From Streptomyces triculaminicus (GTDB lineage Bacteria; Actinomycetota; Actinomycetes; Streptomycetales; Streptomycetaceae), in assembly GCF_017349075.1 (NCBI RefSeq), contig NZ_JAFMOF010000002.1, forward strand, positions 868,001 to 932,000: a DNA stretch of 64,000 bases, in the 5' to 3' direction. Positions within the stretch are counted from its first letter, which is position 1. Each line of letters starts with the position of its first letter. Position numbers and translations under genes: made by a program. The notes beneath the pieces are model-generated. The model was not told the DNA's origin and did not search any database. It saw only the letters and a program-made list of their open reading frames with translations. Of this stretch, positions 1-64,000 are shown piece by piece.

Positions 1-1142
1 CGTCGGGGGCGTAGCCGTCGGGGGTGAGGCCGTCGGCGGTGAGGGGCCGGCCACGGCGAAGGCGTCGGGCTCGTGCGGGGTGGGACGCGGGGCGGCCTCG
101 GGTGGCGGGCCGGGCGGACGGGCCGTCGCGGAGGCCGGGCCGGGTGCGGCGCCGCCGCTCAGCAGCCCGGACGCCGGGACGACGTGGACGAGGCCCTCGT
201 GCGCCGGGAGGCCGGGGGTGCGGGGGCCTCGGTGGAGACGGCCAGGCGCTGGTGCCGGGAGGGCAGGAGCGCCTCGATGACGACGCCCTCGACTCCGGAG
301 GCGCTCGTCACCGGGCGGCTGACCAGGGTGACGTGCCGGCCGCCGGGCAGGTGCACCTCGACGGCGGCCCGCTGGGCGGAGGAGATCAGCTCGGTGGCCT
401 TCTCCTTGAGGATCATCTGGTCGCGCCAGTCCAGCCCGCTCGCGGCGAGCTCGCCGAGCTGCCCGTCGCCGGCCGGCATACGGCTCCTGGCGTCGAGGTA
501 CGCCTGCAGCAGGCCGCGCTCCCGCGCCGAGCTCTGCTCCAGCAGCCGCTGTTCGATGACGCCGGCCGCCCTGCGGATCACGGTGCCGAGGGCGGCGTCC
601 GCCTCTTCGGGGAGATAACCGAGGCACAGGACGCCCTCGATGAGCCCGTTGAGCGGGTCCCGGACGGGTATCGCCGAGCACGCGTTGGACTGGGAGCGTT
701 CGGCGAAGTGCTCGGCGCCGTAGATGCTGATCAGCCGCCGCTCCGTGAGGGCCAGCCCGATGCCGTTGGTCCCGCCGAACTTCTCGGCGAACACGAAGCC
801 GGGGGTGCTCTGGATCGCGGGCAGCCGTCCGGCCATGGACGGGTCGCCGAAACGGCGGTGCAGCACCGCCCCGCGCCCGTCGGCGAGGCATATGTTCACC
901 TTCCGGCCCGCGAACATGGCCTGCAGCCGATCCATGACAGGACCGGCCGCCCGGACGAGGCGGCCGTCCAGGTCGAGGTCCTCGACATAGGGGAGCTCGC
1001 AGCCGTCCGGGGAGAGCCCCAGCGACCGGCTGCGCTCCCACGAGCTCAGGATCGGGCCGCGCACGGAGCCCTCGACCGGCCCGCCGCGAAGGAATCGGTC
1101 ACGCGCGAGCACGGGGCCGATGTCGTCCGCCACGAGCCCCAT
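1..1142 (-). pseudogene. GAF-domain transcriptional regulator (AcoR-like), frame break, runs off left edge
   Basis: The first ~300 residues resemble the N-terminal half of AcoR/sigma-54-activator-like regulators common in actinomycetes: an N-terminal segment with the motif ILSSWERSRSLGL, then a GAF sensor domain (about residues 60-210) with GTNGIGLALTERR and IPVRDPLNGLIEGVLCLGY. This family senses a small molecule and usually ends in a Fis-type helix-turn-helix, which lies outside the window or past the break. Around position 210-230 the frame is lost after STEAPAPP. The next open frame reads AHEGLVHVVPASG and then a proline-rich linker running off the left edge, so one base seems to be missing. 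The ATG at 1142 is preceded by GAGGG; a GTG at 1151 is the alternative. The ligand is unknown. Confidence 0.72.
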
Positions 1143-1154
1143 CCGGATCACTTC

Positions 1155-1184
1155 CCTCGTCGGTCCTCATCGGTCCTCGTCGGT
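1155..1184. repeat. Three 10-bp tandem repeats upstream of the GAF regulator
   Basis: The unit CCTCGTCGGT occurs three times in direct tandem with one mismatch in the second copy. It lies just upstream of the GAF regulator start. A second short duplication (CCTGTACGT twice) follows at about 1202-1219, and then an AT-rich patch with GTTC at 1238-1241 and GAAC at 1249-1252. Together these are the only notable elements in the gap to the cyclase gene and could be regulatory. Confidence 0.4.
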
Positions 1185-1329
1185 GCGTACGGCCATGGCC
1201 ACCTGTACGTCCTGTACGTCGAAGCGGCTGCATTGTTGTTCCATTTTAGAACTTCACGGACATAACGACGGAGGGAGCGGAGAGACCAATCCCGGAACCA
1301 TCCGTGATCACCGCAGGTCGTACGGGGTG

Positions 1330-2340
1330 TCACAGCACCGCGACCGGCGTGACGGGCGAACCCGTGCCGCCCGGGACGTTCAGGGGGGCCACGACGAGGA
1401 GGAAGGCGTACCGGCCCGCCCCGGCGCAGGCCTCGGAGAGCGCCTCGAGGTCGAGGTTGTCCAGCAGCGGCACTCCCATCGCGGCGACGGCCAGCGCATG
1501 CACCGGGGAGTGCACGCCCTCGACCGGCGAGGGCCGCACGTCGTTGTCACCGTCACTGCCGAGCAGGGCGATGCCGCGCTCGGCCAGCGGTGGCACGGCG
1601 TCCACATGCAGGCCCGCGCAGGACGCGTCGGCGTCCCAGGCGCCCAGTTCCCGGCGGCGGCGGAAGCGGCCGACCCGCAGCAGCACCGCGTCGCCCTCGC
1701 CGATCTCCACGCCGAGCGCGTCCTGCGCCGCGACGACGTCCGCGGCGCGCACCGCGCGCCCGGGCTCCAGCCACGCGGCCCCCAGCACGGCGGGCAGGTC
1801 GAGGAGCACCCCCCTGGTCACCAGCGGCCCCAGCGCCGCGACGGCGCCGAAGCGGGCGCCGCCCGAGCCCACGAGCTCCCGCGCGCTTCCGCCGCCGTAC
1901 AACCGCCCTCGGTAGGCGACGTGGGCGAGCGCGTCCAGGTGGCTGACGCTCTTGCCGTGGTAGTCGGCGCCGAGGAAGTCCTTGTGCGTGGACGGCTCGG
2001 GGGCCTCGACGTCCGCCTCGACGTCCGCCTCGACGTCGCCGAGGGCGGACATGTAGTGCAGGGCCGGTTTGCCGTTGTCCGGCCCGGCCACGGTGTCCCA
2101 CGGCCGTGCCATCGGCACCACGGCCCCCGTCCGCACCAGCCCGACGGCCCGCCGCACGTGCTCCCCGGTCACCCGGTTCCACGCCCCGCGCCCGGCGTCG
2201 TCCCAGCGGCCCCAGGTACGGACCGCCTCGAAGAGCGCGTCGAACTCCCGCCGCGAGACGGCCGGCCCGTTGTCGGGGCCGTTGCCGGGGCCGGCGTCGT
2301 CCGGCGGGGGAGCGGACGCGTCGGCGGAATCGCTGCTCAT
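1330..2340 (-). CDS. Cyclase-family (kynurenine formamidase-like) metal-dependent hydrolase
   Basis: The 336-residue protein matches the cyclase/KynB-like fold, whose metal-binding signature HxGTHxDxxxH is seen here in a variant form, with GKSVSHLDALAHVAYRGRLY at about residues 138-157. It also has the family motifs ITRGVLLDLPAVLG-like (VTRGVLLDLPAVLG) and GDAVLLRVGR. Actinobacterial members of this long type act on uncharacterised substrates, so no reaction is assigned. Before the metal site the protein carries DVEADVEADVEA, encoded by three 12-bp direct repeats at 2004-2039; this is probably a loop expansion. The start at 2340 is chosen because the acidic, proline-rich N-terminus is typical. 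The gene is divergent from the capA-like gene across 144 bp. Confidence 0.75.
   Translation of the reverse strand: MSSDSADASAPPPDDAGPGNGPDNGPAVSRREFDALFEAVRTWGRWDDAGRGAWNRVTGEHVRRAVGLVRTGAVVPMARPWDTVAGPDNGKPALHYMSALGDVEADVEADVEAPEPSTHKDFLGADYHGKSVSHLDALAHVAYRGRLYGGGSARELVGSGGARFGAVAALGPLVTRGVLLDLPAVLGAAWLEPGRAVRAADVVAAQDALGVEIGEGDAVLLRVGRFRRRRELGAWDADASCAGLHVDAVPPLAERGIALLGSDGDNDVRPSPVEGVHSPVHALAVAAMGVPLLDNLDLEALSEACAGAGRYAFLLVVAPLNVPGGTGSPVTPVAVL
2004..2039. repeat. Three 12-bp in-frame direct repeats within the cyclase gene
   Basis: The unit CCTCGACGTCCG repeats three times, the last copy with one change, and encodes the residues DVEA three times on the minus strand. In-frame repeats like this expand or contract by replication slippage, so copy number may differ between strains. 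Confidence 0.75.
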
Positions 2341-2484
2341 GGTGGTGATGATGCGCCGCCGGCCGCCGTGTGCGGGGCCTTGCCGGGCGGGCATTCCGGT
2401 GACAAGGCTTCTCCGCACGTCAAGGGAGCCCGCGGCGCGGTCGCCCGGTGCCACCCTGGAAGGGGAGGACGGAGGTGGGGCCGG

Positions 2485-3471
2485 ATGGCACCGATCACCG
2501 TGGCGCTGGCGGGCGACACCATGCTGGGGCGCGGAGTGGCGGAGCAGCTGAGCGAGGCGCCCGAGGCGGCGACGCTGCTGTCCGACGAGCTCCGGGCGGT
2601 GCTCGCGGGGGCCGACCTGGTCGTCCTCAACCTCGAGTGCTGCGTGTCGGACCGGGGCGAGCACTGGCCCGCGCCCGGGAAACCGTTCTTCTTCCGCGCC
2701 CCGCCGGCCGCCGCCGACGTCCTCGCGGAGCTCGGCGTGGACTGCGTGACCGTCGCCAACAACCACGCACTCGACTTCGGCTTCGACGCCCTGTCCGACA
2801 CCCGTGCGCTGCTGGAACGCGCCGGCGTACGCGCGGTGGGCGCGGGGCCCGATGTGACGGCGGCCCGCGAGTTCGCCGTGCTGGAGGCGGCAGGGACGCG
2901 GCTGGCGGTCATCGGCGTCACCGACCACCCGGAGGACTTCGCCGCGACCGCCGACCGCCCCGGCGTGGCGCTCGCCGACCTGCGCCACGGCGTTCCCGGC
3001 TGGCTCACCGCCCTGGTCGCCCGCGCGGCCGCCGAGGCCGACGCCGTGCTGGTCACCCCGCACTGGGGGCCCAACATGACCCCCGGGCCGCCGCACTACG
3101 TACGGGACGCCGCGCCCGTCCTGCTGGAGGCCGGAGCGACGCTGGTCGCCGGGCACTCCGCCCACGTCTTCCACGGCGTCGGCGGCCGGGTCGTCCACGA
3201 CATGGGCGATTTCGTCGACGACTACGCGATCGACGCCGTGCTCCGCAACGACCTGGGCCTGCTCTTCCTGGCGACCCTGGACGGCACCGCCCCCTCGCGC
3301 GTGCGGCCGGTGCGGCTGGAGGCGGTTCCGCTGTTCCTGGACTACTGCCGCACGACGGCGGCGCACGGCGCCCAGTGGGAGTGGATCCGCGACCGCTTCA
3401 CCCGCGCCTGCGCGGCCTTCGGCACCACGGTGGCCGTGGAGGGGGAGCGGCTGGTGATCGAATGGGCCTGA
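2485..3471 (+). CDS. CapA-family metallophosphatase-fold protein (cytoplasmic form)
   Basis: The 328-residue protein has the CapA/PgsA metallophosphoesterase fold. Motifs in order are LAGDTMLGRG at the N-terminus, LNLECCVSDRG, VANNHALDFG, VTPHWGPN and AGHSAHVFHGV, which together supply the expected metal ligands. CapA proteins are linked to poly-gamma-glutamate export or capsule, but stand-alone actinobacterial members have no proven role. There is no signal peptide or membrane anchor, unlike the second CapA gene at 55.3 kb. The ATG at 2485 follows GGAGG at 2471 with good spacing. A longer open frame extends upstream without a sensible start. No pga/cap partner genes are nearby. Confidence 0.8.
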   Translation: MAPITVALAGDTMLGRGVAEQLSEAPEAATLLSDELRAVLAGADLVVLNLECCVSDRGEHWPAPGKPFFFRAPPAAADVLAELGVDCVTVANNHALDFGFDALSDTRALLERAGVRAVGAGPDVTAAREFAVLEAAGTRLAVIGVTDHPEDFAATADRPGVALADLRHGVPGWLTALVARAAAEADAVLVTPHWGPNMTPGPPHYVRDAAPVLLEAGATLVAGHSAHVFHGVGGRVVHDMGDFVDDYAIDAVLRNDLGLLFLATLDGTAPSRVRPVRLEAVPLFLDYCRTTAAHGAQWEWIRDRFTRACAAFGTTVAVEGERLVIEWA

Positions 3472-3888
3472 CCGCTGCCGGCTCCGCGACTGCCCGCGCC
3501 CCGCCCGGGAGCCTCACGTGGTGATCACGATCGGGTGACCTGATGATCACGGACGTATGACCGGCGCACGGCTCCTGACGGTCGCGGTCCGCCCTCCTGC
3601 GCGCCCCACCGGCTGCCGCACACCCCCACCGGCTCCCGTCCGTCCCCGCATGATCGCGGAACGTGAGTCCCGTCACGCCCCGGACGCCCGCCCTGCCCCG
3701 GCCTGGGGGTCCTCATCCGCCCGGTGCTCCCGTGCGACCGTGGGCGCCCGCCGAGCGCGGTCCCGCGCGCGTGTACTTTTTGACGTACAGCCGCGCTGAG
3801 ACCGTGCGGCATGTACTCGTCACCAGACCGTACGCATACCGCGCTGCCGCCCTGGTACCGCCGTACCGATACGAAGGACGCCCCACCC
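3472..3888. other. Intergenic region, no gene seen
   Basis: This 417-bp stretch separates the capA-like gene from the PAP2 gene. Open frames in it have poor codon use and no recognisable product. It holds repeated GTGATCAC/GATGATCAC half-sites at about 3521-3550 and a TTGACG hexamer near 3780 that could be a -35 element for the PAP2 gene, but no convincing -10 follows. Confidence 0.4.
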
Positions 3889-4665
3889 ATGCCCTACGTG
3901 CGCCACTGGCTGCGCTACTCCATCCTGCTGTTCGCGAGCGCGATCGTCCTCGGGATGACCGCCGCGCACACCAAGATCATCCAGCCGCACGACCTGGACC
4001 TGGACCGGACGATCCAGACCAACACGCGCACCGGCTGGCTGAACCACACGATGGAGGCCGTCAGCTACTGCGCCTCCCCGGTCGCCGGTGTGCTGATCAT
4101 CGCGGTCTGGTGCGGATACCTGCTGTTCGTGCGGCGCCGGCCCATCGCCGCGAGCGCCACGTTCCTGGTGGTCGCGATCGGCTGGAACAGCACCCAGATC
4201 GCGAAGGCCATCGTCGCCCGGCCCCGGCCGCCCCGGGAGTTCATGCTGGACCCCGAGATCGGCTCCAACAGCTTCCCCAGCGGCCACACCGCCTTCACCG
4301 TCGCGGCCATGGTCGGCGTGTACTTCCTCCTGCGCGAGTCCCGGCACCGCCGCACGGTCGTGTTCCTCGGCGTCCTCGCCGTCCTGCTGGTGGCCTTCTC
4401 CCGGATGTACGTCGGCGCCCACTACCCGACCGACACCTTCGGCTCGGTGCTGATCGCCGGCTCCGCGATCTTCTTCGTGACCGGGGTGTGGCACGCCTGG
4501 CTGCTGCCGAACCTCGACCGCCTGCCGTTGATCGGGGCCCTGCTCACGCGCTTCGGCCTGGAGGAGGAGCGCGCCGAGCTCGAGGCGGACCGGGACGGCT
4601 ACGGCCACCCGGCGGTGCCCGGCCCGGGCGGCGGCGGACGCCACCGCCGGCACGCGGGGCGCTGA
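3889..4665 (+). CDS. PAP2-family membrane phosphatase
   Basis: The 258-residue protein is a type 2 phosphatidic acid phosphatase. All three catalytic signatures are visible: KAIVARPRPP (KX6RP), SFPSGHTAF (PSGH) and SRMYVGAHYPTDTFG (SRX5HX3D). About six hydrophobic segments predict a multi-pass inner-membrane protein with the active site facing outwards. The family dephosphorylates phosphatidate, diacylglycerol pyrophosphate or undecaprenyl pyrophosphate; the substrate cannot be chosen from sequence. The start at 3889 follows GAAGGA. An upstream in-frame ATG at 3811 would add a hydrophilic segment with no ribosome site. The C-terminus is a Gly/His/Arg-rich tail. A strong hairpin follows the gene. 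Confidence 0.9.
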   Translation: MPYVRHWLRYSILLFASAIVLGMTAAHTKIIQPHDLDLDRTIQTNTRTGWLNHTMEAVSYCASPVAGVLIIAVWCGYLLFVRRRPIAASATFLVVAIGWNSTQIAKAIVARPRPPREFMLDPEIGSNSFPSGHTAFTVAAMVGVYFLLRESRHRRTVVFLGVLAVLLVAFSRMYVGAHYPTDTFGSVLIAGSAIFFVTGVWHAWLLPNLDRLPLIGALLTRFGLEEERAELEADRDGYGHPAVPGPGGGGRHRRHAGR

Positions 4666-4700
4666 GCCCCGCACCACCCTCCCGCGCACCCCATCGCGAT

Positions 4701-4736
4701 GATCATGGCGGACTCCCTGCGGAGTCCGCCATGATC
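4701..4736. terminator. Rho-independent-type hairpin after the PAP2 gene
   Basis: A perfect 16-bp stem (4701-4716 with 4721-4736) closes a CTGC tetraloop, and TTTT follows closely. It sits between two genes on the same strand and probably ends PAP2 transcription. Confidence 0.85.
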
Positions 4737-4855
4737 CGTTTTCGGCCCCGGCATCCGCCTTCCGAATGCCCGCGACCCGCTCTACCGTGTCCGCCGCATC
4801 CGAAAAGCGACCGGCAGCGACCGGAAGCACCGGCCGGCGACCACATGGAGGGGCC

Positions 4856-6046
4856 GTGGATCTCCAGTACACCCCGCAGCAGCAGCGGTTACGGGCCGAG
4901 CTGCGCGAGTACTTCGCGGACCTCGTGCCCGACGACGCCTACGAGCGCCACGCCGACCCCGCCGAGCGCAAGCGCTTCTACCGCCGGACCATCCGCCGCC
5001 TGGGCGCGGACGGCCGCCTGGGGGTCGGCTGGCCCCGGGAGTACGGCGGCAGCGGCATGACCCCGATGGAACAGTTCGTCTTCTTCGACGAGGCCGCGCA
5101 GGCGGGCGTCCCGCTCCCGCTGATGGCGCTCAACACCGTCGGCCCGACGCTGATGCGGTTCGGCACCGAGGAGCAGAAGGCGTACTTCCTGCCGGGCATC
5201 CTCTCCGGCGAACTGGACTTCGCGATCGGCTACAGCGAGCCCGGCGCCGGGACGGACCTCGCCGCCCTCACCACCCGCGCCGTCCGCGAGGGCGACGTGG
5301 ACACCGGCCACTACACCGTCAACGGGCAGAAGATCTGGACCACCAACGGCGACACCGCCGACTGGGTCTGGCTCGCCGTCCGTACCGACCCCGACGCACC
5401 CCGCCACAAGGGCATCAGCATCCTCCTCGTGCCCACCAGCGACCCCGGCTACTCCTGCACCCTCATCAACACCCTGGCCTCCCACGACACCACGGCCAGC
5501 TACTACGACGGCGTCCGCGTCCCCGCCACCCGCCGCGTCGGCCGGGAGAACGAGGGCTGGCGGCTCATCACCACCCAGCTCAACCACGAGCGCGTCACCC
5601 TCGCCGCCCACGGCACCACCGCCGTACGCGCCCTGCACGACGTCCGGCGGTGGGCCGCCACCACCCGCCTGACCGACGGCCGCCGCGTCGCCGACCTCGG
5701 CTGGGTCCGCGGCCGCCTCGCCCGTACGCACATCCGGCTCGAGGCCATGAAGCTCCTCAACTGGCGCATGGTCGACGCCCTCCAGCGCGGCACCCTCACC
5801 CCCCAGGACGCCTCCGCCGTCAAGGTCTACGGCTCCGAGGCCCGCCGCGACGCGTACGCCTGGCTGATGGAGGTGCTCGCCGCGGCCGGCCCCCTCAAGG
5901 AGGGCTCGGCGGGCTGCGCCCTCCACGGCGAACTGGAACGCGGCTACCGCAGCGCGGTCATCTTCACCTTCGGCGGCGGCAACAACGAGATCCAGCGCGA
6001 GATCATCTCCTGGATAGGCCTGGGCATGCCCAGGGTGCGCCGCTGA
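4856..6046 (+). CDS. Acyl-CoA dehydrogenase family protein
   Basis: The 396-residue flavoprotein has the three acyl-CoA dehydrogenase domains. The signature FAIGYSEPGAGTDLAAL lies near residue 125, and the C-terminal GGGNNEIQREIISWIGLGMPR replaces the usual GTSEIQ motif, as in the long-chain/steroid-type actinobacterial branch. It would oxidise an acyl-CoA thioester to the 2-enoyl-CoA and pass electrons to ETF. The GTG start at 4856 follows GGAGG at 4847-4851. An upstream in-frame ATG at 4766 lacks a ribosome site. The gene stands alone after a terminator, and just past its stop is a truncated nitroreductase in the opposite direction. The substrate is unknown. Confidence 0.88.
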   Translation: MDLQYTPQQQRLRAELREYFADLVPDDAYERHADPAERKRFYRRTIRRLGADGRLGVGWPREYGGSGMTPMEQFVFFDEAAQAGVPLPLMALNTVGPTLMRFGTEEQKAYFLPGILSGELDFAIGYSEPGAGTDLAALTTRAVREGDVDTGHYTVNGQKIWTTNGDTADWVWLAVRTDPDAPRHKGISILLVPTSDPGYSCTLINTLASHDTTASYYDGVRVPATRRVGRENEGWRLITTQLNHERVTLAAHGTTAVRALHDVRRWAATTRLTDGRRVADLGWVRGRLARTHIRLEAMKLLNWRMVDALQRGTLTPQDASAVKVYGSEARRDAYAWLMEVLAAAGPLKEGSAGCALHGELERGYRSAVIFTFGGGNNEIQREIISWIGLGMPRVRR

Positions 6047-6072
6047 GCCCCTGTGACCAGGCTTTTCAGCTG

Positions 6073-6177
6073 GGACGGCGCCCAGGCCGCGGCCGGCAGC
6101 ACCCGCTCCAGCACCCCTCGCGGAACGGGCCGGTCGGTGAATTTGCGCTCCGCCCGGCGGGTCGTTACCGCTCTCAT
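6073..6177 (-). pseudogene. Truncated nitroreductase (5' stub only)
   Basis: The first 35 codons read like the start of a nitroreductase: AVTTRRAERKFTDRPVPRG followed by VLERVLPAAAWAPS. In intact family members the next residues bind FMN (GGNLQPW-like), but here the reading continues into unrelated sequence and into the 3' end of the acyl-CoA dehydrogenase gene. About 80% of the gene is therefore missing. The stub starts 3 bp after the NAD(P)-binding protein gene on the same strand, so the two were probably an operon before a deletion whose junction lies at about 6050-6073. It is not expected to make a functional enzyme. Confidence 0.7.
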
Positions 6178-6180
6178 CTG

Positions 6181-6906
6181 CTAGAGCCAGTCGGCGTAGT
6201 GGGTGGGGGCGAGGCGGGCGTTCTTGTCGGTGAGGACGTCCCCCTTGACGGCGGCGAACATGCCGGCGGTGGGGTCGGTGACGACGGTACGGCTGTCGCC
6301 CTTGTGGGACAGGGTGATCCGGCCCAGCTCGTCCAGGGGGAAGACCTCGGGTCCCGCGATGTTGCGGACGCCGTTCAGCGGAGCCCCGGCGGCGACCTCC
6401 GCCACCGCGTCGGCCACGTCCTTGGAAGCGATGGGCTGGATGGGCGTGGCGGGCAGCCGGACGGTGTCGGCGTCGGCGGTCCAGGACAGGACTGCGTCCA
6501 TGAAGTCCATGAACTGCGTGGCGCGCACGATCGAGTAGGGGATCGGCCCGGCCGCGAGGATCTTCTCCTGAAGCACCTTGGCGCGGTAGTAGTCCAGCTC
6601 CGGCACCTGGTCCGCGCCGACGATCGAGAGGATGACGAAGTGGCCGACGCCGCCCTTCCGGGCCGCGGCCAGGAGGTTGTCCATCGAGGTCTGGAAGAAG
6701 GCGAGCGAGGCCTCGTCGAAGGTCGGGGAGTTGGTCAGGTTGACGACGGCATCGGCTCCCGCCACCGCCTCGTCCAGCCCCTGGCCGCCGATGACGTCGA
6801 CTCCGGTGGACTTCGAGTGCGGTACGGCCTCATGTCCGGCGGCGTTCAGGTTCTTGACGACCTGAGAACCGATCAGTCCGGTACCGCCGATGACTGCGAT
6901 CTTCAT
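6181..6906 (-). CDS. NAD(P)H-binding atypical SDR (NmrA-like)
   Basis: The 241-residue protein begins with a Rossmann motif, MKIAVIGGTGLIGSQVVKNL, and continues with the NmrA/atypical-SDR pattern (VVNLTNSP, HFVILSIVGAD, YYRAKVLQEKIL, YSIVRATQFMDF). The Y-x3-K pair in YYRAK may be catalytic or structural. Such proteins act as NAD(P)-dependent reductases or redox sensors, and the substrate is unknown. The start at 6906 is preceded by GAAAGG; an in-frame codon 10 residues upstream is less well placed. The truncated nitroreductase follows immediately, hinting at a former redox operon. Confidence 0.85.
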   Translation of the reverse strand: MKIAVIGGTGLIGSQVVKNLNAAGHEAVPHSKSTGVDVIGGQGLDEAVAGADAVVNLTNSPTFDEASLAFFQTSMDNLLAAARKGGVGHFVILSIVGADQVPELDYYRAKVLQEKILAAGPIPYSIVRATQFMDFMDAVLSWTADADTVRLPATPIQPIASKDVADAVAEVAAGAPLNGVRNIAGPEVFPLDELGRITLSHKGDSRTVVTDPTAGMFAAVKGDVLTDKNARLAPTHYADWL

Positions 6907-6961
6907 GACGTGCCTTTCATCGGAATCGCTACGCAACGGCTCGCTGATGCCCGAAGGCCGG

Positions 6962-7468
6962 TCACCCGGAGGACTGGCCGGAGCCCGTCAAGCGGGCGCG
7001 GTTCTCCGCGAGGACGTCCTGCACCTTGCGTTCGACCTCCGCCGGGTCGACGCCCAGGGCGTGGCCCATGTGGATCGACCACACCTCAGAACGCACATTG
7101 GTCTCGAAGTCGAGGTCGGCGCGGATGTTCTCGCGAGCGGCCTGGCGGTTCTGGCTCACCATGACGAAGGTGGAGAGGAAGATCGCCTCCAGGCTGACGA
7201 TCATCGTGAGCAGCCCGAAGGGAAAGGGATCCCAGACGGCCCCCTGACCGAACACGCCTTCGTTGCACACGATCCAGACCGTGAACCACGCCGCGTGGAG
7301 GTAGACGAACTGCATGGTGCCGGCGAAGGCGGTGATCGCGTCCGCGATCCGGTCCTCGGTCCCACGCATCCGCGCGAGCACGTCCTGCTCGCGCGGCAGC
7401 CGCACAGCCAGGCTGCCCGGACCCCTCGGACGGCCCTGACCACCGGGGCCGCTCGCCGCACCGTCCAT
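6962..7468 (-). CDS. DUF1003 membrane protein
   Basis: The 168-residue protein matches DUF1003: a short polar N-terminus, then two transmembrane helices (around AITAFAGTMQFVYLHAAWFT and LLTMIVSLEAIFLSTFVMVS), the motif QNRQAARENIRADLDFETN, and a cytoplasmic tail predicted to be helical. No biochemical role is established for the family. ATG at 7468 and GTG at 7474 are both possible starts. It lies between the P450 gene and the SDR gene on the same strand, with 140-bp and 55-bp gaps. Confidence 0.88.
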   Translation of the reverse strand: MDGAASGPGGQGRPRGPGSLAVRLPREQDVLARMRGTEDRIADAITAFAGTMQFVYLHAAWFTVWIVCNEGVFGQGAVWDPFPFGLLTMIVSLEAIFLSTFVMVSQNRQAARENIRADLDFETNVRSEVWSIHMGHALGVDPAEVERKVQDVLAENRARLTGSGQSSG

Positions 7469-7608
7469 GCCCACTCCCGACCACCGTCCATGTGCACCGG
7501 CCGACAGCGTAGGGGCCGGCGGGTGCGAACGTCGCGACGACCGTCCCTGGACACTTTCGAATACGTCGCATGGTCGAAGGGCACCGGGTCGGCGGAGGGC
7601 GGCGGTGT

Positions 7609-8816
7609 TCAGGCTGTGAGTCCTTCGATGGCGACGGGGAGGTGGCGCGGGCCGCGCAGGACCGCGTTGGCGCGGTAGGGCGGCGGGTCCTCGAGGAGCC
7701 GGGAGAACGTGACCCGGCGGAACAGTTCGGGCACCGCGGCATGGAGTTCGATGCGGGCGAGGGGTGCGCCGAAGCAGTAGTGGATGCCGGTGTAGAAGCC
7801 CAGGTGCTCGTTGTCCTTGCGGTCGGGATCGAACCGGTCGGGGTTCTCGAAGCGTTTGGGGTCGCGGTTGGCGGCGGCCAGCATGAGCCAGACCGGCGAG
7901 CCCTTGGGGATGGTGGTGCCGGCGATGTCGATGTCGTCCAGGGCGGTGGTCCACGGGACGAACTGGACCGGGGGCTCGTACGCAGTACCTCCTCGATGAG
8001 TGGGACGGCCAGGTCCGGGTCCTTCTGGAACCGGTCGAGGATGTCGGGGTGGCGCAGCAGGGTGAGGGTCGTGTTGGTGATGGCGTTGACGGTGGTCTCG
8101 TGGCCGGCGACCAGGAGCAGCACGGCGGTGGCCTCCAGGTCCGCCGGTGCCATGGTGGGGGCGAGCGCGCTGAGGATCCCGGGGCCGGGGTGGCGGCGTT
8201 TGGTCTCGATCAGGTCGGACAGGTAGGCGCCCATGTCCTGGCGTGCCCGCTGGCCCTTCTCCTGGGCGCTGTCGTCGCCGGGCCGGGGATCGATTGACGA
8301 CGCCAGGGCGTCGGCCCAGGCGTGGAAGCGCGGTTCGTCCTCGCGTGGCACACCCAGGACCTTGCAGATGGCGGTGATGGGGAGGGGGTAGGAGAAGTCC
8401 TCGACGATGTCGACCTGGTCCTTGCCCTCGAAGGCGTCGAGCAGTTCGGTAACGGCCTGGGCCAGCTCGCCGCGCAGGCCGTCGAGGAATCGGGGGCTGT
8501 GCGGGGGGCCGAACGGCCGGTTGATGGTGTCGCGCAGCCGGTCGTGCACGGGTGGGTCGGTGAAGATGAAGCTGGGCGGCAGGCCGCTCTCCGGGTCGTT
8601 CTCGCCGGGTCGGGCGGCGCCGGACGGACGGTTGCTCGTGTCGTTGCTCAGCCGCGGGTCGTTGGCCAGGCTGCGCACCTCGTAGTAGGTGCTGACCAGG
8701 TAGGAGCCGTCGTCCTCCCGCCTGACCGGTTGCTTGCGCGGTTCCGCGTAGAGCGGGTACGGATCGGCCCGATTGGCGTAGTCGGCGATCTGCGCGACGA
8801 TGCTGCCGGACGTCAT
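7609..8816 (-). pseudogene. Cytochrome P450, single-base frame break
   Basis: Two overlapping frames together encode a bacterial class I P450. The first frame has SFIFTDPPVHDRLRDTINRP and the I-helix LLLVAGHETTVNAI with the oxygen-activating Thr, and ends at LIEEVLR. The second frame resumes at YEPPVQFVPWTTALDD and carries HYCFGAPLARIELH with the heme-ligand Cys. The break is at 7979-7982, where CTGCGTACGAG would be CTGCGCTACGAG in relatives, so one C is missing. Adding it gives 402 residues, the normal length. The gene lies 39 bp downstream of an FAD-dependent reductase that could be its electron donor, although no ferredoxin gene is present. The substrate is unknown. Confidence 0.85.
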
Positions 8817-8855
8817 GGCGACTCCTGAGGGCTCCGGGCGGTACAGGGCCGGTGA

Positions 8856-10289
8856 TCACGCATGTGCCGGAACGAACGAGACACGCCGCTCGCTCGGCGA
8901 GTGACCCGTCAGCGTGACCGTGGGCCCGTGGGTGGGCAGATGGGGGTTGGGGAAGGCCGGGTCGATCGGCTGCAGTGTCTCGGTCCGGCGGTCGACTGTG
9001 CGGTACTCCGGCGGGAACGGCGCGCCGGACGCGATCTGGTGCTCGTAGAACCCCATCCACTTGGCTCCGTCGAATGCGGCCGCCGCGATGACGCGGCCCC
9101 GGTAGCCGTACACCGTCACGAACCGCTCCTCGGCGAGCGTCCCCTGGGCGACGACCAGCTGGTCGCCCAGCGAGGGAACACCCACCGACTTGATGTCGAC
9201 ACCGAACTGGGTGGACCAGAACATCGGCAGCCACAGGTGCGGGCGGCGGTCCGGACCCGCGCAGATCATGTTGTGGGCGGCGATCTCGGCCTGTTCGACC
9301 GCGTTGCCCCAGTGCTCCAGCGCCAGGAACTGGTAGTCGAACAGCGGGTGGGGGCTGCGGGCGACGTCACCGGCGGCGTAGATGTCGTCGGTGACGATGC
9401 CGTTGACGTCGAACACCCGGCACCCGGCGTCGCACGCCACCCCCTGGGGTCCCGCGGCGACCCCCGAGCCGGCGAGCCATTCCGTGTTGCGCAGGGCACC
9501 GAGCGAGACGACCGCCACCTCCACGTCGATCGCCGGGCCGTCGGACAGATGGGCTCGTCTCAGCCGTCCCACGTCGTCGCCCTCGAGGGCGGTGACGCTG
9601 ACGCCGCAGCGCAGGTCGACTCCGTGCTTCCGCTGCAGCCGGTCCGCGACCGCGCCGATCACTCCGCCGAGCGCGCCCGCCAGTGCCGGGCCACGTTCGG
9701 CGACCGTGACCTGAAGCCCCAGCTCCCGGCAGGCGGAGGCGACCTCGGAGCCAGTGAAGCCGGCGCCGATCACCAGCACCCGCGACACGCCACCGGTCAG
9801 CTTCCGGCGCAGGCGTGCGGAGTCGTCGCGCGTCCGCAGCACGAACACCCCTCCCAGCGCGGCCTCTTCCGGGTGGAACCAGGGCCGCGCCCTGGTCCCG
9901 GTGGCGATCAGCAGGCGATCGTAGGGGACGGTGTCGCCGTTCGTCAGACGTACCTGTTTGGCGCCCCTGTCGAGGCTCTCGGCGGCGACGCCCAGCCGCC
10001 ATTCGGCGTCGATGTGGCGCCGCCTCGGTAGAGCGGTGTCCTCGGGTCGTGCCCTCCCGAGCAGTGCCTGCTTCGACAGCGGCGGACGGTCGTAGGGCTC
10101 GTACGGCTCGTCGCCGATCATGGTCAGGGATCCGGTGAAGCCCTGCTCGCGCAGGGTCTCCGCCGCGCGCAGACCGGCCAGCGAGGCACCGACCACGACA
10201 ATGCGGCCCTGGCGCCGCAGCACCTCGACGTCGGTGTCAGCCGGCCTGGACCGGGCAGGCGGCAGCTGCCTGCTCCACCCCTGGATCAC
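8856..10289 (-). CDS. FAD-dependent ferredoxin-reductase-like oxidoreductase
   Basis: The protein resembles BphA4/putidaredoxin-reductase-type flavoenzymes. It has an N-terminal FAD Rossmann motif (IVVVGASLAGLRAAETLR), YEPYDRPPLSKQ, an ATGTRAR motif, an NAD Rossmann motif (VLVIGAGFTGSEVASACREL), DIYAAGDVARSPHP near the C-terminus, and a reductase C-terminal domain (MFWSTQFGVDIKSVG). It would pass electrons from NAD(P)H to a ferredoxin and so feed the downstream P450. The start is uncertain: GTG at 10289 gives 477 residues and GTG at 10223 gives 455, and neither has a strong ribosome site. The gene is divergent from the SnoaL-like gene. Confidence 0.82.
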   Translation of the reverse strand: MIQGWSRQLPPARSRPADTDVEVLRRQGRIVVVGASLAGLRAAETLREQGFTGSLTMIGDEPYEPYDRPPLSKQALLGRARPEDTALPRRRHIDAEWRLGVAAESLDRGAKQVRLTNGDTVPYDRLLIATGTRARPWFHPEEAALGGVFVLRTRDDSARLRRKLTGGVSRVLVIGAGFTGSEVASACRELGLQVTVAERGPALAGALGGVIGAVADRLQRKHGVDLRCGVSVTALEGDDVGRLRRAHLSDGPAIDVEVAVVSLGALRNTEWLAGSGVAAGPQGVACDAGCRVFDVNGIVTDDIYAAGDVARSPHPLFDYQFLALEHWGNAVEQAEIAAHNMICAGPDRRPHLWLPMFWSTQFGVDIKSVGVPSLGDQLVVAQGTLAEERFVTVYGYRGRVIAAAAFDGAKWMGFYEHQIASGAPFPPEYRTVDRRTETLQPIDPAFPNPHLPTHGPTVTLTGHSPSERRVSFVPAHA

Positions 10290-10641
10290 GCTCTCTGCCG
10301 GGCCGCGGTCGCCTGTCGGCTCCGCAGTCCTTGCGGTCGGCTCACAGGATGGGTGGCATGCCTCATCTTCAGGATCGCCCCCTCTGAGGCCGACCTGCAA
10401 GGCGAGGGGTCCAGGGCGAGCCTCGGCCGGTCAACCGCCCGGTGTCCGCTCCTTGTGACCGGGGCGCCGCGTGAGCGAGTGGCTCCGATACCGGGACGAC
10501 GTCACGGCAGCGGATCCCAGGGACCTCCGCAGCAACGGCCTCCTCCCCGCGAGGTGGGGAACCGGGTCTGTGGGTGTGCTGGCGAGAATGGTGATCTCGC
10601 CGCGTCAGGCGGACGCGGATGTCGGATCGGAGTGATGAGTC
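10290..10641. other. Divergent promoter region, no gene seen
   Basis: This 352-bp region lies between the reductase/P450 operon (leftward) and the SnoaL-like gene (rightward). The reductase frame stays open to about 10400 without a good start. No clear promoter hexamers or long inverted repeats were found. It presumably holds both promoters. Confidence 0.4.
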
Positions 10642-11172
10642 GTGTCCATAGCCGTACCCCCAGCTACCCGTGCTGTGGTGGAAGAGCTGTTACGCCGGAT
10701 CGGCCAGGGCGATCCCGAACGCATCGCGGAGATGTATGCCGAGTGGGGCGATTGGAAGCTGGACTGGCCGGAGTCCGAGCACGGTCGGACTGCTACCCCG
10801 TGGATTCGCCACCGTTCCACCCGTGCGGATGCCGCCGCCCACTACCTGGAGCTCGCCGAGCACCATGTGCCCGGGCATACGGCGACCGAGATCGAGCGCA
10901 TCCTCATCGACGGCGACGACGCGGTCGTACTCGGCGAATTCCGTCAGACGGCCCGCTCCACCGGACGTGCCTATCGCGCCCGGTTCGCTTTGCACCTCAC
11001 CGTCGAAGACGGCCTTGTCACCCGGCACCATATCTACGAGGACAGCCTTGCCGTTGCCCAGGCGTTCGACACGAACGGGCCGCGGCACCCGGATGCGGCT
11101 CAGGACGGCCTCGAACCGCGGGGAGCAACCCCGCTGCCCGGCACTCCCCGCTGTTGCCCGCACCGGACCTGA
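10642..11172 (+). CDS. SnoaL/NTF2-like protein
   Basis: The 176-residue protein has the NTF2-like cone fold of ketosteroid isomerase/SnoaL relatives: an N-terminal helix (VVEELLRRIGQGDPERIAEMY), AAHYLELAEHHVPGHTATEI, and strands with VLGEFRQTARSTGRAYRARF and DGLVTRHHIYEDSLAV. Such folds act as isomerases, cyclases or hydrolases, or simply bind ligands, and the substrate cannot be read from sequence. The start is GTG at 10642 with GGAG about 12 bp upstream. The C-terminal ~30 residues are proline-rich and not conserved. Being divergent from a P450/reductase pair, it may belong to the same small-molecule oxidation module. Confidence 0.7.
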   Translation: MSIAVPPATRAVVEELLRRIGQGDPERIAEMYAEWGDWKLDWPESEHGRTATPWIRHRSTRADAAAHYLELAEHHVPGHTATEIERILIDGDDAVVLGEFRQTARSTGRAYRARFALHLTVEDGLVTRHHIYEDSLAVAQAFDTNGPRHPDAAQDGLEPRGATPLPGTPRCCPHRT

Positions 11173-11231
11173 CCCGCCCCCGCCGCTTACCCCCGGTTAG
11201 GGAGAGCCCCCGGCCGGGGGAAAGATCCACC

Positions 11232-12488
11232 ATGACTCCCGAAGAGCTCACCGCCCTCCAGCTGACCCGTCTGCGCGCGACCCTGCGGCACGTCTACGAC
11301 AACGTGGCCTTCTACCGCGACGCCTTCGACGCGGCCGGGCTGCGGCCCGAGGACTGCCGTTCCCTCGGCGATCTCGCCCGATTCCCGTTCACCACGAAGG
11401 CCGATCTGCGCGCGGGGTACCCGTGGGGCATGTTCGCCGTCGACCGGTCCCGTCTCCGTCGTGTGCACGCGTCCAGCGGGACCACCGGCACGCCCACCGT
11501 CGTCGGCTACACCGAGGCCGACCTCGACGTCTGGGCGGACCTGGTGGCGCGTTCGCTGCGGGCGGCGGGGGCGCGGGCCGGTGACATGGTGCATGTGGCG
11601 TACGGGTACGGGTTGTTCACCGGCGGGCTGGGCGCGCACTACGGGGCCGAGCGGCTGGGCTGCACGGTGATTCCGGCGTCGGGCGGCATGACCGAGCGCC
11701 AGGTACGGCTCATCCACGACCTGCGACCGCGGGTCATCATGGCCACCCCCTCGTACATGCTCACGCTGCTCGACGAGTTCGAGCGCCAGGGCATCGATCC
11801 GCGCGCCACCTCGCTGCGGGTGGGCGTCTTCGGCGCGGAGCCGTGGACGGAGGGGATGCGCCGGGAGATCGAGGAGCGCTTCGCCCTCGACGCGGTCGAC
11901 ATATACGGGCTCTCCGAGGTCATGGGCCCCGGCGTCGCCCAGGAGTGGGCGCGGACGAAGGACGGGCCGCACATCTGGGAGGACCACTTCTATCCCGAGA
12001 TCGTCGACCCGGTCACCGGCGAGGTCCTGCCCGACGGCGCCCACGGCGAGCTGGTGTTCACCTCGCTCACCAAGGAGGCCATGCCCGTCGTCCGCTACCG
12101 CACCCGCGACCTGACCCGGCTGCTGCCCGGCACGGCGGGCGGCCCCTTCCGCCGGATGGAACGGATCACCGGCCGCTCCGACGACCTGATCATCCTGCGC
12201 GGGGTGAACCTCTTCCCGTCCCAGGTCGAGGAGATCGTGCTGCGCACGCCGGGCGTCGCGCCCCACTTCCAGCTGGTGCTGACCCGCGAGGGGCGGCTGG
12301 ACCGGCTGACCGTACGGGCGGAGGCGCGTCCGGAGGCGACGTCCGAGGGGCGTGCGGCCGCGGCCGCCGACCTCGCGCGGCGGGTCAAGGAGGGCGTCGG
12401 GGTGTCCGTGGCGGTCGAGCTCGTGGATCCGCGGACCCTCCAGCGGTCCGCCGGCAAGCTGCGGCGCGTCGTCGACGAGCGCGGCTGA
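11232..12488 (+). CDS. paaK: Phenylacetate--CoA ligase (PaaK family)
   Basis: The 418-residue protein is an ANL-superfamily adenylating enzyme of the PaaK type. It has the P-loop-like VHASSGTTGTPTVVGYT near residue 78, VAYGYGLFTGGLGAHYGAERL, the aromatic-acid-ligase motif DIYGLSEVMGPGVAQEW, RYRTRDLT, and GRSDDLIILRGVNLFPSQVEE in the C-terminal domain. It would convert phenylacetate or a related aryl acid, ATP and CoA to the aryl-CoA. The start follows GGGGGA. No paa epoxidase genes are adjacent, so a broader aryl-CoA ligase role is possible. The next gene begins 67 bp downstream. Confidence 0.88.
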   Translation: MTPEELTALQLTRLRATLRHVYDNVAFYRDAFDAAGLRPEDCRSLGDLARFPFTTKADLRAGYPWGMFAVDRSRLRRVHASSGTTGTPTVVGYTEADLDVWADLVARSLRAAGARAGDMVHVAYGYGLFTGGLGAHYGAERLGCTVIPASGGMTERQVRLIHDLRPRVIMATPSYMLTLLDEFERQGIDPRATSLRVGVFGAEPWTEGMRREIEERFALDAVDIYGLSEVMGPGVAQEWARTKDGPHIWEDHFYPEIVDPVTGEVLPDGAHGELVFTSLTKEAMPVVRYRTRDLTRLLPGTAGGPFRRMERITGRSDDLIILRGVNLFPSQVEEIVLRTPGVAPHFQLVLTREGRLDRLTVRAEARPEATSEGRAAAAADLARRVKEGVGVSVAVELVDPRTLQRSAGKLRRVVDERG

Positions 12489-12555
12489 ACCCCGCGGCCT
12501 CCGGCTGCGTCCCCCCTGTCAACAAGTCTTCCCGCCCTTATCGCAGGAGGTCACT

Positions 12556-14991
12556 TTGCCCATTCGTCACCGCTTACGCGCGCTGACGGTCGCCGCTCTC
12601 GCCCTGGCGACCGGCGCGAGCGCCCTGCCCGCCGCGGCGGCGCCCCAGGCCCCGGCGGCCTTCGGGGACGGCGCGCTCAAGCCGTCCGGGGACGGCCTGT
12701 CCGCCGTCATCCGCTATACCGAGTACGGAATTCCGCACATCGTCGGCAAGGACTACGCGAGCCTGGGCTTCGGTTCGGGCTGGGCGCAGGCCAAGGACCA
12801 GGTGTGCGTCCTGGCCGACGGCTTCGTCACCCTGCGCGGCGAGCGCTCGCGCGCCTTCGGCCCCGACGGCCGGCCCGGCGGGTCGCTGTCGTCCGCCACC
12901 ACCAACCTCTCCAGCGACCTGTTCTTCCGCGGGGTGCGGGACGCGCAGACCGTGGAGAAGCTCCTGGAGAGACCGGCCCCGGCCGGGCCCAGCCGCCAGG
13001 CCAAGGAGCTGATGCGCGGCTGGGCCGCCGGTTACAACGCCTGGCTCAAGCAGAACAAGATCTCCGACCCGGCCTGCCGCGGCGCCTCCTGGGTCACTCC
13101 CGTCACCGCCGTCGACGTGGCCCGGCGCGGCTACGCCATCACCGTGCTGGGCGGCCAGGGCCTGGCCGCGGACGGCCTCTCGGGCATCGGGCAGCAGCCG
13201 AAGAAGTCCGCCGCCCCCGCCAGGCCCACGGACCCGGCCGCGGCGGCCCGCAAGGTCTTCGACCGGCAGAACGCCGACATGGGCTCCAACGCCGTCGCCT
13301 TCGCCGGCTCCGCCACCGCGGACGGCCGCGGGCTGCTGCTGGGCAACCCCCACTACCCCTGGCAGGGCGGCCGCCGCTTCTGGCAGTCGCAGCAGACCAT
13401 CCCCGGCGAGCTGAACGTCTCGGGCGGCTCCCTGCTGGGCATGCCCATCGTCGAGATCGGCCACAACCAGCACATCGCCTGGAGCCACACGGTCGCCACG
13501 GGCGTGCCGCTGAACCTCCACGAGCTCAAGACCGCCCCCGGCGACTCCCACAGCTACCTCGTCGACGGCAAACCCGAACGGATGACGAAGCGCACCGTCA
13601 CCGTTCCCGTACGGGGCGCGGACGGGCGTACCTCCGATGTCACCCGCACCCAGTGGTGGACCCGCTTCGGTCCCGTGGTGACCTCCCTCGACGACATGCC
13701 GCTGCCCGCGGCGGACGGCACGGCCTACGCGCTCAACGACCCCAACGCCCAGAGCCTGCGGTTCCTCGACTCCTCGCTCGCGCTGAGCAGGTCCCGCAGC
13801 GTGCGCGACATCCAGCAGGGGCTGCGGCGTACGCAGGGCCTGCCCTGGGTGAACACCATCGCCGCCGACTCCGCCGGGCACAGCCTCTACACCCAGTCGC
13901 AGGTGCTGCCCCGCGTCACCGACGACCTCGCCGGGCGCTGCTCCACCGCGTTCGGGCGGCAGACGTTCCCGGCCGCGGGCCTGGCCGTGCTGGACGGCTC
14001 GCGCGGCGACTGCGCGCCGGGCCGGGACGCCGACGCCGTGCAGGACGGCATCTTCGGCCCGTCCGCGATGCCCACGCTCCTCGACGCCCCGTACGCCGAG
14101 AACTCCAACGACAGCGCCTGGCTGGCCAACGCGGACCGGCCGCTGACCGGCTACCCGCGGATCTTCGGCGACACCGCGACGTCCCGTTCGCTGCGCACGC
14201 GCGGCGGGCTCCAGGACGTCGCCGCCATGGCGAAGCGCGGCCGGCTGACCGTGGCCGACCTGGAGCGGCAGCAGTTCGCCAACCGGGCGCCGGCCGGCGC
14301 CCTGGCCGCCGCCGACGCGGCGAAGGGCTGTGCGGCGCTGCCCGGCGGCCGGGCCACGGGCAGCGACGGCACGAGCGTGGACGTCTCGGCGGCGTGCGGC
14401 GTCCTGTCCCGGTGGGACCGGACCGTCGCCAAGGACGGCAAGGGCGCGCTGCTCTTCGACCGCTTCTGGCGCAGGCTGGTGCGGACGGTCCCCGAGGACA
14501 AGCTGTGGCGGGTGCCCTTCTCCGCCGCCTCGCCCGTGACGACCCCGAACACGCTCGACACCTCGGCCGACGGCTTCCCCCGCGCACTGGCCGACACGGT
14601 CGCGGAGCTGCGGGCGGCGGGCATCGCGCTCGACGCGCCGCTGGGCGAGCACCAGTTCGTCGTGCGGAACGGCAAGCGGATCCCGCTGTCCGGCGGCGCG
14701 CACGCCCTGGGCATCTGGAACATGATCGAGGCCCGCTGGGACGCCTCCGCCGGCGGCTACACCGACGTGGCCCACGGCTCCAGCTACATCCAGGCCGTCG
14801 GCTTCGACGGCGGCGGCTGCCCGGTGGCCCGTACGCTCCTGACGTACGGGCAGTCCTCCGACCCCACCTCCCCCCACTACAGCGACCAGACCGAGCTGTT
14901 CTCGGCCGGCCGGATGGTGCGGGGACGGTTCTGCGAGAAGGACATCCTCTCCTCGCCGAAGCTGAAGGTGGTGCGGGTCGGCGAGCGCTGA
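12556..14991 (+). CDS. Secreted penicillin acylase-family N-terminal nucleophile hydrolase
   Basis: The 811-residue precursor has a signal peptide (HRLRALTVAALALATGASALPAAAAPQ), an alpha-chain with YTEYGIPHIVGKDYASLGFG, a spacer, and the beta-chain beginning at Ser244 in NADMGSNAVAFAG, the autocatalytic cleavage site and nucleophile. GLPWVNTIAADSAG and NSNDSAWLAN are further family motifs. The family hydrolyses amide bonds of beta-lactams, cyclic lipopeptides (aculeacin) or acyl-homoserine lactones, and this sequence fits the aculeacin/AHL acylase branch better than PenG acylase. The TTG start at 12556 is set by AGGAGG at 12545-12550. It is convergent with the acyl-CoA synthetase gene and separated from it by a strong hairpin. 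Confidence 0.88.
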   Translation: MPIRHRLRALTVAALALATGASALPAAAAPQAPAAFGDGALKPSGDGLSAVIRYTEYGIPHIVGKDYASLGFGSGWAQAKDQVCVLADGFVTLRGERSRAFGPDGRPGGSLSSATTNLSSDLFFRGVRDAQTVEKLLERPAPAGPSRQAKELMRGWAAGYNAWLKQNKISDPACRGASWVTPVTAVDVARRGYAITVLGGQGLAADGLSGIGQQPKKSAAPARPTDPAAAARKVFDRQNADMGSNAVAFAGSATADGRGLLLGNPHYPWQGGRRFWQSQQTIPGELNVSGGSLLGMPIVEIGHNQHIAWSHTVATGVPLNLHELKTAPGDSHSYLVDGKPERMTKRTVTVPVRGADGRTSDVTRTQWWTRFGPVVTSLDDMPLPAADGTAYALNDPNAQSLRFLDSSLALSRSRSVRDIQQGLRRTQGLPWVNTIAADSAGHSLYTQSQVLPRVTDDLAGRCSTAFGRQTFPAAGLAVLDGSRGDCAPGRDADAVQDGIFGPSAMPTLLDAPYAENSNDSAWLANADRPLTGYPRIFGDTATSRSLRTRGGLQDVAAMAKRGRLTVADLERQQFANRAPAGALAAADAAKGCAALPGGRATGSDGTSVDVSAACGVLSRWDRTVAKDGKGALLFDRFWRRLVRTVPEDKLWRVPFSAASPVTTPNTLDTSADGFPRALADTVAELRAAGIALDAPLGEHQFVVRNGKRIPLSGGAHALGIWNMIEARWDASAGGYTDVAHGSSYIQAVGFDGGGCPVARTLLTYGQSSDPTSPHYSDQTELFSAGRMVRGRFCEKDILSSPKLKVVRVGER

Positions 14992-15013
14992 GCGCCCGCC
15001 GGCCGTCGGCTGA

Positions 15014-15057
15014 GGACCGGCGTCCGGCCCCCGTGCACGGGGGCCGGACGCCGGTCC
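15014..15057. terminator. Bidirectional terminator hairpin
   Basis: A perfect 44-bp palindrome (two 22-nt arms centred on GTGCAC) lies between the convergent acylase and acyl-CoA synthetase genes. It likely ends transcription from both sides. Confidence 0.88.
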
Positions 15058-15069
15058 GTACGGCCTGTG

Positions 15070-16620
15070 TCACACCGTCCGCTCGCGGCCGCGCCAGTAG
15101 GGTTCGCGCAGGTGGCGCTTGTAGAGCTTGCCGTTGGGGTCGCGCGGCATGGCGGCGATGAAGTCGAGGGACCGGGGCCGCTTGTACCCCGCCAGGGCGC
15201 GGGCGCAGTGGTCGAGGAGTTCTGCGGCGAGCGCGTCGTCCGGCCGGTGGCCCTCGGCGGCCTCGACGACGGCCTTGACCTCCTCGCCCCGGTCGTCGTG
15301 CGGGATGCCGAAGACGGCGGCGTCGGCGACGGCGGGGTGGCGCAGCAGCACGGACTCGACCTCGGCGGGGTAGACGTTGACGCCGCCCGAGATGATCAGG
15401 TCGATCTTGCGGTCGTGCAGGAAGAGGTAGCCGTCCTCGTCGAGGTGGCCGAGGTCGCCGACGGTGAAGAAGTCGCCCACGCGGTTCTCGCGGGTCTTGT
15501 CCGCGTCCTTGTGGTACGCGAAGCCGCCGGTGGTCATCCGCAGGTAGACGGTGCCCGTCTCGCCGGCGGGCAGCGGCTTGCCGTCGTCGTCGAGGACGGC
15601 GATCTCGCTGATGGGCCAGGCCTTGCCGACCGTGCCGGGCCTGCGCAGCCATTCCGCCGCCGTGGCGAACGCTCCGCCGCCCTCGCTGGCCGCGTAGTAC
15701 TCCTCGACGCACTCCCCCCACCAGTCGATCATGGCCCGCTTGACGTGGTCCGGGCAGGGGGCGGCGCCGTGGACGGCGTGCCGCATGGAGGAGACGTCGT
15801 AGGAGGCCCGTACCTCCGGCGGCAGGGCCAGCAGGCGATGGAACTGCGTGGGCACCATGTGGGTGTGGGTGCAGCGGTGGGTGTCGATCAGGCGCAGCGT
15901 CTCCTCCGGCGTCCAGGTGTCCATGAGCACCAGTTTGTGGCCGATGTGCAGGGACGCGGCCGCGAACTGCAGGACGGCGGTGTGGTAGAGCGGCGAGCAG
16001 ACGAGATGGACGTTGTCGCCGAACGGCTCGATGCCGAAGAAGCCGAGGAAGCCGCCGAGATGGCTCTGCTCCGGCTCTCTTCCGGGCAGGGGGCGGCGGA
16101 CGCCGCGCGGCCGGCCGGTGGTGCCGGAGGTGTAGTTCATGACCCACCCGAGGGTGCGGTCCGCGGGCGGGGTGCCGGGCCGGCCGTCGAGGAGGCCGGC
16201 GTACGGGCGGAAGCCGGCGATGGTGCCGACGGCGTGGCGGTGGTCGGCGGGCAGGCCCGCCTCGTCGGCTGCGGCGGTCGCTGCGGCGGCCCAGCGCTCG
16301 TGGGCGACGAGCGCCCTGGCGCCGGAGTCGGAGAGGATCCAGGCGATCTCCGGTGCGAGGAGATGGTGGTTGACGGGCACGAGGTAGAAGCCGGCCTGGG
16401 TGGCGGCGAGATGGGCGGTGAGGAATTCGGGGCCGTTGGGCAGCACGGTCGCGAAGGCGTCGCCCGCGCGGAGTCCGGCGGCGCGCAGGCCGTGGACGAG
16501 GCGGTTGGCGTCGGCGTGCAGCCGGCCGGCGGTCCAGGCCTCGCCCTCGGGGGTGATGAGGACGGTACGGCCGGGGTTCTCCGTGGCCTGGGCCCAGAAG
16601 CCCTTGCTCTCGCGCTTCAT
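15070..16620 (-). CDS. Acyl-CoA synthetase (FadD-like)
   Basis: The 516-residue ANL enzyme has the ATP-binding motif MNYTSGTTGRPRGVRRP, the A5-like motif EYYAASEGGG, GDLGHLDEDGYLFLHDRKID, and the C-terminal lysine motif DPNGKLYKRHL. It activates a carboxylic acid to its CoA thioester. The ATG at 16620 has GAAGG upstream and lies 10 bp after the stop of the nitronate monooxygenase-like gene, so the two are co-transcribed. That operon has an operator-like palindrome at its promoter which is shared with the crotonase cluster, and this suggests a joint role in breaking down a branched, cyclic or steroid-like acid. Confidence 0.9.
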   Translation of the reverse strand: MKRESKGFWAQATENPGRTVLITPEGEAWTAGRLHADANRLVHGLRAAGLRAGDAFATVLPNGPEFLTAHLAATQAGFYLVPVNHHLLAPEIAWILSDSGARALVAHERWAAAATAAADEAGLPADHRHAVGTIAGFRPYAGLLDGRPGTPPADRTLGWVMNYTSGTTGRPRGVRRPLPGREPEQSHLGGFLGFFGIEPFGDNVHLVCSPLYHTAVLQFAAASLHIGHKLVLMDTWTPEETLRLIDTHRCTHTHMVPTQFHRLLALPPEVRASYDVSSMRHAVHGAAPCPDHVKRAMIDWWGECVEEYYAASEGGGAFATAAEWLRRPGTVGKAWPISEIAVLDDDGKPLPAGETGTVYLRMTTGGFAYHKDADKTRENRVGDFFTVGDLGHLDEDGYLFLHDRKIDLIISGGVNVYPAEVESVLLRHPAVADAAVFGIPHDDRGEEVKAVVEAAEGHRPDDALAAELLDHCARALAGYKRPRSLDFIAAMPRDPNGKLYKRHLREPYWRGRERTV

Positions 16621-16630
16621 GACGTTGCCT

Positions 16631-17755
16631 TCATGACGTTACGTCCTCCTCCCGGGCGCCGCCCGCGATGCGGTTCAGGCGCTCCACCGCTCGTTCGAAG
16701 CCCCGCGTCAGGTCGTCGACCACGGCCCGTACGCTCCTGACGGTGTCCATCCGGCCGACGATCTGGCCCACGGGGGTGCCCAGCAGGGGCCCGACCTCGT
16801 AGCGCTGGATGCGTGTGAGGGCCTCGGCGACCAGCAGGCCCTGCAGGGGCATGGGCAGGGTGCCGGGGCCGGCCGGGTCGTCCCAGGCGTCGGTCCAGGC
16901 GGTGCGCAGCTGGCGGGCGGGCTTGCCGGTCAGGGCCCGGGAGCGCACGGTGTCGCCGGAGCCGGCGGCCAGGAGCTTGGCGGTGAGGGCGCCGGAGGTC
17001 AGGCCGGCCTCCTCGGTGGTGAGCCAGAGCGAGCCCAGCCAGACGCCCTGGGCGCCGAGGGCGAGTGCGGCGGCGGCCTGTTCGCCGCCGCCGATGCCCC
17101 CGGCGGCCAGCACGGGCAGCGGGTCGACGGCGCGGACGACCTCGGGGGTGAGCACCATGGTGGCGATCTCGCCGGTGTGGCCGCCGGCCTCGTAGCCCTG
17201 GGCGACGACGATGTCGACGCCCGCCTCCGCGTGCCGGACGGCGTGCCGGGCGCTGCCGGCGAGGGCGGCGACGAGGACGCCGCGCGCGTGGGCGCGGCGG
17301 ACGACGTCCGGGGGCGGCGGGCCGAGGGCGTTGGCGAGGAGGGCGATGGGGTAGTCGAAGGCGACGTCGAGCTGGGTGCGGGCCACGTCGTCGAGCCAGC
17401 CGGTGACGCGCCAGCCGGAGGGCTCGCCGTCGGGGAGGGCCGGTACGCCGTGTTCGGCGAGGGTCGTACGGACGAAGTCCCGGTGGCCGGCCGGGATCAT
17501 GGCCTCGACGTCGGCCTCGGTCACCCCCTCGACGCGCCGGGCGGGCATCACGACGTCGAGCCCGTACGGTCTGCCGTCGGTGTGCTCCTGCATCCAGTCC
17601 AGGTCGCGGGCGAGGTCGCCGGGGGCGGCGTAGCGCACCGCGCCCAGGACGCCGAGGCCGCCGGCCCGGCTGATGGCCGCGGCGACCGCGGGGAACGGTG
17701 TGAAGCCGAAGAGGGCGTGTTCGATGCCCAGCCGGCGGCTCAGCTCGGTCCGCAT
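16631..17755 (-). CDS. Nitronate monooxygenase-like FMN enzyme
   Basis: The 374-residue TIM-barrel flavoprotein belongs to the 2-nitropropane dioxygenase/nitronate monooxygenase family. Visible motifs are GGLGVLGAVRYA near the N-terminus, VDIVVAQGYEAGGHTGEIATM, LPVLAAGGIGGGEQAAAALALGAQGVWLGS and SLWLTTEEAG. Many actinobacterial members sit in lipid or steroid catabolic operons where they probably reduce or detoxify acyl-CoA side products, so true nitronate activity is not implied. The ATG at 17755 is preceded by a 65-bp gap holding the operator-like site. The acyl-CoA synthetase follows 10 bp downstream. Confidence 0.86.
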   Translation of the reverse strand: MRTELSRRLGIEHALFGFTPFPAVAAAISRAGGLGVLGAVRYAAPGDLARDLDWMQEHTDGRPYGLDVVMPARRVEGVTEADVEAMIPAGHRDFVRTTLAEHGVPALPDGEPSGWRVTGWLDDVARTQLDVAFDYPIALLANALGPPPPDVVRRAHARGVLVAALAGSARHAVRHAEAGVDIVVAQGYEAGGHTGEIATMVLTPEVVRAVDPLPVLAAGGIGGGEQAAAALALGAQGVWLGSLWLTTEEAGLTSGALTAKLLAAGSGDTVRSRALTGKPARQLRTAWTDAWDDPAGPGTLPMPLQGLLVAEALTRIQRYEVGPLLGTPVGQIVGRMDTVRSVRAVVDDLTRGFERAVERLNRIAGGAREEDVTS

Positions 17756-17805
17756 GGGCCGCAGGATGCCGCAGGGCGGCCAGCGAGGGAACCCGGCCGC
17801 ACCAA

Positions 17806-17820
17806 CTTTCTGACGACGCG

Positions 17821-17824
<4 letters not shown>
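17806..17824 (-). promoter_or_regulatory. Operator-like palindrome A, upstream of the nitronate monooxygenase operon
   Basis: Read on the minus strand the site is CTGACGCGTCGTCAGAAAG, containing the perfect palindrome CTGACG-n3-CGTCAG. It ends about 50 bp upstream of the operon start and overlaps the stop codon of the kinase gene. Fourteen of the first 18 positions match site B at 22000-22018, including the asymmetric AAA flank. Confidence 0.65.
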
Positions 17825-20106
<2,282 letters not shown>

Positions 20107-20301
20107 GCTGTGCCGCCGCCCCCGTCGATTCGCTGTGCCTCCCCCGGCCCCTCAAGTATGGCGGCCCGTCGAAGCCGCCAGTAGGCCGACGGAGGCGGCG
20201 CGCGACGGCCGGCGGGCCTCCGGGCCGGGTGTGACGGGCGGGCGCCGCGGGGGCTTCCGCTGAAGATCGTGGATTCATGGCGTGGAACAGCAGGGCAGGC
20301 C

Positions 20302-21954
20302 CTACGGCGGAGAGGTCCCGTCCGCCACCGCCCGTGCCCACCGGTAGTCCGCTTTGCCGCTCGGTGAGCGTTCGATGTGCTGTGTCAGTACGACGCTGCG
20401 CGGCACTTTGTAGCCCGCCAGCCGCTCCCGGCAGTGTGCCTGCAGGGCGGGGAGGGTCGGCGGTTCCGCTCCCTCGCGGGGTTGGACGACGGCTGCCACG
20501 CGGTGGCCCCAGCGGGGGTCGGGGACGCCGGTGACCACGGCGTCGTACACCGCCGGGTGGGCCTTGAGGGTCTGCTCGACCTCCTCGGGGAAGACCTTCT
20601 CGCCGCCGGTGTTGATGCACTGCGAGCCGCGGCCGAGGACGGTGACCACGCCGTCGGCGTCGACCGTGGCCAGGTCGCCGAGCAGTACCCAGCGTTCGCC
20701 GTGCGCGGTGAAGAAGGTGGCGGCGGTCCGTTCGGGGTCGTTGTGGTAGCCGAGGGGCACATGGCCGTGCTGGGCGACGCGGCCCAACTCGCCGGGGGCG
20801 GTGGGCCGGTGGGTGACGGGGTCGACCACGGCCGTACGGGCGTTGACCCGCATCCGCAGTCCGGGGCCGGGGCCCTTCTCCTCGAGGGCCGTGCCGTTGA
20901 AGCCGGACTCGGAGGAGCCGAAGTTGTTGATCAGCCGTACTCCCGGCAGCAGGGCGGCGAACTGGGCACGCACCGTCTCCGACAGCACGGCCCCCGAGCT
21001 GCTGACGCTGCGCAGCGACGAGCAGTCGGTGCCCCGTAGCGGCCCGGCCAGCAGGTCGACCAGGGGTCGCAGCATGGCGTCGCCGACCAGTGACAGGCCG
21101 GTGACCCGCTCGCGGGCGAGGGTGCGCAGCGTCTCCTCGGGGGCGAACTTGGTGTGCAGGACGACCTTCTGGCCCTGGTGGAGGGCGATGAGGGCGGTGA
21201 GGGTGGCCGTGCCGTGCATCAGGGGCGCGGCGGGGAAGAGGACGAGGCCTTCGCGGCCCGCCGCCGCGCGCTCCGCGAGCTCGCCGGGCCGGGTGACCGG
21301 TTCGCCGGTGGGTGCGCCGCCGCCGAGGCCGGAGAAGAAGAGGTCCTCCTGCCGCCACACCACGCCCTTGGGCATGCCGGTGGTGCCGCCGGTGTAGATG
21401 ACGAAGCGGTCGTCGCCGGAGCGGGGGGCGAAGTCGCGTACGGACGAGCCCGCGTTCTCGGCCTCGGTGAAGGGGACCGGGGCGAACGGGACCGGGGTGG
21501 CGCGCGGGGCCGTCGCGCCGTCGGGTGCGGGGCCCACGCGCACCAGGTGGCGCAGGCGCCGCGTCGAGGGCAGGGCGGCCGCCACGCGTTCGGTGAAGGC
21601 GCCGTCGAAGACGAGGGCCGCCAGGTCGGCGTCGCGGTAGAGGTAGGCCAGCTCGTCGGCGACGTAGCGGTAGTTGACGTTGACCGGCACCGCCCGGATC
21701 TTCAGGCAGGCCAGGAGGGTCTGGAGGTATTCCACGCCGTTGAGGAGGTGGAGTCCGACGTGTTCGCCGGGCCGGATCCCGCTGTCCAGCAGGTGGTGGG
21801 CGAGCCGGCAGGCGGCGGTGTCGAGCCCGGCGTACGTCAGGCGGCGTTCGGTGCCGTCGCCCGGGTGGTCGAGGTGGACGAGCGCCTCCCGGCCGGGTAC
21901 CGCGTCGGCGATCGACTCGAAGAGATCGGCGAGGTTGTAGTCCACGGCCGTCAT
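20302..21954 (-). CDS. Acyl-CoA synthetase (FadD/steroid-CoA-ligase-like)
   Basis: The 550-residue ANL enzyme has FVIYTGGTTGMPKGVVWRQ (Gly replacing Ser, as in the FadD17/FadD19 branch), LINNFGSSESGFNG, and GDLATVDADGVVTVLGRGSQCINTGGEKVFPEEVEQ, ending with RSPSGKADYRWA, which includes the catalytic Lys. This branch activates bulky acids such as steroid side chains. The gene is divergent from the crotonase operon across 126 bp that contain operator site B. The ATG at 21954 has no clear Shine-Dalgarno. A 195-bp gap without a gene separates it from the kinase. Confidence 0.9.
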   Translation of the reverse strand: MTAVDYNLADLFESIADAVPGREALVHLDHPGDGTERRLTYAGLDTAACRLAHHLLDSGIRPGEHVGLHLLNGVEYLQTLLACLKIRAVPVNVNYRYVADELAYLYRDADLAALVFDGAFTERVAAALPSTRRLRHLVRVGPAPDGATAPRATPVPFAPVPFTEAENAGSSVRDFAPRSGDDRFVIYTGGTTGMPKGVVWRQEDLFFSGLGGGAPTGEPVTRPGELAERAAAGREGLVLFPAAPLMHGTATLTALIALHQGQKVVLHTKFAPEETLRTLARERVTGLSLVGDAMLRPLVDLLAGPLRGTDCSSLRSVSSSGAVLSETVRAQFAALLPGVRLINNFGSSESGFNGTALEEKGPGPGLRMRVNARTAVVDPVTHRPTAPGELGRVAQHGHVPLGYHNDPERTAATFFTAHGERWVLLGDLATVDADGVVTVLGRGSQCINTGGEKVFPEEVEQTLKAHPAVYDAVVTGVPDPRWGHRVAAVVQPREGAEPPTLPALQAHCRERLAGYKVPRSVVLTQHIERSPSGKADYRWARAVADGTSPP

Positions 21955-21999
21955 TAGAGCGCCGCGGCGGGGGAGGGGGAAGGGCCCGGACCAATGAAT

Positions 22000-22018
22000 C
22001 TGACGATCTGTCAGAAAA
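22000..22018 (+). promoter_or_regulatory. Operator-like palindrome B, between divergent catabolic operons
   Basis: The site CTGACGATCTGTCAGAAAA has arms CTGAC/GTCAG. It lies 45 bp from the acyl-CoA synthetase start (leftward) and 62 bp from the crotonase start (rightward), so one bound repressor could control both. It matches site A at 17806-17824, including the AAA flank. No TetR-type regulator for it lies nearby in the window. Confidence 0.65.
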
Positions 22019-22080
22019 CTCTTGAACCCGCTCCCCGCCTCCTGCACGCTGGTGGCGGTCTTCACGACGGGAGGGCTTCC

Positions 22081-22899
22081 ATGGGCGGAATCCCGGACGG
22101 CACCGAACACCTCACGCTCGAGCGCGTCGGCGCGACGCTCGTCCTCACCCTGAACCGGCCCGAGGCGCGCAACGCGCTCTCCCTGCCGATGCTGGCCGCG
22201 CTCCACGACGGCTGGCTGCTGGCCGACGCCGACGACGGCATCCGCTCGGTGGTGCTCACCGGCGCCGGCGGAGCCTTCTGCTCCGGAATGGACCTCAAGG
22301 CCCTCGCGGGCCGGCCGGCCACCGGCCCGGACGACCCCGTCCGCGAGCGCTTCCGGGCCGACCCCGACCTGCACTGGAAGGCCATGCTCCGCCACCACCG
22401 GCCGCGCAAGCCCGTCATCGCCGCCGTCGAGGGCCCGTGCGTGGCGGGCGGCACCGAGATCCTCCAGGGCACCGACATCCGCATCGCCGGCAGCGGCGCC
22501 ACCTTCGGCCTCTACGAGGTGCGCCGCGGCCTGTTCCCCCTCGGCGGCTCCACGGTCCGCCTGCCCCGCCAGATCCCCCGCACCCACGCCCTGGAGATGC
22601 TGCTCACCGGGCGCCCCTACACCGCCGCCGAGGCCCACCGCATCGGGCTCGTCGGGCACGTCGTCCCGGACGGCACGGCGCTCGAGCGGGCCCTGGAGAC
22701 CGCCGAACTCGTCAACGCCAACGCCCCGCTGGCCGTCGAGGCCGTCAAGGCCTGCGTCCTCGACACCGAAGGACTGCCCGAGACGGAGGCCCTCGCCCTC
22801 GAACTCGAGCGCGGCCACGCCGTCCTCGGCACCGCCGACGCCAAGGAGGGCGCCCTCGCCTTCGCCGAGAAGCGCCCGCCCGTCTACCGGCGCGCCTGA
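22081..22899 (+). CDS. Enoyl-CoA hydratase/isomerase (crotonase) family protein
   Basis: The 272-residue crotonase has LNRPEARNALSLPM, the oxyanion-hole segment GGAFCSGMDLKAL, and a second oxyanion element KPVIAAVEGPCVAGGTEILQ. The catalytic Glu positions of true hydratases are occupied by GTEIL and YEVRRGLFP, so hydratase activity is plausible. It would hydrate or isomerise an enoyl-CoA made by an acyl-CoA dehydrogenase. The ATG follows GGGAGGG. It is the first gene of a rightward operon with the DUF35 protein and two thiolase-fold proteins. Confidence 0.9.
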   Translation: MGGIPDGTEHLTLERVGATLVLTLNRPEARNALSLPMLAALHDGWLLADADDGIRSVVLTGAGGAFCSGMDLKALAGRPATGPDDPVRERFRADPDLHWKAMLRHHRPRKPVIAAVEGPCVAGGTEILQGTDIRIAGSGATFGLYEVRRGLFPLGGSTVRLPRQIPRTHALEMLLTGRPYTAAEAHRIGLVGHVVPDGTALERALETAELVNANAPLAVEAVKACVLDTEGLPETEALALELERGHAVLGTADAKEGALAFAEKRPPVYRRA

Positions 22900-22914
22900 G
22901 GGAGGAGACAGACG

Positions 22915-23858
22915 GTGCCGGAGAACCTCACCGCCCCGCTCGTCGTCGAGTTCCCCTTCACCCGCTCCCTCGGCCCCGTGCAGAGCGCCTTCCTCACCGG
23001 GCTGCGCGAGCGCGTCGTCCTGGGCGTACGCGCCCGGGACGGGCGGGTGCTCGTGCCGCCCGCCGAGTACGACCCCGTCACCGCCGACGAGATCCGCGAC
23101 CTCGTCGAGGTCGCCGCCACCGGAACGGTCACCACCTGGGCCTGGAACCCCGCCCCCGCCCGCACCAGCCCCTGCCCCGCCCCTTCGCCTGGGTGCTGGT
23201 CCGGCTCGACGGCGCCGACACCGCCCTGCTGCACGCGCTCGACGCGCCCCACGCCGGCGCCGTGCGCACCGGCATGCGGGTGCGCGTCCGCTGGGCCGAC
23301 CGCCGCGAGGGGGCGATCACCGACATCGCCTGCTTCGAGCCGTACGACGGCCCGGTCACCCACGAGGCCGTCCCGCACGACGGCTCCTTCCCCGACCCCG
23401 TCACGTCCCTGGCCGCGCCCGCCCGCCTCGAGTACACCTACACCGCCGGCCGCGCCCAGACCCGCTACCTCGACGGGCTCGCCCGCCGAGAGGTCCTCGG
23501 CGAGCGCTGCCCCTCCTGCCGCAAGGTGTACGTACCGCCCCGCGGCGCCTGCCCCACCTGCGGCGTCGCCACCACCGAGCCCGCCGCCCCAGGGCCCCGC
23601 GGCACTGTCACCACCTTCTGCGTCGTCAACATCAAGGCCAAGGGGCTCGACATCGACGTGCCCTACGTCTACGCCCACATCGCCCTCGACGGCGCCGACC
23701 TCGCCCTCCATGCGCGCATCGGCGGCATCCCCTACGACCAGGTGCGCATGGGCATGCGGGTCGAGCCCGTCTGGACCGGCGACGGCCGCCACCCCGACCA
23801 CTACCGCCCCACCGGCGAGCCGGACGCCGACTACGACACCTACCGGAGGCTGCTGTGA
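22915..23858 (+). pseudogene. DUF35 OB-fold/Zn-ribbon protein (two-domain), single-base frame break
   Basis: The gene encodes an N-terminal OB-fold region (PLVVEFPFTRSLGPVQSAF, then FAWVLVRLDGADTALLHAL) and a second DUF35 unit with a zinc ribbon CPSCRKVYVPPRGACPTC followed by an OB-fold (GPRGTVTTFCVVNIKAKG). DUF35 proteins such as ChsH2 form complexes with MaoC-like hydratases and with thiolase-fold aldolases (Ltp2) in steroid side-chain breakdown. The frame changes within the C-run near 23160-23170 after TTWAWNPAP. Adding one C there gives PHQPLPRPFAW and a 314-residue protein. The GTG start at 22915 follows GGAGG. Its stop overlaps the next start (GTGA). Confidence 0.82.
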
Positions 23859-24811
23859 CGCCGCCCCGCGACGTCGCCGTCGTCGCCTACGCGCGCACCG
23901 ACCACCAGGGCCCCGCCGAGGGACTGTCCGAGGCCGAGACGCTGCTGCCCGTCCTGCACGAGGTCCTCGACCGGGCCGGGCTGGCCCCCGGGGAGGCGGA
24001 CTTCACCTGCTCCGGCTCGAGCGACTACCTCGCCGGACGCCCCTTCTCCTTCACCCTCACCCTCGACGCCGTCGGCGCCTGGCCGCCCATCGCGGAGTCC
24101 CACGTCGAGATGGACGGGGCCTGGGCGCTCTACGAGGCCTGGGTGAAGATCCTCACCGGCCGTGCCGATACCGCCCTCGTCTACGCCCACGGAAAACCCT
24201 CCGCCGGCGACCCGAGGGACGTCCTCACCCGCACGCTCGACCCGTACTACCTCGCCCCCCTGTGGCCCGAGCCGGCCTCCCTGGCCGCCCTCCAGGCCCG
24301 GGCGCTCGCCGACGCCGGCCACACCGCCGGCCCCGACCCCGCGGCGGACCCCCTCGCCGGCCCGCCGGCCGTCGCCGACGGCGCCGCGGCCGTCGTCCTC
24401 GCCGCCGGCGACGCCGCCCGCCGCATGTGCGGCCGGCCCGCCTGGATCCGCGGCGCCGACCACCGCGTCGAACCGCACGCCCTCGGCCTGCGCGACCTCA
24501 CCGACTCGCCCTCCACCCGCCTGGCCGCCGAACGCGCCGGAGCCTTCCGCGCACCCGTCGACACCGCCGAACTCCACGTCCCCTTCGCCGCCCAGGACGT
24601 CGTCCTGCGCCGCGCGCTGCGCCTGGACGACACCGTCACGGTCAACCCCTCCGGCGCCGCCGCCGGCCCCCTCATGGTCGCCGGCCTCATCCGCCTCGGC
24701 GAGGCGGCCGCCCGCATCCACCGCGGCGCCTCCGACCGGGCCCTGGCCCACGCCACGTCCGGTCCCTGCCTGCAGCACAACCTCGTCGCCGTGCTGGAGG
24801 GGGACGCATGA
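23855..24811 (+). CDS. Thiolase-fold protein (lipid-transfer/Ltp-like), first of two
   Basis: The 318-residue protein has the thiolase fold of the SCP-x/Ltp branch: VAVVAYARTDHQ at the start, DFTCSGSSDYLAG, AESHVEMDGAWALYEAWVKI, AVADGAAAVVLAAG-like (PPAVADGAAAVVLAAG), and NPSGAAAGPLMVAGLIRLGEAA near the end. The usual nucleophilic Cys motif of degradative thiolases is not seen, so retro-aldol or structural roles are more likely than thiolysis. It is shorter than typical thiolases (~390 residues). Start and stop overlap both neighbours, so translation is coupled. Confidence 0.82.
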   Translation: MTPPRDVAVVAYARTDHQGPAEGLSEAETLLPVLHEVLDRAGLAPGEADFTCSGSSDYLAGRPFSFTLTLDAVGAWPPIAESHVEMDGAWALYEAWVKILTGRADTALVYAHGKPSAGDPRDVLTRTLDPYYLAPLWPEPASLAALQARALADAGHTAGPDPAADPLAGPPAVADGAAAVVLAAGDAARRMCGRPAWIRGADHRVEPHALGLRDLTDSPSTRLAAERAGAFRAPVDTAELHVPFAAQDVVLRRALRLDDTVTVNPSGAAAGPLMVAGLIRLGEAAARIHRGASDRALAHATSGPCLQHNLVAVLEGDA

Positions 24812-25974
24812 GCCGGGAACCCGTCGCCGTCACCGGCATCGGCCAGACCCACCACGCCGCCGCCCGCCGCGACGTCTCCCTCGCCGGACTCGTCCGCGAG
24901 GCCGCCCTGCGGGCGCTCGAGGACGCCGAGCTGACCTGGGCGGACGTCGAGGCCGTCGTCATCGGCAAGGCCCCCGACTTCTTCGAGGGCGTCATGACGC
25001 CCGAGCTCTACCTCGCCGATGCCCTCGGCACCGCCGGCAAGCCCCTGACGCGGGTGCACACCGCCGGCTCGGTCGGCGGCTCCACGGCCCTCGTCGCCGC
25101 CGACCTCGTCGCGGCCCGCGTCCACCGGACCGTCCTGGCCGTGGCCTTCGAGAAACAGTCCGAGTCCAACGCCATGTGGGGCCTGTCCCTGCCCGTCCCC
25201 TTCCAGCAGCCCCTGCTGGCCGGCGCCGGCGGCTTCTTCGCCCCGCACGTACGGGCCTACATCCGCCGCACCGGCGCACCCGGCACCACCGGCACCCTCG
25301 TCGCGTACAAGGACCGCCGCAACGCCCTGAAGAACCCCTACGCCCACCTGCACGAGCACGACATCACCCTGGAGACGGTGCGCTCGTCGCCCATGCTGTG
25401 GGACCCCGTCCGTTACTCCGAGACGTGCCCCTCCTCCGACGGCGCCTGCGCCATGGTCCTCACCGACCGCGCGGGCGCCGCCCGCGCCCCCGCCCCGCCC
25501 GCCTGGCTGCACGGCGGCGCCATGCGCAGCGAGCCGACGCTCTTCGCCGGCAAGGACTTCGTCTCGCCCCGGGCCGGCCGCGACTGCGCCGCCGACGTCT
25601 ACCGCCAGGCGGGCGTCACCGACCCGCGCCGCGAGATCGACGTGGCGGAGCTGTACGTGCCCTTCAGCTGGTACGAGCCGATGTGGCTGGAGAACCTCGG
25701 CTTCGCCGCCGAGGGGGAGGGCTGGAAGCTCACCGAGGCCGGCGCCACCGAGCTCGACGGCGCGCTGCCCGTCAACCCCTCCGGCGGCGTGCTGTCCACC
25801 AACCCCATCGGCGCCTCCGGCATGCTGCGCTTCGCCGAGGCGGCGCTGCAGGTGCGGGGCCGGGCCGGCGAGCACCAGGTCCCGGACGCCCGCCGGGCGC
25901 TCGGCCACGCCTACGGCGGCGGCGCGCAGTTCTTCTCGATGTGGCTCGTGGCCGCCTCGCCGCCCGTCACCTGA
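24808..25974 (+). CDS. Thiolase-fold protein (lipid-transfer/Ltp-like), second of two
   Basis: The 388-residue protein is a full-length SCP-x/Ltp-type thiolase homologue. It has VAVTGIGQTHH, ADVEAVVIGKAPDFFEGV, VHTAGSVGGSTALVAADLV where degradative thiolases have the nucleophilic Cys, SDGACAMVLTD, and the C-terminal VNPSGGVLSTNPIGASGMLRFAEA with RALGHAYGGGAQFF. Loss of the Cys matches Ltp-type aldolases, which act with a DUF35 partner on bulky 3-hydroxyacyl-CoAs. It overlaps the upstream gene by ATGA, and GGAGG sits before the start. It ends the operon. Confidence 0.88.
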   Translation: MSREPVAVTGIGQTHHAAARRDVSLAGLVREAALRALEDAELTWADVEAVVIGKAPDFFEGVMTPELYLADALGTAGKPLTRVHTAGSVGGSTALVAADLVAARVHRTVLAVAFEKQSESNAMWGLSLPVPFQQPLLAGAGGFFAPHVRAYIRRTGAPGTTGTLVAYKDRRNALKNPYAHLHEHDITLETVRSSPMLWDPVRYSETCPSSDGACAMVLTDRAGAARAPAPPAWLHGGAMRSEPTLFAGKDFVSPRAGRDCAADVYRQAGVTDPRREIDVAELYVPFSWYEPMWLENLGFAAEGEGWKLTEAGATELDGALPVNPSGGVLSTNPIGASGMLRFAEAALQVRGRAGEHQVPDARRALGHAYGGGAQFFSMWLVAASPPVT

Positions 25975-26012
25975 GGCGCGTACGGGGCCTGTCCGGCGCC
26001 GCCGTCCCTCGC

Positions 26013-26018
26013 TAGTGT
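26013..26018 (+). promoter_or_regulatory. Possible -10 element for the DUF397 gene
   Basis: TAGTGT fits the streptomycete -10 pattern TANNNT and lies 34 bp before the GTG start. A weak -35 (CCTGTC) sits at about the expected distance. Confidence 0.35.
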
Positions 26019-26051
26019 GGGCGGCGACGACGAGCCGGGAGGAGTGCGGAC

Positions 26052-26291
26052 GTGGCGGACAGCACGACTGAACAACTGGCGGGCGACGTGAAGCCGGATC
26101 TCGACCTCGCCGGTGCCACCTGGCAGCCGAGCGGCGGCAGCCGGCGCGGCAACGTCCAGATCGCCTTCGTCGAGGGCTACATCGCCCTGCGGGACCGGCG
26201 CGACCCGGACGTCCCGGCCGTGATCTTCTCGCCGGCCGAGTGGCGGGCGTTCATGCTCAGCGCCCGGGACGGGGAATTCGACCTCACCTAG
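26052..26291 (+). CDS. DUF397 protein (orphan)
   Basis: The 79-residue protein shows the DUF397 core W-x-x-S-x(2-3)-S followed by FVEGYIALRDRRDP and VIFSPAEWRAFMLSARDGEFD. In Streptomyces, DUF397 proteins usually pair with an adjacent Xre-type regulator and modulate it (as with BldB/WhiJ-type systems), but no Xre gene is beside this one. The GTG start at 26052 follows GGGAGGAG. It could serve a regulator elsewhere. Confidence 0.88.
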   Translation: MADSTTEQLAGDVKPDLDLAGATWQPSGGSRRGNVQIAFVEGYIALRDRRDPDVPAVIFSPAEWRAFMLSARDGEFDLT

Positions 26292-26372
26292 CCCCCCGGC
26301 CGGGCCGGGACGCCCGCCCGGGACCACGGCACGCCCCGGCTTCCCCGGCGGCACGGCGCGTGGGCGGGCACG

Positions 26373-26378
26373 TACGAT
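26373..26378 (+). promoter_or_regulatory. -10 element for a probably leaderless transcript
   Basis: TACGAT lies 6 bp before the ATG at 26385, so transcription would begin at the start codon itself. There is no Shine-Dalgarno, which agrees with a leaderless mRNA. Confidence 0.55.
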
Positions 26379-26384
26379 GTGGGC

Positions 26385-26885
26385 ATGTCCTTCCTCCGCC
26401 GCCGCAGCGCCGCCAACCCCGCCGGGCCGGACTTCGACGTCCTCGCCATGGATCCCGGGGACTGGCCCGGTGACCTCGGGGCCGGGCTGCTGCCCGCGCC
26501 CGACGGAAGTTGCCAGGGGGTCTTCCTCCGCTACGACCTGTTCGGCGGCCGCGGCCCCGCGATGATCATCGGCAACCTGCCCGAGGGCTCCCCGGCACGG
26601 GAGCTGGGCGAGGGCCAGGTGCCCTTCGAGGTCGCGCAGCTGCTCCTGGCGCTCGGCAACGACGAGCCGGTCGAGGTGCTGGAGAGCGAGGACGTGCCGG
26701 TCATGCACGAGGACAACCTCCTCATCGTGCGTCGGCTGAAGTGCTCGGAGAGCCGGATCTCCTGCACCCAGTTCGACCGCAGCGACGGCGTGCTCGTCAC
26801 CATCGCCAGCTGGGACCGTCCGATCACCGACGACCTCTACCAGCTGCTCAAGCCGCTGCCCGCGGAGATGTTCCAGGCCGGCTAG
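26385..26885 (+). CDS. Conserved actinobacterial protein of unknown function
   Basis: The 166-residue soluble protein begins MSFLRRRS, and has DFDVLAMDPGDWPGDLGAGLLP, VFLRYDLFGGRGPAMIIGNLPEGSPARE and a C-terminal TDDLYQLLKPLPAEMF. I do not assign a family; it has no signal peptide, membrane segment or catalytic motif. The ATG at 26385 is preferred over GTG two codons upstream because a -10-like TACGAT ends 6 bp before it. A perfect hairpin follows, shared with the convergent amidase gene. Confidence 0.75.
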   Translation: MSFLRRRSAANPAGPDFDVLAMDPGDWPGDLGAGLLPAPDGSCQGVFLRYDLFGGRGPAMIIGNLPEGSPARELGEGQVPFEVAQLLLALGNDEPVEVLESEDVPVMHEDNLLIVRRLKCSESRISCTQFDRSDGVLVTIASWDRPITDDLYQLLKPLPAEMFQAG

Positions 26886-26907
26886 GCCCGCTTTCCGCCC
26901 GGACCGC

Positions 26908-26944
26908 AAGGAGCCCGGCACGCCGACGGCGTGCCGGGCTCCTT
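26908..26944. terminator. Bidirectional terminator hairpin
   Basis: A perfect 17-bp stem (26908-26924 with 26928-26944) with a GAC loop lies between the convergent unknown gene and amidase gene. AAGG/CCTT ends give short A and T tracts on either side. Confidence 0.88.
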
Positions 26945-26957
26945 CATGCTCGGCGAC

Positions 26958-28972
26958 CTACCAGCCCGAGCGCCGGATCCGGACGTCGGAGGCCTTCACG
27001 AAGGCCACCCGGTGCCCGAACTGGATCTCGTAGTAGACGTCCTTGCCCCGGATGATCTTGTGCCCGGCGGGCTCGTACGTGGTCGCCCACAGATACTCGC
27101 TCGGGGACGTCGCCCCCAGGACGTACGCCTGCCCGGCGGCCAGCCTGTACGGCAGCGGGGTCACCGCCTGGACCGGGACGCCCTCCGGATAGGCCTCCTT
27201 CTCCGGGAAGGCGCGGCCGTACACCGGGATCTCCTTCAGGCCCTCCCTCGGCGTGATCACCCGGCCGTGCGCGCCGAGCGCCGTCGGATCCCACCAGGGG
27301 TCGCGGAACCACGCCTTCTGGCCGAGGTACCAGACCGCCGTCCACCCGGCGATGCGGTCGGCCACCGCGAACTGCTGTCCGGTGGAGGCGCGGGCACCCG
27401 TGTCGTTGACCCCCGGCGTCGAGGGGCTGCCGTCCGGGTGCAGGCCGATGTCCTGGACCAGCGGGGCGTCGTCGCGGGGGGCGGTGTACAGCCGCACCGC
27501 CCCGGAGCCGTGCGGGGTGCACGGCTCGCCGGGCTTGGCGCAGCCGGTGTAGACCGGCTTGCGGTCGGCGTAGACGGGGGCGATGGTGACCATCCCGCTG
27601 AACGGGCTCCCCGTAGCGGTGAAGGGCGCGCCCATCAGCTCGAAGTAGTGCGCCCAGTCCCAGTACGGGCCGGGGTCGGTGTGCATCCCCGGGATCGTCC
27701 CCGTGGTGGTGCCCGGGACGTTGTCGTGGCCGATGATGTGCTGCCGGTCGAGCGGGATGTTCAGTTTCCGCGCCAGGTGCCGCACCAGCCGGGCGGACGC
27801 GCGGTACATCGCCTCGGTGTACCAGGCGTCGGGCTGGGCCAGGAAGCCCTCGTGCTCGATGCCGACCGACTTGGCGTTCACGTACCAGTTGCCCGCGTGC
27901 CAGGCCACGTCCTTGGTCGGCACGTGCTGGGCGATGTGGCCGTCCGCGGAGCGGATGGTGTAGTTCCAGGAGACGTACGCCGGATCCTTGATCAGCTTGA
28001 GGGTCGTCTCCCAGGTTCCCTCGGTGTCATGGACGACGATGAAGTCGACCTTCTGGGAGGCGGGCCGGTCGGCGATGTCGTGGTTGCCGTAGTCCTTGCC
28101 CTCGAGCTTCTCGTACGGCGCCGGGACCGACTCGCAGGCCACCGTGGGCGGGCACTCGACGCCCGTGGTCGCGAGGGTGGGCAGCCCCAGCCGTCCCGCC
28201 TGGCCCGTGCGGGGGGCGAGGCCCGGGGCGGCGGGCAGGGTGACCTGCTGGCCGCCGTCGGTCCTGCGCCGCTCACCGCGCCGCAGCACGTCGTAGACGT
28301 CGCCCGCGAAGACGGCCGCCGTCGCGGTGTCGGTGGCGCCCGAGTAGGCGGCGACGGCTCCGTACCAGTCGGCGGGGTCCTTGCTCAGGGGCAGCCCCAG
28401 CCGCTTCTGCTCGGCGGCCAGCAGGGCGGCGCCGCCCCGCACGTTGGCGGCGGCGTCGCGGCGCAGCGAGGCGGCGGGCAGGCCCGTGAGCTCGGCGGCG
28501 CGGGCCAGGTGCGCAGCCGGGGCGGCAGAGCGGAGGGTGCGGGGGCGGCCGGGCGGGCGGCGGCGCGGGGGCGGGCGAGGTCGCCGCGGGCGTCCTCGCC
28601 GGGCTCGCTGTGGTGCCCGGCGGCGGCCAGGGCCGTGGCAGCGTCGGTCAGGTGCATCGGGCCGTAGCCGCCCGTGACGCTCGGGGTGCCGGCGTGGGCG
28701 TCCCAGCGGGACTCCAGATAGGAGACGGCGAGCAGTACGTTCTCCGGTACGTGGTACGCGGCCGCGGCGGCGGCGAACTCCCGCTGCAGGGCGCCGGATG
28801 CGGCCTGCTCGGCCGTGGCGGCCGGCCCGGCCGTGATCAGCGGCAGCAGCAGGGCGGCCGCGGCGGCCGGGACCGCGGCGCGCGACAGGCGGCGTCTTCT
28901 GCGGGCGTCTCTCCCCTCGTGTGCTTCTTCCGGCGGTGCGTTCCGTGATGGCGCTGGGGCGGATCCTCGCAA
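26958..28972 (-). pseudogene. Secreted N-acetylmuramoyl-L-alanine amidase, single-base frame break
   Basis: The product combines a signal peptide (VPAAAAALLLPLITAGPAATAEQ), a lysozyme-like region (YHVPENVLLAVSYLESRWDA, GGYGPMHLTDAA), an amidase_2/PGRP domain and a C-terminal SH3-like tail. The amidase domain carries VDFIVVHDTEGTW, SVGIEHEGF and IIGHDNVPG with MHTDPGPYWDW, giving the zinc ligands. It would cleave the muramoyl-alanine bond outside the cell. The frame breaks near 28540-28550 in a C-rich run; one added C joins ARPAAPA to TLRSAAPAAHLARAAELTG and yields about 671 residues. The true start is unclear: GAGGGGAGA is present near 28915, but no good start codon follows. Confidence 0.83.
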
Positions 28973-29124
28973 TGCGGCCTCCTCGGGACGGGCAGTGCCG
29001 TGCGTCGTGGTGGTGCGCGGTCAAGCTGGTGACCGAACCTACCAAGAGGCCCCGGCCAAGCAGACGATCCGTCAATAAGACCGGTGGTGGCGGTTATCGG
29101 ACCGGGCGGTGCCGCTACGCACGT

Positions 29125-29161
29125 CGACGCCCGCGCCGGGGAATTCCCGGCGCGGGCGTCG
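29125..29161. terminator. Terminator hairpin downstream of the phosphotransferase gene
   Basis: Two perfect 16-nt arms (29125-29140 and 29146-29161) flank a short GAATT centre. It lies between the amidase promoter region and the stop of the phosphotransferase gene, both read leftward. The remaining part of this 271-bp gap shows no gene. Confidence 0.8.
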
Positions 29162-29243
29162 AGGCGCACCCGCGGATCACTCCTCCGGATGGGCGAGGAG
29201 CGACACGCCGTAAGTCGGCGGCACGGCGTGTCGGTGGTACGGC

Positions 29244-30350
29244 TCAGCGGGTGCCGACGGCGGCCCGGACCGCGCGACGAGCCATCGCGCAGTCGTCGTG
29301 CAGGCGGCGCAGCAGCAGTCGCTGCTCCTCTCCGGACTCCCCGGCCGCACCGGGTGCGGCGGGTTCGTGCATGGCGCGCTGCACGGCCGTCTCGTATGTC
29401 CTGATCTCCTGGGTGAGGACCAGCATCAGATTGACCAGGAAGGCGTCCCGGGACGTGGGCCCCGCGGCCTGGGCGTGCTGGCTGATCTGACGGCGGGCCA
29501 CCGGGGCGTCCCCGAGGACCGCCCACAGCGTCGCCAGGTCGTACCCCGGGAGGTACCAGCCGGCGTGGTCCCAGTCGACCAGCACCGGCCCGGCGGGCGA
29601 GAGCAGGATGTTCGACAGCAGCGCGTCGCCGTGGCAGAACTGCCCCTGCACATGGGCCAGCCCGTGCAACAGCTTCTGCAGATCGCCCAGATCGCGGTCG
29701 GTGAGCAGGCCGAGCTCGTGATAGCGGGCGATGCGCTTGCCGTAGTCCAGCGGCATGTCGAACATCCCGGCGGGCGGTCGCCAGAGGTTGACCCGGCAGA
29801 TCGCGCCGAGCGCCGCCCGGACGTCCGCGCGGGGGAGCGTGTCGACCGGATGCCGCTGGAGGGCGGCGGGACGGCCGGGCATGCGCTCGAGGACGAGCGT
29901 GCAGTTGTCGGGGTCGGCGGCGATCAGCCGGGGCACCCGCACCGGGGGGCGATGCCGGACAAACGCCCGATATGTGGCTATTTCATGACGGAACCGTTCG
30001 GCCCAGGCCGGTGAGTGGTCCAGTAAACACTTGGCCACCGCGGTGCTGCGCCCTGTCGTGCCGACCAGGAGGACGGAGCGTCCTCCCCGCCGGAGCACCT
30101 GGACGGGGTTGAACTCCGGGCAGATCCGGTGGACCGACGAGATCACCGTGCGCAGCTGGGCGCCCTGGGGGCCGGACAAGTCGATTCTCCCGCTCAGCGG
30201 TTGGGCACCGGCTCCCGGAGCCCTCCGTGCCCGTCCGCCCCCGAACGCGGCCCCCACGGCATGGGAGGGGTCCAGGTACGGCCCGCCGCCGCTCTGCTGG
30301 CTACGGAGCGGCCGGTGCGGAGCGGACACGGAGGTCGATGCTGCATACAT
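29244..30350 (-). CDS. Aminoglycoside phosphotransferase-fold protein (APH-like kinase)
   Basis: The 368-residue protein has the APH/choline-kinase fold: a nucleotide-binding N-lobe ([19 protein letters not shown]), the catalytic loop [18 protein letters not shown] with HGD-x4-N, and [21 protein letters not shown], which supplies the DxD-like magnesium site. The true substrate is unknown; many streptomycete members phosphorylate metabolites rather than antibiotics. The ATG at 30350 gives a ~70-residue low-complexity leader. It is divergent from the NsdA-type regulator across 235 bp without another gene. Confidence 0.85.
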
Positions 30351-30585
30351 GGGCTGAACAGATCCCTTCGTGTCGGCTGATGACCGCGCTCCCCCGACCG
30401 CCGGAACCTCCCGCACCCTGGGGAATGCGATCGGGCTCCGGATGGTCGGGGTTGCGCGTTCCTACATCACACCCGGCCGCGGGTGGCACACCATCTGGCG
30501 CACCCTGGCGAACCCTGGCGAATACTCGCTTGGCCCATGACGGCCCGAGTACCTTCAAGTCAGCCGAGGAACCTGGGGGCTTGAC

Positions 30586-32085
30586 GTGACGAGGGAACCC
30601 AACACCCGCCTTGCGGACCTGTTCGGCCTGGCCGGCTGGTCCAAGGGGGAGCTCGCGAGACTTGTGAACCGGCAGGCGGCGGTCATGGGCCATCCGCAGC
30701 TGGCGACCGACACCTCGCGGGTGAGGCGCTGGATCGACATGGGGGAGTCCCCGCGCGATCCCGTGCCCCGGGTGCTGGCCGCCCTCTTCACCGAGCGACT
30801 CGGCCGTGTCGTGACCATCGAGGACCTCGGGTTCGGTCGGCGCGGGCGGGCAGGCAAGGGGCAGTCCCCGGACGGGCTGCCGTGGCCGCCCGAGCGGACC
30901 GCCGCGGTCCTCACCGAATTCACGGGAATGGACCTCATGCTCAACCGACGCGGCTTGGTGGGCGCGGGCGCCGCGCTCGCCGCAGGCTCAGCAATCAGCG
31001 GCGCGATGCACGACTGGCTGCACTCCGATCCGGTCCTCGCCTCCGACGCCCCTCACTTCGACGACCCGCTGCGCGCCAGGGCGACGCACGCCGACCCCGC
31101 CGGCTACGACCGCTACGAGGCGGCCCCCGTCGGCTCCCTGGAGATCGACGCCCTGGAGCACTCGGTCGAGGTCTTCCGCCTCTGGGACGCCTCCCGGGGC
31201 GGCGGCCTGCAGCGCAAGGCGGTCGTGGGCCAGCTCAACGAGGTGGGCGGGATGCTCTCCTACCACCACCCCGAGCATCTCCAGCGCAGGCTGTGGGGGG
31301 TCGCCGCCAACCTGGCGGTGCTCGCGGGCTGGATGTCCCACGACGTGGGACTGGAGCCCACCGCGCAGAAGTACTTCGTCATCGCCGCGCATGCGGCCCG
31401 CGAGGGCGGTGACCGGCCCCGGGCGGGGGAGGCGCTCTCCCGCGCCGCCCGCCAGATGGTCCACCTCGGCCGCCCCGACGACGCCCTGGACCTGATGAAG
31501 CTCGCCAAGTCCGGCGGCGGCGACGACACCCTGCCGCGCACCCGGGCCATGCTCTGCACCATCGAGGCCTGGGCGCAGGCGTCCATGGGCCGGGGCCAGG
31601 CCATGCGGCGCACGCTGGGCGAGGCGGAGGAGCTGTTCGTCTCGGACCGGAGCGACGTGCCCCCGCCGAGCTGGATGCAAATGTTCGACGAGGCGGACCT
31701 GCACGGCATGCAGGCGCTGGCCTACCGCACGCTCGCGGACCACGACCCGGCCGCGGCACCCATCGCCCAGCGGCACGCCAAGCGGGCGATGGAGCTGCGG
31801 GGGGACCAGCACAAGCGGTCCATGCTCTTCGACTACATCTCCATGGCGTCCGCGTGCTTCATCGGCAACGACCCCGAGCAGGCGGACACCTTCGCCCGCA
31901 TGGCGCTCAACTCGATCGGCGAGATGTCCTCGCACCGCACCTGGGACCGGCTGCGCGAGATGTACCGGCTCACGGGGAAGTACGCGGACTACGCCAAGAT
32001 CGAGCATCTGCGGGAGGACATCCAGCGGGCGCTGCCCAAGGGGCCTCCCAAGCCCGGCGCCAGGTCCGGCGTCAAGGCCGTGTGA
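30586..32085 (+). CDS. nsdA: NsdA-type negative regulator of differentiation
   Basis: The 499-residue protein matches the NsdA/NsdB family, whose S. coelicolor members repress sporulation and antibiotic production. An N-terminal DNA-binding-like segment (GWSKGELARLVNRQAAV, DTSRVRRWIDMGESPRDPVP, VLAALFTERLGRVVTIEDLG) is followed by a hydrophobic GLVGAGAALAAGSAIS stretch and a helical TPR-like C-terminal region (AAREGGDRPRAGEALSRAARQ, RTRAMLCTIEAWAQASMGRG). Length matches NsdA (~500) better than NsdB. The GTG at 30586 has GGGGG upstream, and TACCTT at about 30549 is a possible -10. The gene is monocistronic. Confidence 0.78.
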   Translation: MTREPNTRLADLFGLAGWSKGELARLVNRQAAVMGHPQLATDTSRVRRWIDMGESPRDPVPRVLAALFTERLGRVVTIEDLGFGRRGRAGKGQSPDGLPWPPERTAAVLTEFTGMDLMLNRRGLVGAGAALAAGSAISGAMHDWLHSDPVLASDAPHFDDPLRARATHADPAGYDRYEAAPVGSLEIDALEHSVEVFRLWDASRGGGLQRKAVVGQLNEVGGMLSYHHPEHLQRRLWGVAANLAVLAGWMSHDVGLEPTAQKYFVIAAHAAREGGDRPRAGEALSRAARQMVHLGRPDDALDLMKLAKSGGGDDTLPRTRAMLCTIEAWAQASMGRGQAMRRTLGEAEELFVSDRSDVPPPSWMQMFDEADLHGMQALAYRTLADHDPAAAPIAQRHAKRAMELRGDQHKRSMLFDYISMASACFIGNDPEQADTFARMALNSIGEMSSHRTWDRLREMYRLTGKYADYAKIEHLREDIQRALPKGPPKPGARSGVKAV

Positions 32086-32139
32086 GCGGCCGCCGGTCCC
32101 GGCGGGAAGAGGCGGGAGGCCCTCACGAGGCGGGAAGCC

Positions 32140-33627
32140 CTAGGAGCCGATGCGCGCGATCAGCACGCACGCGTCGTCCTCGCGCTCCGTGCCGCCGAAC
32201 TCCTCCAGCACGGCCCGTAGGCACTCCTGGGCGCTGCCCGCCGCTGCGAAGCGCGGCGCGAGCCCGAGCAGGCGGGCGTCGGACGGCAGGGCCGCCAGCC
32301 CCTCGGTGTGCAGGACGAGCACGTCACCGGGGAGCAGGGTCTGTGCGTCCTGCTCGTAGGCGGCGTCGGAGACCGCTCCGAGGAGCACGCCCCGGGGCGG
32401 CCGGAGGGCCTGCCCCGTGCCGTCGCGGAAGAGCAGCGGGGCGGGGTGGCCGGCCTGGGCCCACAGCAGGGTGTGGGTGCCGGGGTCGTAGCGGCAGCAC
32501 ACCGCGCTGCCGAGCGCCGGCTGGGCCGAGGCGTCGAGCAGGTGGTTGAGCCAGCCCATCAGGGGCCCGGGCTCGGAGCCGGAGACGGCCATGCCGCGGA
32601 CGGCGCCGAGCAGCATGGCCATGGTGGAGGTCGCGGTCACGCCGTGGCCGGTGAGGCCCCCGACGGTCAGCAGCGTCTGCCCGCCGGGCAGCTCCATGGC
32701 GTCGAACCAGTCGCCGCCGATCAGGGTGCTCGTCGCCGAGGGGAGGTAGTGGCCGGCGAGGTCGAGGGCGGCGCCGTCGTGCGGGGCGCCGGACGTGCCC
32801 GCAGTGTGCTGCGGGAAGCGCAGCGAGCCGCGCCACGGCGGCAGCACGGCCTCCTGCAGCTCGACCGCGAGCCGGTGCTCGGTCCGCGCGATGTGCTGCT
32901 GGAGGCCGGCGGACTCATGGGTCTCCCGCACCTCCCGACGGCACCGCCGCAGCTCGCTGACGTCCCGCAGCACGGCCCACATGGAGGCCGTGCAGCCGTC
33001 GGCGTCGAGCACGGGCTCGCCCATCATGTGCACGGTGCGCAGCTCTCCGTCGCCGCGCACGATGCGGAACTCGCCGTCGACGGGCTTTCCGTCCACCAGA
33101 CAGTCGGTGACCATCGCGGTCAGTACGGGGGTGTCCTCCTCCGGCAGCCAGGAGGGGAGCTCGTCGAGGGTGAGCGCGCCGTCCTCGGGACGGCGGCCGA
33201 AGAGCTCGAAGAGCTCCTCGGACCAGGAGACCTCGTCGGTGAGGAAGTTCCACTCGGCGCTGCCGACCCGGGCGGCGCCGGGAGCCTCGGCGCGGGCGGC
33301 GGGCTCCGCCGCGCCGGGCCGCTCGGCGGTCAGGGTGGCGGTCGGGGCGGCGCCCCGCGCCAGGGCCGCGGCGTCGTCGGCGGGCAGTCCCGCGCGGAGC
33401 TGGCCCAGGTGCTCGCCGAGGGTGTCGGCGTGCTGGGCGGCCAGCTCGACCAGGGCGCGCTGCCAGCGCAGCCGGGGGTCGCCGGAGCGCTCGGCGTCCG
33501 CCGCCGTCTCGCGGCGGACCGCGTCGAGGCCGCCTCTGAGCCGCCGCGTCTGCGTGATGAGGGCGTCGACCGCACCGGGCTCGGCTGCCTCTGCGGCGGG
33601 TCGGTCCGCTGACTGCGGTGACGGCAT
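32140..33627 (-). CDS. PAS-containing SpoIIE/PP2C Ser/Thr phosphatase
   Basis: The ~495-residue protein has a helical N-terminus, a PAS domain (about residues 125-250; SAEWNFLTDEVSWSEELFELFGR, EFRIVRGDGELRTVHMMGEP, WAVLRDVSELRRC) and a C-terminal SpoIIE/PP2C phosphatase domain (LAVELQEAVLPP, TLIGGDWFDAMEL with the metal-binding GGDWYD-like motif, GLTGHGVTATSTMAMLLGAVRG, REDDACVLIARI). Such enzymes dephosphorylate anti-sigma-factor antagonists in response to a signal sensed by PAS. ATG at 33627 or GTG at 33630 is the likely start. No anti-sigma or antagonist gene adjoins it. Confidence 0.88.
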   Translation of the reverse strand: MPSPQSADRPAAEAAEPGAVDALITQTRRLRGGLDAVRRETAADAERSGDPRLRWQRALVELAAQHADTLGEHLGQLRAGLPADDAAALARGAAPTATLTAERPGAAEPAARAEAPGAARVGSAEWNFLTDEVSWSEELFELFGRRPEDGALTLDELPSWLPEEDTPVLTAMVTDCLVDGKPVDGEFRIVRGDGELRTVHMMGEPVLDADGCTASMWAVLRDVSELRRCRREVRETHESAGLQQHIARTEHRLAVELQEAVLPPWRGSLRFPQHTAGTSGAPHDGAALDLAGHYLPSATSTLIGGDWFDAMELPGGQTLLTVGGLTGHGVTATSTMAMLLGAVRGMAVSGSEPGPLMGWLNHLLDASAQPALGSAVCCRYDPGTHTLLWAQAGHPAPLLFRDGTGQALRPPRGVLLGAVSDAAYEQDAQTLLPGDVLVLHTEGLAALPSDARLLGLAPRFAAAGSAQECLRAVLEEFGGTEREDDACVLIARIGS

Positions 33628-33961
33628 CACGTACTCCGATACAAGCGGGGCGCGGCCCGGCTCGCGGTCCACGGACCCGGCCGGGCTGGGTGAGTGCTGT
33701 GACGACTCTTGCACAGTCGGCGACGGGCCGTCAGCGCTTTGGCAATACCCGATACGGTGGTGCTGGCGGCATATGCCCATGGCTTCTGTGCGACATATCC
33801 GACACCGCTCCGCGGAATGCGTTGTTCCAGGTAGGCTGCGGGCGCTCGGGCCCACCCGGGTTCCCACAGTTCACCAGGCATAGCGCCGGTGGACACCGGC
33901 AAGAATGGCGGACGACGGAAATCCCGTTGCCAGCCGACTCCCCGCACCGGATGCTGACCCC
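33628..33961. other. Divergent promoter region, no gene seen
   Basis: This 334-bp region separates the phosphatase gene (leftward) from the HEAT-repeat gene (rightward). It is less GC-rich than its surroundings around 33720-33840 and holds a GGCATATGCC palindrome near 33767, but no assignable promoter hexamers. Frames extending the neighbours into it lack ribosome sites. Confidence 0.4.
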
Positions 33962-35389
33962 ATGTTCGATCCAGACATAGCGCCCAGCGGCACCCTGCTC
34001 GGCCTCCTGCAGCGAGGCCGCGGCGACGGGACCCTGCATGCCCTCGCGGCGCCGCGCACCGAGGCGCTCGCGGCGCTGAACCACTGCGTGCTCCGCGACC
34101 CCCGGCGCGACTGGCAGCTCGAGAACCGCTCGCTCTACTACGCGCGCCTGTACGTGGACCTCGACGGCGGGCTCGGGGAGATCGAACAGCACCTCTTCCA
34201 CCCGGACGACCTGCTCGAGACCGGCGAGGAGCGCACCGGCCTGGCCCTCGCCGTCCTCGGCCACCTCGCCTCCTACGGGCGCGAGGACGCCCTCGCGCTG
34301 CTGCGCCGCTACGCCGCCCGCGGCGGCAACTGGTCCTGGGCCCTGGACGAGCTCGCCCTGCGCGACGACGACGCCGGTCTCCTCGCCCTCGGCGAGGCGG
34401 TCCTCGCGCGGTTCCCGCACACCCCCGAGGGCGAGTCCGCGCTCGCCGCCGCGGTGCGCGACGCCTTCGAGCCCCGGCCCTGGAGGCTGTGGGAGGACGA
34501 CCCGCACGCCCCCGCCCTCGGCGCCCGCGTGCGCGCCGCACGGGAGCAGGGCTCCTTCGACCGCTGGCAGCGCCAGCTGCGCCCCTCCGGGCCCCGGCCC
34601 GGCTGGAGCGTGCGCGAGGTCCTCGACTGGGCCCAGCAGGGCCTCGACCAGCACCCCACCCAGCACCGCCATGTCCCCGCCACCCGCTGCCTGACCGCCG
34701 TGGCCGGCCCCGAGGACCGCGGGGAGATCATCGAGGCCGCCGCCTTCGGCCAGGAGGCGGCGCGCGCCACCGCGCTGCGCTACCTCGCCGAGCACCACGA
34801 CCCGCAGGCCCTCGACCTGATCGAGACGGCCGCCGGCGACCCCGCCGAGCTCGTCGCGGACGCCGCCGTCACCGCCTTCGAGCGCATGCGCAGCACGGCC
34901 GCCCTCGAGCGCGCCCGTGCCTGGCTGACGCGTACCGACGCCCTGGGCGCCGCGGCCGCCGCCATGCTGGCCTGCCGCGGCGGGGAGTACGACTCCCCGC
35001 TCGTGCTGGCCGCCCTGCGCGAGGCCGTGCGGGTCTCGGGCTGCGACGCGCCCGTCCTGTGGGACCTCGTCGACGGCGCCGGGCGGATGGCGATCACCTG
35101 CGCCGCCCCGGTACTGCGCCACGTCTACCGCGAGACGTCCTCCTCCCACCTGCGCGGCCGTGCCGCCCGGGCCCTCGCCGCGACGGACCCCTCGTTCGCC
35201 ACGGGATTCGCCGTCGAGTGCCTGTGGGACTGCGAGGAGTCCACCCGGGAGCTCGCCGCCCACCACGCGACGACCGCCGACGCGCGCGTCGTGGAGCAGC
35301 TGCGCCGGCTGGCCGCCGACCCGGCCGAGGAGGCCGAGGTGCAGACGGCCGTCCGCAGCCGCTTCGAACCGGACGCGCCGGCGGTGTGA
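33962..35389 (+). CDS. HEAT-repeat-like protein conserved in Streptomyces
   Basis: The 475-residue protein begins MFDPDIAPSGTLLGLLQRGR, a start I recognise as conserved in streptomycete HEAT-repeat proteins, and consists of repeated helical pairs (AATALRYLAEHHDPQALDLI-like, AVTAFERMRSTAALERARAW, RGRAARALAATDPSFATGFA). There is no signal peptide, membrane segment or catalytic motif. HEAT arrays are protein-protein scaffolds, and its partner is unknown. A longer open frame from 33905 is not preferred. The small secreted-protein gene follows 57 bp downstream. Confidence 0.75.
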   Translation: MFDPDIAPSGTLLGLLQRGRGDGTLHALAAPRTEALAALNHCVLRDPRRDWQLENRSLYYARLYVDLDGGLGEIEQHLFHPDDLLETGEERTGLALAVLGHLASYGREDALALLRRYAARGGNWSWALDELALRDDDAGLLALGEAVLARFPHTPEGESALAAAVRDAFEPRPWRLWEDDPHAPALGARVRAAREQGSFDRWQRQLRPSGPRPGWSVREVLDWAQQGLDQHPTQHRHVPATRCLTAVAGPEDRGEIIEAAAFGQEAARATALRYLAEHHDPQALDLIETAAGDPAELVADAAVTAFERMRSTAALERARAWLTRTDALGAAAAAMLACRGGEYDSPLVLAALREAVRVSGCDAPVLWDLVDGAGRMAITCAAPVLRHVYRETSSSHLRGRAARALAATDPSFATGFAVECLWDCEESTRELAAHHATTADARVVEQLRRLAADPAEEAEVQTAVRSRFEPDAPAV

Positions 35390-35446
35390 GCCACGACGGA
35401 TGATCTTTAGGATGTCGGGGCCCCGCCCCGACGTCCTAGGAGTGCC

Positions 35447-36016
35447 GTGCCCGGCCGCCGCCCGTCCGCACCTGTCATATCCACCCTCTCCGCCGTGTCC
35501 GCCCCGGCGTCCCGCAGGGCGCTGCTCGCGGCCGCCGTGGCGCTGGCCCTGCGGCCCGCGGCCGCCGTCGCGGCCCCGGCCGCCCCGCCCGGCGCGGTCC
35601 GCGTCACCGAGGGGCAGGTCGCCGAGGCTGCTCCGGGCCTCCCGATCCTCTACCCCAGCGTGACCAGCTGCCTGACGATCACCCTCCGCCTGTGCGGCGG
35701 TGCCAAGGTCGGCGCGCACGCCAGCCTCTTCCAGGTGCCCGGCGAGCTGCGGTCGGACCGGATCCTGGCCGCCGCCCGGCGCGTGGCAGGCTCCCGCCGG
35801 ATCACCGCCGTCGAGGTCAGGGGAGCCGTCGGCGCCTGGCACCCGGGCTACTTCACCAAGGCCATCGAGGCCTACGGGGAGGGCGAGGCCGTGCCGTACC
35901 CCACGCACCCCGACCCCGACGGGCTGGCGCGTGCCGTGGCCTCCGGCCTGGGGCTGCCCGCGCGGGTGAAGGTGACCGTTCAGGATCTCCCCGACGGCGA
36001 CCAGACGGTCCGCTGA
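35447..36016 (+). CDS. Secreted protein of unknown function
   Basis: The 189-residue protein has a twin-arginine-like signal ([20 protein letters not shown]) followed by a ~135-residue domain with [25 protein letters not shown]-type sequence, [34 protein letters not shown] and [12 protein letters not shown]. The [10 protein letters not shown] segment faintly recalls the FGGAKM region of CheD deamidases, but the full fold cannot be claimed. GTG at 35447 is the likely start. It may be exported folded by Tat. Confidence 0.6.
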
Positions 36017-36266
36017 CCACGCCACGGCGGACACCGCCTACGAGGCAGGGGAGTTGACCGGCCCGCTCACCCGACTCCCGCCGCCGGGCTGCCGACTTGG
36101 GGCCGGTGCGCACCGTAGCGGCGGCGGCGGCGGTCTTCTCCGGGCTGACGGTGTGACAGTGACGCTGGGCGCGGGCGCGGTCGCCCTGTCGGCCCGTTCC
36201 GCGCGGCCGGTCGTGCCCGGACTGTGCGAAGCTGTCCCGAACACCCCTATGACCAGGAGGTTTTTC

Positions 36267-36464
36267 ATGGCAGAGGACACGGCGGGGCAGTCGTCCGACA
36301 GCGGCGAGGACGACGTGAAGCGTAAGTTCCGTGAAGCCCTGGACCGCAAGCGCGGCAAATCGGGAGACTCCGCCGCTAACGGACAGAACCGCGACGGATC
36401 CAAGGTCCATGGCACCCACGGCAAAGCGGGCGGACAGCGGTCGTTCCGCCGCAAGAGCGGCTGA
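36267..36464 (+). CDS. DUF5302 small protein
   Basis: The 65-residue, highly charged protein ([38 protein letters not shown]) matches DUF5302, small disordered proteins widespread in actinobacteria and of unknown role. The start is set by AGGAGG at 36255-36260. A hairpin at 36480-36508 follows. Confidence 0.88.
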
Positions 36465-36479
36465 ACGCCGGTCCGACAC

Positions 36480-36508
36480 GTACCCGGTGCATTCCCGGCA
36501 CCGGGTAC
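36480..36508. terminator. Terminator hairpin after the DUF5302 gene
   Basis: The arms GTACCCGGTGC and GCACCGGGTAC pair perfectly over 11 bp with a 7-nt loop, 16 bp after the DUF5302 stop. Confidence 0.75.
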
Positions 36509-36609
36509 GCGCCCTGCCGACCGCCTCCGAGGGTGTGCCGATAATGGAGGCGCTTCGCGGCCCGCGGAGCACCCCGGACAACCACAGCACCAGACAACAG
36601 GGGGCGCGG

Positions 36610-37050
36610 ATGAAGCGCGAGCAGCACCACACCGGACGACACCGAGGACGCCTGGCCCGTAGGGTCTCGGCCGTCATCTCCCTGGCCCTGGGCGCCGCCC
36701 TGCTGGCCACGCCGGCATCGGCCGTGAGCGCGCCCCCGTCGGCCCGGACCGTGACCCAGGCCGCGGCGGCCGACGCCGCGGGAGCGCGCACGGTGGGCAC
36801 CGCGGACGCGGCCGCCGGCGGCTCGGAGTCGACGGTCCTGGCCTCGTCGAAGCACCGGAGCACCGACCACCGGACGCTGGCCAAGGGCAAGGACAAGGAC
36901 AAGAAGAAGTCCAAGAAGAAGAAGGGCTTCCTGAAGAAGCTGGGCGTCGCCGCGCTCGTCGCGATGATCCTGGGCACCCTGCTGGTGGTCGCCCTGATCG
37001 TCCTGGCGATCTTCCTGGTCCGGCGGGCCTTCAAGCGTCGTCGGTCCTGA
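36610..37050 (+). CDS. Small exported membrane protein with Lys-rich linker
   Basis: The 146-residue protein has a cleavable-type N-terminal signal (RRVSAVISLALGAALLATPASAVSA), an Ala/Thr-rich external segment, a lysine-rich stretch (KGKDKDKKKSKKKKGFLKK) and a C-terminal transmembrane helix (VAALVAMILGTLLVVALIVLAIFLV) ending in basic residues. This suggests a type I membrane protein with the basic patch near the membrane surface. I recognise no family. It begins at ATG 36610 about 100 bp after a terminator and is convergent with the next gene. Confidence 0.65.
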   Translation: MKREQHHTGRHRGRLARRVSAVISLALGAALLATPASAVSAPPSARTVTQAAAADAAGARTVGTADAAAGGSESTVLASSKHRSTDHRTLAKGKDKDKKKSKKKKGFLKKLGVAALVAMILGTLLVVALIVLAIFLVRRAFKRRRS

Positions 37051-37089
37051 TCCCCTGCGGCTCCGCCGTCGCGGCCGTCCCCGCCCGCC

Positions 37090-37995
37090 TCAGCTCGTCT
37101 TCGCCACCCAGGTCAGGGCGAGCCATGGCGTGGCGGCGGCCGCGACCGCCAGGGCCCAGCCCGTACCGGTCTCGGGGAACCCGATGAGCAGGGGGACGAC
37201 GAGCCCGGCCCCGCACGCGAGCATCAGCGCGGCGGGCAGATGGACCCAGGGCTCGAATCGACGCGCGTAGCGCACGCCCGCTTCCCGGCGGTGCATCGCG
37301 ATGGCGGTGACGAGCCCGGCCGCGAGGCCGGTGATCCAGATGGCCGGGAGCGCGAGGATGCGGCCGGCGAAGGAGCCGATGTCGTTGTCCGGAGCCTGAC
37401 GCACCCCCAGGTCGGGGCGGTCCGGTGCGTAGAGCAGCTGGACGGTGCGGCCTTCCTCGGGGCGGCCGCTGGTGTGCACCCCCGCGAGGGTGACCCGCTG
37501 GTCGCCGGAGGCGAAGGGGATGGTGAAGGTGATCTCCGAGGCGAATTCGCCGGTGCCGTCGATCTCCCTGCCGGTGGCCCGCGGAGTGCCGACGATCCGC
37601 TCGACCAGTACCTCGTGCGTGGTGGCGCCGGCCCGTTCGGCTCTGGCGAGCCACTTGCCGTCCGCGCCGTCCGGCCCCACGCCCTGGCAGAGCGCGGCGG
37701 CGCTGGTGAGCGCCACGCCGAATCCCAGCACCCAGCACAGCGCGCGCGAGGGCCTCGGCTCGGGCCACGGCTCGTGCCTCCTGCGCCAGGCCTTCCTGCG
37801 CAGCGCCGCCCGGCGGCGGGCCCGCACCAGCAGGGAGACGAGGAGCCAGCACAGCGCGCACCCCGCGGTCGCGCCGAGCAGCTCCAGTTGGTGGCGCTTG
37901 GGCGGCAGTTCCCGGAACGGGATCACACCGAGCACCATGGTCGCGTAGCCCACGAGCAGCGTGGCCCACCCCGCCAGTCGCGTCCCCATCCGCAT
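37090..37995 (-). CDS. DUF3592-like membrane protein
   Basis: The ~301-residue protein has two N-terminal helices (LAGWATLLVGYATMVLGVIPF, LLGATAGCALCWLLVSLLVRA), a third near WVLGFGVALTSAAALC, an extracytoplasmic beta-rich domain (ATTHEVLVERIVGTPRA, ASEITFTIPFASGDQRVTL, GRTVQLLYAPDRPDLGV) typical of DUF3592, and further C-terminal helices (IWITGLAAGLVTAIAM, LPAALMLACGAGLVVPLLIG). The role is unknown. The ATG at 37995 has GTGGGGGA upstream; a GTG at 38016 is possible. Confidence 0.7.
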   Translation of the reverse strand: MRMGTRLAGWATLLVGYATMVLGVIPFRELPPKRHQLELLGATAGCALCWLLVSLLVRARRRAALRRKAWRRRHEPWPEPRPSRALCWVLGFGVALTSAAALCQGVGPDGADGKWLARAERAGATTHEVLVERIVGTPRATGREIDGTGEFASEITFTIPFASGDQRVTLAGVHTSGRPEEGRTVQLLYAPDRPDLGVRQAPDNDIGSFAGRILALPAIWITGLAAGLVTAIAMHRREAGVRYARRFEPWVHLPAALMLACGAGLVVPLLIGFPETGTGWALAVAAAATPWLALTWVAKTS

Positions 37996-38083
37996 GCCGT
38001 ACGTCCCCCACCACACCTAATTGATCTTGAGGTGGACAGGGTAATAGGGCGCCGCGCCCTTCCGTCCGGTGGGCCGGGAGAGG

Positions 38084-38413
38084 TCAGCCCGCCTGGCTGA
38101 GGAAGCGCCCCGGCTTGCACGCCTCGCAGAGCTGGACCTCGCGGGTGTCGAACAACTCGCGGGCCTCCGCGGTCGTCAGGGTCTGCTCGTCGCCCTTGGG
38201 CACCCAGCAGCCCAGGTGGTGCAGTTCGGGAAGCGGTCCGCCCGGGCGCGGATAGACCGTCACCGCCCAGATGGCGTCCTCGAAATCCTGCCGCCACTCG
38301 CCCCGCAGGCGTTGGAGTACGACTTCGCGTACCCAATCGCGGGAGGAATGGCCGACTTCACGCGCGGCGGATTCGATGCGGGCGAGTTCTACCTCGGTGA
38401 AGAGCTGCTCCAT
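38084..38413 (-). CDS. Small Cys-containing protein (DUF6233-like)
   Basis: The 109-residue protein ends with HHLGCWVPKGDEQTLTTAEARELFDT and VQLCEACKPGRFL. The pattern H-x-x-x-CW...EAR...C-x-x-C resembles DUF6233 proteins common in Streptomyces, which may bind zinc through the Cys/His residues. The N-terminal half is helical. Function is unknown. It precedes the DUF3592-like gene by 88 bp on the same strand. Confidence 0.65.
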   Translation of the reverse strand: MEQLFTEVELARIESAAREVGHSSRDWVREVVLQRLRGEWRQDFEDAIWAVTVYPRPGGPLPELHHLGCWVPKGDEQTLTTAEARELFDTREVQLCEACKPGRFLSQAG

Positions 38414-38778
38414 GACGCCGGACAGTAGCAGCGGGGGACCGTGCGTGACCGGGGTTCGGGACGATCGCGCACCGGGCTGACCTGCGACTTGACCGTGTAC
38501 GGGTCAACCGCGGGAGGAACGCCCGGCTGACGCCGTTCATATGAAGAGCAGCTCCGGGCCCCCCTTTCGGGACTGGCATAGGACGACGGGATATACCGAC
38601 AGGTCCTCGCCCCATGCCCCGAGCACGGCGCCCGTGGCCAATTCGTTATCACCCGACCTCGTGAACACGGCGGATTTTCCCGGCCGCTCCGCCGCGCACC
38701 ACCACACCGGCCGTAACCCCGCAGGGGGGTACGGCCGTTTAACCACGCGTCCCGGAACCGACAGCGGAGGGAGCCCCG
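38414..38778. other. Promoter region of the Ehr-type operon, no gene seen
   Basis: This 365-bp region separates the leftward Cys-containing gene from the rightward membrane-complex operon. It holds the inverted repeat TTGACC (38489-38494)/GGTCAA (38502-38507), a possible operator, and a less GC-rich stretch around 38580-38670. GGAGGGAG at about 38767 serves as the ribosome site of the first gene. No gene was recognised. Confidence 0.45.
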
Positions 38779-39261
38779 ATGAGCCTGCTGCGCAAGATCC
38801 GCGACACCGGGCGGGTGGCGGAGGACGCCCCGCCCCGGCCGACCGGGACTCCGCCGCGCGCCGCGCGGGACCTGGGCGGCTCGGCGCAGGTGCGGTGCGT
38901 GGACGCCGGATCGTGCAACGGCTGCGAGATCGAGATCGCGGCCGCCTTCGGACCCGTGCACGACGCCGAGCGGTACGGAGCACGGCTTGTGGCCTCGCCC
39001 CGGCACGCCGACGTGGCCCTGGTGACCGGGCCGGTGACCCGCAACATGGCCGAACCGCTGCGACGCACCGTCGCCGCCATGCCCAGGCCCCGCCTCGTCG
39101 TGGCCGTCGGCGATTGTGCCATCGACTGCGGGGAGTTCGCAGGCGGATACGGCATCGAGGGCACGGTCGCCGACGTGGTCCCCACCGACCTTCAGGTGCC
39201 CGGCTGCCCGCCGGAACCCGAGGCGATCGTGGCCGCGCTGCGGACGGTGACCGGCAGATGA
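38779..39261 (+). CDS. NuoB/HyfI-like [4Fe-4S] small subunit of an Ehr-type complex
   Basis: The 160-residue protein is homologous to complex I subunit NuoB and group 4 hydrogenase small subunits. Four cysteines expected to bind the proximal cluster are present: Cys46 and Cys49 in DAGSCNGCEIEI, Cys113 in VGDCAIDCG and Cys143 in VPGCPPEP. It would carry electrons at the interface with the large subunit. It opens a tightly packed rightward operon of six genes that lacks ferredoxin-type subunits. Its stop overlaps an ATGA leading into a tiny frame before the next gene. Confidence 0.88.
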   Translation: MSLLRKIRDTGRVAEDAPPRPTGTPPRAARDLGGSAQVRCVDAGSCNGCEIEIAAAFGPVHDAERYGARLVASPRHADVALVTGPVTRNMAEPLRRTVAAMPRPRLVVAVGDCAIDCGEFAGGYGIEGTVADVVPTDLQVPGCPPEPEAIVAALRTVTGR

Positions 39262-39332
39262 GCGGCGAGGCGGGCGGCCGTCCCCCCGATACCCCCGGGC
39301 GGCCGGCGGGCCACGCGGTGAGCGCACGGTGA
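39258..39332 (+). CDS. Possible 24-codon coupling micro-ORF
   Basis: An ATG overlapping the small-subunit stop (ATGA) opens a 24-codon frame whose TGA overlaps the GTG of the next gene (GTGA). The peptide is Gly/Pro/Arg-rich and unlike anything known. It may just couple translation across the 67-bp gap; alternatively, a missing base here hides the true start of the HyfB-like gene. Confidence 0.25.
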   Translation: MSGEAGGRPPDTPGRPAGHAVSAR

Positions 39333-41377
39333 ACGCCATCGGGGCGGCCACGGCCGCCGCTGCCGCCCTCGCCGCCGCCGGAGGAATCCTGGGGGCCGCT
39401 CTCCCCGGCCGCGCCCGCGTCCTCGCCTCCGGCGTCTGCACCGCCGCCCTCGGGGCCGCGGGCCTCGCGGCGGGCGCCGCGGCACTGCGCGGCGGACGCT
39501 GGAGCGCCACCGCGCCCGCCCTCCTCCCGCTCTCCGGGGCGCACCTGGCCGTCGACGCCCTGTCCGGGCTGTTCATGGCCGTGGCGGGCGGCGTCGTCCT
39601 CGCGGTCGCCGTCTACGGCGTCGGATACGCCGCGGGGCACGGTCCGTACGGCACCGGCTCGCGCACGGCCCAGGCCACCCTGCCGGTGTTCGCCCTCACG
39701 CTGCTGCTCGTCCCGGCCGCCGCGTCCGTCTCCACCTTCCTGCTGCTGTGGGAACTGATGGCCCTCACCTCGCTGGTGCTCGTCCTCGCCCGCCACCGCG
39801 GCGGCGGCCCGGGCGAGCGTGCCGCCGTCCGTGAAGCCGGGCTCTGGTACGGGGTGATGACCCACTTCGCCTTCGTCCTGCTGCTCGCCGGCACCGGACT
39901 GTTCGCCGCCGGCGCGGGCGGCGAGACCTTCGCCGCCCTGCGCGCGGGCGCCCACGCCCTGTCGCCCGGCACCCGCGGCCTGGTGTTCGTCCTGACCGCC
40001 CTCGCCTTCGCCACCAAGGCGGGCGCCGTCCCGCTGCACCCCTGGCTGCCCCGGGCGCACCCCGAAGCCCCCAGCGCCGTCTCGGCGTTGATGAGCGCGG
40101 CGATGGTGAACCTCGGCGTCTACGGCGTCGTACGACTGGGCTTCGACCTGCTGGGCGGCGGACCGCGCTGGTGGTGGCTGCTGGTGCTGGGCCTGGGCGC
40201 CCTGTCCGCGGTCCACGGCATCCTGCAGGCCGCCATGGCCTCGGACCTCAAGCGGCTGCTCGCCTACTCCACCTCCGAGAACCTGGGACTGGCCCTCATC
40301 GGCGTGGGCGCGGCCGGGCTGCTGTCCGACGCCGGCAGGCGGGCGCCGGCCGCGCTCGCCCTGGCGGCGGCCCTGCTGCATCTGGTCAACCACGCCGCGT
40401 TCAAGGCCCTGTTGTTCTGCGCGGCGGGCTCGGTGCTGCGCGCCACCGGGCTGCGCGACCTGGACCGGATGGGCGGGCTGCGCGCCCGGATGCCGGCCAC
40501 CTGCGCGTTCTTCGCGCTCGCCGCGCTCGGCGCCGTCGCGCTGCCCCCGGGCAACGGCTTCCTCGGCGAATGGCTCCTCCTGCAGTCCCTCGTCCACGGC
40601 CTCGCCGTCCCCGGGGTGGTCACCGCCCTCGTGCTGCCGCTCGCGGTCGCCGCGATCGCGCTGTCCGCCGGGCTCGCCGCCGCCGTCTTCGTCAAGGCGC
40701 TCGGCGTGGCCTTCTTCGCCCGGCCGCGCAGCGCGCCCGCCGGGGCCGCCGTGGAGAGCCCGCCGAGCATGCTGGCCGGCATGGGCCTGCTCGCGGCCGC
40801 CTGCACCGCCCTCGCGCTCGTGCCCGGCCTGCTGGGCGACGGGCTGTCACGGGCGGTCGCCGCGGCGGGCGCGGGGGACGGGCCGCCGCTGGCCGGAGGG
40901 GCGCTCGCCGTCCGGCTGGACCGGCTCGCCGCCACCATGTCCCCGCTGTGGGTGGCCTGCGCGCTGACGGCCGCCGTGGCCGTCGTGGCCGTGGCGGCCC
41001 GGCTGCTCGCACGCCGCCGGCGCCGGGACAACGCCCGGCTGTGGGACTGCGGCGGAGGCGCCCCGACGGCCCGCATGTCCTACACCGCCACCTCGTTCGC
41101 CGAACCCCTGCAGCGGGTGTTCGACGACGTGCTGGCCCCACAGCAGGACGTCGACGTCACCCCCGTCCGCGCCTCCGCCTATCTCGTGGAGCGGGTGCGC
41201 TTTCGGCGCAGCGTCCCCGACCGCGTCGAACACCGCCTGTACCGGCCGCTGCTGAGCGCCGTCTCCCAGGCCGGCCGGGCCGCCCGCCGCCTGGCCACCG
41301 GCAGCCTCCACCTCTACCTCGGCTACGGCTTCTCCGGCCTCGTCGCCCTCCTGCTCGCCCTGGCGGCCGCGCGGTGA
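39329..41377 (+). CDS. HyfB/NuoL-like proton-conducting membrane subunit
   Basis: The 682-residue protein is a Mrp/NuoL-type antiporter-like subunit with about 14-16 transmembrane helices. Typical features are LLLWELMALTSLVLVL with the conserved membrane Glu, AFATKAGAVPLHPWLPRAHPEAPSAVSALMS with the key Lys and Pro, SDLKRLLAYSTSENLGLA, NHAAFKALLFCAAGSV, and a HyfB-like C-terminal tail (LWDCGGGAPTARMSYTATSF, LHLYLGYGFSGLVALL). It would pump protons or sodium as part of the complex. GTG at 39329 is the likely start, and GTGA couples it to the next gene. Confidence 0.9.
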   Translation: MNAIGAATAAAAALAAAGGILGAALPGRARVLASGVCTAALGAAGLAAGAAALRGGRWSATAPALLPLSGAHLAVDALSGLFMAVAGGVVLAVAVYGVGYAAGHGPYGTGSRTAQATLPVFALTLLLVPAAASVSTFLLLWELMALTSLVLVLARHRGGGPGERAAVREAGLWYGVMTHFAFVLLLAGTGLFAAGAGGETFAALRAGAHALSPGTRGLVFVLTALAFATKAGAVPLHPWLPRAHPEAPSAVSALMSAAMVNLGVYGVVRLGFDLLGGGPRWWWLLVLGLGALSAVHGILQAAMASDLKRLLAYSTSENLGLALIGVGAAGLLSDAGRRAPAALALAAALLHLVNHAAFKALLFCAAGSVLRATGLRDLDRMGGLRARMPATCAFFALAALGAVALPPGNGFLGEWLLLQSLVHGLAVPGVVTALVLPLAVAAIALSAGLAAAVFVKALGVAFFARPRSAPAGAAVESPPSMLAGMGLLAAACTALALVPGLLGDGLSRAVAAAGAGDGPPLAGGALAVRLDRLAATMSPLWVACALTAAVAVVAVAARLLARRRRRDNARLWDCGGGAPTARMSYTATSFAEPLQRVFDDVLAPQQDVDVTPVRASAYLVERVRFRRSVPDRVEHRLYRPLLSAVSQAGRAARRLATGSLHLYLGYGFSGLVALLLALAAAR

Positions 41378-42336
41378 GCGGGCACGGCGCGGCGGGAGCG
41401 GCGGCGGTGGCCGCCCAGGTCGCGGCGGTCTGCGCCGGGGCGCCGCTGCTGACCGGGATGATGCGGCAGGTACGGGCACGGCTCGAGGGCCGGGCCGGGG
41501 CCGGCGTCGGCCAGCCGTGGCGCGACCTGCGCAAGCTGATGCGCAAGGAGGCCGTCACCCCCCAGGGCACCGGCCCGGCGTTCCGGATGGCACCGCTGCT
41601 GCTCGTCGCCACGACCGCCGTGGTCGCCGCCCTCGTGCCGCTGGCCTCCACCGCCACCCCGGCCGGCGGCAGCTCCGACCTGATCCTGGTCGTGGCGCTG
41701 CTGGCGCTGGGCACGGTGGCCCTCGCCCTGGCCGGGCTCGACACCGGCACCGCCTTCGGCGGCATGGGGGCCTCCCGCGAGATGACGGTGGCCGCCCTTG
41801 TGGAGCCGACGATCCTCCTCGCCGTCTTCGCCCTGTCGATGCCCTCCGGCTCCACCAACCTGGCCGCCATCGTCTCCGGCGGCCTCCGCGACCCCGACCG
41901 CCTCGCCTCCCCGGCCGGGCTGCTGGCCACCGCCGCCCTGGCCGTGGCCGTGCTCGCCGAGACCGGGCGGCTGCCGGTGGACAACCCCACCACCCACCTG
42001 GAACTGACCATGGTCCACGAGGCGATGGTGCTGGAGTACGCCGGTCCCGACCTGGCGCTCGTCGAACTCGGCGCCCAGATGCGGCTCGCGGTGCTGCTCG
42101 GCCTGCTGGCCTCGCTCGCCGCCCCCTGGGGCATCGCCACCACCGCCCGTCCGGCGGCCGTCGCGCTCGCCCTGCTGCTGCTCGCGGTCAAGGTCGCCGT
42201 GCTCGGCGCCGTCCTCGCGGCCGCCGAGGTGTTCTGGGCCAAGCTGAGGCTGTTCCGGGTTCCCGAACTGCTCGCCGGCTCCTTCCTGCTGGCCCTGCTC
42301 GCCGTGACCGCCTCCTACTTCCTGACGGGGGAGTGA
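41374..42336 (+). CDS. HyfC/NuoH-like membrane anchor subunit
   Basis: The 320-residue protein is a NuoH/HyfC homologue with about eight helices. It shows RARLEGRAGAGVGQPWRDLRKLMRKEA (loop contacting the peripheral arm), GMGASREMTVAALVEPTILL, and AETGRLPVDNPTTHLELTMVHEAMVLEYAGPDLALVE, the conserved acidic loop lining the coupling site. It would join the peripheral and membrane arms. The GTG start overlaps the previous stop, and the next gene is 7 bp downstream. Confidence 0.9.
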   Translation: MSGHGAAGAAAVAAQVAAVCAGAPLLTGMMRQVRARLEGRAGAGVGQPWRDLRKLMRKEAVTPQGTGPAFRMAPLLLVATTAVVAALVPLASTATPAGGSSDLILVVALLALGTVALALAGLDTGTAFGGMGASREMTVAALVEPTILLAVFALSMPSGSTNLAAIVSGGLRDPDRLASPAGLLATAALAVAVLAETGRLPVDNPTTHLELTMVHEAMVLEYAGPDLALVELGAQMRLAVLLGLLASLAAPWGIATTARPAAVALALLLLAVKVAVLGAVLAAAEVFWAKLRLFRVPELLAGSFLLALLAVTASYFLTGE

Positions 42337-42343
42337 GGCCTTC

Positions 42344-43048
42344 GTGGGCGACACCCTCTACACCCAGCTGCTCGACCTGGCCTGCGGGGCCTTCCTGCTG
42401 GCCGCCGTGGTGGTGCTGTGGCTGCGCCAGCTCGCCTCCATCGTGCGGGTCTTCGCCCTGCAGGGCGTGGCGCTGGCCGCCGTCGCCGCCCTGCTCGGCG
42501 CCCACGAGGGCCGCTGGGAGCTGCTCGCCGTCGCCGTCGGCATCGGCCTGCTCCGGGCGGGGCTCCTGCCCCACCTGGTGCGGCGCGCCCTGTCCGCGCC
42601 CGCCGCGCCGGCCCACCCCGGCCACCACTACGAGGAGGACGTCAGCGAGGCGCGCGAGACCCGGCCGCTGGTCAACGTCGCGGCCTCCCTGCTGAGCGCG
42701 GCCCTGCTGACCCTGCTGTCCTACGCCGTGGCCCGGCCGCTGGTCGAGCTGCACCCCACCCCCGCCACCAGGGCCCTGCCGGTGGGCCTCGCCGTCGTCC
42801 TGACCGGGTTCTTCACCCTGGTCACCCGGCGCCGCGCGCTGGCGCAGGTGGTCGGCTTCCTGTTGATGGACAACGGCATCACCGCCGTCGCCTTCCTGGC
42901 CGCCTCCGGAGTACCGCTCATCGTCGAACTCGGCGTCTCCTTCGACGTCCTGCTCGCCGTGCTGGTGCTGCGGATCCTCACCACCCGGATGCGGGCCGCC
43001 TTCGGCGGAACGGGCATCGACGACCTGCGGGAGCTGCGCGAATGGTGA
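42344..43048 (+). CDS. HyfE-like membrane subunit (NuoK-related)
   Basis: The 234-residue protein has about six helices and the HyfE pattern: VFALQGVALAAVAALLGAH, GIGLLRAGLLPHLVRRAL, FFTLVTRRRALAQVVGFLLMDNGITAVAFLA, VELGVSFDVLLAVLVLRILTTRMR. The membrane Glu in VELG is characteristic of NuoK-like subunits. The GTG at 42344 follows a 7-bp gap, and its stop overlaps the HyfF-like start (ATGGTGA). Confidence 0.88.
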   Translation: MGDTLYTQLLDLACGAFLLAAVVVLWLRQLASIVRVFALQGVALAAVAALLGAHEGRWELLAVAVGIGLLRAGLLPHLVRRALSAPAAPAHPGHHYEEDVSEARETRPLVNVAASLLSAALLTLLSYAVARPLVELHPTPATRALPVGLAVVLTGFFTLVTRRRALAQVVGFLLMDNGITAVAFLAASGVPLIVELGVSFDVLLAVLVLRILTTRMRAAFGGTGIDDLRELREW

Positions 43049-44666
43049 CGCTGTCGCTGCTGACCGGGCCGGTCGCGGTGCCGCTGGCCCTCGCGGGCGC
43101 CCGTGCGCTGGGCGGCCTCGCCGTGCGGGTCCGGCCGCGCCGGCGCGCAGGCGAGCCGGCCGCGCCCCGCCCGGTCCCGGCGCTGACGGGCGCGGGCCCC
43201 GCCCCCGGGCCGCGTCCGCCCGTGGCGCCCCGGACGCCGGTCTCCCGGACGCCGCGCTCCCGGCCGTGCGCGGCGGCGGGGCGGGGCGCCGGGGCGGAGA
43301 GGAGGCGGCGCTCCTCCTCTCCGCCCTCACCGTGCTCGGCTGCGCCGCCGGCCTGGCCGTCGCCGTCACCCGGCACGGCCCCGTCACCGCGTACGGGCGG
43401 CTGCTGCGCGCGGACGCGCTGAGCGTGTGGATGCTGCTGGCCGTCGGCGCGGTCGCCACCCTCGCGCTGGCGGCAGGTCCGCGGGGCCCGGACCACGACG
43501 CGGCCGCCGCCCGCCGCTACGACGTCCTCGTGCACGCCCTCCTCGCGACGCTGAGCCTCGCGGTGCTGGCCGCCAACCTGGGGGTGGTGTGGATCGCCAT
43601 CGAGGCCACCACGATCCTCACCGCCTTCCTGGTCGGCCACCGCCGCACCCGGGCCTGCGTCGAGGCCGCCTGGAAGTACATGGTCATCTGCTCAGCCGGC
43701 ATCGCCCTGGCCCTGCTGGGCACCGTGCTCCTGTACTACGCCGCCCGGCAGGCGGGAATCCCCGAGGCCCTCGCCCTGGACTGGCCCACCCTGGCCGGGC
43801 GGGCCGGCCGGCTGGACCCGGCCGTCACCCGGCTCGGCACGGGCCTGGTCGTCCTCGGCTTCGGAGCCAAGGCCGGACTCGCGCCCCTGCACGCCTGGCT
43901 GCCCGACACCTACGGGCAGGCGCCCGCCCCGGTGTCCGCGCTGATGTCCGGGGTGCTGTCCTCGGTGGCCTTCGCCGGACTGCTGCGCTACAAGGTCATC
44001 GCGGACACCGCCCTCGGCCCCGCCTGGAGCCGCGCCCTGCTGACCGGCACCGCCCTGCTCACCCTCGCGCTCGCGGCGGCGCTGCTGATCGGCCAGCGCG
44101 ACTACCGCCGGATGCTGGCCTATTCGAGCATGGAGCACATGAGCCTGATCGCTCTCGGCGCCGCCGTCGGCACCCCGCTCGCCGCCTCCGCCATGCTGCT
44201 GCACATGCTGGGCCACGGCCTCGCCAAGGCCGTCGCGTTCTGCGCCGCCGGGCACCTGGAGCGGCTGCGGGCGACGACCCGGACCGGGCGGGTACGGGGG
44301 CTGCTGGCCGAGGCGCCGGTGCTGGGCGCGGCCCTCGCCCTGGCCGTGCTCGCGCTGCTGGGGCTGCCGCCGTTCGGGCTCTTCGCGGCCGAACTGGGCC
44401 TGGTCCGCGCGGGCTTCGCGGCGGGCATGGGCTGGGCCGTGGGCGGCGCGCTGGTGCTGCTGCTGACCGCGTTCGCCGCGCTGGGCACGCTCACCGCACG
44501 GATGCTGCTGGGCGCCCCGCCCGCCCCGCGCCCGCCGGCGCGGCTCGGCGTACGGGCCGCCCTGCCCCTGCTCGCCGGGCTGCTGCTGTGCGCGGCGCTG
44601 GGCGTGAGCACCGGGCCGCTGACGGGCCTGCTGGCCTCGGCCGCCGAGATCGCCGGAGGACGCTAG
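43042..44666 (+). CDS. HyfF/NuoN-like proton-conducting subunit, probable frame break near the N-terminus
   Basis: From about 43240 on, the frame encodes an antiporter-like subunit: LLRADALSVWMLLAVGAVAT, GVVWIAIEATTILTAFLVGH, GFGAKAGLAPLHAWLPDTYG with catalytic Lys, QRDYRRMLAYSSMEHMSLIA and LLHMLGHGLAKAVAFCAAGHL. The start that overlaps HyfE (ATG 43042, MVTLSLLTGPVAVPLALAG) is in another frame. Adding one C in the run at about 43227-43231 joins TPVAP-type sequence to PDAGLPDAALPAVRGGG and gives 541 residues. A shorter protein from GTG 43266 would lack the first helix. It belongs to the Ehr-type operon. Confidence 0.82.
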
Positions 44667-44668
44667 CC

Positions 44669-46192
44669 GTGGAACATCACCCCGCCCTGAGGACGGTCAC
44701 CGACATCGACGTCGCCGAACTCCCCGGCAGGGCCGTCGGCCTGCTGCGCGCGGGCCACCGGCTCGCGCTGGTCGCCGCCCACCACGACGCGGACGGCGCC
44801 CCCCTCGGCCGCGCCCTGCGGGTGGTCCACCTCTTCGTCTCCGGCCCGCCCGACACCCGTACGGAGCTGCACGTACGCCTCGACGCGGACGGCCCCGAGC
44901 TGCCGACGCTGGCGCATCTGTCCTTCCCCGGCGGCCGGTTCGAGCGCGAGATGCGCGACCTGTACGGCGTCGTCCCCGTCGGTCATCCGCTGCCGCACCG
45001 CCTGGTGCGGCACTTCCACTGGCCGCGCGGCTGGTACCCGATGAGCCGGAACGCGGGCGACGTGCCGCCCTTCGCCGAGCCCGAGGGCCCGTACCCCTTC
45101 CTGGAGGTCGAGGGCGACGGCGTGTACGAGATCCCCGTCGGCCCGGTGCACGCCGGGCTCATCGAGCCGGGGCACTTCCGCTTCTCCGTCGTCGGCGAGA
45201 CCATCATCAAGCTCAAGGCCCGGCTGTGGTTCACGCACAAGGGCGTCGAGAAGCTCTTCGAGGGCCGCACGGCGGAGCGCGGCCTGCCGCTGGCCGAGCG
45301 GATCAGCGGGGACACCGCCGTCGGTCACGCCCTCGCCTACTGCCTGGCCGTCGAGGAGGCCACCGGCGTCCAGGTGCCCGAGGAGGCCCGCCGTGCCCGG
45401 GCGCTGCTCCTGGAGCTGGAGCGGCTGCACAACCACGTGGCCGACCTCGGCGCGCTGTGCACGGACGTCGGCCACGGCATCCTGGGCGCGCACGCCCAGC
45501 GGATCCGTGAGGGGCTGCTGCGGCTGAACCGGGAGGTCACCGGGCACCGGCTGCTGCGGGGCGGCGTCGTGCCGGGCGGAGCGCAGCTGCGCGCCGTGCC
45601 CGGCCGGGCACGGATGCGGGCCCTCGGCGACGACATCCGCTCCGTGGTGGGGCTCGCCCTCGGCCACACCACCGTCCGCGACCGCTTCACCGGCACGGCC
45701 GGGCTGCCGGCCGCCGCCGCGCGGGACCTGGGCTGCCTGGGGTACGTGGCGCGGGCCAGCGGCCTGGCCCTGGACGCCCGGCTGGCGCACCCGCTGTACG
45801 ACTACGGGCCCGCCCTCGAGGTGCCGGTGCACACCGGCGGCGACGTGCTGGCCCGGTTCCTGGTGCGGGCGGAGGAGGCGGACACCTCGCTCGCCCTCGT
45901 CGAGCACCTCGCGGAGGGCCTGGACGCGGGGGCGTGGGCGGGCCGGCCGCAGGCCCCCGGCTCCCGGCGGGGCGCGGTCCGCGCGGGCGTGGGCATCGTG
46001 GAGGGCTGGCGCGGCACGATCACCACGCGCGTCGAGATCGCCGGGGGCGGGGAGCTGGCCCGGGTGAAGGTGGCCGATCCGTCGTTCTTCAACTGGCCGG
46101 CGCTGCCGGTGGCGCTGGCGGACACGATCGTCCCGGACTTCCCGCTGGCCAACAAGAGCTTCAATCTCTCCTACGCCGGCAACGACCTCTGA
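44669..46192 (+). CDS. HyfG-like large subunit (fused NuoC-NuoD type) lacking Ni-Fe cysteines
   Basis: The 507-residue protein fuses a NuoC-like domain (HVRLDADGPELPTLAHLSFP, FEREMRDLYGVVPVGHPLPH) to a NuoD/hydrogenase-large-subunit domain (FRFSVVGETIIKLKARLWF, THKGVEKLFEGRTAERGLP, NHVADLGALCTDVGHGI). The positions of the four Ni-Fe ligand cysteines hold Ser213 and Thr216 (RISGDT) and Ser472 and Asn475 (DPSFFN), so it cannot bind a Ni-Fe centre. The C-terminus IVPDFPLANKSFNLSYAGND is well conserved in such Ehr-type subunits. GTG at 44669 follows GGAGG. No hydrogenase maturation genes are present. Confidence 0.9.
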   Translation: MEHHPALRTVTDIDVAELPGRAVGLLRAGHRLALVAAHHDADGAPLGRALRVVHLFVSGPPDTRTELHVRLDADGPELPTLAHLSFPGGRFEREMRDLYGVVPVGHPLPHRLVRHFHWPRGWYPMSRNAGDVPPFAEPEGPYPFLEVEGDGVYEIPVGPVHAGLIEPGHFRFSVVGETIIKLKARLWFTHKGVEKLFEGRTAERGLPLAERISGDTAVGHALAYCLAVEEATGVQVPEEARRARALLLELERLHNHVADLGALCTDVGHGILGAHAQRIREGLLRLNREVTGHRLLRGGVVPGGAQLRAVPGRARMRALGDDIRSVVGLALGHTTVRDRFTGTAGLPAAAARDLGCLGYVARASGLALDARLAHPLYDYGPALEVPVHTGGDVLARFLVRAEEADTSLALVEHLAEGLDAGAWAGRPQAPGSRRGAVRAGVGIVEGWRGTITTRVEIAGGGELARVKVADPSFFNWPALPVALADTIVPDFPLANKSFNLSYAGNDL

Positions 46193-46210
46193 GCCGCCCG
46201 CCCCTCCGGC

Positions 46211-46336
46211 CTACTTCGCGTGCGCGCCGATGTAGAAGAGCAGCCAGATGAAGCCGGCCAGGACGTGGCCGAAGACCACGTAGATGAGCACCCGCCAGCC
46301 GACGGCCTTCTCGGCGTACTTCTCGTTGTCGGTCAT
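46211..46336 (-). CDS. DUF6126 single-pass membrane peptide (41 aa)
   Basis: This short gene encodes a charged N-terminus (MTDNEKYAEKAVGWR) and one hydrophobic helix (VLIYVVFGHVLAGFIWLLFY) ending GAHAK, matching DUF6126. The ATG overlaps the ArsR stop (ATGA), so it is translationally coupled to the regulator. It ends 18 bp from the convergent HyfG-like gene. The role of the family is unknown, and the operon context suggests a small membrane effector or sensor controlled by ArsR. Confidence 0.85.
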   Translation of the reverse strand: MTDNEKYAEKAVGWRVLIYVVFGHVLAGFIWLLFYIGAHAK

Positions 46337-46680
46337 CGGTTCTCGGCTCCGCTCCGGTCGCCCCGCAGCTCCGTCAGGAGCTCCTCCTGGCCGGTCAGTA
46401 CGTCGGTCAGCAGGCGCCGGGCGGCCCCGAGCAGCTCCGTCACGTCGCCGCCGGCCAGGGCGTAGACGACGGTGGTGCCCTCGCGGGTGGCGGTGACGAT
46501 GCCGGAGCGGCGCAGGACGGCGAGCTGCTGCGAGAGGCTGGACGGCTCGATGCCGATCGCGGTGAGGAGGTCGCGCACCGGCATCGGCCCGTCCTGGAGC
46601 AGCTCCAGGACCCGGATGCGCACCGGGTGCCCGAGCATCCGGAAGAACTCGGCCTTCGCCTGGTAGAGCGGCACCCGCAC
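46333..46680 (-). CDS. ArsR/SmtB-family winged-helix repressor
   Basis: The ~115-residue regulator has KAEFFRMLGHPVRIRVLELL, the recognition region MPVRDLLTAIGIEPSSLSQQ with LAVLRRSGIVTATREGTTVV, and an Ala/Leu-rich C-terminus. The metal-binding cysteines of classical ArsR (CVC) are absent, so it likely senses something other than a thiophilic metal. GTG at 46680 has AGGAG at good spacing; a TTG at 46689 overlapping the upstream stop (TTGA) is the alternative. It is the second gene of a leftward three-gene operon. Confidence 0.86.
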   Translation of the reverse strand: MRVPLYQAKAEFFRMLGHPVRIRVLELLQDGPMPVRDLLTAIGIEPSSLSQQLAVLRRSGIVTATREGTTVVYALAGGDVTELLGAARRLLTDVLTGQEELLTELRGDRSGAENR

Positions 46681-46685
46681 CCCGA

Positions 46686-46883
46686 TCAACTCCTGCCCTG
46701 CCCGTCGTCCTCGTCCGTCGCCGCGTCCGTCACCACTCCGTGGGCGAGGGCCAGCCGGAGGGCGTCCTCGAGCTCGTCCTCCGCGACGGCCGCCGCGTAG
46801 GCGTCCCCGGCTGCCCGGGCCTCCGCCAGCGCGGCCCGGGCGGCGCGCACTCGTTCCCGCATCGCTTCGGCGAACGCACTCAC
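46686..46883 (-). CDS. Small helical protein of unknown function, first gene of the ArsR operon
   Basis: The 65-residue protein is almost entirely helical (FAEAMRERVRAARAALAEAR, AVAEDELEDALRLALAHGV) with an acidic tail. I recognise no family. GTG at 46883 follows GGGGGACACC. It is co-transcribed with the ArsR gene from a promoter that overlaps an operator-like palindrome. Confidence 0.7.
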   Translation of the reverse strand: MSAFAEAMRERVRAARAALAEARAAGDAYAAAVAEDELEDALRLALAHGVVTDAATDEDDGQGRS

Positions 46884-46928
46884 GGTGTCCCCCTGCGTCG
46901 ATCGTCGGCTGCCCGCACATCTGGTGAA

Positions 46929-46949
46929 TTGAAGAATTCTGCAAGTCTA
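46929..46949 (-). promoter_or_regulatory. ArsR operator-like palindrome with overlapping -10
   Basis: TTGAAGAATTCTGCAA (46929-46944) is a 16-bp palindrome with one mismatched pair. On the minus strand TAGACT (46944-46949) fits a -10 element, so the palindrome would cover the transcription start of the ArsR operon. This AT-rich island stands out from the GC-rich surroundings and suggests autorepression. Confidence 0.6.
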
Positions 46950-47133
46950 GGGCAGCATCGCCCGGCCGTGGACCGCGTGGGTGAGCCGTCGTGCCTTTCG
47001 GGTGTGTTTGTCGCATGATCGTAGGTCCATTTTGTTAACTTTTCACCGCTTGTCCCGTGTCCTTGTGCGGCTGGGGGTGTGTGGTGGCGATTTCGGCGAG
47101 TGGAGCCCGGCTGGTGACGGCCCGTGAATGCCC

Positions 47134-49137
47134 TGACTCCGCCGTGCCCGGCGAGCGGACCCTTGGCCTCCAGCCCGCCGCGGGCCCCCGGGCACCCCGC
47201 CGGCCCAGGCCCCCGCCGGCGGCAGAACGGGCTCCGGAGGCGGACCCGGCGGCCCCGGACCCGGCGGGCCCGGAGAGCCGGGGTCGGGCGGGACGGGCAG
47301 GAACGGGCCGGGCTCCGGCGGCCGGGGCGGCTCGGGCGGCCCGGACCTGGCCGAGCCGACCGGCAGCGGCGGCCCCACCGGCTACGACTACGCGGGCTTC
47401 AGCCGCCTGGCCGGGGAACTGACCGAGCCGCCCCCCGGCGTCTACAAGGTCGCCTACCGGCGACTGCTGAGCCGCGGCCCCGGCGGCGGGGCAGGGGTGA
47501 TGCTCCTGGTCGCGGCCGCCCCCCTGGTCTCCGTGGCGCTCCTGGTCTGGCTGGTCTCGCCCGACCACTGGCTCTACCGCCCCTATGTGAGCGACTGGGA
47601 GCGCGGCGCCGACTCCGTGATGCTGGTCTCCATCGCCCTGATCGAGCTGTTCCGCGTCGTCAACGTCGTCTCCAACGCGCACGCCACCTGGGTGGCCAGG
47701 GATCCGGTGCCGGTACGCGCCCAGCCCGGCACCCGGGTGGCGTTCCTGACCAGCTTCGTCCCCGGCAAGGAGCCGCTGTCCATGGTGCGGGCCACGCTCG
47801 AGGGCGCGGTGCGCATCGAGCACCGCGGCCACCTGGACGTCTGGCTGCTGGACGAGGGCGACGACCCCGAGGTCAGGCGGCTGTGCGAGGGCCTGGGCGT
47901 ACGCCACTTCTCCCGCAAGGACGTGGCGCGCTGGAACCAGCCCTCCGGCTGCTTCCGGGCCCGCACCAAACACGGCAACTACAACGCCTGGCTGGACGCC
48001 CACGGCGACGCCTACGACTTCATGGCCTGCGTCGACACCGACCATGTGCCGCTGTCCAACTTCCTCGAGCGCATGCTGGGCTACTTCCGCGACCCGGACG
48101 TGGCCTTCGTCGTCGGCCCCCAGGTCTACGGCAACTACACCACGGCCGTCACCAAGGCCGCCGAGAGCCAGCAGTTCCTCTTCCACGCCCTCATCCAGCG
48201 CGCCGGGAACGCCTACGGCTCACCCATGTTCGTCGGCACCAGCAACTGCGTCCGCATCAGCGTGCTGCGCCAGATCGGCGGCCTGTTCGACTCGATCACC
48301 GAGGACATGGCCACCGGCCTGGAGATCCACCGGCGGCGCAACCCCGCCACCGGCCGGCGCTGGAAGTCGGTCTACACCCCGGACGTGCTCGCGGTGGGGG
48401 AGGGGCCGTCGTCGTGGACGGACTTCTTCTCGCAGCAGCTGCGCTGGTCGCGCGGTACGTACGAGACGCTGCTGCGCCAGTTCTGGCGGGCGGTGTGGAC
48501 GCTGCCGCCCGGACGGCTGCTCAACTACGCCTTCATGGTCGCCTATTACCCGATGGCCGCGCTCAACTGGATGCTGGGGTCCCTGACCTGCGCGCTGTTC
48601 CTGGGCCTGGGAGCCTCCGGCATCGCCGTGGAGTCGTCGCTGTGGCTGATGCTCTACTGCGACGCGGCCGCGCTGCAGGTGGGGCTGTACGTATGGAACC
48701 GGCGGCACAACGTCAGCCCCCACGAGCCGGCCGGCTCCTCGGGAGCCGCGGGCATGGTGATGTCCGCGCTCTCCGCCCCGCTGTACGCGCGCTCGCTCGG
48801 CGAGGCGCTGCTGCGGCGGCGCTCACGGTTCGTCGTCACCCCCAAGGGTGACTCGGCCAGCCCCGACCAGGTGGCGACCTTCCGCACCCACCTGGTGTGG
48901 GCGGCGGTGTTCGCGCTCTCGCTCGCCGCGTCCTGGGCGTTCGGCCACGCCCACACGGCGATGCGGATCTGGGCCGCCCTGGCCCTGGTCACCGCCCTCG
49001 GACCGGTGGCGGTGTGGCAGGGCGGCCTGTGGCGCGACCGCCGGCCCGCGGCCGCCGCCCCGGGGCCGCCGGTCCTCGCCGCCGAGCCGGAGGCGGCCGG
49101 CCCCTCGCGGACCGTGGGCCAGCGGCGTCCGATGTGA
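47134..49137 (+). CDS. cslA: CslA cellulose-synthase-like glycosyltransferase, N-terminus unresolved
   Basis: This GT2 membrane protein matches streptomycete CslA, which makes a beta-glucan at hyphal tips. Catalytic motifs are VWLLDEGDDPEV, FMACVDTDHVP (DxD), DSITEDMATG (TED) and FSQQLRWSRGTYE (QxxRW). Helices flank the domain (MLLVAAAPLVSVALLVWLV, and four or more after 48520). GTG at 47497 is the first start in this frame, but conserved CslA sequence lies upstream (GYDYAGFSRLAGELTEPPPG at about 47377). The frame is open from 47134 without a start codon, so a base is probably missing between about 47130 and 47370; GTG starts at 47057 and 47124 in other frames are candidates. It is followed by glxA. 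Confidence 0.88.
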
Positions 49138-49191
49138 GCGGCGCCCCGCCCGGCCGGGGGCGAACGTCAGTACTCGTGTGATCGAGGGGAT

Positions 49192-51148
49192 GTGAGTGCG
49201 GTGAGGTATCTGCCGAACCCGAGCCCGAAGGCGCGCAAGGCGGCCCTGAGCACCGGCTGCGTCCTGGCACTGCTCGCGGCCAACGGGCCGGCCGCCACCG
49301 GCTTCGCGGAACGCGCCTGGCACGAGTACGCCGTCAACCAGCCCGCGTACAAGGCCGGCTACGGCCACTGGGACGTCGTCGACGTCCCCGCGAGGTTCCG
49401 CGTCAACGCCATCCACGCCGCCCTGCTGCGCACCGGCAAGGTGCTGCTGATCGCGGGATCGGGCAACGACGAGAAGAACTTCAGGGCCGGCACCTTCCGC
49501 AGCGTGCTGTGGGATCCGGTGCGCAACACCTTCAAGACCGTCCCGACGCCCAAGGACATGTTCTGCGCCGGGCACGCCCAGCTCCCCGACGGCCGGCTGC
49601 TGGTGGCGGGCGGCACCGCCCGCTACGAGAAGCTGACCGGCGACGTCGACCGGGCCGGCGGCGCGATGCTGGTGAAGAACGAGAACCCCGACGCCCCCCG
49701 GGCCTTCCCCGCCGGCACCGTCTTCACCGGCTCCACCGGCAAGCGCTACCGCTCCCAGGTGCCGGTCCTCGTGCCCCGCGCCACGAAGGAGGTCAGCGAG
49801 CACGGCAAGGGCAGGAAAAAGAAGAAGAAGGTCCGGGTCACCGCCTCCCAGGCCCGCGTCTACGTCGAGGCCGTCACCGCCGGCGAGAGCGGCATCACCC
49901 ACACCGCCGACCAGTACCGCATCCAGGGGCTCAGGGGGAAGGACGGCCACGACCTGTACGGCCTCGCGGCCAAGCTGGGCCTGGACAAGAAGGACTTCCA
50001 GGGGCTGAAGGACGCCTACGAGTTCGACCCGATCGCCGAGCGCTACGTCCCCGTCGACCCCATGTCCGAGGCCCGCTGGTACCCCACCCTGGTCACCCTC
50101 GAGGACGGCCGCGTCCTGGCCGTCTCCGGCCTCGACGACATGGGCGAGATCATCCCCGGCAAGAACGAGATCTACGACCCCCGCACCCACCGCTGGTCCG
50201 CCGGGCCCAACCGCTACTTCCCCACCTACCCCGCCCTCTTCCTCACCGGCGGCGGCCGCCTCTTCTACTCCGGCTCCAACGCCGGCTACGGCCCCGCCGA
50301 CAAGGGCCGCGCCCCGGGACTGTGGAACGTGGAGACCAACTCCTTCGTCCCCGTCCCCGGCCTGCCCCGGCAGGACATGACCGAGACCTCCGCCTCGGTG
50401 CTGCTGCCCCCGGCCCAGGACCGCAAGGTGATGCTCATGGGCGGCGGCGGGGTGGGGAGTCCCACGAGTCCACCCCCGCACCGCCATCGCCGACCTCGGC
50501 GTGCCCTCCCCGCGCTTCGCCCCCGGCCCCGACCTGCCCCAGGGCACCCGCTATCTCAACGCCGTGCTGACCCCCGACGACCGGGTCTTCACCACCGGCG
50601 GCTCGCGCGACTACCGCGGCAAGCGCGGCTCCGACATCCTGCGCGCCCAGTTCTACGACCCCGCGCGCCGCGCCTTCCGCACCGCCGCGGCCCCCACCGT
50701 CGGCCGCGACTACCACACCGAGGCCCTGCTGCTGCCCGACGGGCGGATCGCGGTGTTCGGCTCCAACCCGCTGTTCGCCGACAAGGACGACACCCGCATG
50801 GGCGTCTTCGAGCAGCGCATCGAGGTCTACACCCCGCCCTACCTCTACCGCGACCGCCGGCCCGCGCTGCCCTCCGCCCCGCGCGAGGCCGAGCGGGGCG
50901 GGGTCGTACGCCTGCCCGGGACCGACCCCCGGCAGAAGGTCACCGCCCGGCTGATGCGCCCGAGCGCGGTCACCCACGCCACGGACGTCGAACAGCGCTC
51001 CATCGCCCTGACCGTCGGCGTCCGCGACGGCGCGCTCACCGTCACGGTCCCGGAGGACCCCTCGCTGGTGCCCGCCGGCTGGTACATGCTCTTCCTCACG
51101 GACCGGGCGGGAACGCCGTCGCGGGCCGCGTGGGTGCACGTGCGGTGA
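49192..51148 (+). pseudogene. glxA: GlxA copper radical oxidase, two single-base frame breaks
   Basis: The gene encodes the galactose-oxidase-like GlxA, which acts with CslA in glycan deposition at hyphal tips. It has an N-terminal signal-anchor (TGCVLALLAANGPAATGFA) and a kelch propeller. Expected Cys-Tyr cofactor residues are Cys in DMFCAGHA (codon 49564) and Tyr in ARWYPTL (codon 50080). Copper ligands are Tyr-His in GRDYHTEALLL (codons 50711 and 50714) and His in AVTHATDVEQRS (codon 50975). The frame breaks at about 50456 (GTGGGGAGTCC lacks one G) and 50474 (ACCCCCGCACC lacks one C). Restoring both gives VGESHESTPRTAIADLGVP and 652 residues, close to known GlxA. GTG 49201 is an alternative start. 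Confidence 0.92.
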
Positions 51149-51171
51149 GACGCGCCGGCCGCCCGGGCGCC

Positions 51172-52290
51172 TCAGCCCGGCGGCGGGGGCGGTGGCGGAG
51201 GGGGAGGCGGTGGTGGAGGCAGTGGTGGCAGCGGTGGGGCGGGCGTGGGCGCCTCGGGCCGGGGCCTGAGGAGGGGCTGTCCGCCGGCCAGCCCCAGGGC
51301 GTACTCCGGCCACCAGCTGCCCGCCGGGGGAGCTCCCCGGCAGGAGCCGTCCGACTCGCCGGGACGCTTGACCCACACGAAGGCGTCGACACGGGCGTCG
51401 CCCGTCGCCGTGGTGGGCGGCGTGCCCAGCGCCCGGCCCGGCGGATTGCACCACGACTCGTCGTCGCCGCTGCCGGGCGGGGGCGGCGGCAGCGGGCCGT
51501 TGCCGTTGCGGCTGGTGTCGATGATGTAGTGGGCGCCGTCCAGCCGCCCGGACAGCTCGTCGCCGTAGGCGCGGGTGACCTGTGTGGTGTGGAAGTTGGA
51601 GACGTTCAGCGCGAACCCGTCGGCCTCGCCGACGCCGGCCCTGCGCAACGCCTCGGCCAGCAGCCCCTGGTCGGAGATCCAGCCGGCGTTCCCGGCGTCG
51701 ATGTACACCGACGCGCCCCGCCGGGCCTTGAAGGCGCGGACCGCGTGGGCCAGCAGCTCCAGGCGCTCCTGCTTCGCCTCCTGCGGCAGGCAGGTCGCCC
51801 ACTGGGCGATGGCGTCGGGCTCGAGCACCACCCACGCCCGGTGTTCGCCGATCCCGTCGGCGGCGCGCGCCACCCAGTCCCGGTAGGCGGCCGCGTCCCG
51901 CGCTCCGCCGGAGGAGTACTGGCCGCAGTCGCGGTGCGGGATGTTGTAGGCCACCAGCACGGGAATGCGGCCCGCGCGCTCCGCCTCCTCCGTCACGCGC
52001 GCGACCTCCGCGCGCGGGTCGTCGCCGGGCATCCACACCGCCGTCGGCTGCTCGGCGATGCGCCGCATGACCGCCGCGTCCTCCTCGCGGCCCCGTTCCT
52101 GCCAGACCAGCGACTGCTTGGCGGCGCGGGGGGTGGGCTCGGTCCAGAACGGCGAGTCGGGACCGCCGCCGGCCCCGGCGGCGGCCGAGGGGGCGGCGCC
52201 GGCCGCCACGCACGCGGCGCTCGCGCAGGCCAGTGCGACGGCCCGGCCGCGCACACCGGCCAGACGAGGGGTCGTACGCGCGCGTGGCAT
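51172..52290 (-). CDS. cslZ: CslZ-type secreted GH6 endoglucanase with polyproline tail
   Basis: The 372-residue protein has a signal peptide and a GH6 beta-1,4-glucanase domain: IPVLVAYNIPHRDCGQYSSGG, WVVLEPDAIAQWATCL with the catalytic Asp, VYIDAGNAGWISDQGLLA, ALNVSNFHTT, DTSRNGNGPL, and FVWVKRPGESDGSC. It ends in a run of about 14 prolines after PPLPPLPP, which I have not seen described for this family. It is convergent with glxA, and the CslA-GlxA-CslZ set is conserved in Streptomyces, where the glucanase probably trims or opens the wall for glycan deposition. ATG 52290 follows AGGAAG. Confidence 0.9.
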   Translation of the reverse strand: MPRARTTPRLAGVRGRAVALACASAACVAAGAAPSAAAGAGGGPDSPFWTEPTPRAAKQSLVWQERGREEDAAVMRRIAEQPTAVWMPGDDPRAEVARVTEEAERAGRIPVLVAYNIPHRDCGQYSSGGARDAAAYRDWVARAADGIGEHRAWVVLEPDAIAQWATCLPQEAKQERLELLAHAVRAFKARRGASVYIDAGNAGWISDQGLLAEALRRAGVGEADGFALNVSNFHTTQVTRAYGDELSGRLDGAHYIIDTSRNGNGPLPPPPPGSGDDESWCNPPGRALGTPPTTATGDARVDAFVWVKRPGESDGSCRGAPPAGSWWPEYALGLAGGQPLLRPRPEAPTPAPPLPPLPPPPPPPPPPPPPPG

Positions 52291-52398
52291 GAGCGGCACT
52301 TCTTCCTGCCGGTCCCGGTGGTCATACCAGCTTGAAATATGCCGAACCGTCGGCCGGGGATTTCGCGCGCCGCGCGGGGCGTCGTTGCTCCGGACGAC

Positions 52399-53463
52399 TC
52401 AACCCGTGCCCAGCACGTCCGCCAGGTCGTACCCGACCGGCTCCTCCAGCTGCGCGTACGTGCACTGCCGCGGCTCCCGGTCCGGGCGCCAGCGGCGGAA
52501 CTGGGCGGTGTGCCGGAAACGGTCGCCCTGCATGTGGTCGTAGGCGACCTCGAGCACCCGCTCCGGGCGCAGCGCGACCCACGACAGGTCCTTCTTGCCG
52601 GTCCAGCGGCTGGGGCCGCCCGGCAGCCGGCCGGCCGCCTGCGCCTCCGCGCTGGCCCACTCCTGCCACGGATGCCCCGTCACGTCCGGCATCCGCAGCG
52701 GCTCCAGCTCCGCCATCAGCTCCTGGCGGCGGCGCATGGGGAACGAGGCGCACACCCCCACGTGCTGCAGCCGTCCGGCGTCGTCGTACAGCCCCAGCAG
52801 CAGCGAGCCGACCACGGGCCCGCTCTTGTGCGGCCGCAGGCCGGCCAGCACGCAGTCGGCGGTGCGCTCGTGCTTGACCTTCACCATGACCCGCTCGCCC
52901 GGCCGGTAGGGCATTTCGGGCGGCTTGGCGATCACTCCGTCCAGGCCCGCGCCCTCGAACTGCTCGAACCACCCCTGGGCCTCGGCGAGGTCGTCGGTGA
53001 CGGGGGCGACGAAGACGGGGTCGCGCACGCCGCGCAGGGCCTCGTCCAGCAGGTCCCGGCGCTCGTGCTGGGGCCGGGCCAGCAGCGACTCGTCGCCGAG
53101 GGCGAGCAGGTCGAAGGCGATCAGACTGGCCGGCGTCACCCCGGCCAGGTGGCGCACCCGGGAGTCGGCCGGGTGGATCCGCTCCAGCAGGGCGTCGAAG
53201 TCCAGGCGGGCGCCGCGCACGATGACGATCTCGCCGTCCAGCACGCAGCGTTCGGGCAGCTGTTCCAGCAGGGCGGCCACGAGCTCGGGGAAGTAGCGGG
53301 TGAGCGGCTTGCCCGTGCGGCTGCCGAGCTCGATCTCGTCGCCGTCGCGGAAGACGATCGCCCGGAAGCCGTCCCACTTGGCCTCGTACCGCATGCCGGG
53401 CGGAATCTTCGCCGCCGGCTTGGCGAGCATGGGCTGCAGGGGCGGCATCACCGGAAGGTCCAT
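52399..53463 (-). CDS. ATP-dependent DNA ligase (LigC-like)
   Basis: The 354-residue protein has the nucleotidyltransferase motif I YEAKWDGFRAIVFRDGDE with the adenylated Lys, motif III-like LDGEIVIV, LIAFDLLALGDESLL, motif IV GLDGVIAKPPEMPYRPGER and motif V VKVKHERTADCV, then an OB-fold domain (VVGSLLLGLYDDAGRLQHVG). It lacks polymerase and nuclease domains, so it is a stand-alone LigC-type ligase for nick sealing in end joining or repair. It is divergent from the LigD-type polymerase gene across 89 bp. Confidence 0.9.
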   Translation of the reverse strand: MDLPVMPPLQPMLAKPAAKIPPGMRYEAKWDGFRAIVFRDGDEIELGSRTGKPLTRYFPELVAALLEQLPERCVLDGEIVIVRGARLDFDALLERIHPADSRVRHLAGVTPASLIAFDLLALGDESLLARPQHERRDLLDEALRGVRDPVFVAPVTDDLAEAQGWFEQFEGAGLDGVIAKPPEMPYRPGERVMVKVKHERTADCVLAGLRPHKSGPVVGSLLLGLYDDAGRLQHVGVCASFPMRRRQELMAELEPLRMPDVTGHPWQEWASAEAQAAGRLPGGPSRWTGKKDLSWVALRPERVLEVAYDHMQGDRFRHTAQFRRWRPDREPRQCTYAQLEEPVGYDLADVLGTG

Positions 53464-53539
53464 GGTCCGGATTGTGCGGGCGGTGCGGGCCCGCGCACCC
53501 GGCCCGCGCCGCCGACAGGCGCCGTCCGCCCGGGCGGCC

Positions 53540-53545
53540 TAGCGT
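53540..53545 (+). promoter_or_regulatory. -10 element for a probably leaderless polymerase transcript
   Basis: TAGCGT lies 7 bp before the ATG at 53553, placing the transcription start at or next to the start codon. No ribosome site is present, in line with leaderless initiation. A CACAAT at a similar distance precedes the divergent ligase. Confidence 0.55.
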
Positions 53546-53552
53546 GACACCC

Positions 53553-54602
53553 ATGGCAGAGGCGCTGGAGCTCACCGTCGGCGAGCGCACGGTAAGGCTG
53601 TCCCACCCGGACAAGGTCTACTTCCCCCTGCGCGGGTTCACCAAGTACGACCTGGCCCGCTACTACCTGAGCGTCGGCGACGGCGTCCTGCGCGCCCTGC
53701 GCGACCGGCCCACGACGCTGGAGCGCTATCCCAACGGGGTCGAGGGCGAGTCGTTCTTCCAGAAGCGGGCGCCCAAGAACCTCCCCGAGTGGATCCCCAC
53801 CGGCCGCATCGCCTTCCCCAGCGGGCGGTACGCCGACGAGATCTGCCCCTCCGAGACCGCGGCCGTGCTGTGGGCGGTGAACCTGGGGTGCCTGACGTTC
53901 CACCCCTGGCCGGTGCGGCGCGAGGACACCGACCACCCCGACGAGCTGCGCATCGACCTCGACCCGCAGCCGGGCACGGACTACGCCGACGCGGTGCGGG
54001 CCGCGCTCGAGCTGCGGGACGTCCTGGAGGGGCTCGGGCTGACCGGCTGGCCCAAGACCTCCGGCGGGCGCGGCCTGCACGTGTTCGTGCCCATCCGGCC
54101 GGACTGGACCTTCGTGCAGGTGCGCCGCTCCGCCATCGCGGTTGCCCGCGAGCTGGAGCGCCGGGCGCCGGAGCGGATCACCACCGCGTGGTGGAAGGAG
54201 CAGCGCGGCGAGAAGATCTTCGTCGACTACAACCAGACCGCCCGGGACCGCACCATCGCCAGCGCCTACTCCGTGCGCCCCCGCCCCCACGCGCCCGTCT
54301 CGGCGCCGCTGCGCTGGGAGGAGCTGGCCGACGCCGTGCCCGAGGACTTCGACCTGGCGACCATGCCCGCCCGCTTCGCCGAGGTCGGCGACCTGCACGC
54401 GGACATGGACGCCCGCCCCGGCACCCTGGAGGCGGCGCTCGACCTGGCCGCCCGCGACGAGCGCGAGCACGGCCTGGGCGACCTGCCCTACCCGCCGGAG
54501 CACCCCAAGATGAAGGGCGAGCCCAAGCGCGTCCAGCCCAGCAGGGCGAAGAAGACCGGAGGCAAGGCTGACGGCAAGTCCGAGGGCCGGACCGAAGGCT
54601 GA
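53553..54602 (+). CDS. ligD: LigD-type primase-polymerase of non-homologous end joining
   Basis: The 349-residue protein is a stand-alone LigD polymerase domain (archaeo-eukaryotic primase fold). Features are HPDKVYFPLRGFTKYDLARYY, ERYPNGVEGESFFQKRAPKN, CLTFHPWPVR, the catalytic DxD in LRIDLDPQPGTDYADAV, WPKTSGGRGLHVFVPI and FVDYNQTARDRTIASAYSVR. It fills or adds nucleotides at broken ends. The C-terminus is a Lys-rich tail. It is divergent from the ligase, so end-joining activities usually fused in LigD are split here; no Ku gene is in the window. Confidence 0.9.
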   Translation: MAEALELTVGERTVRLSHPDKVYFPLRGFTKYDLARYYLSVGDGVLRALRDRPTTLERYPNGVEGESFFQKRAPKNLPEWIPTGRIAFPSGRYADEICPSETAAVLWAVNLGCLTFHPWPVRREDTDHPDELRIDLDPQPGTDYADAVRAALELRDVLEGLGLTGWPKTSGGRGLHVFVPIRPDWTFVQVRRSAIAVARELERRAPERITTAWWKEQRGEKIFVDYNQTARDRTIASAYSVRPRPHAPVSAPLRWEELADAVPEDFDLATMPARFAEVGDLHADMDARPGTLEAALDLAARDEREHGLGDLPYPPEHPKMKGEPKRVQPSRAKKTGGKADGKSEGRTEG

Positions 54603-54643
54603 CGCCCCCTTGGACCCGCCCCGGATCCGCGCCGCCCCCACCG

Positions 54644-54685
54644 AAGCGTCCGTACGCACCCCGCGCCTCGCGTACGGGCGCTTCG
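54644..54685. terminator. Terminator hairpin after the LigD-type gene
   Basis: The arms GAAGCGTCCGTACGC (54644-54658) and GCGTACGGGCGCTTC (54671-54685) pair with one G-T step over 15 bp around a 12-nt loop. Confidence 0.78.
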
Positions 54686-54782
54686 TTGTGCCATCCGGGT
54701 CTTCATCTTGATTTGTGTTTATGGCGACATTTCAGGTGGAACTCGGACAATGCGTGACCCACTTCGCATCGAGGGAGTTCCC

Positions 54783-55181
54783 ATGTTCAGTACGCTCGCC
54801 GTCCGTTGCAGGAAGGCCTCGGCCGCTGTGCTGGCGGTGGCCGCGCTCGGCGGATCGCTGCTCGCCGTCGCCCCGGCCCAGGCCCTTCCGCCCGTCCGGC
54901 CCTACGGTGCGGTCGTCGCCTCCTCGGGCATCAACGAGCGCGTCTTCCCCACCACCGACTCCGCCGTCAAGGGTGTGCTCAAGTTCCACACCCAGATCGC
55001 GCTGCGCTGCAAGGCCAGGGCGCAGGACGTCTCCGGCAACGCCCTGTGGTACCTGCTGAAGGAGCGCAACACCTGGGTCTCGGCTCGCTATGTCGACAGC
55101 ACCGGGGAGGTCCCGCTCTGCAGGACCCTCACCCGCAGCGTGCTGGACGAGAGCGCCGAGTCCCGCCGGGCCATGGGCTGA
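54783..55181 (+). CDS. Secreted SH3-like domain protein
   Basis: The 132-residue protein has a signal peptide (ASAAVLAVAALGGSLLAVAPAQA) and a bacterial SH3-like domain: YGAVVASSGINERVFPTTDS, VKGVLKFHTQIALRCKARAQ, NALWYLLKERNTWVSARYV, with two Cys that may form a disulfide (RCKA and PLCR). Such proteins bind peptidoglycan or other wall polymers. ATG 54783 follows GAGGGA. The upstream 180 bp holds a terminator and an AT-rich promoter-like stretch near 54705-54735. Confidence 0.82.
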   Translation: MFSTLAVRCRKASAAVLAVAALGGSLLAVAPAQALPPVRPYGAVVASSGINERVFPTTDSAVKGVLKFHTQIALRCKARAQDVSGNALWYLLKERNTWVSARYVDSTGEVPLCRTLTRSVLDESAESRRAMG

Positions 55182-55205
55182 GGCCGCCGAGGGGGCCGCG
55201 GTGCG

Positions 55206-55245
55206 GCACTCGGGCGGCCCGGACGGGGCCGGGCCGCCCGAGTGC
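55206..55245. terminator. Terminator hairpin after the SH3-like gene
   Basis: Two perfect 17-nt arms (55206-55222 and 55229-55245) flank a 6-nt loop, 25 bp after the stop and before the convergent CapA gene. Confidence 0.85.
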
Positions 55246-55290
55246 GACGAAGGCGCCCGGGTGCGGTGAAGGCGCTCGGCCGGCTCTCGC

Positions 55291-56475
55291 TCAGCCGGCC
55301 ATGACCAGGCCGTCCCGGGCGGCGCCCCGGGAGAGCGCGGCCCGGCGGATCTGCTCCCGGGCCTCGGCGAGGTCCGCCCGGCCCGGCTCCATGACGACCG
55401 CCCGGCCCAGGTCCAGCACCCTGAACGGCCCCCGCAGATCCGTGAGCTGGGGCAGGAACTCCGCCCTCGTCACCCGCCAGCGCTGCCCCGCGCGGGCGGG
55501 CGGGGCGAAGGTGAAGCGGGCGATGGAGCTCTGGTTGCCCCGGCCGTCCTGAGCACCCTCGGGGTTGTACATCTCGCCCGCGAGCTGGTCGCCCATGCCG
55601 TAGACCACCCAGGTGCCGTTGACCTTCTCGTACGCCTGCGGCACGTGGTTGTGCGTGCCGAGGATCAGGTCGACGTCGGGGCGGCCTCCGGTGGTGGCGG
55701 CCGTCAGGCGCCGGGCCAGCGTCAGCTGCTGCTCGTCCGGCTCCTGCTGCCACTCGGTGCCCCAGTGCAGGCTCACCGCCACGACGTCCGCCCCGGCCTT
55801 GCGGGCGGCCCGCGCGTCGGCGAGGATCCGGTCCGCGTCGATGAGGTTGACCGTCCATGGGCGGCCCTCGGGGAGGGGGATGCCGTTGGTGGCGTAGGTG
55901 TAGGAGAGCTGGGCGACCTTCGCCGGGCCGGCCCGCAGCAGGTTCACCCGCGTCCCCTCGGCGGCGGAGCGCGCCGACCCCGTGTGCCGCAGGCCGGCCG
56001 CGTCCATCGCGTCGAGGGTGCGCCGTACGCCCGTACTTCCCGCGTCCAGCGTGTGGTTGGAGGCCGTCGAGCACGAGTCGTACCCTGTCTCCCGCAGCGC
56101 AAGGGCCACGTGCGGCGGGGAGACGAACGCCGGGTAGCCGCTGAAGGGCCCCTGCTCGTCGCCGTAGACCGTCTCCATGTGACAGATCGCCACGTCGGCG
56201 GCGGAGACGACCGGCTGGACCCCGGCGAGCATCGGCCGGAAGTCGTAGCCCGTACCGGACCTGCGGCCGTCCTCCCGCGCCTGCCGGATGACCGAGTCGT
56301 GGGGGAGTACGTCCCCCGTGGCCACCAGCGTGAAGCCGGCGGGCTCCGCCCTGCCCGCCGCCGGGGCCGCCCGCCGCTGCCGTTGCTGCTCGCCGGGCGG
56401 GGCGCAGCCCGCCCCCGCGAGGGCCAGTACGCCCAGTGCCGCCACCGCCATGGCCGTGCCCGTGTGTTTCCGCAT
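55291..56475 (-). CDS. CapA-family protein, exported lipoprotein-like form
   Basis: The 394-residue protein has a signal with a lipobox-like LALAGAGC and then a CapA metallophosphoesterase-fold domain: TLVATGDVLPHDSVI, ADVAICHMETVYGDEQ, TASNHTLDAGSTGVR, AVSLHWGTEWQQEPDEQQ, DLILGTHNHVPQAYE. It is likely anchored outside the membrane and may act on a surface polymer such as poly-gamma-glutamate, which remains unproven. ATG 56475 follows GGGAG. It differs from the cytoplasmic CapA at 2.5 kb in having the signal and the fuller NHTLD/NH motif set. Confidence 0.88.
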   Translation of the reverse strand: MRKHTGTAMAVAALGVLALAGAGCAPPGEQQRQRRAAPAAGRAEPAGFTLVATGDVLPHDSVIRQAREDGRRSGTGYDFRPMLAGVQPVVSAADVAICHMETVYGDEQGPFSGYPAFVSPPHVALALRETGYDSCSTASNHTLDAGSTGVRRTLDAMDAAGLRHTGSARSAAEGTRVNLLRAGPAKVAQLSYTYATNGIPLPEGRPWTVNLIDADRILADARAARKAGADVVAVSLHWGTEWQQEPDEQQLTLARRLTAATTGGRPDVDLILGTHNHVPQAYEKVNGTWVVYGMGDQLAGEMYNPEGAQDGRGNQSSIARFTFAPPARAGQRWRVTRAEFLPQLTDLRGPFRVLDLGRAVVMEPGRADLAEAREQIRRAALSRGAARDGLVMAG

Positions 56476-56657
56476 CGTCCGGACTCCCGCTTCTCCGCCG
56501 AAAAAACGCACGCCTTATATGACTTATATGTGCGTGCATGTCGGATTTCGCGGAGAGGGGGGCCGGAAGTGGTGGAGAAAGCCGTCCGCCATCCGGTGAC
56601 CGGCGCCTAGAGTTGCGTCACGTCACAGGCACTCGTACGGCCGGAAGGAAGAGCGCG

Positions 56658-57873
56658 TTGGACCACGCGATGCATGGCTGCGTCCTGCTGCTGGACGGCA
56701 CCCCCGACCGGCGGCGGGGCGCTCTGCCCAACCCCACCGCGCACGCCATCGCCGGTGCGGGCCCGCGTGGTTTCCTCGCCGCCGCCTCGGCCGACGTGGT
56801 GCAGCTGCCCGCCATGGCCGGGCCGCAGAGCGTGCTGGCCTACCTGCGGGACGCCGTCCAGGTGCCCGGACCGCTGCTGATGTGGGTCACCGGCCATCTG
56901 ATGGTCCCCGCCCGCCGCAGCACCGAGATCCACCTGGCGCTGCGCGAGAGTACCGGCGCCACCGTCCGCTACACCGGCCTGCCCTGGGAATGGCTCACCC
57001 GCACCCTGCGCGAGCACGCCGGCCCCACCCTGCTGCTCGTCGACGCCGAGGCCGACGCCCACGCCTGGCCGCACGTGGCCGCCGCCGCCCATGACGGACG
57101 GCTGGCCGCGGGCCTCGCGCTCGCCGGAGTGGTCACCCCCGCTCCCGACAAGCCGTCACTCGAGGCCGGCCCCTACACCCGGGCCTTCCTCACCGCGCTG
57201 ACCGCCGGTCACCCCGCCGCCGGCCCCACCCTCGACCCCGGCCCGCTGCACCACCTCGCCCTCTCCCAGGCCGCACTGCCCGAAGGCACCCTCCCCCCCC
57301 TGTCCGGCGCCACCGGCCCCGTCCTCGCCAACCGCGCCGCCCCGCCGGCCGCCGCGCCGGCCCCGCGCCGCCCGCCGCGCCGCCCGCGCCCCGGATCGTC
57401 GCGGAGCGGCCCGCGCCCCCGGCGCCCGAGCCGCCCCCGCAGGAGGAGGCGACGGCCCCCTGCCCCGCATCCTGGCCGCCGCCCACGCCGGCCGGCACAA
57501 CGAGGCGGCCGCCATGGCCGCCGCGTGGGAGCAGCAGACCCTGCGCCGCCACGGCCCGCGCAGCCCCGAGGCCGGGCTGTGGGTGGAGGTGCGCGCCGAC
57601 CTCGCCCGGCTCGCAGGCGACCACCCGCGCGCCGCCGAACTGTGGATGTCGGCCGCCGCCCACCGCCTGGAGCACGGCGGAGCGTCCGACGCCGAGGCCC
57701 TCGCGGCGCTCCGCCGCGCCCACTACTGCTGGCAGCACAGCGGGGAACGGGCGCACGGCCTGGCCCCCGCGCTCCTCGCGCTGTGGGAGCGCGTGCCCGA
57801 CGGCGCCGAGGCCGCGGCGGCCGTCCGCGCCCGCCTCCAGGAGGCGCCGCCGACGGTCCCGGGGCCGCGCTAG
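56658..57873 (+). pseudogene. Unknown actinobacterial protein, two probable frame breaks
   Basis: The N-terminal ~230 residues (HGCVLLLDGTPDRRRGALPN, VVQLPAMAGPQSVLAYLRDA, LLMWVTGHLMVPARRSTEIH, LLLVDAEADAHAWPHVAAAA, GPYTRAFLTALTAGHPAAGP) recall a caspase-like or esterase-like fold, but no catalytic site is assigned. A Pro/Ala-rich linker and a helical C-terminal domain follow (AAAWEQQTLRRHGPRSPEAG, DHPRAAELWMSAAAHRLEHG). The frame changes at about 57355-57370 and again at about 57458 (GCCCCCTG lacks one C, giving PLPRILAAAHAGRHNEAA). Two added bases give 405 residues. TTG 56658 with GGAAGGAAG upstream is the likely start; ATG 56670 is possible. Confidence 0.65.
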
Positions 57874-57898
57874 GCGTGTCCGACGGGCCGGCACGGGA

Positions 57899-58888
57899 CT
57901 AGCCGCCGCGGTCCGCGCTCCACCAGCGGGCCTTGTACATCCCGCCGCGCAACAGCGTCCGCGTGCCGTCGGGCTGATAGAGCACCAGCGTGGTGGTGCA
58001 CCACGCGCAGGCGTGCCCCGGCTCCGGGCGGCTGACCAGCACCCGGCCGGTGTCCGGGTCGTCGCCGACGCTCTTGACGTCCGGACCGTCGATCCGGGAC
58101 CGCAGCGGGTAGGCCACGAAGGCCTCCTCGACGGTCGAGTACTGGTACACCGCCGAACGCGTCGTCACCCACAGCCGCCCCGGCGTGCTCAGCACCGGGG
58201 CCAGGTCGTGGCCACCGCGCGTGGGCAGCTCCACCCGCCGGTCCACCGACAGCTCGGGGTCGCCCGGCGTGCCGCCCACCCGCAGCGCGACCAGCTGACG
58301 ACTGCCCAGCGCCCACAGCAGCCGCGTGCGCGGATCCCAGTGCACCCCGTGCGCCCCGGCCAGGGCCGCCTGGGCGTGCCGGGTGGCCCGCGGTCCGGCC
58401 GAGGCCGCGTACAGCCGCACGTAGCCGCCTGTGCTCGCCGCCACCGCCACGTTGCCGTCGGGCAGCAGCTCGATGCTGTGCGCGTTGCCCTCGCCGGTGT
58501 CCGCCGCCCAGTACACCTCGCGGTCCGGGTAGCCGACGACCGCGGCCAGTCCGCCGGAGGCGGCGGTCAGCAGATAGCGCCTGCCGTCCAGCCGGCGGAG
58601 CTTGACCTCGCTCGGGTTCGTCCACGTCGTCGCCGGATCCAGGTCCTCCAGGGACTGCCGCCCGTCGGCGCTCCACGACCACAGCACGCCCCGGTCGTCG
58701 CTCTCGGCGTCCCATTCCCGCCGGTCCGAGTCCAGTACGTACACCGACCGCGTCGCCTGGTCCGCCGCCACGATCGGGGTGCCCGCCGCCGCACCCGCCC
58801 GGCCGCGGCCCTTGGCCCCGGCCGTCGCGCCCGGGACGGCGGCCGCCAGCGACACCGCCAGCAGGGCGGCGATCCACAGCCGTCTCAC
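57899..58888 (-). CDS. Secreted beta-propeller protein (DUF6528-like)
   Basis: The 329-residue protein has a signal peptide (RRLWIAALLAVSLAAAVPGATA) and propeller-type repeats: TPIVAADQATRSVYVLDSDR, GVLWSWSADGRQSLEDLDPA, NAHSIELLPDGNVAVAASTG, GAHGVHWDPRTRLLWALGSR, RLWVTTRSAVYQYSTVEEAF, HACAWCTTTLVLYQPDG. It matches DUF6528, which has no known function. GTG 58888 follows GGGGGTGA. It is divergent from the P450-cupin pair across 238 bp in which I see no gene. Confidence 0.8.
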   Translation of the reverse strand: MRRLWIAALLAVSLAAAVPGATAGAKGRGRAGAAAGTPIVAADQATRSVYVLDSDRREWDAESDDRGVLWSWSADGRQSLEDLDPATTWTNPSEVKLRRLDGRRYLLTAASGGLAAVVGYPDREVYWAADTGEGNAHSIELLPDGNVAVAASTGGYVRLYAASAGPRATRHAQAALAGAHGVHWDPRTRLLWALGSRQLVALRVGGTPGDPELSVDRRVELPTRGGHDLAPVLSTPGRLWVTTRSAVYQYSTVEEAFVAYPLRSRIDGPDVKSVGDDPDTGRVLVSRPEPGHACAWCTTTLVLYQPDGTRTLLRGGMYKARWWSADRGG

Positions 58889-59126
58889 CGCGTCACCCCC
58901 GGCCGTCGTGTGCTCCCCTTGCCCATGCGGAGCAGCATCGGCCGCGCGCCGCCGGGCGCGGCGGTGCCACGCCCGGCACTCAGCCACACGGCCCAGCGCC
59001 GGTCCGACCATCCCAGCAGTGCGCCGGACGGGTGGTTTTCCCGGTTCGCCCCGATGCGCGGGCGTGTTTGCGGGGAGGGTGAGTGGCAGCGACAGCCGTG
59101 CTCCCGACTGGGTGGGTGGACAACCG

Positions 59127-60344
59127 ATGACGACGACCGAATCCGTGGCGGACGAGTTCCCCGTACGCTTCTGGAACGTCGAGGACCTGCGAGGGCTCGA
59201 TTTCGACCCCTTCATGGCCCAGCAGCTGCACGAGGAACCCGTCTCGCGGGTCAAGCTGCCCAACGGCGAGGGCCACGCCTGGTTCGTGACCCGCTACGAG
59301 GACGTCAAGTTCGTCACCTCCGACCCCCGCTTCAGCCGGCAGGCCGTCGTCGGACGCCCCATCACCCGGCTCGCCCCGCACTTCATCCCGCTCGACGAGG
59401 CGGTGGGCTTCGCCGACCCGCCCGAGCACACCCGGCTGCGCAAGGCCGTCGCGAAGGCCTTCACCGCCCGCAGCCTCGAGCGGCTGCGCCCCGGCGCCCA
59501 GCGCGCCGCGAACGCGCTGCTGGACGAGATGGAGGACGAGGGCCCGCCCGCGGACCTGATGCGGCACCTGCACGGCCCGCTGCCGCTGGCCGTGATCAGC
59601 GACCTGATGGGCGTCCCCCAGGAGGACCGGCCGCGGATGGCCGAGTGGACGAACATCCAGCTGTCCGCCGCCTACGGCCGCGAGGCCAGCGAAAAGGCCA
59701 AGAGCGGCATGGCGTCCTACTTCACCGAGCTGCTGCGCTCGCGCCTGGAGGAGCCCCGCGACGACCTGGCCGGCGACCTGGCCGAGGCGACGCGGGAGGG
59801 CGACCTCAGCACCGAGGAGGCCGTCGCGATCGCGCTCCTCATCCAGGCGAGCGCCGCCCACGCCGTGCGCAACAACAGCGCCAACATGGTCTACGCCCTG
59901 CTCACCCACCCCGACCACCTGGCCCGGCTGCGCGCCGAACCCGCCCTGCTGCCCCAGGCGATCGAGGAGCTCCTGCGCTACATCCCGCACCGCAACGCCG
60001 TCGGCCTGGCCCGCGTCGCCACCGAGGACGTCGAGGTGGCGGGCGTGCGGATCCGCGCGGGCGAGGTGGTGCACTCCTCCTACCTCACCGCCAACCGCGA
60101 CCCCGCCGTCTTCGACCACCCCGACGAGCTCGACTTCGACCGCGAGCACATCGCGCACCTGTCCTTCGGCCACGGACCGCACTTCTGCCTGGGCTCGATG
60201 CTGGCCCGGCTGGAGTCCGAGATCATCCTGTCCTCGCTGATCGCGCGCTTCCCGAAGCTGCGCCTGGCGGAGCCCCTGGCGGACATCCGCTGGCAGCGCA
60301 GCGCGCTCATCCGGGGCCCGGAGAACCTGCCCGTCACCTGGTGA
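59127..60344 (+). CDS. Cytochrome P450 with atypical I-helix
   Basis: The 405-residue P450 has GFADPPEHTRLRKAVAKAFT (C-helix), the ExxR motif in IEELLRYIPHRNAVGLARVA and the heme-binding loop SFGHGPHFCLGSMLARLESE. The I-helix reads LLIQASAAHAVRNNSANMV, so the usual (A/G)Gx(D/E)T acid-alcohol pair is missing. Such P450s often have special substrates that supply the alcohol group themselves, or non-standard chemistry. ATG 59127 has a weak GGTGGG upstream. A cupin gene follows 43 bp later, which suggests a two-step modification of one substrate. Confidence 0.9.
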   Translation: MTTTESVADEFPVRFWNVEDLRGLDFDPFMAQQLHEEPVSRVKLPNGEGHAWFVTRYEDVKFVTSDPRFSRQAVVGRPITRLAPHFIPLDEAVGFADPPEHTRLRKAVAKAFTARSLERLRPGAQRAANALLDEMEDEGPPADLMRHLHGPLPLAVISDLMGVPQEDRPRMAEWTNIQLSAAYGREASEKAKSGMASYFTELLRSRLEEPRDDLAGDLAEATREGDLSTEEAVAIALLIQASAAHAVRNNSANMVYALLTHPDHLARLRAEPALLPQAIEELLRYIPHRNAVGLARVATEDVEVAGVRIRAGEVVHSSYLTANRDPAVFDHPDELDFDREHIAHLSFGHGPHFCLGSMLARLESEIILSSLIARFPKLRLAEPLADIRWQRSALIRGPENLPVTW

Positions 60345-60387
60345 CCGCCGTCCGGCCACGTCCCGGCCGCACCGAAAGGCCCGCACC

Positions 60388-60951
60388 ATGACGCTCATCA
60401 CCGCCCCCGACGGACTGGTCGTGCCCCCCGGGGAGGGACGGACCCTGGCCACCGCCGCCCAGCAGGTGACGTTCAAGGTCACCGGCGAGCACTCCCGGGC
60501 GGCCTCGAGCTTCGAGGTCCTCGTCCCGCCGGGGTTCGACGTCGGGGCCCATCTGCACACCCGCAGCGAGGAGCTGTTCTACGTCCTCGAGGGCGAGCTC
60601 GACGTCCTGGCCTTCGAGCCACGCGTGCGCACCCGCGACAACTGGCGGGAGTGGGAGTCCGCGACGGGGCGGCGGAGCGTGCGGGCACGCCCCGGCACGA
60701 TCATCGTCGTGCCGCCGGGCTGCCCGCACGCCTTCGCCAACGCGACGTCCGAACCGGTGCGGATGTTCTTCCAGGCGTCACCGCCCCCGGACCACGAGCG
60801 CTACTTCGAGGAGCTCTTCGAGATCCTCAACTCCGGCCCCCAGGTGGACCACGAGGCGGTCGCCGAGCTGCGCAAGCGCTACGACATCGAGCAGCTCACC
60901 CCGCTGACGATGCATCCGGTCCCGGCGTCAGACGCCGCTCCCGGGGCGTGA
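60388..60951 (+). CDS. Cupin-domain protein
   Basis: The 187-residue protein is a single cupin: motif 1 is [20 protein letters not shown], with His-x-His and Glu as metal ligands, followed by GELDVL, and motif 2 is [20 protein letters not shown] with the fourth His. The C-terminal helix region ([17 protein letters not shown]) is typical of dioxygenase/isomerase-type cupins, and the reaction is unknown. ATG 60388 follows GAAAGG. Its 3' end overlaps the convergent DUF1348 gene by 56 bp. Confidence 0.88.
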
Positions 60952-61339
60952 TGGCCAGGTCGTTGATGCTGGCGTAGCGCCGGCGCATCAGGCCGTCGGG
61001 GGCGAACTCCCAGTTCTCGTTGCCGTGGCTGCGGTACCACTGCCCCGCCGCGTCGTGCCACTCGTACTCGAAGCGCACGGCGATGCGGTCGTCGGTGTGC
61101 GCCCACAGCTCCTTGCGCAGGCGGTAGTCGAGCTCGCGCTCCCACTTCTCGCGGAGGAAGGCCACGATCTGCTGGCGGCCGGTCAGGAACACGTCGCGGT
61201 TGCGCCACTGGCTGTCCTCGGTGTAGCCGAGGGCGACCCGCTCGGGGTCGCGGCTGTTCCAGGCGTCCTCGGCGGCCCTGACCTTGAGCAGGGCGGTCTC
61301 GGTGGTGAACGGCGGGAACGGCGGCCTGCTGTCGGACAT
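60896..61339 (-). CDS. DUF1348 (SnoaL/NTF2-like) protein
   Basis: The 147-residue protein matches DUF1348: [80 protein letters not shown] and [20 protein letters not shown]. It is probably a small cone-fold enzyme or ligand binder induced by a xenobiotic. It is divergent from a TetR gene with two palindromic operators in between, the usual arrangement for an effector controlled by its own repressor. Confidence 0.9.
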
Positions 61340-61364
61340 GACTCTCCCCTGGTCCGTACGACGC

Positions 61365-61382
61365 GGAGAACGATCGTTCTCC
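61365..61382. promoter_or_regulatory. TetR operator 1, perfect palindrome
   Basis: GGAGAACGATCGTTCTCC is a perfect 18-bp palindrome 25 bp upstream of the DUF1348 start. A second copy of the same arms lies at 61402-61417, 36 bp away centre to centre. This is a likely binding site for the adjacent TetR-family protein. Confidence 0.8.
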
Positions 61383-61401
61383 GTGATGTGCGGTAGCGTA
61401 G

Positions 61402-61417
61402 GAGAACGATGGTTCTC
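61402..61417. promoter_or_regulatory. TetR operator 2
   Basis: GAGAACGATGGTTCTC repeats the arms GAGAAC/GTTCTC of operator 1 with an imperfect centre. It lies 24 bp upstream of the TetR start, next to a TAGCGT (61394-61399) that may be the -10 of the TetR promoter, so binding would block it. Confidence 0.75.
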
Positions 61418-61441
61418 GTGCAAGGGGAAGGCGGGTCGGGC

Positions 61442-62005
61442 ATGACGGAGGCGCCGGCGGGGGAGGACGCCGAGGGCCGCGTCCTCGACGCGGCCGAGGA
61501 ACTCTTCTACGCCCACGGCCTGCAGGCCGTGGGCATGGACGCCCTGCGCACGGCCTCGGGCGTCTCCCTCAAGCGCCTCTACCGGCTCTTCCCGTCCAAG
61601 GAGGTCCTGGTCGAGGCCTATCTGCGGCGCCGCGACGAACGCTGGCGCGCGGAGCTGGCCGCGTACGCCGGCGCCAGGCCCGCCGGCCGGGAGCGGCTGC
61701 TCGCGGTCTTCGACTGGCTCGGGACCTGGTTCGCCGAACCGGGCTTCCGCGGCTGCGCGTTCGTCAACTCCTTCGGCGAGCTGGGCGCCTCCTCGCCGGG
61801 CGTGGCCGCCGCGGCCCGCGCGCACAAGGACGCCTTCCGGCGCTACCTGGCCGGCCTGGTCGCCGAGACGGGCGCGCCCGCGCACCTGACGGACCATCTG
61901 CTGCTGCTCGCCGAGGGTGCCATCACCACGGCGGCCCTGTCGGGCGCCGCCGCCCCGGCCCACCAGGCCCGCCAGGCGGCGCTGGTGCTGCTGGACGCCG
62001 CCTAG
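61442..62005 (+). CDS. TetR-family transcriptional repressor
   Basis: The 187-residue regulator has the TetR helix-turn-helix ([40 protein letters not shown]) and an effector domain with [20 protein letters not shown] and [23 protein letters not shown] 61442 is preferred because an upstream ATG (61409) lies inside operator 2. It likely represses itself and the divergent DUF1348 gene, with release by an unknown ligand. Confidence 0.9.
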
Positions 62006-62086
62006 CCGCCGCATGGGCGGTGCCCGGAACGGGAAGGTCTCGTCCCGAAAAGGATCTTGCAGCGTATGCAGCGTAAGGAGCCCTCC

Positions 62087-63016
62087 GTGCACCGCCTCAC
62101 CTACGACGACGTCGAGCGGGCCGCCGGTCGCGTCGCCGGCCACGTCCGGCCGGTCATCGTCGGCCGGGCCGGCCCGAACCTGTGGCTGGCGCTGGAACAC
62201 ATGCAGCACACCGGCTCCTTCAAGGCCCGCGGCGCCCACAACTTCCTCGCCGCCCACCGCGAGGCCGGCACCCTGCCCGAGGCCGGCGTGACCATCGCCT
62301 CCGGCGGCAACGCCGGACTGGCCTGCGCCTGGGCCGCCCGCCAGGAGGGCATGCCGGCCACCGTCTTCCTGCCCGAGAACGTCCCGCACGTCAAGGTCGC
62401 GGGACTGCGCGGCTACGGCGCCGACGTCCGCCTGGTGGGCACCGAGTACGCGCAGACGCTCGCCGCCTGCGAGGAGTTCGCCGCCACGACCGGCGCCCTG
62501 GCCAGCCACGCCTACGACCACCCGCTCATCGCGGCCGGCGCGGGCACCCTCGTCGACGAGATCCGCGCGACGGTCCCCGGCCTGGACACCGTCGTCGTCG
62601 CGGTCGGCGGCGGCGGGCTCCTCGCGGGCGTCGCCGCCGCCACCCGCCACCACGGCCTGCGCACCGTCGCCGTCGAACCCGTCGACTGCCGCGCCCTGAG
62701 CGCAGCGCTCGAGGCCGGTCGCGTCGTCGACGTCGAGGTGGACTCCGTCGCCTCCGACGCGCTCGGCGCCCGCCGGGTGTCCCGGGACGCGCTGGCCGCG
62801 GCCCAGGGCGACGGCGTGCGCTGCGTGCTCGTCCCCGACGCCGAGATCGTCCGCGCCCGCCAGGCGCTGTGGGACGACCGGCGGCTCGCCGTCGAACACG
62901 CCGGTGCCACCGCGCTCGCCGCGCTCGGCACCGCCTACGTCCCGGCCGACGGCGAGCGGCTCGCGGTGGTGGTCTGCGGCGCCAACACCGACCCGAGCGA
63001 CCTCGTACGGCGTTAG
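62087..63016 (+). CDS. PLP-dependent serine/threonine dehydratase-like enzyme
   Basis: The 309-residue fold-type II PLP enzyme has the cofactor Lys in [14 protein letters not shown], the phosphate loop [18 protein letters not shown], and [17 protein letters not shown] near the C-terminal half. It would deaminate threonine or serine, or act as a related racemase; the chain lacks a regulatory ACT domain, so the catabolic or racemase type is favoured. GTG 62087 has AAGGAG at a 6-bp spacing, and longer starts are less likely. Confidence 0.88.
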
Positions 63017-63137
63017 TCCCCCAGGCGCACGGCCGGCGGGGCGATACCCCTGAAGGTGAAGGGCTTTCGCGGCCCTTCACTCAAAGGGGACTCTCCGCTA
63101 GAAATGGGGGCAGTCGCAGACACGGGGGGTACCGGAC

Positions 63138-63650
63138 ATGAACGGCCGCCACGCAGTGCCCGCACCCGATCCCGGACCCGGGGCGGCGCCCCCGGACCAC
63201 GCCGGGTTCGTCGCCGTCTCCGTACGCCTCACCGGCTTCGACGAGTTCGACCTGCGCGGCACCGGCCTGGTCCGGCTCTACCACGACACCACCGTCGAGC
63301 AGGTGGGCCGCCCCGCCGTGGGCCGCTTCCTCGCCGACCTGGACGCGGCCGGCGGCGACCCCGACGGCATCACCGACGAGACCTCGCGCGACATCGCCCG
63401 GGCCATCACCCACCTGTGGTACCTGGGCGTCTGGCCGCAACTCGCCCCCTCCACGCACGCCGCGCTGCGCCGCGAGCAGGCCAACACCGCGTTCGTGGCC
63501 TCGCCCGAGGCGTACACCGAGGGCCTGGTCTGGCGGACCTTCCACGGCCACCCGCCGGGCGCCAAGCCGCCCGGCCACGGCACCTGGGCCACCCCGCCGC
63601 CCGGCGCCCCCGTCCGGCCCGCCGCCCGGCGCCGGGAGGGAGCCGCGTGA
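63138..63650 (+). CDS. Putative small subunit of a GMC-type dehydrogenase
   Basis: The 170-residue protein (FVAVSVRLTGFDEFDLRGTG, YHDTTVEQVGRPAVGRFLAD, ARAITHLWYLGVWPQLAPST, GLVWRTFHGHPPGAKPPGHG) resembles the small subunits of sugar/polyol dehydrogenases, which accompany an FAD GMC subunit, and indeed its stop overlaps the start of such a gene. The family match is moderate. The pair would oxidise an alcohol or sugar. Confidence 0.6.
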   Translation: MNGRHAVPAPDPGPGAAPPDHAGFVAVSVRLTGFDEFDLRGTGLVRLYHDTTVEQVGRPAVGRFLADLDAAGGDPDGITDETSRDIARAITHLWYLGVWPQLAPSTHAALRREQANTAFVASPEAYTEGLVWRTFHGHPPGAKPPGHGTWATPPPGAPVRPAARRREGAA

Positions 63651-64000
63651 GCGCCGCCCCCGCCGAGCGGGACGGGCGCCGCCACGACGTCATCGTCGTC
63701 GGCGCCGGAATGGCCGGCCCCTCCTCGCCGGGCAACTGTCCGACCAGGGCTGGCGCGTCCTCGTCCTGGAGGCCGGCACCCGCACCCTGGACACCTGGCC
63801 CGGCTACCTCGACGCCCTGGACACTTACTACGCCGCCCTGGCCAAGGTCCCCAACGCGCCCTACCGCCCCAACGCCGCCGCCCCCTCCCCGAGCGTCCTC
63901 GACCTCGAGGGCCTGCCCGCCGGCGGCTACCGCGCCCACGGCTACTTCGTCCAGAACGGCGCCCTGCCCTACTCCAGCGACTACCTGCGCGCCACCGGCG
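63647..64000 (+). pseudogene. GMC-family FAD oxidoreductase, 5' part with frame break, runs off right edge
   Basis: The GTG start overlaps the upstream stop (GTGA). The N-terminus HDVIVVGAGMAG is the FAD Rossmann motif of GMC oxidoreductases. The frame then breaks at about 63719 (GGCCCCTCC lacks one base) and continues as LLAGQLSDQGWRVLVLEAG, then GYFVQNGALPYSSDYLRATG to the window end. The intact gene would be a flavin dehydrogenase with the small subunit upstream. Confidence 0.78.

Follow-up and report, generated by a model that had tools for sequence, protein, structure and literature searches.

A predicted Ehr-type membrane complex in Streptomyces triculaminicus whose hydrogenase-like large subunit carries no Ni-Fe ligands

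What does a membrane complex do when it is built like a group 4 [NiFe] hydrogenase and its large subunit has no ligands for Ni-Fe? An operon at positions 38779-46192 of the Streptomyces triculaminicus DNA analysed here, a stretch of 64,000 nucleotides called the window below, raises this question. Gene calls bore out the order given in the initial annotation, small subunit–HyfB–HyfC–HyfE–HyfF–HyfG, with all six genes on the plus strand. A HycG/MbhJ/NuoB-like small subunit (38779..39261, 160 aa) is followed by a HyfB-like antiporter-type subunit (39329..41377, 682 aa), a HyfC/HycD/NuoH-like coupling subunit (41374..42336, 320 aa) whose GTG start overlaps the HyfB stop, a HyfE-like membrane subunit (42344..43048, 234 aa), a HyfF-like antiporter-type subunit (43045..44666) and a HyfG/HycE-like large subunit (44669..46192, 507 aa). 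All six genes were present at 69 of the 81 places examined, and the order was identical in all 69.

The best solved match of HyfG by sequence alignment was E. coli HycE (PDB 7z0s_E). The HyfG model matched the HycE fold with a Z of 34.9 and an rmsd of 3.1 over 452 residues; Foldseek and VIA-align show only a fold shared with HycE and complex I. In the HycE alignment, Ser213 and Thr216 (codons 211-220, RISGDTAVGH, 45299..45328) occupy the positions of the first Ni-Fe pair, as initially annotated, but the second pair had been misplaced at Ser472 and Asn475. The latter residues belong to a conserved motif (codons 470-476, DPSFFNW, 46076..46096). RAATYANWP of HycE lies opposite DPSFFNWP, LDPCYS in the tail of HycE aligns with FNLSYA, and the alignment ends at residue 503. 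Cys-bearing relatives extend the tail alignment without gaps (NKSFELCYAC-DR over NKSFNLSYAGNDL, codons 495-507, 46151..46189), so the true second pair corresponds to Ser501 and Gly504, the seventh-last and fourth-last residues of HyfG. The positions of the two CxxC pairs of a group 4 [NiFe] hydrogenase are thus taken by Ser213, Thr216, Ser501 and Gly504. Judged from these alignments, HyfG retains none of the Ni-Fe ligands, as had been claimed, and the predicted complex is not a hydrogenase. Frame errors hiding cysteines were rejected as an explanation, since HyfG is one open frame, relatives carry the same substitutions and the sole break in the operon lies in the HyfF linker. The ligands were probably lost rather than gained, judging from the Cys-bearing relatives outside the group and not from tree branching.

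Within the three segments that surround the vacated site, 62 of 85 positions are invariant, compared with 93 out of 422 in the rest of the protein (51 sequences), and in this alignment the emptied site is the best-conserved part of HyfG. The polar stretch that replaces the Ni-Fe site comprises Ser213-Gly-Asp-Thr216 together with His220 and, at the C terminus, Ser501-Tyr-Ala-Gly504-Asn-Asp-Leu; in the fold family, Glu166 lies close by. The single-chain model had a mean pLDDT of 80.5 and a pTM of 0.87, and pLDDT was below 50 at residues 138-143, 156-178 and 478-507. With low values in the pocket segments 156-178 and 478-507, the term pocket rests on alignment to hydrogenases and not on modelled geometry.

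Residues associated with ion movement were retained in the membrane subunits. HyfB E142, K230, K308, E317, H351, H355, K359, E414 and K456 each had a conservation of 1.00 among 63 aligned sequences. The best solved match of HyfC was E. coli HycD, and E196, D203, E210, E216, E221 and E285 were identical in the aligned sequences of the window, the mycobacterial type, the related Ehr lineages f25 and f27 and formate hydrogenlyase (FHL). We take these acidic residues to belong to the NuoH E-channel region. The reading frame of HyfF shifts near 43.2 kb, within a linker rich in Pro and Ala, leaving a downstream open frame at 43266-44666 (466 aa); in the related S. griseocarneus locus L005 the frame stays open through this linker. 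The break is not in HyfG and brings back no cysteine, which answers the check for frame errors proposed with the initial annotation. In the same assembly, the large subunit of a [NiFe] hydrogenase also has apparent frame breaks, as does, on inspection by eye, an FdhF-like gene; these point to indel errors, and the HyfF break is perhaps an assembly error. The initial annotation mentioned neither this break nor the link to a mycobacterial locus described below.

The small subunit has one predicted [4Fe-4S] site (C46-x2-C49, C113 and C143). Cys46, Cys49, Cys113 and Cys143, noted earlier as kept, were invariant in covered relatives (55/55, 55/55, 62/62 and 62/62, respectively). Its best solved match was archaeal MbhJ, and its CxxC is of the hydrogenase type. 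With its invariant cluster cysteines, the complex of the Streptomyces clade is probably not redox-silent. A motif scan found no ferredoxin-type gene within 4 kb of the window operon, in agreement with the annotated lack of a ferredoxin subunit. Within 4 kb of the operon, the Fe-S motif scan was positive at one of the 81 places, which was not the window, and the 99-residue ORF found there resembled a chance match. Among the places examined, no donor or acceptor redox gene was conserved near the operon, and no metal-insertion gene was found as a conserved operon neighbour. The annotated lack of hyp maturation genes held for the six-gene operon but not for the genome, which encodes HypD and HypF on another contig (C8), adjoining a different [NiFe] hydrogenase.

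Ehr was patchy in Streptomyces, being present in 18 of 295 genomes. The six-gene order and the invariant pocket were common to relatives in Streptomyces, Protofrankia, Nonomuraea, Amycolatopsis and Pseudonocardia; one Kitasatospora locus (L050) lacked HyfE. HypD was matched in 13 of the 18 Ehr-positive Streptomyces, one match being only a fragment (G471, 78% complete), and in 10 of the 20 Ehr-negative Streptomyces that head a list of 277. These counts show no dependence in either direction, and HypD was rejected as a partner. There was no HypD match in five of the 18 Ehr-positive genomes, one of them 88% complete with only a partial Ehr match, nor in G241, which is Ehr-positive, outside Streptomyces and 97% complete. 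A formate dehydrogenase partner was likewise rejected: the FdhF/YdeP family (TIGR01701) occurred in 17 of 18 Ehr-positive genomes, the exception being 78% complete, and in 20 of 20 Ehr-negative Streptomyces, and so did not discriminate. The molybdopterin family PF00384 gave little information, as it was found in 18 of 19 genomes and one match in the S. triculaminicus genome adjoins nuoD. The remaining matches in this genome were to a gene resembling assimilatory nitrate reductase, next to NirB, and, far from the operon, to an FdhF-like gene.

Two convergent genes on the minus strand adjoin the operon, encoding a DUF6126 membrane peptide of 41 aa (46211..46336) and an Rv0081-related ArsR-family regulator (46333..46680). 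The neighbour search that had been suggested at first returned no redox partner gene, but an Rv0081-type ArsR gene lay directly upstream of the operon in 47 of 69 testable places; it is absent in the window. The window ArsR had a mean identity of 57% to 33 regulators directly preceding Ehr operons versus 70% to 36 other local ArsR genes (itself included). It is nearer to this second type and therefore probably not the cognate regulator. Membership of the DUF6126 peptide in the complex is improbable, and both genes were rejected as parts of the system.

The original Ehr papers are reportedly those of Marreiros and colleagues. The Ehr class is already known, and its traits are a group-4-like large subunit without Ni-Fe ligands and complex-I/antiporter-like membrane subunits. 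Papers on Sulfobacillus (PMC4378227) and Nitrospira (PMC10284858, PMC12342949) mention Ehr complexes as having an unknown function, and one on Margulisbacteria and others (PMC6349859) suspects them to be redox-driven charge translocators. Among the open-licence papers listed, none dealt with a Streptomyces Ehr. With its ligands absent and antiporter-like and NuoH-like subunits present, the window operon is, by these class traits, a member of this class, as proposed in the initial annotation. The matches to HycE, HycD and MbhJ and the lack of a conserved Fe-S input gene nearby agree with it. The actinobacterial clade of the window has no ferredoxin-type domain or gene, and the related f25 and f27 differ in redox centres.

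A mycobacterial-type locus resembling Rv0082-Rv0087 ('hyc'), L100, shares the six-gene order and the large-subunit clade of the window (starred in the tree). Its six genes lie behind an Rv0081-type regulator with some 92% identity to Rv0081 across 112 residues; in the window this upstream gene is missing and the ArsR gene is downstream on the opposite strand. L100 has the same ligand losses as the window (RISGDT, tail SYAGNDL), and a second mycobacterial-type relative, L101, also has no Ni-Fe ligands. The M. tuberculosis 'hyc' genes are annotated as a possible formate hydrogenlyase/hydrogenase, whereas both relatives through which they were compared lack Ni-Fe ligands. Compared through L100, the predicted window Ehr falls in the same clade as the complex that mycobacteria encode next to Rv0081. 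Passages on the M. tuberculosis locus in PMC6901956 term it a putative [NiFe]-hydrogenase complex.

E. coli formate hydrogenlyase/hydrogenase-4 (HycE, Hyf) is closest among solved structures in large-subunit sequence and fold and in HyfC sequence, but it keeps the CxxC pairs, a C-terminal extension and ferredoxin-type subunits, all of which the window lacks. FHL large subunits ran 33-44 residues past the column where the window HyfG ends at Leu507 (7/7), and Fer4-motif ORFs lay near all seven FHL control loci. Respiratory complex I (NuoBCD, NuoH, NuoL/M/N) has a homologous core; the six-gene operon, however, has no NADH dehydrogenase module, and its small subunit is of the hydrogenase type. 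The positions of Thermus Nqo4 His38 and Tyr87, which we take to be quinone contacts, aligned with Ile165 and Gly214 of HyfG. The suggested check for a known ferredoxin or quinone site thus revealed neither within the ranges covered. The membrane-bound sulfane sulfur reductase MBS (6u8y) has a homologous large subunit that matched less well than HycE. Its first pair, RICVPE (Cys and Glu), lies opposite RISGDT, and the MBS tail is outside that alignment.

Related lineages carry more or fewer redox centres. In the sister lineage f25, a two-cluster ferredoxin-type domain is part of the same small subunit (3/3 sequences, one run through Pfam), and because of this domain electrons probably enter via the small subunit in at least that lineage. 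In all six f27 small subunits the four cluster positions read Thr/Cys/Asp/Asp, so that three of four ligands are lost. The f27 large subunit was nevertheless 74-78% identical to the window in the pocket segments versus 30-35% elsewhere, and complete f27 sequences kept every sampled HyfB/HyfF residue. The conserved role of the pocket therefore need not be redox. The suggestion of a redox-silent channel thus gained from f27, but it fits the Streptomyces clade poorly with its invariant cluster cysteines. Among more divergent groups, the small subunit lacked two of four cluster ligands in TDS and all four in EGV (both aligned sequences in each case). Some sampled HyfB or HyfF residues were altered in TDS, EGV and TSA, and cluster loss there may accompany changed or weakened pumping. 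Seven of nine four-cysteine relatives were in genomes without HypD or HypF above the cut-off.

We tentatively favour, at somewhat below an even chance, an ion-translocating Ehr complex whose head retains a single [4Fe-4S] cluster and acts on something other than H2. An electron carrier, mobile in the cytoplasm, would dock on the small subunit and reduce the cluster, from which electrons would move on to a small polar molecule in the cavity once occupied by Ni-Fe. The resulting protonation change could be relayed through the coupling subunit to the antiporter-like channels, moving H+ or Na+. Such a complex would produce no H2 and require no Ni-Fe maturation; the occurrence of Ehr without HypD in some genomes, the matches to HycE, HycD and MbhJ, the constant gene order, the conserved cluster, pocket and pump residues and the f25 input domain count in its favour. 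The sequences support two antiporter-like channels (HyfB, HyfF) with Lys/Glu/His, a coupling subunit of the NuoH/HycD type that has its acidic residues, HyfE and a cytoplasmic head. The pocket and pump residues kept in f27 despite its cluster losses, the absence of a linked donor or acceptor gene, Ile165/Gly214 at the quinone positions and the low pLDDT of pocket segments count against the favoured reading. A more specific redox form, weighed separately, is a complex I-type oxidoreductase in which ferredoxin or another donor would feed the cluster and then a menaquinone head in the cavity; kinship to complex I subunits and the shared HyfC acidic residues speak for it, but the same Ile165/Gly214 make it unlikely.

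It is quite possible, on the other hand, that the head, gated by a ligand or by pH, regulates an Mrp-like channel or antiporter, with the pocket a non-redox ligand site or gate and the Streptomyces cluster structural or a redox sensor. The f27, TDS and EGV small subunits and the lack of a redox input or output gene conserved beside the operon agree with such a non-redox or merely redox-sensed translocator. The invariant Streptomyces cysteines, the electron input domain of f25 and the altered pump residues of TDS, EGV and TSA do not. That the pocket (Asp215, Thr216, His220, Ser501, Asp506 and the C-terminal carboxylate) binds another metal and is still redox-active is very unlikely: its invariance, and four-cysteine relatives without HypD/HypF, which suggest that the cavity can hold something other than Ni-Fe, are set against the lack of a recognisable metal motif and of a conserved metal-insertion neighbour. 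Scarcely credible is a hydrogenase remnant decaying in this genome. The HyfF break, the patchy presence and the Kitasatospora locus would fit decay, but gene order and pocket are kept across five genera and the other frame breaks point to indel errors.

More speculatively, and doubtful as a whole, Ehr complexes may be complex-I-like ion translocators stripped stepwise, losing the Ni-Fe site, then the ferredoxin domain and, in one lineage, the last [4Fe-4S] cluster, with pump and pocket kept. The recognised f27 Ehr subunits would then hold no complete redox site and be driven or gated by a pocket ligand instead of electrons, and the Streptomyces complex would be a one-cluster intermediate. The order of losses is guessed from the redox centres present in each group; the tree only partly resolves how the four-cysteine, Ehr and more divergent groups branched, and long branches meet in it (FHL with NuoD).

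The present analysis corrects the substitutions at the Ni-Fe site and ties a Streptomyces Ehr to a mycobacterial operon annotated as a hydrogenase. Around nearly the same pocket and pump, natural variants have more redox centres (a ferredoxin domain), equally many, or fewer, without a complete cluster site. These variants allow a direct laboratory test of whether this branch of the complex I superfamily requires electron transfer to move ions.

The six genes of the Ehr-type (energy-converting hydrogenase-related) operon at 38779-46192 run head to tail, in the order that the initial annotation gave. In Pfam and NCBIfam they matched, in order, a NuoB-like small subunit, HyfB-like, NuoH-like, HyfE-like and HyfF-like proteins and a fused 30/49-kDa, [NiFe]-hydrogenase-like large subunit (HyfG). 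Apart from the broad Pfam matches, every hit scored below the cut-off that NCBIfam sets for naming. The closest solved structures were E. coli formate hydrogenlyase subunit 5 (HycE, 7z0s_E, E 8e-60) for the large subunit, MbhJ and formate hydrogenlyase subunit 7 (8.5e-32 and 1.3e-30, respectively) for the small subunit, and formate hydrogenlyase subunit 4 (HycD, 1.4e-40) for HyfC. Fold prediction for the large subunit agreed, giving Z 34.9 and an rmsd of 3.1 across 452 residues against 7z0s_E. HyfF has a frame break at 43100-43300, in a linker rich in Pro and Ala close to the N-terminus. This linker differs widely in length among relatives, and in L005, a close relative, the frame is open across it. 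On other contigs of this genome, matches to a [NiFe] hydrogenase large subunit (L136, C8:40135-41698) were split over three frames and one stretch of an FdhF-like gene (L137, C6:4889-7087) seemed frame-shifted by eye, so indel errors in the assembly are possible.

The first Ni-Fe pair (RxCGxC) reads RISGDT in the window, with Ser213 and Thr216 as the initial annotation stated. Its assignment of Ser472 and Asn475 to the second pair did not hold, as HMMER set DPSFFNWP opposite HycE RAATYANWP and the tail FNLSYA opposite HycE LDPCYS, where the alignment ends. Because the tails of relatives keeping four cysteines (NKSFELCYAC-DR) align without gaps over NKSFNLSYAGNDL, the second-pair residues replaced are, by alignment, Ser501 and Gly504. 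The large subunit ends at Leu507. Seven formate hydrogenlyase (FHL) large subunits extend 33-44 residues past that column, whereas all remaining relatives whose C-terminus is complete end at it.

Scanning the species-genome collection by pattern yielded 140 relatives, and the best 80 of these together with the window made 81 places. Of the 81, 69 yielded all six subunits, in the same order every time; eleven of the other 12 were cut by a contig end. The twelfth was L050 (Kitasatospora), where HyfE was not found and a weak HyfF match lay between HyfC and HyfG. In the 78 large subunits that were 430 residues or longer, Ser213, Gly214, Asp215, His220, Ser501, Tyr502, Gly504, Asn505, Asp506 and Leu507 were invariant, and Thr216 was present in 77. 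The pocket bordering the vacated site (segments 149-179, 208-223 and 470-507) had 62 of 85 positions invariant in 51 aligned sequences, against 93 of 422 elsewhere; these sequences share ancestry and the segments were chosen by us, so the Fisher p cannot serve as a functional test. The best-conserved 21-residue stretch in the same alignment, 154-174, lies within the pocket segments. The emptied Ni-Fe site is among the best-kept parts of the large subunit. In 62 small subunits the four cluster cysteines were kept in 55/55, 55/55, 62/62 and 62/62, respectively, the first two positions falling outside the covered stretch in seven. Charged residues were conserved in the antiporter-like subunits and HyfC.

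In the open-licence literature, PMC4378227, PMC6349859, PMC10284858 and PMC12342949 treat Ehr as an established class of unknown or only suspected function, and the window complex is within this class, not a separate kind. Ehr of the window type occurred in 18 of 295 Streptomyces genomes (one match partial) and, at E <1e-120, in 10 of 396 genomes of the phylum. HypD seems dispensable for Ehr, since five of the 18 positive Streptomyces gave no HypD match. This genome also carries a stand-alone NuoD paralogue (L138, C1:1648210-1649352), and the 16 kb read there showed no further nuo gene; it adjoins a gene that by eye resembles a SAM-dependent methyltransferase of the MidA/NDUFAF7 kind.

The initial annotation saw no ferredoxin subunit, and none was conserved within 4 kb: a motif scan of the 81 places, some shortened by contig ends, gave a single 99-residue ORF resembling chance. 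The same kind of scan found a ferredoxin-type gene in 7/7 FHL loci. Only one neighbour recurred: in 47 of the 69 places that could be tested, a co-directional ArsR-family gene immediately preceded the operon. A Streptomyces example matched Rv0081 (6jmi), the regulator beside the mycobacterial 'hyc' operon Rv0082-Rv0087, at E 3.3e-33 (next match 1e-12), and in the mycobacterial-type locus L100 the six genes follow, in unchanged order, a regulator that shares about 92% identity with Rv0081 across 112 residues. The operon of the window therefore groups with the Rv0081-associated locus of mycobacteria. An upstream Rv0081-type gene was absent in the window and its nearest relatives; the window has a different ArsR type downstream, on the opposite strand. 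The mycobacterial locus is a predicted formate hydrogenlyase according to the title of He et al. 2011 and a putative [NiFe]-hydrogenase complex in the portion of PMC6901956 consulted. Both mycobacterial-type large subunits read, L100 and L101 (one genus, by genome labels), were without Ni-Fe ligands. A SulP-type anion transporter (by eye) recurred near Ehr operons of L014, L019, L042, L044 and other Streptomyces loci, frequently accompanied by proteins that look STAS- or anti-sigma-like (by eye), a cluster found in 14 loci. Beyond the ArsR gene, 47500-51148 encodes a cellulose-synthase-like glycosyltransferase, which we take to be CslA, and then a GlxA-type protein (Pfam); this pair showed no sign of membership in the Ehr complex.

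In a tree of 55 large subunits, the window grouped with Streptomyces, mycobacterial and other rows in a 22-member clade (100/100), neighboured by group f27 (99/95) and less surely f25 (92/66). Outside these lay the four-cysteine group, FHL and the more divergent TDS, TSA and EGV. An ArsR neighbour occurred in 4/4 loci of the window's clade, 2/3 of f25 and 8/9 of the four-cysteine group, and in 0/2 f27, 0/7 FHL, 0/4 TDS, 0/4 TSA and 0/2 EGV loci. The nine four-cysteine loci (L110, L112, L113, L115 and L120-L124) have the same six subunits and CxxC pairs, except that in L120 Asp replaces the second cysteine of the first pair, and a ferredoxin-type gene was near 0/9. Seven of the nine host genomes had neither HypD nor HypF above cut-off, so the cysteines probably bind something else than Ni-Fe; those seven complexes are unlikely to be [NiFe] hydrogenases. 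Among aligned small subunits, two cluster ligands were absent in TDS (2/2) and all four in EGV (2/2); some HyfB or HyfF residues were changed too in TDS, EGV and TSA.

The variants bear on two readings of the window complex, one redox-coupled and one gated and non-redox. In f25 (L104, L105 and L107) an Ehr large subunit is paired with a small subunit that keeps all four cluster cysteines and has an N-terminal two-cluster ferredoxin-type domain (Pfam-confirmed in L104), which supports electron input through the small subunit. The small subunits of f27 (L103, L106 and L169-L172) have Thr/Cys/Asp/Asp at the four cluster positions (6/6). Of its large subunits, four are complete; these retain the pocket and have SYSGNDL as their C-terminus, with Thr216 changed to Ser in 4/4 and His220 to Tyr in L170, and the sequence of a fifth breaks off ahead of the tail. 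Identity to the window was 74-78% over the pocket segments and 30-35% in the remainder. Sampled positions were unchanged in HyfB (5/5 complete sequences, the sixth cut) and HyfF (5/5 found), as were 10 of 11 in HyfC (5/5 found). The f27 complex is apparently redox-stripped, with conserved pocket and pump subunits, and since these survive without a complete cluster site, it argues against redox being essential.

Given f25 on one side and f27 on the other, the gated, non-redox reading is possible though rather doubtful, and the redox-coupled reading comes close to an even prospect. His38 and Tyr87, the quinone contacts of complex I, are absent in the window large subunit, where Ile165 and Gly214 stand by alignment; Glu166 aligns with Glu21 of MbhL, a residue with a role in proton transfer. 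Under redox coupling, a mobile donor would reduce the small-subunit cluster, a small molecule in the pocket would take up the electrons, and protonation in the pocket would drive the channels.
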